From positions 1 through 38,789 of the forward strand of contig JAAFJW010000012.1 in the NCBI GenBank assembly GCA_013298995.1: a stretch of DNA of 38,789 nucleotides, read 5' to 3'. Both the position numbers and the translations under genes were made by a program. This document shows, piece after piece, positions 1 to 38,789 of this stretch (within the stretch, counting starts at the first letter, position 1; every line of letters starts with the position of its first letter). Below the pieces are notes generated by a model. The model made no database searches, had not been told where the DNA came from, and was given only the letters and a program-made list of their open reading frames with translations. The stretch is from Sphingobacteriales bacterium (GTDB lineage: Bacteria; Bacteroidota; Bacteroidia; Sphingobacteriales; Sphingobacteriaceae).

Positions 1-2
1 CA

Positions 3-131
3 AACGAACAAATAAAAATTGTTGAAGATAAATTGAACAACAGACCAAGAAAAAGATTTGGTTTCTTAAGCCCAAATCAAGTATATTCACATGCATTAAC
101 TAATAACGGAAAAGTTGCATTTATTACTTGA
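3..131 (+). mobile_element. C-terminal fragment of IS30-family transposase (truncated by window edge)
   Basis: Open frame 3 reads NEQIKIVEDKLNNRPRKRFGFLSPNQVYSHALTNNGKVAFIT*; the LNNRPRKRFGFLSPNQVY motif is typical of IS30 transposase C-termini. Confidence 0.8.
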
Positions 132-234
132 ATCCGCCACGCATAATAATGCGTATAAAAAAAAAGCTAAAGCAACCTTTAGATTTATTGCCCAAATACC
201 CATCTAAGTTATTAAATGGCACATTTTTTAAGTT

Positions 235-1839
235 TTATTTTTGAGTTTCCTCCGCCATTTTTAATGCCTCATAAGCATTAACCACCCCTCCCGTTTTTGA
301 TAAATCGCTAAATAAAACTTTATCGGTAGTTGTACCAGGTTTTATAACCATTAAGCTAGGCATTTTTATCGCCGATTTTAATATTATCTGTTTTAATTGT
401 ATTGCACTTAAATCAGGATAATAAGACAGCAATAATGCCGCTATACCAGCCGTAATGGGCGAAGCAAAGCTGGTGCCACTAGCGGTTAAAAATTCTTTAT
501 CTAAGTTTATGGAAGTTACTTTTTCGCCAGGGGCAAATACATCTACTTCGGTTTTACTGTAATTGCTAAAATCGGCGGCCAAGTGTTCATCGTTTTTAGC
601 GGCCGATGCGCCTACATTTATCACATTAGGGGCATCACTTGCCGAACCATCTATAAACGTATCGTTAGGATATTTTACAACACTATCAAGGCTTTGGCCT
701 TCGTTGCCAGCGGCTTGTACCAGCAATACATTTTTTTGGGCAGCGTATTTAAAGGCGGCATCTACCCATTTTTTTTGTGGAGATATTTTTTTACCAAAAC
801 TCATATTGATAATTTTTGCACCATTATTTACAGCATATATAATGGCATTGGCTATATCTTTATCGTACTCGTCGCCATCGGGTACTGCTCTTAGCATCAT
901 AATTTTAACATTATCGGCAATGCCTTGTATGCCATAGCTATTGTTTCGGTTTGCAGCTATTAAGCCCGATACGCCCGTACCATGCGATGCGTTACTGGCT
1001 TTAAGCAAATTGTTTCCATAGTATTTGTTTTTGTTTTTTTGCCAATCATCGTCCATTATACGTTTTCGGATATTTAAGTCGGGGTTTATATCTCGCTCTA
1101 GTTTTTCTAAATATTCATTAATTTCTTTAAGCACAGCTTGCGAGTTGCCATTTGCATCGCGGCTTAAAACATTTACCCAAAAAGCCTTTGCACTTTGTGT
1201 TGTATCGTTTGTAACTGTAGCCGTTTCTATATCTGCTAGTGTAAAGCCTTTGGCTGTATCTAATTTTAAATCTCTGTAAATAAAATAACTACTTGCTAAT
1301 AATCCATTGGCAAATGGTTTTAAATTTTCTAATTCTTTTGTTGCTCGGTTTATGGTGGTATCTCTTAATGCTTTTAGTTTAGTATAATTTTTAAACTCCT
1401 TCGGGTTTGATTTTTGGTTTGCCGTGGTGGCAAATTTTTGTTGCATAATGGGGTATGTTCTAATCTCTTCCGATGCTTCGTTAATAATAGGTGTACCATT
1501 ACGGGCACCTAAAAAATTCCAGCCATGTACATCATCAATGTAGCCATTTTTATCATCATCAATACCGTTACCAGGTTTTTCTTTGGGGTTTACCCATAAA
1601 ATATTTTTTAAATCCACTTGTGCCGTATCAATGCCACTATCAATAACGGCCACAATTACGGGTGTAGATTTTTTGTTTTTTACCAGTTGGTAGGCTTTAT
1701 CAAGGCTTACGCCAAAGTATCCATTGGCTTGTAAATCCAGTGTATGCCAGTTTTTTGGCGTGGTGGTATCGCTTTGCGCAAAAATAATTTGGCTACACAG
1801 CAAAAAAAAGGTTAACGATATGGCGTTTTTAAATTTCAT
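235..1839 (-). CDS. S8 family serine peptidase (subtilisin-like), secreted
   Basis: 534 aa; signal peptide; catalytic motifs VIDSGID (Asp), SHGTGVSGLIAA (His), GTSFASPITAG (Ser). Confidence 0.93.
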   Translation of the reverse strand: MKFKNAISLTFFLLCSQIIFAQSDTTTPKNWHTLDLQANGYFGVSLDKAYQLVKNKKSTPVIVAVIDSGIDTAQVDLKNILWVNPKEKPGNGIDDDKNGYIDDVHGWNFLGARNGTPIINEASEEIRTYPIMQQKFATTANQKSNPKEFKNYTKLKALRDTTINRATKELENLKPFANGLLASSYFIYRDLKLDTAKGFTLADIETATVTNDTTQSAKAFWVNVLSRDANGNSQAVLKEINEYLEKLERDINPDLNIRKRIMDDDWQKNKNKYYGNNLLKASNASHGTGVSGLIAANRNNSYGIQGIADNVKIMMLRAVPDGDEYDKDIANAIIYAVNNGAKIINMSFGKKISPQKKWVDAAFKYAAQKNVLLVQAAGNEGQSLDSVVKYPNDTFIDGSASDAPNVINVGASAAKNDEHLAADFSNYSKTEVDVFAPGEKVTSINLDKEFLTASGTSFASPITAGIAALLLSYYPDLSAIQLKQIILKSAIKMPSLMVIKPGTTTDKVLFSDLSKTGGVVNAYEALKMAEETQK

Positions 1840-2230
1840 AAAATGTTAGCTATTGTTAATATTTACAATAATAAGGCTACAAGGTTTACAAATCAAATTT
1901 AATTACTTACGCCACAAGCCAAGGTTGTAGCCTATAAGGTATCAATACCTAAATTATCTAAAACCGATTGCATATCAACTATCATAATAATTTGTATTTT
2001 TGCCAAAGTTAAGAGATAATGAGAAACAATGGGGCGGTACATGTTATTAGCACAATAGTTTATTTATGATGCTATAAACCAGTATATTAAAAATAAACCT
2101 ATTTAATTGTTGATAAAAAAAGGAGCAAGCAAGGTAAAAAAAAATTAAATTGACACAATTTAAGAAGTTTAAAATATCCTACAACCTTAAAAAATAATTG
2201 CTGCTTTACACGGTTTCTTAAACACACACT

Positions 2231-3634
2231 ATGGAGGAAGAATTTGATTTTGATTTTAACGAAGACCCTAAACTATCGGTAGAGCGGTACGAGGAAATGA
2301 TAAGAAACAAGGATCAATATTTTTTTGATTCATTGGCTTTTGAAAACATTGTTGATTTTTATATGGACAAAAACGACCCTGTAAAAGCCTTACAAGTAAT
2401 TGATTATGCGGTATCGCAACATCCTTACGCTGCCGTATTTTTTGTAAAGCAAGCACAGCTATACGTTTTTACCAACGAGCTAAGCAAAGCATTTGCCGCA
2501 CTAGAAAAAGCCGAACTTTTAGAACCATCGGAAGCCGATATTTTTATGATACGTGGCAATGTGTATGAAAGCCTAGAACAGCATGAAAACGCCCTCGAAA
2601 ACTTATTAAAAGCCTTAGAACTAGCCGATAGCCCCGATGAGGTATTGATGCAAATAGCCTATGTACACGAAAACATGGGCGATTACGATAGCGCAATTAC
2701 CTACCTAAAGCTGTGCCTCGAAAAAAACATGGAAAACCAAGATGCCTTGTACGAACTGGCTTTTTGTTACGATATACTCGAAAAACAAGACGAAAGCATT
2801 AAGTTTTACGAGCAATATATTGATACCGAACCTTACTCGTACGCTGCATGGTACAATTTAGGCAACGCTTACCACAAACTTTGTTTTTTCGAGAAAGCTA
2901 TTGATGCTTATGATTATGCTATTTTAATTAAAGATAACTTTGCATCGGCCTATTTTAATAAAGGGAACGCCCTAGTACAGTTAGATAAATATGCCGAGGC
3001 CATCGAAGTATATAAGCAAACTTTTGAGTACGAACAACCCAATGCCGATACTTATTGTGCTGTGGGCGAGTGTTATGAGAAGTTAGAGAAAATGGACGAA
3101 GCCCGTTCTTATTACAAAAAAGCAGTAAAAATGGACCCCAAAATGGCCGATGCTTGGTATGGCATTGGCGTAACTTTAGATTTTGAAGAACGCCATTTTG
3201 AAGCCCTACATTTTTATAAAAAAGCCTTAAATATTGAAGATAATAACCCCGATTTTTGGTTTGCCTTGGCCGATACCTATTACAAGCTCGAAAAATTACC
3301 CGAGTCGGAAAAAGCCTACGAAAAAGTAGTAGAACTTAATCCCTTAGATGTAGAAGGATGGTTAGATTATTCGTCGGTAATGTTCGAACAGGATAATATA
3401 GAAGGTGCAACTGGCATTATATCCGAAGGGATAAAAAACAACCCCGAATCGGCCGATTTATATTACCGCCTAGTAGCCTACCTATTTGCCGAAGGGCATT
3501 ATAACGATGCGCTAGCTAATTTACAGGTTGCTTTGCAAGCCGACCCCGAAAAACATTTTATGCTATTCGAATATCTGCCACAGCTAAAAGATAACCAAAC
3601 CATATTAGATATTATTACCCGTTTTACCCTTTAA
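2231..3634 (+). CDS. Tetratricopeptide repeat protein
   Basis: 467 aa with many consecutive TPR units (e.g. AWYNLGNAYHKLCFFEKAIDAYDYAI, ADAWYGIGVTLDFEERHFEALHFYKKAL). Confidence 0.92.
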   Translation: MEEEFDFDFNEDPKLSVERYEEMIRNKDQYFFDSLAFENIVDFYMDKNDPVKALQVIDYAVSQHPYAAVFFVKQAQLYVFTNELSKAFAALEKAELLEPSEADIFMIRGNVYESLEQHENALENLLKALELADSPDEVLMQIAYVHENMGDYDSAITYLKLCLEKNMENQDALYELAFCYDILEKQDESIKFYEQYIDTEPYSYAAWYNLGNAYHKLCFFEKAIDAYDYAILIKDNFASAYFNKGNALVQLDKYAEAIEVYKQTFEYEQPNADTYCAVGECYEKLEKMDEARSYYKKAVKMDPKMADAWYGIGVTLDFEERHFEALHFYKKALNIEDNNPDFWFALADTYYKLEKLPESEKAYEKVVELNPLDVEGWLDYSSVMFEQDNIEGATGIISEGIKNNPESADLYYRLVAYLFAEGHYNDALANLQVALQADPEKHFMLFEYLPQLKDNQTILDIITRFTL

Positions 3635-3701
3635 AAATATTTCTAAAAAGCCAAAATCAATAGTAATAAATTGATTTTTTTTAAGATAATTGCGCCCGAT
3701 T

Positions 3702-4460
3702 ATGAATTATAAATTAAATAACATACCCAGTAGGCCCGCCAAACCACGCCAAAACGGCTTAACAATGGTAATGGATAAAGGCCTAAGCCTGCGACAAGTA
3801 GAAGATTTTATAGAAGTTGCTGGTAGCCATACCGATATAGTTAAACTAGGTTGGGCTACATCTTATGTTACCCCAAATTTAAAAGAAAAACTAAAAATTT
3901 ACCGAGATGCCGGCTTACCCGTTTACTTTGGTGGCACCTTGTTTGAAGCCTTTATTATACGCAACCAGTTCGACGATTACCGCAAAGTGTTAGACCAATT
4001 TGAGATGGATTTTGTAGAAGTATCCGACGGGTCGATAGAAATACCACACGACAAAAAATGCGAATATATACACAAACTAAGTAGCCAACTTACCGTAATA
4101 TCGGAAGTAGGATCTAAAGACGAGAAAAAAGTTTTTGCGCCCTACAAATGGATCGAGCTAATGAAAGCCGAAATACAAGCGGGCGCCTGGAAAGTAATAG
4201 CCGAAGCCCGCGAAAGCGGAAACGTAGGTATTTACCGCGACTCGGGCGAAGTACGCCAAGGCCTAGTTGACGAAATTTTAACCCAAATACCCCAAGAAAC
4301 CATTATTTGGGAAGCCCCACAAAAAGCACAACAAGTGTGGTTTATAGAACTTATTGGTACCAATGTAAACTTAGGAAACATTGCACCAGCCGAAGTTATA
4401 CCACTAGAAACTATACGTTTAGGATTGAGGGGGGATACGTTTCATCATTTTTTGGGGTAA
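3702..4460 (+). CDS. comA: Phosphosulfolactate synthase (ComA family)
   Basis: ~252 aa from ATG at 3702 (the ORF track's 3690 start is an upstream TTG); KLGWATSYVTPNLKEKL, YFGGTLFEAF, DFVEVSDGSIEIP, SEVGSKD motifs of ComA. Confidence 0.85.
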   Translation: MNYKLNNIPSRPAKPRQNGLTMVMDKGLSLRQVEDFIEVAGSHTDIVKLGWATSYVTPNLKEKLKIYRDAGLPVYFGGTLFEAFIIRNQFDDYRKVLDQFEMDFVEVSDGSIEIPHDKKCEYIHKLSSQLTVISEVGSKDEKKVFAPYKWIELMKAEIQAGAWKVIAEARESGNVGIYRDSGEVRQGLVDEILTQIPQETIIWEAPQKAQQVWFIELIGTNVNLGNIAPAEVIPLETIRLGLRGDTFHHFLG

Positions 4461-4523
4461 GAGGTTTTTGTGGATTGGATAGGTTGCGTAAATATATGAG
4501 TTATAGGGCATTTTAAAACAACC

Positions 4524-5051
4524 ATGGACAGAATACTTTCAATAACGACTTTCTTGCTCTTCATTTTGACAAGTTGCAGACAAAATTCTAATGACTTGAA
4601 CGTTAATGAATATGTTGACCATTGGGAAATCACCAAGACTTTTTTGACTTATAATAATTCGACATTGCTTGTTGACACTGTTGACAATGAATATAAAGTT
4701 ACAGCTGGACACAATCAAATTCTTATAGTAACAATTGAACGTAATCCAATTTTTAAAGAAAATAAAGAATTGACTGACCTTTATAGTACTAAATCACTTT
4801 TAATAGAACTTGACACATCGGATAATCTTGTAACGGCTAAGACTCCTTCCAATTCTAAATTGTTTAGAAAGCTCATTGCTTTTTCTCCAGACCACGGTAT
4901 AAAACCATTGCAAATTAGCGAGCAAATTACGTTTACAAGAAAAGACTCTTCAAGTTGGACTGTTAATTCACAAGTTCAGGATTTTGTATTTAATGGTGAC
5001 TTGAATTTTTTGACAAACCAAACACTGACAGACAAATGTGATGACTATTAA
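4524..5051 (+). CDS. Hypothetical lipoprotein
   Basis: 175 aa; N-terminal hydrophobic segment plus lipobox (FLLFILTSCRQNS); no recognised family. Confidence 0.6.
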   Translation: MDRILSITTFLLFILTSCRQNSNDLNVNEYVDHWEITKTFLTYNNSTLLVDTVDNEYKVTAGHNQILIVTIERNPIFKENKELTDLYSTKSLLIELDTSDNLVTAKTPSNSKLFRKLIAFSPDHGIKPLQISEQITFTRKDSSSWTVNSQVQDFVFNGDLNFLTNQTLTDKCDDY

Positions 5052-5068
5052 TATGAAACGAAAAACGA

Positions 5069-5202
5069 CCTGCTGTTCTACATATACGGCTGTTTGACTT
5101 TTGTAAAGTCGAACAACAAATCGTAGGGTTTGCAACCTGCTGTTCTACATATACGGCTGTTTGATTTTTGTAAAGTCGAACAACAAATCGTAGGGTTTGC
5201 AA
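5069..5202. repeat. Two tandem copies of a 67-bp intergenic repeat
   Basis: cctgctgttctacatatacggctgtttga[c/t]ttttgtaaagtcgaacaacaaatcgtagggtttgcaa at 5069-5135 and 5136-5202, one mismatch by eye; each contains a gtttgacttt/aaagtcgaac hairpin. Confidence 0.9.
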
Positions 5203-5309
5203 CCCGTAAAAACAAATGCCTTATAAATTTGCGGGTTGTTAATTATTTTAGCTAAGTATAAATTCGGAATACAAAATCCTACGGTATTAGCTTCAGGATT
5301 GCAAAACCT

Positions 5310-5332
5310 GAAGAGCCGGACTAACTTTATCT
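5310..5332. repeat. REP-like imperfect palindrome
   Basis: cttcaggattgcaaaacctgaag: cttcagg/cctgaag stem in a GC-richer patch; style of Bacteroidota intergenic REP sequences; coordinates approximate. Confidence 0.45.
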
Positions 5333-5405
5333 ACATGGTTTGTTTTACCTGTGGTAAGCTAAAATTTGATTCCCCACTATATTCCACTTAAAGCCTAATT
5401 TCGTA

Positions 5406-6191
5406 TTAAAACCGTATTTTAAAATTTTCTTTACACCTTTCAGCTTTAAAAAAAACCAAGCCTATCCAAAACAAATCAATAGTAAGCGTAACCTGTGGGT
5501 GTTGTTTAATATGTTTCCAAGCATTTTGCATTCCACGGCTCCAGTAAATATCGTCAAAAACCAGCAAGGTATTTTTATGTACGTGTGGCAATAAGATATT
5601 AAAATAATCGATAGTAGCTTTTTCTTGATGGTTTCCATCAATAAAAACAAAATCTATTACAGCGTTTTCGGCTATAATGGCTGGCAGGTTATGGCCAAAG
5701 TCACCCACTTTTATACTTACATTATTAGCCTGTAATAGCTGTAAATTTTGTTGTGCTATGGCAGCCGTTTGTGGGCAGCCCTCCATCGAGATAATGCTAG
5801 CCAAAGGTGCAGCCCTGCTCATATAAGCAGTAGTAAGGCCAAGGCAAGTGCCCAGCTCGATAACTGTGTTAGGTTGATTTTGCTTTACCAAGCGATAAAT
5901 TAGCTGAGCAAGTTTTGGGGGTTTAAGTGCATTTTGGGCCAGTTGTTTAATTTGTTTTCGCCTATTGTTATTAATATGCGAGCCCGCTCCCAAATCGCTA
6001 ATAGTAATATAATTTGTATTTTTAAATAATTGATGGCGTAAGTTTTCTATTTCAGCGTAATCTGTATGAGACCCAAAATTATAAAACACCTTTTCAATTA
6101 ACTGATAAACAAAGGGAGAATGTACGCCGTGTAAAGTTTTAGCATTTTTTAAATGTTTAAGGTAATTTATAACAAGGTAAAAATTAATCAT
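5406..6191 (-). CDS. Class I SAM-dependent (O-)methyltransferase
   Basis: 261 aa; VIELGTCLGLTTAYMSRAAP (motif I), DFVFIDGNHQEKATIDYFNILLPHV. Confidence 0.85.
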   Translation of the reverse strand: MINFYLVINYLKHLKNAKTLHGVHSPFVYQLIEKVFYNFGSHTDYAEIENLRHQLFKNTNYITISDLGAGSHINNNRRKQIKQLAQNALKPPKLAQLIYRLVKQNQPNTVIELGTCLGLTTAYMSRAAPLASIISMEGCPQTAAIAQQNLQLLQANNVSIKVGDFGHNLPAIIAENAVIDFVFIDGNHQEKATIDYFNILLPHVHKNTLLVFDDIYWSRGMQNAWKHIKQHPQVTLTIDLFWIGLVFFKAERCKENFKIRF

Positions 6192-6251
6192 AAAAACAAA
6201 ATTAAAAAAAAAATGGTACTTAAATATTTACTACGGTTAAAATTTACACTC

Positions 6252-6541
6252 CGTTTGGCGGCCACCTATAATATTAATACACTAACCGAGCTTGAAAACA
6301 GCTACCAGCACATTACCAGCAAGCACTAAAAAAACAAAGCGAAACCATCGTTTAAATTACGCACACACCTCGTAAACCCAACAACACCATTATTTTTTTT
6401 AAGAAGCAACCCCCGCCATTCGTCTATTAACCCAATTCGCCCCAGCTTTACACTATACCCCGCCTCGCCCAAAAGCTCGGTCGGGGGTGCCGTTTCAATC
6501 TGGGCTAAAAACAAGGGTACGGTGCGTTTGGCGGCCACCTA
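6252..6541. repeat. Segment bounded by 17-bp direct repeats (6252-6268 and 6525-6541)
   Basis: cgtttggcggccaccta present exactly at both ends of a ~256 bp spacer. Confidence 0.7.
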
Positions 6542-6601
6542 AACCGTGTTACTTCCACCAACTATCCTTTTTATACATCTAAAAACTAAACTTTTGGAGT
6601 T

Positions 6602-6630
6602 GAAAATAGGCATTTTAAATGCCTATTTTC
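6602..6630. terminator. Perfect 14-bp-stem palindrome, possible terminator or structural element
   Basis: gaaaataggcattt-t-aaatgcctattttc. Confidence 0.45.
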
Positions 6631-6665
6631 TATCTAAAGCATTCGATTTAATATTGTATTTACAC

Positions 6666-7151
6666 TTATTATTTTAAATCTATAAAATTTATACGCCCAA
6701 ATTGTTGTATTGGTGGCTATTGTGAGGCTAAAAAAATGTAAAGGCTTTGCCTTTATTTATTTGCCACCAATTCACGAATTTTGCTGGCAAAAGAAATCTA
6801 AAACGCTATTTATCTGTTTGTTTAAGCCTTTTTACCGCAAAGCTAGCTGTATAAAAATACGCTGCAAGGTAAACCCGCATTAAAAAGCACCACCCTGCGT
6901 ACCTAAACCCGACAGTAGCGGATACCGGCCTTGCGCCTAAGGCCTGTGGGCGTATGAGCGGATGGCGGGGCTAGCCTTGGTGATGAAATGCTGGCCTTGG
7001 TTTTACAACATATTTTTATAAATTATGGGCTTTATGCGCTTGTATCTGTTTTATAGATAGCTGATTGTAAAAAATGGCATTAAGTTTTGATTAACCTATT
7101 TATTAGCTCCGAAACTTTAGTTATTATTATAAATCTATAAAATTTATACGC
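6666..7151. repeat. Segment bounded by 31-bp direct repeats (6666-6696 and 7121-7151)
   Basis: ttattattttaaatctataaaatttatacgc versus ttattattataaatctataaaatttatacgc, one mismatch. Confidence 0.8.
6908..6970 (+). ncRNA. Candidate structured intergenic RNA/element with paired AGCGGAT motifs
   Basis: cccgacagt-AGCGGAT-accGGCCTTgcgcctAAGGCCtgtgggcgtatg-AGCGGAT-ggcgggg; 6-bp GGCCTT/AAGGCC hairpin flanked by duplicated AGCGGAT and outer CCCG/CGGG complementarity. Confidence 0.4.
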
Positions 7152-7156
7152 TATTA

Positions 7157-8023
7157 TCAATCAATCATTCTATTTACGATAGGCTGGTAGCTATCAATTC
7201 TTCTATCTCTTAAAAATGGCCAATGTATGCGGTAGCTATCTGTTTTGTTAAGGTCGATTGGCTGTACAATTATTTCTTCGTTGTTGTGGGTTGCTTGGTG
7301 CAATATGGTACCAAAAGGGTTGGATATAAATGAACCGCCCCAAAATTGTACACCAGCCTCAACCCCTACCCTATTTACGCTTACTACATGCACACCATTG
7401 GCAATAGCATGTGAGCGTTGGATGGTTTGCCAGGCGTTGTATTGCTCGGTATTGGTGGCTTCATCTTGATGCTTTGCCCAGCCAATGGCGGTGGGGTAAA
7501 ACAATATTTCGGCACCCATTAGTGCGGTAATACGGGCAGCTTCGGGATACCATTGGTCCCAGCAAATGAGTACGCCTACGGTAGCAAATTTGGTTTTAAA
7601 TACTTTGTAACCTAAATCGCCAGGGGTGAAATAAAATTTTTCGTAAAAGCCTGGGTCGTCGGGTATGTGCATTTTTCGGTACTTGCCTAGGTAGGTACCA
7701 TCGGCATCTAGCACTGCGGTGGTATTGTGGTATAGGCCTTGGGCTCGTTTTTCGAAAAGCGAGGCTATAATTACCACGCCCAGTTCGGAAGCTACAATTT
7801 GCAAGGCATCTGTGGATAACCCGGGGATGCTTTCGGCTAATAAAAAATTGTCATAATCCTCAACATCACAAAAATAAAGCGAGGTAAACAATTCTTGCAA
7901 ACAAATTATTTGTGCTCCTTTTGCGGCAGCTTCTCTTATTTTTGTAATTGCTTTTTGTAAGTTTTCTTCTTTATTGGCTGTACAGCTAGCTTGTATTAAG
8001 CCAACGTTTACTTTTTTAGACAT
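7157..8023 (-). CDS. aguB: N-carbamoylputrescine amidase (carbon-nitrogen hydrolase)
   Basis: 288 aa; nitrilase-superfamily triad contexts ICLQELF (E), YRKMHIPDDPGFYEKFYFTPGD (K), VGVLICWDQWYPEAAR (C). Confidence 0.88.
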   Translation of the reverse strand: MSKKVNVGLIQASCTANKEENLQKAITKIREAAAKGAQIICLQELFTSLYFCDVEDYDNFLLAESIPGLSTDALQIVASELGVVIIASLFEKRAQGLYHNTTAVLDADGTYLGKYRKMHIPDDPGFYEKFYFTPGDLGYKVFKTKFATVGVLICWDQWYPEAARITALMGAEILFYPTAIGWAKHQDEATNTEQYNAWQTIQRSHAIANGVHVVSVNRVGVEAGVQFWGGSFISNPFGTILHQATHNNEEIIVQPIDLNKTDSYRIHWPFLRDRRIDSYQPIVNRMID

Positions 8024-8062
8024 AGTTTATTATTGTTTGGGGCGAAAATATTTGCGGTTTTT

Positions 8063-8671
8063 TTATACACTTTTCATCTTTTTTAGCAAAGTTTCTATTA
8101 CTCGTGGGTAATGTAAGTGTTCTAATTGATGGCCTTTAAATTTTATCATTTCTAGGTCGTCTTTTTTATCGATTTTAAAATGTGATTGGTGTATTATTTC
8201 TCCATCGTCAAATTGTTCGTTTACAAAATGTATGGTAATGCCCGATTCGGTTTCTTTATTTTTTAAAATTTCCAAGTGTACTTTATCACCATACATACCC
8301 TTACCGCCATATTTGGGTAAAAGCGAAGGGTGAATATTTACTATTTTATTGGGATATGCTTTTAATAAGTAACTGGGTATTAACCATAAAAAACCAGCTA
8401 AAACGATAAAATCGATTTGCATATTGTCCAGTAATGTTAACATTTTATCGGCTTGCATAAACTCTTCCCTATCAAAAATATGGGTAGGTACTTCAAAATT
8501 ATCGGCCCGTTGTAACACAAAAGCATCGGGATTATTGGTTAGTACTAAAGCAACTTCGATGCTGTCGTTTTTTTTAAAATGCTCCATTATTTTTTGTGCA
8601 TTGGAGCCCGAGCCCGAAGCAAAAATGGCTATTCGTTTTTTCAAAATATTTTTATTGTGCTTGATTTTCAA
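8063..8671 (-). CDS. purN: Phosphoribosylglycinamide formyltransferase
   Basis: 202 aa; IAIFASGSGSNAQKI, IVLAGFLWLIPSYLLKAYPNKIVNIHPSLLPKYGGKGMYG. Confidence 0.93.
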   Translation of the reverse strand: MKIKHNKNILKKRIAIFASGSGSNAQKIMEHFKKNDSIEVALVLTNNPDAFVLQRADNFEVPTHIFDREEFMQADKMLTLLDNMQIDFIVLAGFLWLIPSYLLKAYPNKIVNIHPSLLPKYGGKGMYGDKVHLEILKNKETESGITIHFVNEQFDDGEIIHQSHFKIDKKDDLEMIKFKGHQLEHLHYPRVIETLLKKMKSV

Positions 8672-8793
8672 AGATAAAGTTTAGAATGCTTTTAGGAAAT
8701 CAATTATGAGATATTTTTAGCAAAATTGTGAAATAAAATCAAGGTTAGTGCATTTTAAATACGATATTGGTTTTATTTTAAAAAATATAAATC

Positions 8794-9561
8794 ATGAAAA
8801 TAGTACAATTTTTTTTTATCCAAGCAGTATTATTTGCTATCCTATTACAATCGGCCCCAGCCAAAAAATTAAAATATTATCCCCATGTAGTTACGCAAAT
8901 AACGCCCAGCAACATACACACAAGCTACAATACTTTATTAAACAAATACGTAAACAAACACGGAAAAGTTGATTATAAAAGTTTTAAAAACGAAATAACG
9001 AAGCTTCAAAACTACCTTAACTCGCTACAAATGGTTAATGTAAAAACATTGCCACAAAACGAACAATTGGCGTTTTGGATAAACGTATATAATGCCAACA
9101 CTATCTATCAGGTTTTAAGAAACTATCCTTGCACATCTATCAAACAAATTGATGATGGCAAAGTGTGGGATAAGCCTTTGCCTTATACATTTGATGGAGA
9201 AAAAATATCGTTAAATGAAATTGAACACCAAAAACTAATACAACAATTTAACGACCCTCGCATTCATTTTGCCATTAATTGCGCTGCGGTATCATGCCCA
9301 AAGCTAAGTAATATTGCTTTTACGGGGCAAAATGTGCAACAGTTACTTAACAGCCAAGCTATTTTATTTATCAATAACCCTGCACATAATTATATAAGTG
9401 ATAAAAAAATAATGCTTTCGCAAATTTTTAATTGGTATAAAGCCGATTTTGTAAAAACAGATGGCAGTGTACCAGCATTTGTAAATAAATATGCTAAAGC
9501 CAAAATCAACGAAAGTGCAAACCTTATGTATATGAATTATAATTGGGGCTTAAACGAATAA
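8794..9561 (+). CDS. DUF547 domain-containing protein
   Basis: 255 aa; LAFWINVYNANTIYQVL, HFAINCAAVSCPKL typical of DUF547. Confidence 0.88.
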   Translation: MKIVQFFFIQAVLFAILLQSAPAKKLKYYPHVVTQITPSNIHTSYNTLLNKYVNKHGKVDYKSFKNEITKLQNYLNSLQMVNVKTLPQNEQLAFWINVYNANTIYQVLRNYPCTSIKQIDDGKVWDKPLPYTFDGEKISLNEIEHQKLIQQFNDPRIHFAINCAAVSCPKLSNIAFTGQNVQQLLNSQAILFINNPAHNYISDKKIMLSQIFNWYKADFVKTDGSVPAFVNKYAKAKINESANLMYMNYNWGLNE

Positions 9562-9621
9562 TTATTTTTATCGCAGCAACTTATAATTAAACATTATATT
9601 TATCCGAAACAATGCAGCACC

Positions 9622-11754
9622 ATGTCCGATAATAAAAACAAAAACATAAAACAGGCTTTAGTACAACGCATTGCCGATATTTTCGACAAAAGCAAAAACA
9701 AACCGCTAAACTATAAACAATTAGCCGCTAAATTAAATATTAACGATACCATAGGCAAAAATGTGTTACAAGACACGCTAAACGACGAATTATTTAAAGG
9801 CTTAATTGTAGAAATAGAAAAAGGTAAATACCAATTACACGAAGTAAAAGCCTTTATATTTGGTAAAATAGATATGGCCGCCAATGGTTCGGCATTTTTA
9901 TTACCCGACGACGAGTTTGAAAAAGATATATTTATTGCCCCACGAAAGCTAAGAAACGCCCTACATGGCGACCGTGTAAAGCTACACGTATATGCCAACA
10001 GCCGTGGAAGCCGCAAAGAAGGCGAGGTGGTAGAGATTGTAACAAGGGCAAAAATGGAATTTACAGGTATTGTAAAACTGGCGCAACATTATGCCTTTTT
10101 TATACCCGACGACCGTAAAATGTTACACGATATTTTTATCCCTTTGGGGGATTTAAACGGTGCACAAAACGGCGATAAAGCCCTAGCAAAAATTGTAGAT
10201 TGGCCTGCTGGTGCCAAAAACCCCGTAGGCATAATTAAGGAAGTGCTGGGCCAGCAAGGCGAAAACAATACCGAAATGAACGCCATATTGGCCGAATATG
10301 GTTTCCCACTTTCGTTCCCATTAGAGGTAGAGCAAGAAGCCACACAAATAAGTATCGAAATTACGCCCGAAGAAATTGCCAAACGTAAAGATTTTAGAAA
10401 AATATTAACCTTCACCATCGACCCATTTGATGCCAAAGATTTCGATGATGCGATATCGTACAAAATATTAGAAAACGGCAATTACGAAGTGGGTGTACAC
10501 ATTGCCGATGTATCGCATTATGTAATTCCCGAATCGGATTTAGATAAAGAAGCTTACGAGCGTGGCACATCGGTTTACCTAGTAGATAGGGTGATACCTA
10601 TGCTGCCCGAAACGCTATCGAACGGTTTATGCTCGCTTAGGCCAAACGAAGAAAAATTATGTTTTTCGGCCGTATTTGAGTTAGATGCCGAAGCGCAAAT
10701 TAAAAATGAATGGTTTGGCCGTACGGTAATATATTCGGATAAACGCTTTGCTTATGAAGATGTACAAGAAATTATAGAAAACAAAACTGGGCTGTTTTGC
10801 GACGAAATTTTAAACCTCAATGCCCTAGCCTATAAACTGCGTGAACAAAAATTTAACAACGGAGCCATAAGTTTTGAAACCGCCGAAGTAAAATTTAAGC
10901 TCGATGAAAACGGAAAACCCATTGGCGTTTACACCAAAGAACGCAAAGATGCCCACAAGTTAATTGAAGATTTTATGTTACTGGCCAACCGCCGTGTGGC
11001 CGAGTTTGTGGCCAAAAAAGAAAAAGGCAAAGCCAAACTCACCTTTGTTTACAGGGCGCATGATGTGCCAAAGGAAGCTAGTTTAGAAAGTTTTTCGAAG
11101 TTTGCCGCAAACTTTGGTTATAAAATTTCGACCAAATCGGGTAAAGACACCGCAAAATCGTTAAACAAATTAATGTTTGATATTGAGGGGCATAAAGAAC
11201 AAAACGTATTAACCCAACTGGCCATACGCAGTATGGCAAAAGCCATTTACACCACCAAAATGAGCAGCCATTACGGTTTGGCTTTTGATTATTACACCCA
11301 TTTTACATCGCCCATAAGGCGTTACCCCGATGTAATGGTGCATAGGTTGTTGCAATATTATTTAGATGGCAACAAATCGGTAAATGCCGAGCATTACGAA
11401 AAAATGTGTGCCCACGCATCGCAAATGGAGAAAAAAGCCGCCGATGCCGAGCGAGCATCCGTAAAATATAAACAAGCCGAATACCTGCAAGATAATGTAG
11501 GGCAAAACTTTTTGGGCGTAATTTCGGGCGTTACCGAGTGGGGAATGTATGTAGAAATTATAGAAAACAAATGCGAAGGCATGATACGTTTGCGTGATAT
11601 TTCGGATGATTTTTACACCCTCGACGAAAAAAATTATTGCATTATTGGCCAAAAGAAAAAGAAAGTTTACCAACTAGGCGATGAGGTAAATATTAAAGTA
11701 AAACGAGTTGATTTGGCAAAACGGCAGATAGATTTTGCTTTGATAACGGGGTGA
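9622..11754 (+). CDS. rnr: Ribonuclease R
   Basis: 710 aa; RNB core (TIDPFDAKDFDDAISY, HIADVSHYV, YRAHDVP, HFTSPIRRYPDVMVHRLL) plus C-terminal S1 domain. Confidence 0.96.
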   Translation: MSDNKNKNIKQALVQRIADIFDKSKNKPLNYKQLAAKLNINDTIGKNVLQDTLNDELFKGLIVEIEKGKYQLHEVKAFIFGKIDMAANGSAFLLPDDEFEKDIFIAPRKLRNALHGDRVKLHVYANSRGSRKEGEVVEIVTRAKMEFTGIVKLAQHYAFFIPDDRKMLHDIFIPLGDLNGAQNGDKALAKIVDWPAGAKNPVGIIKEVLGQQGENNTEMNAILAEYGFPLSFPLEVEQEATQISIEITPEEIAKRKDFRKILTFTIDPFDAKDFDDAISYKILENGNYEVGVHIADVSHYVIPESDLDKEAYERGTSVYLVDRVIPMLPETLSNGLCSLRPNEEKLCFSAVFELDAEAQIKNEWFGRTVIYSDKRFAYEDVQEIIENKTGLFCDEILNLNALAYKLREQKFNNGAISFETAEVKFKLDENGKPIGVYTKERKDAHKLIEDFMLLANRRVAEFVAKKEKGKAKLTFVYRAHDVPKEASLESFSKFAANFGYKISTKSGKDTAKSLNKLMFDIEGHKEQNVLTQLAIRSMAKAIYTTKMSSHYGLAFDYYTHFTSPIRRYPDVMVHRLLQYYLDGNKSVNAEHYEKMCAHASQMEKKAADAERASVKYKQAEYLQDNVGQNFLGVISGVTEWGMYVEIIENKCEGMIRLRDISDDFYTLDEKNYCIIGQKKKKVYQLGDEVNIKVKRVDLAKRQIDFALITG

Positions 11755-11830
11755 AGTAATTTTTATTTCACATTGTAATTGATAAAAAATGCCGTAATTT
11801 ATAGTACAAAAAACTTAAAATAATTATAAA

Positions 11831-12532
11831 ATGAAAAACATTATCACGTTCACAATCTGCTTCTTTATTTTGCTATCATTTTCTTGTAAAAAAAACATAC
11901 CAGAACCAACAAGCCCTCTAAAACAAGTGGTTGATAGTTTAGAGTCGAACAATTTTGATTACATATCTTTTAAATTTAAAGATAAAATTTATATATGTAA
12001 TCAAACACATAGCTCCGGTAATAGCAATCAAGATGCAAATAGAAAGGTTACTATAAGTAGCGATGGGGCTAGAAATTGGGCTGGAAATATAGATTCTGTT
12101 TTATATGCTCAGAGTTACGGCATTTCTAGCAAAGACCGACAGGTAAATTTTGAATTTATAATTTTCAAAAAATATGCAAAAAAAGACTGTGTATATAATT
12201 TTTTATATTACCCCAAAAAAATTAGTGACTTATTTAATACAGGTGAGTATAAATTCCCAGTTGATTTCGGCAGTCAAAATACATTAGATGGAGTTGTAAT
12301 AAAACTCAGGAATGGTAATCAATTTTACTCAACAACAAATGAGGATTTAACGTGGCCAGAACTTAAATTTAAACAAGAAACTCAAAATAACTCTAAATTT
12401 AATATTGTAAAAATAGAAAAAAACATGAAATATGGTTTTCATTATATTGAAGTAACTTTCAATTGCCAAATGTTTGATGAAAATGGAGTATCTACAACAT
12501 TAGAAAATGGATTTATGCGGTTAGAAATTTAA
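11831..12532 (+). CDS. Hypothetical lipoprotein
   Basis: 233 aa; signal sequence plus lipobox (FILLSFSCKK); no recognised domain. Confidence 0.65.
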   Translation: MKNIITFTICFFILLSFSCKKNIPEPTSPLKQVVDSLESNNFDYISFKFKDKIYICNQTHSSGNSNQDANRKVTISSDGARNWAGNIDSVLYAQSYGISSKDRQVNFEFIIFKKYAKKDCVYNFLYYPKKISDLFNTGEYKFPVDFGSQNTLDGVVIKLRNGNQFYSTTNEDLTWPELKFKQETQNNSKFNIVKIEKNMKYGFHYIEVTFNCQMFDENGVSTTLENGFMRLEI

Positions 12533-12636
12533 TCCATTTCACACATCTACGGGTTTTGTTTTCTTTCCATTCTCCACAAAAATACCCTGTTTTTTGTTAG
12601 TCTGTTTGTAATTACAGTTTTTTAATTTTAAATTCG

Positions 12637-12668
12637 TAACCATTGTATAACGTTAAACAACTTGGTTA
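12637..12668 (+). promoter_or_regulatory. Inverted repeat reaching the methyltransferase start codon (candidate operator or RNA hairpin)
   Basis: taaccattgt (12637-12646) and acaacttggtta (12657-12668), ending on the A of ATG at 12668. Confidence 0.35.
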
Positions 12669-13903
12669 TGAATAATTATATTACACTCTCAGAAGCGTCT
12701 GAACTTGTTGGTAAAAGTAAAGAAACGTTAAGGCGTTGGGACAACGAGGGTAAATTATCTGCTGTTAGAGAGCCAATGAGTAACTACAGAGTTTACCGAA
12801 AATCAGAGGTTTTGTCCCTTTTTTCTAATTTTATTAACAATCCAATAGAAACGGTTTCTAACTTTGTTGAGCCCGAAAACGAATATAAAGTTTTAGAGTT
12901 ATTTGCTGGGGCTGGTGGTTTAGCTGTTGGGATGGAGAAAGCTGGATTAAGATGCGTTGCATTAAACGAAATTGACAAATGGGCTTGCCAAACATTGCGT
13001 AATAATCGCCCCAATTGGAAAGTTTTAGAAGGTGATGTAAAATCCTTTGATTTTTCCGAATATCACAACAAAGTTGATGTGGTAACAGGTGGTTTCCCTT
13101 GCCAAGCATTTAGTTATGCAGGCAAAAAATTAGGTTTAGCCGATGCTAGAGGAACACTTTTTTATGAGTTTGCTAGGGTTGTAAAAGAGGTAAATCCTCC
13201 GATTTGTATTGGCGAAAATGTGCGTGGTTTATTAAGCCACGAAAACGGAAAAACCTTGCAAGGGATGATTTCAATTTTAGACGAAATTGGTTATAATGTT
13301 GTTCCTGTGCAAGTTTTAAAAGCCATTAATTTTAAAGTTCCACAAAAAAGAGAAAGACTAATTGTTGTTGGAATTAGAAAAGATATTGATATTAATTACG
13401 AATATCCAAAACCTTACAATAAAATTTATAACCTAACTGATGCGTTGAAAAAAAGTGATTTATTTGATTGTGTGGTACCAAAATCTGCTGGTTCAAAATA
13501 TCCTAAAAGTAAAATTGATGTTTTAGATTTAGTGCCACCAAAAGGTTATTGGCGTGATTTGCCTTTAGATATTCAAAAAGAATTTATGGGTGGGAGTTTT
13601 CATCTTGGTGGTGGTAAAACAGGTATTGCAAGGCGCATTGGCTGGGACGAACCTTGCCTAACATTAACTTGCAGCCCAGCTCAAAAACAAACTGAAAGAT
13701 GTCACCCCGATGAAACTCGACCATTTACCATTCGTGAATATGCAAGAATTCAAACATTTCCCGATGATTGGGATTTTGCTGGTTCGATTGCTCAACAGTA
13801 TAAACAGATTGGAAATGCTGTTCCTGTAAATTTAGGCCGAGAAGTTGGCTATTCAATCATAAAGTTCTTAAATCAATATTACAGTTTGTCGAAACCCAAA
13901 TAA
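12668..13903 (+). CDS. DNA (cytosine-5-)-methyltransferase with N-terminal MerR-like/excisionase-type HTH
   Basis: ~411 aa from ATG 12668; HTH TLSEASELVGKSKETLRRWDNEGKL; C5-MTase motifs LELFAGAGGLAVGMEKAG, GGFPCQAFSYAGKK, ENVRGLL, QKRERLIVVGIR, KQIGNAVPVNLG. Confidence 0.94.
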   Translation: MNNYITLSEASELVGKSKETLRRWDNEGKLSAVREPMSNYRVYRKSEVLSLFSNFINNPIETVSNFVEPENEYKVLELFAGAGGLAVGMEKAGLRCVALNEIDKWACQTLRNNRPNWKVLEGDVKSFDFSEYHNKVDVVTGGFPCQAFSYAGKKLGLADARGTLFYEFARVVKEVNPPICIGENVRGLLSHENGKTLQGMISILDEIGYNVVPVQVLKAINFKVPQKRERLIVVGIRKDIDINYEYPKPYNKIYNLTDALKKSDLFDCVVPKSAGSKYPKSKIDVLDLVPPKGYWRDLPLDIQKEFMGGSFHLGGGKTGIARRIGWDEPCLTLTCSPAQKQTERCHPDETRPFTIREYARIQTFPDDWDFAGSIAQQYKQIGNAVPVNLGREVGYSIIKFLNQYYSLSKPK

Positions 13904-14643
13904 TAGCTATAATTTTCAAAAGTAATTTGATCTAAAATACTTCGTTTGGATATATTTGTTTCTGTTTTAATTTCGTCTAGTGCCGAATTATATTTGATTA
14001 ATTTTTCATCCTCAATTGAGTTTAGATAATCATTTATAGCAAAAGGTAATTTTTTGTAAAGTTGAAAAAGTGCATCCTTTTGCCCCGAAAGCAATGCGTA
14101 AAATTGGTCACCCGAAATTTTGTAAACTCGGCTATGGCTATATTCTTTTCCGTTGATTTCTCCTTTCCAAAGTTCGTTAAAACTATTTTTTGCCAAAATT
14201 TGGACCCAATAACATTTTGCTTTTTTGTAGTCGTCTGCATATCGAGCCAATTTTTGAAACAAAGCTTCGGCCGAACTGCTATTCATTGTGTTATGCTTGT
14301 TTTTGATGTCGGCAAACAATGTGTCGTCTTTTGCTTTTATATCAAAACCACTCAAATTTCCAACTTTAAAACCATCAATCCCACCTAAAATTTGTTCATG
14401 AAAAGTTCCGATAGAATTATTTATTGATTTATCAATTTGGCGTAAAATTTCGGCTTGTATAAGACTTTCTTCGTCAATATCGTTGAATTTCGAGTCGAGA
14501 GTCAGCTTGATAGTGTCCACTTTGTTACTGTAAAAACTACCCTTAGTAATATTTTTTTTAGCTTTTAAATACGATTTATGAAGCCCTGCAATGCAAACCA
14601 GCAAATGTTTGTCCGAAATAAAATCTAAGTATTTATTTTTCAT
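13879..14643 (-). CDS. Type II restriction endonuclease, Eco47II/Sau96I-like (GGNCC-type predicted)
   Basis: 254 aa; FHEQILGGIDGF, GFDIKAKDDTLFADIKNKHNTMNSSSAEALFQKLARYADDYKKAKCYWVQIL, reminiscent of the RE_Eco47II family; adjacent to C5-MTase. Confidence 0.8.
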   Translation of the reverse strand: MKNKYLDFISDKHLLVCIAGLHKSYLKAKKNITKGSFYSNKVDTIKLTLDSKFNDIDEESLIQAEILRQIDKSINNSIGTFHEQILGGIDGFKVGNLSGFDIKAKDDTLFADIKNKHNTMNSSSAEALFQKLARYADDYKKAKCYWVQILAKNSFNELWKGEINGKEYSHSRVYKISGDQFYALLSGQKDALFQLYKKLPFAINDYLNSIEDEKLIKYNSALDEIKTETNISKRSILDQITFENYSYYLGFDKL

Positions 14644-14684
14644 TAAAATAAAATTTTCTTTAATAAACCAGCCCCCCTAATCTA

Positions 14685-16589
14685 CTACACATACGCCCTC
14701 GCATTTTTACCTTCCATCCAGTTAATATATGCTTTATTTACCACTTTATTGCCGCCTGGTGTGGGGTAATTGCCCGAAAAATACCAATCGCCCAAATGGT
14801 TGGGGCAAGCAGTATGCAAGTTTTCGAGGCTTTGGTAAATTACTTCTACTTTGGCTTGTACTTCTTTTGGCGTAATAATTTGGGCAATTTTTGCTGATAT
14901 TTCTTCGGGGCTAAAAGGTGCATAAATTTCTTTTACATAATTGATAACGTCTTCTTTGGCTGTATTGGCTTGGGCTTTACATTTATCATATACATCAAAC
15001 AATACGTTTTCTCGGCCAGTTTCTTTAAGCAATTGTACAGCAGCTTCAAAAGCTACAAATTCGCCCATTTTGCTCATATCAATACCATAACAATCGGGGT
15101 AACGTATTTGCGGAGCCGATGAAACAATAATAATTTTTACAGGGCCTAACCTATCAAAAATGCGTAAAATACTTTGTTTAAGCGTAGTACCACGTACAAT
15201 AGAGTCGTCCATGGCTACCAAAGTATCTACATTGCGGGTTATTAGGCCATAGGTAGTATCATAAACATGGGCTACCATATCGCTACGTTCGGCATCTTGG
15301 GTAATAAAGGTGCGCATTTTGGCATCCTTTATGGCCAGTTTTTCTACCCTTGGGGTTAGGTTTAAAATTTTATCAAGCTCTTCATTGGTTAAATTACTGC
15401 TATGGTTTAGCAGGGCTTCACGCTGCGTTTGCTTGGTGTAGGCATGTAAACCTTCTACCAAGCCGTAAAACGAAACCTCGGCGGTATTGGGTATGTAGGT
15501 AAAAACGGTATTTTCTATATCGTGGTTTACGGCTTGTAATATTTTGGGGCACAGCAGTCTGCCAAGTTTTTTGCGTTCGCGGTATATATCGGCATCGCTA
15601 CCTCTCGAAAAATAAATCCGCTCGAACGAGCATGATTTTTGTACGGTAGGTTTCCTAAACATTTCTTCCGAAAATGTACCATCTTTTTTGATAATTAAAG
15701 CATGGCCAGGTTTTATCTCTTTTACTTGCCCTATTTTGATATTAAAAGCAGTTTGCAAAGCTGGGCGTTCGGATGCGGCAACCACAATTTCGTCATCATG
15801 GTAATAATATGCTGGCCTTATGCCTGCGGGGTCTCGCAATACAAAAGCATCGCCATGGCCAAAAATACCGCTAATGGTATAACCGCCATCCCACGATTTT
15901 GCCGATTTTTTTAGGATTTTTATCACATCCAAATTATTGGCTATTAAATCCGAAATCTCGATATTATCGTAACCTTCTTTTTTAAAATAATCAAAAAGTA
16001 TCTGATTTTCGTCGTCAAGGAAATGGCCTATTTTTTCGAGTACGGTAACGGTATCGGCTCGTTCTTTGGGGTGTTGGCCAAGGTCGTATAGCTGTTGCAA
16101 TAGCTCATCAACATTGGTCATGTTAAAATTACCAGCAATTACAAGGTTGCGGCTCATCCAATTATTTTGCCTTAAAAACGGATGACAGGCCTCAATGCTA
16201 TTTTTTCCATGTGTACCATAGCGCAAATGGCCTAGCAATACCTCGCCTGTAAAACTTATGTTTTCTTTAAGCCACTCGGCATCGGCAAGTAAATGTGGGC
16301 TTTCTTTTTCTACAGCGGCAAAGCGTTTCATCACGTACGAAAAAATATCTTGTACCGCATTTTTTTCCATCGAGCGGTGCCTGCTTATGTAACGATTGCC
16401 TGGCTTTACATCTAATTTTATGGTAGCTATCCCTGCCCCATCTTGCCCTCGGTTATGCTGTTTTTCCATCAATAAATATAGCTTGTTGAGGCCGTAAAGT
16501 GCCGTACCATATTTTTGCTGATAAAAAGAGAGGGGTTTTAAAAGGCGGATAAATGCTATGCCACATTCGTGTTTAATAGAATCGCTCAT
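14685..16589 (-). CDS. purF: Amidophosphoribosyltransferase (long ~630-aa form)
   Basis: 634 aa; N-terminal class-II glutamine amidotransferase (HECGIAF, NRGQDGAGIA, HLRYGTHG) and PRPP-binding loop (VAMDDSIVRGTTLKQ). Confidence 0.85.
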   Translation of the reverse strand: MSDSIKHECGIAFIRLLKPLSFYQQKYGTALYGLNKLYLLMEKQHNRGQDGAGIATIKLDVKPGNRYISRHRSMEKNAVQDIFSYVMKRFAAVEKESPHLLADAEWLKENISFTGEVLLGHLRYGTHGKNSIEACHPFLRQNNWMSRNLVIAGNFNMTNVDELLQQLYDLGQHPKERADTVTVLEKIGHFLDDENQILFDYFKKEGYDNIEISDLIANNLDVIKILKKSAKSWDGGYTISGIFGHGDAFVLRDPAGIRPAYYYHDDEIVVAASERPALQTAFNIKIGQVKEIKPGHALIIKKDGTFSEEMFRKPTVQKSCSFERIYFSRGSDADIYRERKKLGRLLCPKILQAVNHDIENTVFTYIPNTAEVSFYGLVEGLHAYTKQTQREALLNHSSNLTNEELDKILNLTPRVEKLAIKDAKMRTFITQDAERSDMVAHVYDTTYGLITRNVDTLVAMDDSIVRGTTLKQSILRIFDRLGPVKIIIVSSAPQIRYPDCYGIDMSKMGEFVAFEAAVQLLKETGRENVLFDVYDKCKAQANTAKEDVINYVKEIYAPFSPEEISAKIAQIITPKEVQAKVEVIYQSLENLHTACPNHLGDWYFSGNYPTPGGNKVVNKAYINWMEGKNARAYV

Positions 16590-16723
16590 GTACTGCTTTA
16601 ATAAGCTAACAAATTTAAGATTTTATTATGAACTGAAAAGTTTAAGCGTGGGAATTATTGATTAAAATTAAAAAAATGTTGGTTAAATTTTGTTAAACCT
16701 TTAGCTATACAAAGCCAAAATTT

Positions 16724-16731
16724 TATATTTG
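16724..16731 (+). promoter_or_regulatory. Bacteroidota -7 promoter element (TAnnTTTG)
   Basis: TATATTTG 17 bp upstream of the ATG of the OmpH-like gene; no well-spaced -33 element seen. Confidence 0.45.
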
Positions 16732-16747
16732 CCTAAAATATAAATAT

Positions 16748-17341
16748 ATGACTATCAAATTATCTTTTTTACACAAAACCACTTTAGCCATTGCATTAAC
16801 TAGTTTAATATTATCCTGTAAAGAACAACCTAAAAAAACCGAAACCAAACAAACTGCACCCGTAGCAAAAGACGAAAATGCTAGCATTGTTTATGTAAAC
16901 TCGGATTCTCTTTTGAATAATTACACGTATTTTAAAGAAATAAAAGCAAAATTTGAGTCAAAATCAGAAAAAGCACAAAGCGATTTAAAACAAAAAGGTG
17001 CTGCTTTCCAACGCGAAGTAGCTGCATACCAACAAGGTGCTAATACCATGAGTGCCGACCAAAGAGCCGAAATAGAAAAACGCCTAGCCCGTAAACAACA
17101 AGAACTACAAGGTTACCAGCAAAATGCTGGTGCTGCTTTACAAAACGAAGAAGCCACCGAAAACGAAAAATTATACAATAAAGTAGCCGAATATTTAAAA
17201 AAACATGCCAAAATAAAAGGTTATAAATTGGTACTTACCTACTCTAAAACCAACAGTGCATTATTATTTGCCGATGAAAGCCTAGATGTTACCAAAGAAG
17301 TGATTAAAGGATTGAATGAGGAATATACGCCAGCTAAGTAA
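16748..17341 (+). CDS. OmpH/Skp family periplasmic chaperone-like lipoprotein
   Basis: 197 aa; lipobox ILSCKEQ, IVYVNSDSLLNNYTYFKEI, coiled-coil, OmpH-like tail. Confidence 0.85.
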   Translation: MTIKLSFLHKTTLAIALTSLILSCKEQPKKTETKQTAPVAKDENASIVYVNSDSLLNNYTYFKEIKAKFESKSEKAQSDLKQKGAAFQREVAAYQQGANTMSADQRAEIEKRLARKQQELQGYQQNAGAALQNEEATENEKLYNKVAEYLKKHAKIKGYKLVLTYSKTNSALLFADESLDVTKEVIKGLNEEYTPAK

Positions 17342-17550
17342 ATAAATTTTATCAAATTTTACCTTAAATACGCAAGCCTACTTTTAGGTACCTTGCTAAA
17401 TTATTTTATGGTTTAAAAATATGGTTTTAGCATTTTAAAAACGATTTTTTTATCCCTTATGCCTAAAGCCTTATTTTTTTAATGTTTATATTAAAGGTTT
17501 TCGATGATTAAACTATAGTATAATTTGCTGTAAATCAATATTATTTACGA

Positions 17551-17623
17551 TTTTAGAGCGTTAACGCCCTAATTATTACAAAAACAGTATTTATTAATCC
17601 GAACTCAGGCTAATACGGTAAAC
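17551..17623 (+). repeat. Dispersed intergenic repeat, copy 1
   Basis: ttttagagcgttaacgccctaat...cagtatttattaatccgaactcaggctaatacggtaaa; diverged inverted copy at 20655-20850. Confidence 0.65.
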
Positions 17624-17635
17624 TAAGGATTTATT

Positions 17636-17672
17636 AGGAAGGCTTCCCTTGGAGGGGAAGCCTTCCTTTTTT
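17636..17672 (+). terminator. Rho-independent terminator
   Basis: aggaaggcttccc-ttgga-ggggaagccttcct followed by T-run. Confidence 0.8.
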
Positions 17673-17692
17673 AGGCAATTCCCACCGCCGTG

Positions 17693-17710
17693 TTGCGTGA
17701 CCTCACGCAA
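17693..17710. repeat. Perfect 8+8 bp palindrome
   Basis: ttgcgtga-cc-tcacgcaa. Confidence 0.6.
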
Positions 17711-17956
17711 TGCTATTGTTGTTTTCAATAGTTTAATATACAGTGTATTGTAATTGTTATTTTGTTTCTAAAGGAACATGTATATAGGCGAAAGAGCGTT
17801 ATGCGGTAAGGGGCAAACAAGATACCCCCACCTAAACTCTAAAGTAGCATATACCAGCTTACAGCAGCAGGTGGCGAGTACTAGCCGTGGCTTTTCTACT
17901 GAAATAAACTTTTTTGCTTAACGCCAAATATCTGTTAATGGTGTAGCCCTATATTT

Positions 17957-19144
17957 TTACTCTCCACCACCCGTTTCCATCACCCTTCTACTACCGTCAT
18001 ATAGTTCGTATTCCAAAAGCCTACAATCTAGCTTGCCATTATAAAATTCTATACGGCGGCTTGCTTTTAAGCCTATTTTTTTTGCTAAATCGGGGTTACC
18101 CGTAAAAATATAGCCTTTATAGCCTTTGCAACCTTGTTTTAGGTAATCGCCTATGCGCTTGTAGGTAGCTTCTAGCTTAGCGTGTACGCCTAGTCGTTCG
18201 CCATACTCGGGGTTAAAAATAATTACGCCAGGTTGGTTTTGGGGCAACAGGGTTTCGGCAAAATCGGCTACTTGAAAATCTATCAAGGTATCTACCCCTG
18301 CTGTACGGGCATTTTTTTCGGCAATATTTACGGCATCTTCTGATATATCCGAAGCTATAATTTTAAAGTCGATATGCTTAACCACTTGGTCTTTAAGTTG
18401 GCGACGTTCTTTAAAAAACACCTCTTCATCGTAGCCTAATAAGTGCATAAAAGCATAGTTCATCCGTAATAAACCAGGCGTACGGCGGGTAGCCATTAAG
18501 GCAGCTTCGATAGCCAAAGTACCCGAACCACACATAGGGTTTACAAATGTGCTTTGCATATCCCACCCTGTGGCAAAAATAGTACCTGCAGCCAAAGCCT
18601 CTAGCATGGGTGCTTTGCCGGGTATTTTACGGTAGCTGTGTTTTGCCAAGGTTTCGCCCGAGGTATCTAGGTAAATTTCGGCACTATCGTTTTTCCAGTA
18701 CAGGTGTACTACAGTTTTCGAGTAATCGGCTCCCGAATTTGGCCTTAAATTATGCACACTTTTTATCCTATCGGCAATGGCATCTTTCACTTTTAAGTTG
18801 GCAAAAAGCGGGGTAGTAATGGTAGAATTATCCACATTAGAGGTAACCGAAAAGTAACCGCTAAAATCAATTAGCTTTTCCCATTCAATGGCAAGCACCT
18901 GCTGGTACATCTCATTGGCATCAGCAGCTGTAAATTGTTTAATACGGTACAAAACTTGGCTGGCACAACGCAAATTCAAATTAAGTTTAATACACTCATT
19001 TACAGTTGCCTTTAATTCGACGCCAGTAGCGAACACACGCTCGGGCTTAAAACCCAATGCCTCAACCTCTTGTTGAAGGTAAACAGATAATCTTTTATTG
19101 CAGGTAATAATAACCTTGGCGGGATTGTTGAAAACTTGATACAT
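17957..19144 (-). CDS. rlmL: THUMP domain-containing class I SAM-dependent RNA methyltransferase (RlmL-like)
   Basis: 395 aa; N-terminal THUMP-like region, FVNPMCGSGTLAIEAALMA (motif I), IIFNPEYGERLG (catalytic [N/D]PPY-like). Confidence 0.85.
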   Translation of the reverse strand: MYQVFNNPAKVIITCNKRLSVYLQQEVEALGFKPERVFATGVELKATVNECIKLNLNLRCASQVLYRIKQFTAADANEMYQQVLAIEWEKLIDFSGYFSVTSNVDNSTITTPLFANLKVKDAIADRIKSVHNLRPNSGADYSKTVVHLYWKNDSAEIYLDTSGETLAKHSYRKIPGKAPMLEALAAGTIFATGWDMQSTFVNPMCGSGTLAIEAALMATRRTPGLLRMNYAFMHLLGYDEEVFFKERRQLKDQVVKHIDFKIIASDISEDAVNIAEKNARTAGVDTLIDFQVADFAETLLPQNQPGVIIFNPEYGERLGVHAKLEATYKRIGDYLKQGCKGYKGYIFTGNPDLAKKIGLKASRRIEFYNGKLDCRLLEYELYDGSRRVMETGGGE

Positions 19145-19202
19145 AATTTGCGCAATTTACTCAAATAAAATATACAGATTTGAAAATCATTATAAGTTTA
19201 TT

Positions 19203-19580
19203 ATGGAAATTAAAGGAAAAGTACACGAGGTATCAGAAATTATTAATGTTACCGAATCATTTAAAAAAAGAGAATTAGTAATTGAGTATGCCGAAAACCC
19301 TCAATACCCCGAGTTTGTAAAATTTGAGGCCATTCAAGAGAAATGCGTTTTGCTAGATAACCTACAAGTAGGCGCCGAGGTAGAGGTTTCGTTTAACCTT
19401 AAAGGCCGCCCATATACCGATAAAATGGGTAAAAAAGGTTATTTTAACTCATTACATGTATGGCGAGTAACTTCGTTAAATGCGCCAGCCGCAGCACCAG
19501 CCGCTACACCCACCCCCGAGTATGCACCCCCTGTTGATGTGAGTGCAGCACCAGGCGAAAGCGACGATTTGCCATTTTAA
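19203..19580 (+). CDS. DUF3127 domain-containing protein
   Basis: 125 aa; MEIKGKVHEVSEIINVTESFKKRELVIEYAENPQYPEFVKFE, acidic DDLPF tail as in SSB-like proteins. Confidence 0.88.
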   Translation: MEIKGKVHEVSEIINVTESFKKRELVIEYAENPQYPEFVKFEAIQEKCVLLDNLQVGAEVEVSFNLKGRPYTDKMGKKGYFNSLHVWRVTSLNAPAAAPAATPTPEYAPPVDVSAAPGESDDLPF

Positions 19581-19606
19581 TTTTTTTTTCTGAATCACAA
19601 TGCGAT

Positions 19607-19647
19607 AAAAGCGGCGTTCGTTCCCCACGAATGGCCGCTTTTTTTTA
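19607..19647 (+). terminator. Rho-independent terminator
   Basis: aaaagcggc-gttcgttccccacgaat-ggccgctttt plus T-run. Confidence 0.8.
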
Positions 19648-19671
19648 TATTTAAAAAATAATTTTTTTTAT

Positions 19672-20643
19672 ATGATTTTAGTAACGGGTGCAACGGGGTT
19701 TTTGGGTACTCAACTAGTGCTACAACTTTTACAATCCGAAATCCGCATTAGGTGCATAAAAAGGCACACATCACACATCCCACCCAAATTAGAAACCCTA
19801 AGCAATAAAATTGAGTGGCTTAACGCCGATATTTTAAACCTTTCGGATTTGGCGGAAGCCTTTGATGGCATTACACACGTTTACCATTGTGCGGCAATGG
19901 TTTCGCTGGATCCCAAAGATAAAGAACAAATGATATACACCAATGTAGATGGTACAGCCAACGTGGTTAATTTATGTATAGCAAAAAATGTACAAAAACT
20001 AATACACGTAAGCTCTATTGCGGCATTGGGCAAAAGTAAAAATGGCGAATTAATTACCGAACAACATTATTGGGATGCCTTTGATATAAATAATGGCTAC
20101 GCTGTTTCTAAATACCAAAGCGAAATGGAGGTGTGGCGAGGTATTGAAGAAGGCTTAAATGCTGTTATTGTAAACCCATCTATTATTTTAGGTGTAGATG
20201 CCAGCGTAGAGGCTACCAATATCATGTTTAAAACCATAAAAAACGGACTAAACTATTATACCCTAGGTGGTAGTGGTTTTGTAGATGTGGCCGATGTAGC
20301 AAAAGCCATGATTTTTTTGGCACAAAGCGATATTGTAGCACAGCGATTTATCATCAATAGCCAAAATATGCTGTATAAAAACTTGTTCCAAAGCATAGCC
20401 CAAGCCTTAGATGTACCCGCCCCAGCAAAAAAAGCAACACCTTTTATGCTGGGCATTGCATGGCGATTAAGCACCGCAAAAGCCTATTTTACAGGCAAAA
20501 AAGCAAGCATTACACGCGATATAGCCATTGCCGCATCCACCCTCGAAACCTTTAGCAATCAAAAAATAAAACAAATAATTGATTTTAACTTTAAGCCCAT
20601 TGATGTAAGTATTAACGAAATTGCCAAGAGGTTTAAAAAATAA
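19672..20643 (+). CDS. NAD(P)-dependent epimerase/dehydratase (extended SDR)
   Basis: 323 aa; ILVTGATGFLGTQLV (Rossmann), HVSSIAALG, YAVSKYQSE (YxxxK). Confidence 0.92.
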   Translation: MILVTGATGFLGTQLVLQLLQSEIRIRCIKRHTSHIPPKLETLSNKIEWLNADILNLSDLAEAFDGITHVYHCAAMVSLDPKDKEQMIYTNVDGTANVVNLCIAKNVQKLIHVSSIAALGKSKNGELITEQHYWDAFDINNGYAVSKYQSEMEVWRGIEEGLNAVIVNPSIILGVDASVEATNIMFKTIKNGLNYYTLGGSGFVDVADVAKAMIFLAQSDIVAQRFIINSQNMLYKNLFQSIAQALDVPAPAKKATPFMLGIAWRLSTAKAYFTGKKASITRDIAIAASTLETFSNQKIKQIIDFNFKPIDVSINEIAKRFKK

Positions 20644-20744
20644 TTGAGCTAACGTTTATTTACCAAGCCTATTAACCCGAGTTCGATTAATAAATATTGT
20701 TTTTTATACTGATTAGGGCGTTTAAACACGCTTTACACTATATC

Positions 20745-20801
20745 TTTTTTTTATTGCCCCCCCCATTTGCCAGCAGCCCAAGGGGGGGGTAATAAAAAAA
20801 A
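20745..20801. repeat. 20-bp-stem inverted repeat with C8/G8 and T8/A8 tracts
   Basis: ttttttttattgcccccccc (20745-20764) / ggggggggtaataaaaaaaa (20782-20801), one G:T mismatch, 17-nt loop. Confidence 0.85.
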
Positions 20802-20805
20802 GGAT

Positions 20806-20825
20806 GCCTGCCTGCGCAGGCAGGC
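20806..20825. repeat. Perfect 20-bp palindrome
   Basis: gcctgcctgcgcaggcaggc. Confidence 0.9.
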
Positions 20826-21071
20826 CATTGCAATCGTTAACGCTCTTAAATACTTTATACCACTGATTAATAATAAATTACACTTAAATTTAACAATCCA
20901 AATCAACTTATTATCAGCCGTTTAAATAATTTTAACTAACAAGCAAGCAAAAACTTGTACCTTTACTTTCTTTAATTTTGTATAACAATATATCGCTTTT
21001 ACCCTTTCGGGAGAATTAAAACCAAGCCTATTATTGGAAAATAAAATAGCGATGCGATAGTAATAAAAAAT

Positions 21072-22118
21072 ATGTTCGAAAACAGCAATACCACACAAAT
21101 AGCCGATTTGGGCGAATTTGGTTTAATAAACCACCTTACACAGCACATTACCCTAAGCAGCCCTCACACCCACAAAGGCGTAGGCGACGATGCCGCAGTG
21201 ATAGATGCACAAGGGAAAAAAATATTAATATCAACCGATTTATTATTAGAAGGCATACACTTCGACTTGGCATTTACACCGCTTAAACATCTAGGATATA
21301 AAGCCATACAAGTAAACCTAAGCGATATATATGCCATGAATGGCCTAGCCAATCAGGTTACTGTTTCGCTAGGTTTTTCGAGCAAGTTTTCGCTCGAAGC
21401 CATCGAAGAACTGTACAGCGGGATGCTGCTGGCCTGCCAAAAATACAATATCGATTTAATAGGTGGCGATACCACATCATCGCAACAGGGGCTAGTAATT
21501 AGCGTAACCAGTATTGGCTATGCCAATCCCGAAGATATAACCTACCGAAACGGAGCCCAAGAAGGCGATTTATTATGCGTATCGGGCGACCTAGGCGGGG
21601 CTTACCTTGGCCTACAATTATTGGAACGAGAAAAACAAGTTTTTTTAGCTAACCCCAATATTCAGCCCGATTTAGAAGGTAAGGATTACATTATCGAACG
21701 CCAACTAAAACCCGAAGCCCGCTTAGATATTATTGATTTGCTGAAAGAAATGGGTATAAAACCCACGTCAATGATTGATGTTTCGGACGGTTTAGCTTCC
21801 GAAATTATTCACCTTACCCAACAATCCCAAAAAGGCTGTAAATTATACGAAGAAAAAATACCTATAGACCCACAAACTACCGAAACGGCCCGAGAATTTG
21901 GCCTGGACCCTACCGTGTGTGCCCTAAATGGTGGCGAAGATTACGAATTACTATTTACCATAAAACAAAGCGATTACGACCGCCTAAAACACGACGTTGA
22001 TATTACCGTAATTGGCTATATAACCGAGCAAAGTGCAGGAAATTACCTTATTACCAAAGCTGGCAATATACACGAACTTAAAGCACAAGGTTGGAATGCG
22101 TTTAAAACTGGGAAATAG
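21072..22118 (+). CDS. thiL: Thiamine-phosphate kinase
   Basis: 348 aa; GVGDDAAVID, STDLLLEGIHFDL, NLSDIYAMNG, GGDTTSS, SMIDVSDGLASEI. Confidence 0.95.
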   Translation: MFENSNTTQIADLGEFGLINHLTQHITLSSPHTHKGVGDDAAVIDAQGKKILISTDLLLEGIHFDLAFTPLKHLGYKAIQVNLSDIYAMNGLANQVTVSLGFSSKFSLEAIEELYSGMLLACQKYNIDLIGGDTTSSQQGLVISVTSIGYANPEDITYRNGAQEGDLLCVSGDLGGAYLGLQLLEREKQVFLANPNIQPDLEGKDYIIERQLKPEARLDIIDLLKEMGIKPTSMIDVSDGLASEIIHLTQQSQKGCKLYEEKIPIDPQTTETAREFGLDPTVCALNGGEDYELLFTIKQSDYDRLKHDVDITVIGYITEQSAGNYLITKAGNIHELKAQGWNAFKTGK

Positions 22119-22140
22119 GTAAGGGTGGGTTATTTTGATT

Positions 22141-24495
22141 TTAAGGCGTACTTGTTTTACGCACCATAAACTCAAACCCGCCCAAGCCCAATAATCCATC
22201 TGCGCTTACACCCTCAATTATACCTAAAAATTCTGTATTGATATCCGAAGAAAAAAAACTTAAAGTTGCTTCCCCTTTCGTATCTGTAATTAATTTTGGT
22301 GCCCAAAGTAGCGTGTTACGAGCATCAGGAAGGCTATCTTCGTCAGGTTCTTTATCATAATTTGGTTGGTAAAACTCTTTTTGGGCATAGTAGCCTTTTA
22401 TTTTAGAGAGGTTATTGCGCTTTAAAAGTTCAACTTCGGTAAAATTAAGGTAAGGGTTTTGGTATTTTTTAGTTTTAGTGGCATACCAATAAGTATATGG
22501 ATAATCTTCGCCTAATACATTGTCATTTTCATCCACATCATAAGAAACAACTTCTCCTTCAATTGGTTTCCGTTTTTTTGTATTGTGGTCGTGTTTGTGA
22601 AAACAATTAAGCTTAGGTGGGAAATCATAAACGCACACAAAATCCGTATTCAAATCAGCTTTTGCCATACTATCCAACTTACCCAAATATTTATCTCTAA
22701 AAATAAGTGTGCCTCTTGCCTTTACTACTACTTCGTTAAGTTTATTAAACGTTGGTCTTGTTTCGTAGGTCTTTAATGCTTTGGGCATATTGTTTAGGTA
22801 ACTGTTTGCCTGCGGATATATACGCTCTTTTGTCCCCATCCATTTATTGATGGCAGCGAAAGGCGTATCTAAAATACTGATGCGAGGTTGTAATTCGGGT
22901 TGGCTTATGGGTCTTAAATATAAATAGTTGCCTTGGCTGGCTTTTAACTCCTGAGAACTAATGGTAAATTTCCCCACAGAATCGGTAGTTATCATGATAC
23001 TATTTTTTGCATTCCCTTTTTCATCGGGGCTAAAGGCCATTATAAATTGTGCTTTGCTGCTTGGTGCTTGTTTCAGTTTTTTGGTAAAACGTACTGTACC
23101 TGCTATCCCGTCGAGCAGGAAGGGTTTTGCTTTTGATATGTTTTCGTAGAGGTTCTCTTCGCTCCAAACATAGTTTCGCCAGCCTTGGGTAAGTAGCAAA
23201 AGGTCTAATGCTTGGTCTCTTTGTTTATTTTTTTCATCGAAATAATAAGCTGGGGAATAAATCCTGCCCTTTAGTTGGCTACTAAGGTAATAATGCGTCA
23301 GTATATTTTTGGAGTCTTTCGGGTTTTGGTAGAGCTTATCAAAAATACTTACCCCAAGATGCGCTACTAGGGCTACCCCATTTTCATCGTTCACTTTTAT
23401 TTTAAGTGTAACTTTTTCTCGTAGCCCAAGAAGTGATTTTGAAAGTTCGGCTTTAATAAAAAGTTTCTTTTGTGGGTGTAGGTAAACAAGCCTTTCAGCA
23501 ATAGGAAGCATGTTTTCATCAAATAGGGTAAACTCTGTAATCCCTTGCTGTGTAAACTGTTTTAAGGGTAGTTTTATTATCAATTTTTTGTCTAATGTAC
23601 CGCTGGCTATACAGGCTGTTTGCCCACGCAGCTGCCCTCTAAGGTAAACCTTGGATGCATTACCGCCCGTACGTTTAATTGTAAAAATCAAGTTGGTGCT
23701 GTCGCTACTTTTTAGGCTTAAAGAAATTCCAGAGGCGTAAATTTTTGGTAGAGAGAATATACTATCTATTGCTGGCTCCGAAAGTTTAATATGATAGTTT
23801 TTACCCACCATGGGCGTAAATGTTACGCTACCCATACCAGCATGTTGGCTCTTAAATTCTTTCAAAGGTTGCCCTTCCTGAAAAAGTGTGCCCAATACGC
23901 TATACGGTTCGCCATTTTCATCTACAGCTTTAAAGGCAAGTTTAGCTGGAATATCGCTGATGAGTTTCCCTCCTTCGGGAAAAACGTTAAACTGGATGAC
24001 TGTCTTATTTTTGGCTGGTACTACAACTGGATTAGTAATAGACTTGTAATTTTTAACAATCCGTACCTTACGCAAAGCTTCAAACTGGCCTTTACCTACA
24101 TAAAAGGAATTGGCGGTAAAGCCCTCCAAGAGATAATCTCCCTCGGCAATGCTGTCGGGCAGGTAAACTTGGCCATCCGCAAAGCCGTTTTGTATTTCGT
24201 AATTTTCCTGCCAAAGTGCTTTGTTTGTACTTTCGTTTATCAGTTGCAGGTAAAGCGTTTGGCTAAGTGTGGATGGAACAAATGACTGGGCATCTAAAAC
24301 ATAGGCCTTAAACCAGAGGTCTTCGCCGCTTTCGTAAATGCCTTTACTGGTTTGTAGGTAGATATTTTCTGGGGCTGTCTCTTTTGCTAGGTTATGTAAT
24401 GTGTTTGCAAGGGTATCGCTTACAAGTTTTATTTGGGAAAAACAGGGTTGGCAAATAGTAATAAACAAAAATAGAATCAAACTACGCTGCTTCAT
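22141..24495 (-). CDS. Secreted MG2/alpha-2-macroglobulin-like domain protein with TonB-plug-like segment, function unknown
   Basis: 784 aa; signal peptide; NIYLQTSKGIYESGEDLWFKAYV (MG2-like); LNEVVVKARG (plug-like); WAPKLITDTKGEATLSFFSSD near C-terminus. Confidence 0.75.
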   Translation of the reverse strand: MKQRSLILFLFITICQPCFSQIKLVSDTLANTLHNLAKETAPENIYLQTSKGIYESGEDLWFKAYVLDAQSFVPSTLSQTLYLQLINESTNKALWQENYEIQNGFADGQVYLPDSIAEGDYLLEGFTANSFYVGKGQFEALRKVRIVKNYKSITNPVVVPAKNKTVIQFNVFPEGGKLISDIPAKLAFKAVDENGEPYSVLGTLFQEGQPLKEFKSQHAGMGSVTFTPMVGKNYHIKLSEPAIDSIFSLPKIYASGISLSLKSSDSTNLIFTIKRTGGNASKVYLRGQLRGQTACIASGTLDKKLIIKLPLKQFTQQGITEFTLFDENMLPIAERLVYLHPQKKLFIKAELSKSLLGLREKVTLKIKVNDENGVALVAHLGVSIFDKLYQNPKDSKNILTHYYLSSQLKGRIYSPAYYFDEKNKQRDQALDLLLLTQGWRNYVWSEENLYENISKAKPFLLDGIAGTVRFTKKLKQAPSSKAQFIMAFSPDEKGNAKNSIMITTDSVGKFTISSQELKASQGNYLYLRPISQPELQPRISILDTPFAAINKWMGTKERIYPQANSYLNNMPKALKTYETRPTFNKLNEVVVKARGTLIFRDKYLGKLDSMAKADLNTDFVCVYDFPPKLNCFHKHDHNTKKRKPIEGEVVSYDVDENDNVLGEDYPYTYWYATKTKKYQNPYLNFTEVELLKRNNLSKIKGYYAQKEFYQPNYDKEPDEDSLPDARNTLLWAPKLITDTKGEATLSFFSSDINTEFLGIIEGVSADGLLGLGGFEFMVRKTSTP

Positions 24496-24638
24496 AATGA
24501 TAGTTTCTAGGTATTTGATACTTTCAAATCTAATATTTTTTAGCCTTAAAAAGCAAACTTTACCTGAAAATCAGCTTTTTGTAACAAAAAAAATACAAAA
24601 ATGTTCATTTAAAGGCTTACAGGTCGTATGAAATTTAT

Positions 24639-24682
24639 AATAAGCGGTTAAGCTTCTCCTGTTTTCAAACCGCTTATTTTTT
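24639..24682 (+). terminator. Hairpin with T-run, probable terminator
   Basis: aataagcggtt...aaaccgcttatttttt. Confidence 0.55.
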
Positions 24683-24689
24683 ACCCCAC

Positions 24690-24734
24690 AAAAAAGGGAG
24701 AATCAAGCCTTAGCTTAGTTCCCCCTTTTCTTTA
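24690..24734 (-). terminator. Probable typA terminator
   Basis: Reverse strand: gaaaagggggaa ctaagctaaggcttg attctccctttttt. Confidence 0.6.
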
Positions 24735-24750
24735 AATAGGTGATAAAATT

Positions 24751-26562
24751 TTATTGATTTACAAATTTTTTGCCGTTTACTTTACGTTCGTTTTCGGTGA
24801 GGTAAATTTTACGTAAACGGATGCTTTGTGGTGTAACCTCTATGTATTCGTCGGCTTGTATATATTCCATACATTCTTCTAACGAAAATTTAATGGCTGG
24901 TGCAATACGTGTATTATCATCAGTACCCGAGGCCCGCATATTGGTTAATTGCTTGCCTTTGGTTACGTTTATTACCAAATCGTTATCGCGTATGTGCTCG
25001 CCCAATACTTGGCCTTCGTAAATATCCACACCTGGGTCCACAAAAAAGCGGCCTCTATCTTGCAGTTTATCAATGGCGTAAGCGGTAGTCATTCCTTTAT
25101 CCATTGATATTAAAACGCCATTTAAGCGGCCTGGTATGGGGCCTTTCCAAGGTTCGTAATCTTTAAAGCGGTGTGCCATAATGGCTTCTCCCGCCGTAGC
25201 GGTTAAAACATTGTTACGCAAGCCAATGATACCACGGGCAGGTATTTCAAATTCTAAGTGTTGCAAATCGCCTTTAGGCTCCATAATTAAAAGGTCGCCT
25301 TTGCGTTGTGTAACCAGCTCAATTACTTTACCCGATACTTCGCCAGGCACATCAACAATTAGGGTTTCTACAGGCTCGCATTTTACGCCATCAATCATTT
25401 TAACAATAACCTGTGGCTGACCTACTTGCATTTCGTAACCTTCGCGGCGCATGGTTTCGATAAGTACCGATAAGTGCAAAATGCCACGGCCGTAAACCAA
25501 GTAAGCATCTGGCGATTCGGTTTCTACCACCTTTAAGGCCAAGTTTTTTTCCATCTCTTTGAACAAACGCTCACGCAAACGTTGCGAGGTTACAAATTTG
25601 CCTTCTTTACCAAAAAATGGAGAGTTATTGATGGTGAACAACATGTTCATCGTAGGCTCATCAATATGGATAACTTCTAATTGCTCGGGTTCGTTAAAAT
25701 CGGCAATGGTATCGCCAATATCAAAACCATCGATACCTACCACGGCACAAATATCACCTGCCGATACTTCGGTAGCTTTTATCTTACCTAAACCCTCAAA
25801 GGTATAAAGTTCTTTAATGCGTGTTTTTACAATTTTACCGTCGCGTTTTACTAACGATACAGGCTGGTTTTCTTTAACCGTACCACGGGCAACACGGCCT
25901 ACGGCAATACGGCCAACAAAACTTGAGTATTCTAAAGAGGTAATTTGCATTTGCAAGGTTCCTTCGGATATTGGTGCTGGTGGGATGGTTTCTAAAATGG
26001 TATCCATCAGGGCAAAAATATCATCGGTTTTAACTTTCCAGTCTTTGCTCATCCAGCCTTGTTTTGACGAACCGTAAATTACAGGGAAATCCAATTGGTC
26101 TTCGGTGGCTTCGAGGTTAAAGAAAAGTTCAAAAATTTGTTCGTAAACTTCCTCGGGGCGGCAGTTTTCTTTATCTACTTTGTTTACTACCACAATCGGC
26201 TTTAAGCCTAATGCCAAAGCTTTCTGGGTTACAAAACGGGTTTGTGGCATGGCTCCTTCAAAGGCATCGCAAAGCAATAAAACGCCATCGGCCATTTTTA
26301 GTACACGCTCTACCTCGCCACCAAAATCGGCGTGACCAGGCGTATCAATAATGTTGATTTTAACGTCTTTGTACATTACCGATACGTTTTTGGATACAAT
26401 GGTTATACCACGTTCACGCTCTAGGTCGTTGTTATCTAATATTAGTTCGCCAGTTTTTTCGTTATCTCTAAAAATAGAGCAACTGTGTAAAATTTTATCA
26501 ACCAAGGTGGTTTTACCGTGGTCAACGTGAGCGATAATCGCTATATTTCTTATCTTTTGCAT
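24751..26562 (-). CDS. typA: Translational GTPase TypA/BipA
   Basis: 603 aa; [52 protein letters not shown]. Confidence 0.97.
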
Positions 26563-26647
26563 TAAAATGATGCTTTGTAAATTTTTTGCAAAGTTATTGT
26601 TTTAATGTTAAAAAATACTACGAATGTGCAATGTGAATTTTTAATAG

Positions 26648-26676
26648 TTTGCTAAACTAAAAATACCTTATTTTTG
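26648..26676 (+). promoter_or_regulatory. Bacteroidota sigma-type promoter (TTTG-N17-TAnnTTTG)
   Basis: TTTG 26648-26651, 17-bp spacer, TATTTTTG 26669-26676, 11 bp before the ATG. Confidence 0.6.
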
Positions 26677-26687
26677 TAGCATAATTA

Positions 26688-26834
26688 ATGATGCAAAACG
26701 TACTTGTAATACTTCTTTTTATTGCTGCCTTGGCTTATATTATACGGCTGATATGGAATACATTACACACACAAAAAGGCTGTGCAAGTAGCTGTACCAA
26801 GTGTAAGGTAGATTTTGGTACGCCTGAAAAATAA
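26688..26834 (+). CDS. FeoB-associated Cys-rich membrane protein
   Basis: 48 aa: MMQNVLVILLFIAALAYIIRLIWNTLHTQKGCASSCTKCKVDFGTPEK*; TM helix plus GCaSsCtkCK motif; absent from the ORF track. Confidence 0.82.
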   Translation: MMQNVLVILLFIAALAYIIRLIWNTLHTQKGCASSCTKCKVDFGTPEK

Positions 26835-26855
26835 TAGTGTTTTTTTGAGATTATT

Positions 26856-27635
26856 TTAATGGGTAATTGAGGGCTGAGGGTTTAGTTTTTCCAATTTCTC
26901 AAACGCAATATCCATTAAGTCATAAGCCTCCCAACCCTCGAAATCAAAATGCCACCACTCGGCTTTAAAAATTTTGAAGCCGTTATTTGTCATCACTTGT
27001 TGCAAAATTTCTCGATTTTTTAAAACGTTTTTGGGTAGGTTGGCGTAATCGGCGTAAGCCATATTTAAAAAACTATCGTAAGGGGTGGGCATGGCTAGTT
27101 CGTTGCCTGTTTTTAAATCAATTAAGGTTATATCAACAGCGCAGCCTCGGTTATGGCGTGAGCCTTTTTCGGGGTTGGCTACAAATTCTTTTTTATTGTT
27201 GGGGGTAATGTTCCAAAATTTTACGGTTACCCGATAGGGGCGGTAGGCATCGTAAATTTTTAAACCCAAACCCTGTTTGGCCAAGGTTTGTTGTATTTTT
27301 TGTAATGCCATAACTACGGGTTTGCGGGCAAAAGCTCGGCTACTTTTATATACGGCAGTACCTGTAAAATTATTTTTGGTGGCGTACCTAATATCAAGCA
27401 CCATGCTGGGGATATTTTTTTTTATATCTAGCAAGGCAAAATTGGGGTTTAATGCTATTTGTTTTTTATAGTAACTGCTTGATGAAACAATTCTTAACTG
27501 GCTTGTTTTTTTAAGATTATTGCCACAAGAAAGTATAAAAATGAGTACAACAAAGCCAAGTTGTGCAAACTTAATTTTCTTTGGGCAGGTATGCCACCTC
27601 TTTTTCAACAATTGTTTGTTCAACATATACTGCAT
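26856..27635 (-). CDS. D-alanyl-D-alanine dipeptidase (M15D, VanX-like), lipoprotein
   Basis: 259 aa; DIRYATKNNFTG, YDAYRPYRV, SRHNRGCAVDITL (SxHxxGxAxD), EWWHFDF; lipobox IFILSCGN. Confidence 0.88.
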   Translation of the reverse strand: MQYMLNKQLLKKRWHTCPKKIKFAQLGFVVLIFILSCGNNLKKTSQLRIVSSSSYYKKQIALNPNFALLDIKKNIPSMVLDIRYATKNNFTGTAVYKSSRAFARKPVVMALQKIQQTLAKQGLGLKIYDAYRPYRVTVKFWNITPNNKKEFVANPEKGSRHNRGCAVDITLIDLKTGNELAMPTPYDSFLNMAYADYANLPKNVLKNREILQQVMTNNGFKIFKAEWWHFDFEGWEAYDLMDIAFEKLEKLNPQPSITH

Positions 27636-28509
27636 GTTTTGATGGTTTTATTTTGCCGCCATAGCTGTGTGCATATACCTGCGTAAACTCGGCACCAAAG
27701 TATAAAATAGCTGCCGAATAATATACCCACACAATAACTAGTAAAAACGAGCCTGCCGCACCATACACCGAAGCGATGGACGAACTTTCGATATACAGGC
27801 CTATAACATATTTGCCCAGCATAAAAAGTAAGGAGGTAAAAACGGCGCCTGCCCTAACATCTTTCCATTCTATTTCTACATCGGGCAGTATTTTGTAAAT
27901 AATACTAAACAGGGCTACAAGTACCAGTAGGGTTATCCCTTGGTTTAGTAGTACAATAATGAGGAGGGTAATATCGGGCAAAAAGCGGGTTAAAATACTA
28001 CTAAGGGCTAGTACAAGGCCGTTTATAATGAGCGATACAATCAATAAAAAACCTAGGCTGGCCACCATCGAGAGGGATAAAACACGGTCGATAATTAGTT
28101 TTACCCAGCCTCGTTTTGCTTTTGCTTTTACTCGCCAAATAAGGTTTATAGAATCTTGTATTTCGATAAAAACCCCCGATGCTCCTATCATTAACGTAAT
28201 TACGCCAGTAATAATGGCAAAAGTACCTTTGCCCGATAGCTGCATTTGTTTTAAAATTTCTTGTACTTGGGCGGCCGATTTGTTACCAATAAAATCGTTT
28301 AACTGTGAAAAAACTTTGCCCTGTATGGCTTCTTGCCCATAAAAAATCCCGGTAACGGCTATTAAAACTATTAACATAGGTGCGATAGAAAATATGGTAT
28401 AATAAGCTAATGCTGCACTTAGTTTTAAGCCTCTATCGTCGGTAAAGCGGGTGTAGGTTTGCTGTAAAAGTGGCAATATGTTTTTTATGGATTTTAATGT
28501 TTTACGCAT
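27571..28509 (-). CDS. YihY/virulence factor BrkB family membrane protein
   Basis: 312 aa; DRGLKLSAALAYYTIFSIAPMLIVLIAV and YGAAGSFLLVIVWVYYSAAILYFGAEFTQVYA. Confidence 0.92.
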   Translation of the reverse strand: MRKTLKSIKNILPLLQQTYTRFTDDRGLKLSAALAYYTIFSIAPMLIVLIAVTGIFYGQEAIQGKVFSQLNDFIGNKSAAQVQEILKQMQLSGKGTFAIITGVITLMIGASGVFIEIQDSINLIWRVKAKAKRGWVKLIIDRVLSLSMVASLGFLLIVSLIINGLVLALSSILTRFLPDITLLIIVLLNQGITLLVLVALFSIIYKILPDVEIEWKDVRAGAVFTSLLFMLGKYVIGLYIESSSIASVYGAAGSFLLVIVWVYYSAAILYFGAEFTQVYAHSYGGKIKPSKHAVYVEQTIVEKEVAYLPKEN

Positions 28510-28595
28510 CGCTGTTTTTGTTTACAATAGGGTACATTGTTTTGGTAAGATGGTATTTAACAGCAAATAAAAACTAATTTTGCGGTTATTACCTA

Positions 28596-29552
28596 TCAAA
28601 AAATAGCTTCGGCTATTTGCTTGGTTTGGTCGGGCTTGCCCATGGTATAAAAGTGTAATACAGGTACGCCAAATTCGATTAATTCTTTGCATTGTTTAAT
28701 CATAAACTCGGTACCTATTTGTTTTACATCTTTGGTGGTTTTGCAATCTTGTATGGCTTCGCTTAGGTCTTCGGGCAGGTCGATATGAAAAATTTTGGGT
28801 AAAGCAACCAACTGGCCTAGTGCGCTAATAGGCTTTAAACCAGGTATAATGGGTACGTTGATATCGTTTTGGCGACATTTTTTTACAAAGTCGAAATATT
28901 TTTGGTTATCAAAAAACATTTGGGTAACAATAAACTCGGCTCCCATATCTACTTTTTGTTTTAGGTATTTAAAGTCGGTTTTAAGGTTTGGGGCTTCAAA
29001 ATGTTTTTCGGGGTAACCCGCTACGCCAATACAAAAATCGCTTTTGTCATTGCTTTCAATATCTTCGTGTAAAAATTTCCCCGAGTTGTGGTCTTTTACG
29101 TGTTGCAATAAATCGGTAGCGTAATTGTGGCCATTGGGTGTAGGTACAAAATTGGCATCGGCTTTGCGGGCATCGCCACGCAATACCAGCACATTATCGA
29201 TACCTAAAAACTGCATATCTATCAATGCGTTTTCGGTTTCTTCTTTGGTAAAGCCGCCACAAATTAAATGTGGTACAGCATCTACTTTATATTTATTGAT
29301 AATGGCAGCACATATTGCAATAGTACCTGGGCGTTTTCGGTACGATACTTTTTCGAGTAGGCCGTTTTCTTTTTGCTTGTAAATATAATCTTCGCGTAGC
29401 GATGTAACATCAATAAAAGGTGGCTTAAACTCCATCAGCGGGTCTATTGCATCGTAAATCCATTGAATGCTTTGGCCCTTTACGGGAGGTAATAATTCGA
29501 AAGAAAATAGGGTTTTGCCTTTGGCATTTTTTATGTGCTCGGTAATTTTCAT
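28596..29552 (-). CDS. metF: Methylenetetrahydrofolate reductase [NAD(P)H]
   Basis: 318 aa; FSFELLPPVKG, CIGVAGYPEKHFEAPNL, GAEFIVTQMFFDNQKYFDFV, PIIPGLKPI. Confidence 0.96.
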   Translation of the reverse strand: MKITEHIKNAKGKTLFSFELLPPVKGQSIQWIYDAIDPLMEFKPPFIDVTSLREDYIYKQKENGLLEKVSYRKRPGTIAICAAIINKYKVDAVPHLICGGFTKEETENALIDMQFLGIDNVLVLRGDARKADANFVPTPNGHNYATDLLQHVKDHNSGKFLHEDIESNDKSDFCIGVAGYPEKHFEAPNLKTDFKYLKQKVDMGAEFIVTQMFFDNQKYFDFVKKCRQNDINVPIIPGLKPISALGQLVALPKIFHIDLPEDLSEAIQDCKTTKDVKQIGTEFMIKQCKELIEFGVPVLHFYTMGKPDQTKQIAEAIF

Positions 29553-29685
29553 TTTTAAATTCTTTTTTTTTTGCCCCCAAATGTAGGACTATTTGGGTGC
29601 TAAAGTAGGCAAAAATGATAGATATTTAAGCCTTTGGGTTTAGAGTTTCTGCGTTTTTTAAAAATGAGAGGGGTAAAAAAACAAT

Positions 29686-30264
29686 CTAAAATTTTACTTT
29701 AAAAGTTTTGCGGTGGTAGGGGCTAAAGCCATGTTGTAATACCATTTTACGATGATGAGCAGTGGGGTAACCTTTGTTTTGTTGCCAATTGTACTGGGGC
29801 TGTTGCAGGTGTAGTTGCTGCATATAATCATCCCGGTAGGTTTTGGCTAAAATTGATGCTGCTGCAATCGAAAAATATTTACCATCGCCTTTTACAATAC
29901 ACTGGTGGGGTATATTTTGGTAAGCTGTAAACCTATTACCATCCACGATTATAAATTGGGGGCGGGTTTTTAGCTTATCTAATGCCCTGTGCATAGCCAG
30001 CAACGATGCGTTTAAAATATTTATTTCATCAATTTCTTGATGGCTTACTTGCGCTACGGCAAAAGCAATGGCTTGTTTTTCTATCTGGCTGCGGAGTAAA
30101 AAACGGTCGCTTTCTTTTATTTTTTTCGAATCGTTTAATAAAGGGTGGCAAAAATTTTGTGGCAAAATAACGGCTGCTGCAAATACAGGGCCAGCTAGGC
30201 ATCCTCGGCCAGCTTCGTCGCAGCCAGCTTCTATAAGGCTATTTTGGTAAAAGGGTAAAAGCAT
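29686..30264 (-). CDS. rnhB: Ribonuclease HII
   Basis: 192 aa; AGCDEAGRGCLAGPVFAAAVIL, IVDGNRF, KGDGKYFSIAAASILAKTYRDD. Confidence 0.95.
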   Translation of the reverse strand: MLLPFYQNSLIEAGCDEAGRGCLAGPVFAAAVILPQNFCHPLLNDSKKIKESDRFLLRSQIEKQAIAFAVAQVSHQEIDEINILNASLLAMHRALDKLKTRPQFIIVDGNRFTAYQNIPHQCIVKGDGKYFSIAAASILAKTYRDDYMQQLHLQQPQYNWQQNKGYPTAHHRKMVLQHGFSPYHRKTFKVKF

Positions 30265-30325
30265 TGGGGGCTAATTAAAAAAACACTTACAATAATACTA
30301 TTGTTTTTTATAAATAACGGCTTTC

Positions 30326-30434
30326 GGTTTGGCAAAAGTGGCGATTTTCACCGCAAAATGCTACTATGAACAACTAACCTTTGACTAACCAAAAACAAAA
30401 CTAAAGAGCACAGATACGCCACTTTTGCCAAACC
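30326..30434. repeat. Perfect 18-bp inverted repeat flanking 73 nt
   Basis: ggtttggcaaaagtggcg (30326-30343) / cgccacttttgccaaacc (30417-30434). Confidence 0.9.
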
Positions 30435-30464
30435 TAGTATGAGGGTATTTTTTTCCTTAGGTAC

Positions 30465-30764
30465 TTAAATTCTTATTGATAAATCTAATTGTCCGCCTAA
30501 TCCGAACTCGACAATTTTTTGTAAAGTCGAAATTCTCACCTCTTTCAAATTATTTTCTATTCTTGAAATGTATGATTTTGTTGTTCCACATTTTTTCGCT
30601 AATTGCTCTTGTGTTAAACCTTTTTCTATTCTGGCATTATGTATCATGGCTCCTAGCTTAAATTGTTCATAGCCTTTTTCATATTCGTCTCTTGCTTGAG
30701 TACCACGAACCCCAAAATGTTTGTCTTTATAGCTAGATAAAGTTGTTATATTTTTTTGTTTCAT
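30465..30764 (-). CDS. XRE-family HTH antitoxin (HigA-like)
   Basis: 99 aa; LGAMIHNARIEKGLTQEQLAKKCGTTKSYISRIENNLKEVRISTLQKIVE; start overlaps upstream toxin stop by 4 bp. Confidence 0.88.
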   Translation of the reverse strand: MKQKNITTLSSYKDKHFGVRGTQARDEYEKGYEQFKLGAMIHNARIEKGLTQEQLAKKCGTTKSYISRIENNLKEVRISTLQKIVEFGLGGQLDLSIRI

Positions 30765-31135
30765 TGTTTAAGTTTTTTTTTGTTTGTATTTTTTTCCATT
30801 TCATATTCAGTTTTAATTTTCAAGGCTTTTTCAATTTCTTTTTTCGGGGTTTTCTGTGTCTTCTTTTGAAAACCATTTGCAAGTACTATTAATTTGCCTT
30901 CATCAAAAAATGAAAATATTCTAAATATGTCGCTGCCCTGTTGTATTCTAACTTCATAAAGCCCATCTGTGTTTTCTAAATGTTTTAGATATGTCTCGGG
31001 AATAATTTCTAATTCTTCTAACAAGTCGATTATCCATAAAATTTTTGTTTGAACCTTTAGTCTTTGAATTTTGAAAAAGTCATCAAAATGATTTTTATAA
31101 AATATTACAGTTCTTACTAAATTTTTTTGTTCCAC
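30761..31135 (-). CDS. RelE/HigB-like toxin (phage Gp49-like family)
   Basis: 124 aa; YLKHLENTDGLYEVRIQQGSDIFRIFSFFDEGKLIVLANGFQKKTQKTPKKEIEKALKIKTEY. Confidence 0.88.
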   Translation of the reverse strand: MEQKNLVRTVIFYKNHFDDFFKIQRLKVQTKILWIIDLLEELEIIPETYLKHLENTDGLYEVRIQQGSDIFRIFSFFDEGKLIVLANGFQKKTQKTPKKEIEKALKIKTEYEMEKNTNKKKLKQ

Positions 31136-31394
31136 ATAGCAAATATACGGCGGTTTCCCATAAGTGCAACTTCAATTAAAAATTATCAATAATTTAAGAG
31201 CGTCAAATAAAAATACGCCCAACACACATATCTGCACAAAGCATATTATTTTATACCTAAAATCAGCATTTCTCCCCTAAGCCCACTTAACCCAATTTAG
31301 CTTATCATTTAATTTTGTTTCAATTATTTAACATAAAAACACCAATCACAAAATTAGAATTGTATTTTTAGCCCCGTACAATAATTGCAACAAT

Positions 31395-33701
31395 ATGAGT
31401 AAAGCACACAAAAAGCAAGATGCCTTAGATTACCACGCCATGGGCAGGCCAGGTAAAATACAGGTGGTACCTACCAAACCTACCAATACACAACGTGATT
31501 TAAGCCTAGCTTACTCGCCAGGTGTGGCAGTACCCTGTTTAAAAATTGCCGAAAACAAAAACGATGTATATAAATATACCGCCAAAGGAAACTTAGTTGC
31601 TGTAATAAGTAACGGCACTGCGGTATTGGGCTTGGGCAATATAGGCCCCGAAGCAGGCAAGCCCGTAATGGAGGGTAAGGGAATTTTGTTTAAGATATTT
31701 GCTGATATTGATGTATTTGACTTAGAGCTTGATACCGAAAATGTAGATGAATTTGTAAAGATTGTAAAAGCACTAGAACCCACGTTTGGCGGCATAAATT
31801 TAGAAGATATTAAAGCCCCCGAGTGTTTTGAAATAGAAAGAAGGCTAAAGGCCGAGATGAGTATCCCTGTAATGCATGACGACCAGCATGGTACCGCCAT
31901 TATATCGGCAGCAGCCTTGCTTAACGCATGTGAAATACAAAAAAAGAAACTTGATAAAATAAAAATTGTAATTAATGGTGCTGGTGCAGCAGCAATATCG
32001 TGTACAAGGCTTTATGTATCGCTAGGTGCTCGTAAAGAAAACATTGTGATGCTAGACCGTACAGGCGTAATCCGGGCCAACCGAGAAAACCTAGAAGCTA
32101 CCAAAGCCGAGTTTGCCACCACCCGAGATATTTTTACCTTAACAGATGCCATTAAAAATGCCGATGTGTTTATTGGCCTTTCATCGGCCGATGTGCTAAG
32201 TGTGGATATGTTGCTATCTATGGCCAAAAACCCCATTGTATTTGCCATGGCCAATCCCAACCCCGAAATTGATTACGACCTAGCCGTAAAAACCCGCAAA
32301 GATATTATTATGGCCACCGGCCGGTCCGATTTCCCTAACCAAGTAAATAATGTATTGGGTTTCCCTTACATATTTAGAGGAGCACTGGATGTGCGGGCTA
32401 CGGCCATTAACGAGGCCATGAAAATTGCAGCCGTAAAAGCCCTTGCCGACCTAGCCAAAGAAACCGTACCCGAGGCTGTAAACCTAGCCTACAACACCAA
32501 AAATATTCGGTTCGGGAAAGATTATATTATCCCTAAACCTATTGATTTTAGGTTAATTACCGCCGTAGCACCAGCCGTAGCCAAAGCCGCAATGGAATCG
32601 GGTGTGGCCCGTATTGATATTAGCGATTGGGAAAAATACAACCACGAACTTAAACAACGCCTAGGGATGGACGATGTGATTTTACGCACCATTACCAACA
32701 AGGCCAAGGCCAACCCCAAAAAAGTGGTTTTCGCTGAGGCGGATAATTACAAAATATTAAAATCGGCACAGATAGTTAAAGATGAAGGCATAGCCATCCC
32801 TATTTTGCTAGGCAATAAAAGCATTATCAATAAAATTATCCGTGAAAACGAGCTGGAACTAGAGGGCGTTCACATCATCGACCCAGTAGAAGAAAAAGAG
32901 CTGTTCGAGAAATTTGCACAAAACCTATATGCCAAGCGTGGCCGCCGAGGTATTAACTTATTTGAAGCACAAAAACTGATGCGAGACCGCAACTACTTTG
33001 GCGCATCGATGGTCGAATTTGGCTTGGCCGATGCCTTAATATCGGGGCTAACCCGCAATTATGCCACCACAGTAAAGCCCGCCCTACAAATTATAGGTAC
33101 CGAAGCTGGCGTAAACCGTGTAGCGGGTATGTATATGATGCTTACCAAACGTGGCCCCGTGTTTTTTGCCGATACCACCATTAATGTAAACCCCGATGCG
33201 CAAGAGTTGGTAGATATTACGGTATTGGTAAACAAATCGGTTAAACAGTTTAATATCGAACCCCGTATAGCCCTGCTTTCGTATTCCAACTTTGGCTCGA
33301 ACGAAGGCGATACCCCACATAAAATTAGCCAAGCGGTAAGCATATTGCACAGCAATTATCCCGATATGGTTGTTGATGGCGAAATGCAAGCCAACTTTGC
33401 CCTTAATGCCGGCTTATTAAAAGATAATTTTCCGTTTTCGAAATTAAACGATGGTGCCGCCAATACACTGGTATTCCCCAGCCTCGATGCAGGCAATATT
33501 GCCTATAAATTATTACAAGAAATAGGCGGTGCCGAAGCCATAGGCCCCATACTGCTGGGTATGAATAAACCCGTACATGTTTTACAACTAGATAGTTCGG
33601 TACGTGAAATTGTAAACATGGTAACCATAGCCGTAGTAGATGTACAAACAAAAGAAGATGCGTTAAATAAAAAAAATGTATTTTCGCATCCCCAAAAATA
33701 G
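31395..33701 (+). CDS. maeB: NADP-dependent malic enzyme (fused C-terminal phosphotransacetylase-like domain)
   Basis: 768 aa; LAYSPGVAVPCL, MHDDQHGTAIISAAAL, MATGRSDFPNQVNNVLGFPYIFRGALDVRAT, C-terminal PTA-like region. Confidence 0.95.
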   Translation: MSKAHKKQDALDYHAMGRPGKIQVVPTKPTNTQRDLSLAYSPGVAVPCLKIAENKNDVYKYTAKGNLVAVISNGTAVLGLGNIGPEAGKPVMEGKGILFKIFADIDVFDLELDTENVDEFVKIVKALEPTFGGINLEDIKAPECFEIERRLKAEMSIPVMHDDQHGTAIISAAALLNACEIQKKKLDKIKIVINGAGAAAISCTRLYVSLGARKENIVMLDRTGVIRANRENLEATKAEFATTRDIFTLTDAIKNADVFIGLSSADVLSVDMLLSMAKNPIVFAMANPNPEIDYDLAVKTRKDIIMATGRSDFPNQVNNVLGFPYIFRGALDVRATAINEAMKIAAVKALADLAKETVPEAVNLAYNTKNIRFGKDYIIPKPIDFRLITAVAPAVAKAAMESGVARIDISDWEKYNHELKQRLGMDDVILRTITNKAKANPKKVVFAEADNYKILKSAQIVKDEGIAIPILLGNKSIINKIIRENELELEGVHIIDPVEEKELFEKFAQNLYAKRGRRGINLFEAQKLMRDRNYFGASMVEFGLADALISGLTRNYATTVKPALQIIGTEAGVNRVAGMYMMLTKRGPVFFADTTINVNPDAQELVDITVLVNKSVKQFNIEPRIALLSYSNFGSNEGDTPHKISQAVSILHSNYPDMVVDGEMQANFALNAGLLKDNFPFSKLNDGAANTLVFPSLDAGNIAYKLLQEIGGAEAIGPILLGMNKPVHVLQLDSSVREIVNMVTIAVVDVQTKEDALNKKNVFSHPQK

Positions 33702-33715
33702 CTAAAACATAAAGT

Positions 33716-34300
33716 ATGTACGCATATATTAATGGTAAACTCACTTTTAAATGCCCAGCCTATGTAATCCTGGAAACAGGCGGTATAGGCTATCAATTGC
33801 ATATTTCGTTACATACATTTGTAGCTATTAAAGACCAAGAAAACTGCAAATTATACGTTTGGCTACATGTAAAAGAAGATGCACATACCCTATATGGTTT
33901 TGCCGATGAAGGCGAAAAACGGCTTTTTTTACACCTTATATCAGTAAACGGTATTGGGCCAGGTACAGGCAGGATGATGCTTTCGTCTATCAGCCCTATC
34001 GAGATACAAGACGCCATTGTTAAAGGAGATATAAACCAAATTAAACGCATAAAAGGCATAGGCCCAAAATCGGCACAACGCCTAATTATCGAGCTACAAG
34101 ATAAATTACAAAAAGAAGGCAGTGGCACATTAATATCGGCACCGCTAAACAATACCGCCCGCGAGGAAGCGTTATCAGCATTAATGATGCTGGGTTTTGC
34201 CAAAATTGCTGCCGATAAAGCCATCGATACTGTTTTAAAAAACACATCCGAAACATTATCGGTAGAACAAATTATTAAAACAACATTAAAAACATTATAA
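33716..34300 (+). CDS. ruvA: Holliday junction branch migration protein RuvA
   Basis: 194 aa; MYAYINGKL, VILETGGIGYQLHIS, LISVNGIGPGTGRMMLSS, IKGIGPKSAQRLIIELQDKL. Confidence 0.96.
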   Translation: MYAYINGKLTFKCPAYVILETGGIGYQLHISLHTFVAIKDQENCKLYVWLHVKEDAHTLYGFADEGEKRLFLHLISVNGIGPGTGRMMLSSISPIEIQDAIVKGDINQIKRIKGIGPKSAQRLIIELQDKLQKEGSGTLISAPLNNTAREEALSALMMLGFAKIAADKAIDTVLKNTSETLSVEQIIKTTLKTL

Positions 34301-34320
34301 AAATTTACACGCAATCCCTT

Positions 34321-37300
34321 TTGAAAAAAATAAGCCTTTTATTTACGTTTACGCTTTTATTTTTGTGCTTGGCGCAGATAAATACTGTGGCGCAAATAAA
34401 AAAGCCCGTAGCAAAAAAACCAGCCGATAGCCTTAAATTAAAATATAGGTTTAAAGATAGCTACGCCACTCCGTTTTTTGCACCTACCGAGTTTAGCTTA
34501 AACCCTCCCGAAAACCTTAAACGCACCGTTGAGTACGATGCCAAAAACAACCGCTACATTATTAAAGAAATGCTGGGCAATAAACTATACCGCCAGCCAC
34601 AATACCTTACATTTAAAGAATACCAACAAATAGAGTTAGAAAAAATAAAAAAAGAATATTGGGGTGGTTTAGTAACCAATGCCTCATCGCCAGCTGGCAA
34701 AAAAGGCCTGGGCGCAAGCATAAAAATTAGAAATAAAATTTTTGAAACCGTATTTGGCGGCAATACCATAAGCGTAAGCCCCCGTGGTAGTGCCGACCTT
34801 ACCTTTGGTGGCCGCATAAACCGAAACGAAAACCCCCTATTTAACGAAAAACAAAGGGTACAACGAAACTTCGATTTTAACCAACGCATACAAATGAACC
34901 TAGCAGGTAAAATAGGCGAAAGGTTAAAGTTAAACTTAAATTACAGTACCGAAGCCCAGTTTGATTTCGAAAACCAAATTAAGCTAGATTTTCCAGGCAA
35001 AAAAGATGATATCCTGCAACGATTAGAACTTGGCGTAGTTAGTTTTCCGCTTACTACACAGTTAATTACGGGTACACAAGCCTTGTTTGGCGTAAAAACA
35101 CAATTGCAGTTTGGTCGCCTAGGCATTACTTCTTTGTATTCGCAACAGCGCTCGCAAGCCAAAGAAATTACCATTACCAACGGCTCGCAACAAAACGAAT
35201 TTAGGATAACCTCCGATGCGTATGAAGCCAACAAGCACTTTTTTTTAGCGCAATACTTTCGCAATAATTACAATAAGGCAATGGCAAATTTGCCCATTAT
35301 CACTTCGCAAGTAAACATTACAAAGCTAGAGGTATGGGTAACCAATAAAACCAATAGCACCACCGACTCGCGAGATATATTGGCTTTTATGGATTTAGGC
35401 GAAAACGAGCCTTCCAATACCAAACTTTTTCAAGGAGGAGCAGGATTTAGTGGTTTACCATCAGCTTTTTCAGACCCTAATTTCCCTCAAGTTCAATCCA
35501 ATAATTTACTACAACAAATACCTGCAAATGCCCGCCTTACAAATAATAACGAAGTAGATGATTTTTTTCAGAACAATGGCGGCCCCGATAACTATACCAA
35601 ACTTACCTATGCCCGTAAACTTACCGAAAAAGAATATACCCTTAACCCTATACTCGGTTTTATATCGTTAAACGCTGCTTTAAATACCGATGAAGTATTG
35701 GCCGTAGCCTACCGCTATACGGTAAACGGGGTAGAGTACCAAGTGGGCGAGTTTTCGAACGACCGAACAGTAGATTTGGCCAGCCCAAAAGTACTTTTTA
35801 CCAAGCTATTAAAAAACCAAACCATTAAAACCAAATTGCCTATTTGGAATTTGATGATGAAAAATATTTATGCCCTTAATGCCTACGAAATTAGCCCTCA
35901 GGATTTTAAACTTAGCATTACAAGGGTAGATAACGATAAAGGCGTAGAAAACCCAACCATAAACGAAGGTGAAAAAAAAGACCCCGTTAATCCTGTAAAC
36001 CCACTAAAAAGAACCAAGCTATCTGGTAAACTATGGCTACAAGTTACAGGCCTTGATAGGATAAACCAACAGCGAGATGCAGTACCCGATGGCTATTTTG
36101 ATTTTATACCTGGCGTAACCATCGACCCTACCAATGGCCGTATTATATTTCCATTTATCGAACCTTTTGGTAAAGATTTAGAAGCTAAATTTGATAACGT
36201 TACCGAACAAGCCCTAATAAAAAAATACGTTTTCCAGCCGCTGTACGATTCGACCCAAGCCCTTGCACAGCAATTACACCCCGAGTTAAATAGGTATATC
36301 ATTAAAGGAACGTACCAATCGCAGGTAAGCTCCGAGTTTCAGTTAAATGCCATTAATGTTCCCGAGGGCTCGGTAGTGGTAACATCAGGTACGTTAAAAC
36401 TCACCGAAGGAGCCGATTATACCGTTGATTATAATGTAGGACGGGTTAAAATTTTAAACTCGGCTTTGCTAAGCTCGGGGCAACCCATAAAAATACGCTT
36501 AGAGAGCAACGAACTATTTGGCGTACAGCAAAAAACACTTTTTGGTACCCGTTTAGATTATAAAATAAGCGAAAAAATAAATTTTGGTGCTACCTATTTA
36601 AAACTTACCGAACAGCCTTTAACCCCTAAAGTAAATTTTGGGGAAGAATCTGTATCTAATAGCATTTACGGCTTTGATGTAAATTACAGTGCCAGCAGTA
36701 GGTTTTTAACCCGAATGATTGATAAGTTGCCCTTTATATCAACCAAAGCTCCCTCGTCGGTATCGTTTAGTGGCGAGTTTGCAAAGTTTCAGCCAGGCCA
36801 CCCTAAAGCCTTAAACTTTGCAGGAAACACCACAGGGGCAAGTTATATTGATGATTTTGAAGCCAGCCGATCCATTATAGATTTAAAAGCCGCCACCATG
36901 TGGCAAATATCGGGTACGCCACAATATTTTTCGGAGGCTAAATTATCCAATGATTTGACCTACGGATTTAACCGAGCAAAGATGTCGTTTTTTAATATCG
37001 ACCCTTTGTTTTATAACCGATCGGGAAGTTTAACACCAGATAATATTAGAAACAATAAAGCCGAACTATCCGACCCTTATGTGCGTGAAGTGGTAGAAAA
37101 CGAGGTTTTTCCGTTTAGGCAAAACCCATCGGGTACACCATTATCACTGCCTACCTTTAATGTTGCCTATTACCCTACATTGCGTGGGCCTTATAATTTT
37201 ACAGCCACAGGCCTAAGGCCCGATGGTACCTTTAGCAACCCAAGAAACAAGTGGGGCGGTATTTTTAGGCGTATTGATAACAATGATTTTGAAGCCTTAA

Positions 37301-38789
37301 ATATCGAATTTATCGAATTTTGGGTGCTCGATCCCTTTATTAAAAACCCTAATGCTAGCGGTGGCGATTTATACTTTAACCTAGGAAACATATCAGAAGA
37401 TGTATTACGTGATGGCCGAAAAGGATTAGAAAACGGCTTGCCTGCCGATGGCGACCCCAGCCGTACCGAGGCTACCGCATGGGGAATTGTACCCAAGTTA
37501 CAGCCTATTATACAAGCATTTGATAACAACCCCGATGCTAGGCAAAAACAAGATGTAGGTATTGATGGAATAAGCAGTGCCGATGAGCGACAAAAATTTG
37601 CAACTGTTTTACAACCCATTGTGGCACAATTAAATCCCCAAGCCGCCGCACAATTAAATGCCGACCCCGCATCTGATGATTACGTTTATTTTAGAGGCCC
37701 ACAATTAGACCAACAAAATGCTGGCATATTAAAACGCTACGAAAACTTTAATGGTACCGAGGGAAACTCGAAAACTGCCCAACAATCAACCAACGAACTA
37801 GGTATCGAAAACTCGGCAGCAACCGCCCTGCCCGATGGCGAAGATTTGAATAGGGACAATAACCTTACCCGGTCCGACGAATATTACCAATACAAGGTAA
37901 GCATGCGCCCTCAAGATTTAGAAGTAGGTAAAAACAATGTTGTAGATAAAATTACTTCGACCATAAAACTGGTTGACGGTAGCTCGCAAAGTGCCACTTG
38001 GTATCAATTTAGAGTGCCCATAGCACAATTCAATGATAAAATAGGAAACATACAAGATTTTAGGTCGATACGTTTTATGCGAATGTTTATGACCGATTTT
38101 GACGAAACTACCATACTCCGTTTTGCAAAGTTGCAACTTATACGGGGCGAATGGCGTAGGTATAATGCCGAAAAAAGCATCTCCAAAGAAATTAAAGACC
38201 CTGGCACTTCGGGTATTGATAACTCGTTGCTTGATGTAGGTGTAGTAAATATCGAAGAAAACGGATCGAAAACACCTATCCCTTATGTAGTGCCCCCTGG
38301 TATTTTGCGTGAAAAAGATTTTTCGAACTTTAGGGGCGAAAGCCGCCAAAATGAGCAATCGCTATTGCTAAAAGTACAAAACCTACAAGATGGTTACTCG
38401 CGGGCGGCTTACAAAACTACTATCAACGATTTTAGGTCGTACAAACGCTTACAAATGTTTATCCACGCCGAAGGCCAGCAGCTTAGAGATGGCGAAGTAA
38501 ATGCTTTTTTACGTGTAGGAACCGATTATCAGGATAACTATTACGAGTACAATATCCCGCTAAGGGTAACCCAACAAGGCACCCGCGACCCCGAGCTTAT
38601 ATGGCCAGCCCAAAACCGTATGGAAATTGAATTTAAACAATTTCAACTAGCCAAAACAGCCCGTAATGCGGCAATAATTAGAGGAGAGCATCCATCTGTA
38701 AACGACCCATATCTTTACCCTATAGATGCCACAAACAGCATTATTATTAAAGGCCAGCCCGATTTAAGTAAGGTGCGTACCATAATGCT
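34321..38789 (+). CDS. sprA: Cell surface protein SprA (T9SS translocon / gliding motility), truncated at right edge
   Basis: Apparent TTG start LKKISLLFTFTLLFLCLAQINTVAQ...; continuing frame at 34861 (QRNFDFNQRIQMNLAGKIGERLKLNLNYSTEAQFDFENQIKLDF), 36061 (INQQRDAVPDGYFDFIPGVTIDPTNGRIIFP) and the window end, all in the same frame; follows ruvA. Confidence 0.9.
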   Translation, partial: MKKISLLFTFTLLFLCLAQINTVAQIKKPVAKKPADSLKLKYRFKDSYATPFFAPTEFSLNPPENLKRTVEYDAKNNRYIIKEMLGNKLYRQPQYLTFKEYQQIELEKIKKEYWGGLVTNASSPAGKKGLGASIKIRNKIFETVFGGNTISVSPRGSADLTFGGRINRNENPLFNEKQRVQRNFDFNQRIQMNLAGKIGERLKLNLNYSTEAQFDFENQIKLDFPGKKDDILQRLELGVVSFPLTTQLITGTQALFGVKTQLQFGRLGITSLYSQQRSQAKEITITNGSQQNEFRITSDAYEANKHFFLAQYFRNNYNKAMANLPIITSQVNITKLEVWVTNKTNSTTDSRDILAFMDLGENEPSNTKLFQGGAGFSGLPSAFSDPNFPQVQSNNLLQQIPANARLTNNNEVDDFFQNNGGPDNYTKLTYARKLTEKEYTLNPILGFISLNAALNTDEVLAVAYRYTVNGVEYQVGEFSNDRTVDLASPKVLFTKLLKNQTIKTKLPIWNLMMKNIYALNAYEISPQDFKLSITRVDNDKGVENPTINEGEKKDPVNPVNPLKRTKLSGKLWLQVTGLDRINQQRDAVPDGYFDFIPGVTIDPTNGRIIFPFIEPFGKDLEAKFDNVTEQALIKKYVFQPLYDSTQALAQQLHPELNRYIIKGTYQSQVSSEFQLNAINVPEGSVVVTSGTLKLTEGADYTVDYNVGRVKILNSALLSSGQPIKIRLESNELFGVQQKTLFGTRLDYKISEKINFGATYLKLTEQPLTPKVNFGEESVSNSIYGFDVNYSASSRFLTRMIDKLPFISTKAPSSVSFSGEFAKFQPGHPKALNFAGNTTGASYIDDFEASRSIIDLKAATMWQISGTPQYFSEAKLSNDLTYGFNRAKMSFFNIDPLFYNRSGSLTPDNIRNNKAELSDPYVREVVENEVFPFRQNPSGTPLSLPTFNVAYYPTLRGPYNFTATGLRPDGTFSNPRNKWGGIFRRIDNNDFEALNIEFIEFWVLDPFIKNPNASGGDLYFNLGNISEDVLRDGRKGLENGLPADGDPSRTEATAWGIVPKLQPIIQAFDNNPDARQKQDVGIDGISSADERQKFATVLQPIVAQLNPQAAAQLNADPASDDYVYFRGPQLDQQNAGILKRYENFNGTEGNSKTAQQSTNELGIENSAATALPDGEDLNRDNNLTRSDEYYQYKVSMRPQDLEVGKNNVVDKITSTIKLVDGSSQSATWYQFRVPIAQFNDKIGNIQDFRSIRFMRMFMTDFDETTILRFAKLQLIRGEWRRYNAEKSISKEIKDPGTSGIDNSLLDVGVVNIEENGSKTPIPYVVPPGILREKDFSNFRGESRQNEQSLLLKVQNLQDGYSRAAYKTTINDFRSYKRLQMFIHAEGQQLRDGEVNAFLRVGTDYQDNYYEYNIPLRVTQQGTRDPELIWPAQNRMEIEFKQFQLAKTARNAAIIRGEHPSVNDPYLYPIDATNSIIIKGQPDLSKVRTIM

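Follow-up and report, generated by a model that had tools for sequence, protein, structure and literature searches.

How the nuclease is delayed when a restriction-modification (R-M) system enters a new host is a long-standing question, best known from C proteins and from a few enterobacterial methyltransferases (MTases) with a fused helix-turn-helix (HTH) domain. In the EcoO109I system, the genes for the restriction endonuclease (REase, R) and the MTase (M) are convergent. The same orientation is seen in Csp231I and in the cassette described here, which lies within a 38,789-nucleotide stretch of DNA from a Sphingobacteriales bacterium (the whole of the analyzed stretch is referred to as the window). 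In EcoO109I and Csp231I, R is preceded by a C gene, whereas the EcoO109I-type loci that we recovered (L101 to L106) have an HTH-fused MTase instead. EcoO109I also appears to have a GGNCC core and, judging from structure prediction, the REase fold in common with the window REase. With the Eco47II R-M system, the cassette shares the REase family (PF09553, GGNCC) and a C5-MTase partner; the plasmid-borne Eco47II-family relatives that we examined (30 to 36% identical) are tandem or divergent, in contrast to the window clade, which is convergent and overlapping and carries a conserved promoter element.

Regulatory MTases with an N-terminal HTH fusion that repress their own genes have been described for Ecl18kI, SsoII, and EcoRII (PMC12707154, PMC3695355). 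As in the window cassette, an HTH region of about 70 residues is fused to the N terminus of a C5-MTase and there is a site in the MTase promoter, which in our case is a candidate site. Autorepression is known for these three enzymes, whereas we infer it for the window MTase, and their HTH is C-protein-like, whereas that of the window MTase is of the MerR type. In Ecl18kI and SsoII, furthermore, the M and R promoters diverge and overlap, with the operator placed between them to the benefit of the REase gene; the window genes, in contrast, converge, and their REase promoter is far from the MTase promoter. Kpn2I, which belongs to the convergent class, expresses its REase from a weak constitutive promoter and represses the MTase promoter (PMC6237814, PMC5333194), resembling the logic expected here, but it uses a separate C protein, which the window cassette does not have. 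BldC-type regulators have a MerR-type winged HTH without a coiled coil or effector domain, like the MTase HTH; BldC, however, is a stand-alone protein that occupies direct repeats in a head-to-tail manner (PMC5859096), while the window HTH is fused to an MTase. We found no report of MerR-fused C5-MTases, or of convergent R-M systems with a fused HTH, in the open-access literature. Compared with the known regulatory MTases, the novelty is thus the combination of a MerR-type HTH, convergent genes, and a remote REase promoter.

Open reading frame (ORF) analysis places a C5-MTase and an Eco47II-family REase tail-to-tail in the window. The C5-cytosine DNA methyltransferase (12668 to 13903, forward strand) has 411 amino acids from the ATG at 12668 to the stop at 13903, with an in-frame TTG at 12662 as another possible start (413 amino acids). 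Its catalytic domain (PF00145, E = 6.6e-83) spans residues 73 to 399, and the catalytic Pro-Cys of motif IV (P144 and C145; 13097 to 13102, forward strand) is invariant in a 33-sequence alignment, as are the other MTase motifs, including PCQ and ENV. The nearest solved structures are M.HaeIII and M.HhaI; a structure prediction made for the MTase is of low confidence (mean pLDDT, 37.5). The PADLOC MTase_II model matches the protein as well, and since this Type II MTase model aligns over residues 3 to 404, HTH-bearing relatives are already represented in the PADLOC library. Ahead of the catalytic domain, residues 6 to 43 (12683 to 12796, forward strand) form a MerR/excisionase-type HTH (PF00376 MerR, E = 1.9e-7, above the cut-off; PF13411, E = 7e-6; PF12728, E = 2e-5). 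This region matches MerR, MerR_1, HTH_17, and excisionase models only, and no C-protein-like HTH was found among the profile matches of the N terminus.

The REase (254 amino acids; 13879 to 14643, reverse strand; ATG at 14643, stop at 13881 to 13879) matches PF09553 RE_Eco47II with an E value of 1.4e-83 (279.9 bits versus a cut-off of 25.9, profile positions 1 to 201 of 202) and PADLOC REase_II with an E value of 2.9e-47. Its PD-(D/E)XK-like core, the GFDIKAKDDTLFADIKNK region with D101 and D112-I-K114 (14302 to 14343, reverse strand), has D101 and K114 invariant and always D or E at position 112 across 31 sequences. The predicted fold matches EcoO109I (1wtd; E = 3.5e-5, probability 1.00, 11% identity). 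The two genes overlap by 25 bp (13879 to 13903), from the REase stop at 13881 to 13879 to the MTase stop at 13901 to 13903. No ORF for a separate C protein was found in the cassette, and its two genes leave no room for one. The initial annotation had proposed a convergent Type II R-M pair with these coordinates, strands, and overlap, an HTH-fused MTase, an Eco47II-like REase with this core, and the lack of a C-protein gene, and all of this holds. Judged by its sequence, the cassette is a genuine two-gene Type II R-M system. It is adjoined by a probable lipoprotein gene (11831 to 12532; 233 amino acids) that had no homologue in 20 relatives.

With respect to specificity, the wider MTase family adjoins REases of the Eco47II, EcoO109I, SinI, and TdeIII families, which recognize GGNCC, RGGNCCY, GGWCC, and GGNCC, respectively. 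Together with the REase family and the EcoO109I-like predicted fold, these partner families give good support to a predicted GGNCC-type site, the specificity to which family resemblance had already pointed in the initial annotation. We counted GGNCC usage in 1.1 Mb of the organism's own genome (743 sites), where the observed/expected ratio of 0.54 was the lowest among the 16 NN-N-NN quasi-palindromes, with CCNGG also low (0.61). The ratio was 0.74, 0.75, and 0.87 in three relatives without the REase and 0.84 in another carrier. We therefore do not take GGNCC avoidance as proof of activity, since the low ratio is confounded by that of CCNGG and is not repeated in the other carrier. The same 1.1 Mb show a very strong avoidance of GATC (0.14), CCGG (0.16), and CGCG (0.23), suggestive of other restriction pressures, and further C5-MTase relatives are encoded on contigs C149, C87, C65, and C177 of this genome.

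When genomes were scanned, one per species, at least 573 relatives of the REase were confirmed. Of these, the 80 best matches (72 to 90% identical) were taken as loci; they are mostly from Bacteroidota, with one Lentisphaerae bin and one Limnohabitans bin. Eco47II-type REases were present in 6 of 396 Bacteroidota genomes, indicating that they are widespread but sporadic. Our comparison set comprises 84 loci with close homologues, the window being counted as one of them. The tail-to-tail arrangement is found in 83 of the 84, with L083 being divergent, and the convergent genes overlap in 81 (by 25 bp in 72, 28 bp in 8, and 22 bp in 1). An extra ORF of about 92 to 96 codons lies between MTase and REase in L015 and L019 (about 5763 to 6060), on the MTase strand, with an overlap of about 4 bp between its stop and that of the REase; the L015 copy had no Pfam match.

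MTase and REase distances correlate across loci (r = 0.74; best permutation, 0.27), yet locus pairs with matching flanks are few (7 of 2775 and 9 of 2850), indicating that the mobile unit is the gene pair itself, about 2 kb in length. As far as comparison of these sequences goes, the cassette moves between Bacteroidota genomes as a two-gene unit. We did not find a clean empty site in congeners because rnr and the gene at 14685 to 16589 are not adjacent in most relatives. In another relative, an Eco47II gene directly adjoins rnr (G413 contig C100, about 8460 to 11346), and the window, too, has rnr in the vicinity of its cassette, which may reflect an insertion hot spot or a coincidence. No Eco47II homologue was found in the annotated phage collection. 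An IMG/VR contig (L272, 3001 to 4623) carries the promoter element and an HTH-MTase (76% identical), together with the first part of an Eco47II-type gene in tandem.

We consider it likely that the cassette is a mobile GGNCC-type R-M system whose MTase represses its own promoter through the fused HTH, acting on a conserved element and replacing a C protein. The MTase would methylate one cytosine of the GGNCC-type site, and the convergent REase would cut sites left unmethylated. The MerR-type winged HTH would bind an element extending over the start codon and the transcription start region of its own gene, blocking RNA polymerase and keeping the amount of MTase at a set point. A host new to the cassette would lack the MTase, so that the promoter would be open and the MTase would be made first, its accumulation then shutting the MTase gene. 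A separate promoter, apparently unregulated, would serve the REase, so that the fused HTH would take the place of the separate C protein of convergent systems such as Kpn2I. We infer the binding by the HTH, the sequence specificity of the R-M system, repression rather than activation, and the order of expression. The MTase autoregulation suggested by the initial annotation gains backing from a conserved promoter element that appears to track the HTH.

The predicted MTase promoter (12605 to 12636, forward strand) consists of TTTG at 12605 to 12608, a 20-nt spacer, and TAAATTCG at 12629 to 12636, and fits the Bacteroidota sigma consensus TTTG/TAnnTTTG (PMC7366714). The TA, TT, T, and G of the -7 box are conserved at 96 to 100% in 81 distinct upstream sequences. 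Upstream sequences differ among loci before about -35, and the block that follows is near-identical: TAnnTTTG, then TAACC, TGT, TAA, GTT, AA, TGGTTA, and the start codon. Within it, on the forward strand, we delimit a candidate operator of the MTase HTH from inverted repeats and conservation (12632 to 12673), with arms ATTCGTAACCA (12632 to 12642) and TGGTTATGAAT (12663 to 12673) around an inner near-palindrome, TTGTATAACGTTAAACAA (12643 to 12660). The conserved 32-bp core over the MTase promoter and start is GTAACCNNTGTNTAANGTTNNNNAANNTGGTT (12636 to 12667). TAACC and GGTT arms are present in 80 of 82 loci, at a spacing of 22 in 78 of those 80. As a pattern, the core has five exact matches in 396 Bacteroidota genomes, all 0 to 6 bp from this MTase clade, and the reversed control pattern has none; it occurs once in the window and never in shuffled sequence, even with three mismatches allowed. 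The two-fold symmetry of the element is marginally above that of shuffled sequence (90 of 2000 shuffles are equally good), and we therefore dropped it as the chief argument for an operator, which is carried by the arms rather than by overall symmetry. An Rfam search gave no match.

Autorepression has to be weighed above all against an ordinary Type II R-M system, an improbable reading but the one that survives best, in which the block is the promoter and translation start of a recently spread cassette and the HTH has another role, for example, in assisting DNA binding by the MTase. Both the start codon and a -7 box of the Bacteroidota type do lie within the block, the correlated distances show that all Eco47II cassettes are related by descent, and the N-terminal region of SsoII-like MTases is known to affect methylation as well (PMC3695355). 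Against this, the block is more conserved than MTase third codon positions (mean identity between loci is 0.82 for the element, 0.87 for the -7 box, 0.51 for third codon positions, and 0.32 far upstream), and its conservation extends 31 bp beyond the -7 box with the arms at fixed spacing. GGTT is, moreover, retained in loci with a start codon shifted upstream (ATGGTT; L060, L068, and others, with some in Flavobacteriaceae), which points to selection at the DNA level.

The element also stays with the MTase when the REase partner and the orientation differ, and it is linked exclusively to this MTase clade. In six sampled genomes (L101 to L106), HTH-fused MTases of the same clade (69 to 79% identical) are paired tail-to-tail with an EcoO109I-type REase (PF14511), with overlaps of 4 to 49 bp, and the L107 MTase has a distant Eco47II protein as its tandem partner. 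All seven of these loci have the element or, failing that, its TAACC/GGTT dyad over the start codon, although it is clearly degenerate in L104 and L106, and it is also present in the divergent L083 and in L272. Since Eco47II- and EcoO109I-type REases share a fold, these swaps are between distant relatives and not between unrelated proteins. Vsr-like mismatch endonuclease ORFs, identified by eye, lie divergently beside the HTH-MTase in L107 (948 to 1436, reverse strand) and L106 (2785 to 3252, forward strand). The MTase of the Lentisphaerae locus L027 (GWF2_38_69, about 5744 to 6877) lacks residues 10 to 48 or so, the HTH core, in frame, and has no Pfam match to an HTH. As a further point against an ordinary R-M system, the element is lost along with the HTH (absent in a search with up to three mismatches), and the L027 REase and 25-bp overlap are intact. 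This is a single event, and the phylum in question may have promoters of another type, which could themselves account for the missing element; the event thus supports the coupling of HTH and element without proving it.

Slightly less probable again is a regulatory role for convergent transcription, in which strong early transcription of the MTase would suppress the REase by collision or antisense RNA until MTase autorepression released it. EcoRI and Eco29kI are known to be under antisense control (PMC4824078, PMC12707154), and the prevalence of tail-to-tail, overlapping genes among close cassettes would suit it, as would an overlap in which no terminator-like hairpin was found. The reappearance of convergence with EcoO109I-type REases, at different junctions, is suggestive. 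However, third codon positions of the MTase and REase coincide in the overlap and both vary freely between loci, and the locus comparison found no conservation there beyond that expected from coding; we therefore reject an extra constraint or a terminator in the overlap. The overlap is lost in L015 and L019 and absent in the divergent L083 and the tandem L107 and L272. Free wobble positions and such losses indicate that descent from a single cassette, together with coding constraint, is enough to account for the constancy of the junction, and the antisense or collision control proposed by the initial annotation accordingly gains no direct support. A combined version is just as doubtful: autorepression through the MerR-type HTH would lower head-on MTase transcription into the REase gene, so that one operator would govern the MTase and the REase alike with no need of a C protein, and the junction would be kept, or rebuilt with EcoO109I-type REases, because the circuit needs it. 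If this were true, one fused protein would run the whole R-M timing circuit.

It is very unlikely that the HTH-MTase activates its promoter instead of repressing it, or that it acts on the REase promoter too. C proteins are known to activate or repress according to their level (PMC12707154), but a site downstream of the -7 box that overlies the start region, such as that of the element, is typical of repression, and no operator-like element was found before the REase gene in the window or in the REase upstream regions of relatives. The REase start is about 2 kb from the MTase promoter element. A weak candidate -7 box, TAGATTAG (14677 to 14684, reverse strand), lies 41 nt before the REase start, and TAnnTTWG occurs within 80 nt of the REase start in 39 of 78 relatives, versus 6.7 in shuffles, with the boxes clustering at -32 to -35. 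As this box is weak and the window REase starts 41 nt after a same-strand upstream gene (14685 to 16589), read-through from that gene is possible. Finally, a decayed or inactive remnant is highly implausible: the sequence comes from a metagenome-assembled genome, and the 743 GGNCC sites remain (modification of the genome would allow them to be kept), but both frames are intact, the catalytic residues are invariant, and strong purifying selection acts over more than 80 loci.

The preferred reading, autorepression by an HTH-fused MTase, thus concerns a cassette that is widespread in Bacteroidota (at least 573 confirmed REase relatives) and that has a precisely defined candidate operator. The natural HTH-deletion variant (L027) and the natural REase swaps make both MTase autoregulation and the role of convergent transcription directly testable, with the 42-bp candidate operator and simple reporters sufficing as test material. 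R-M barriers limit genetic work in Bacteroidota.
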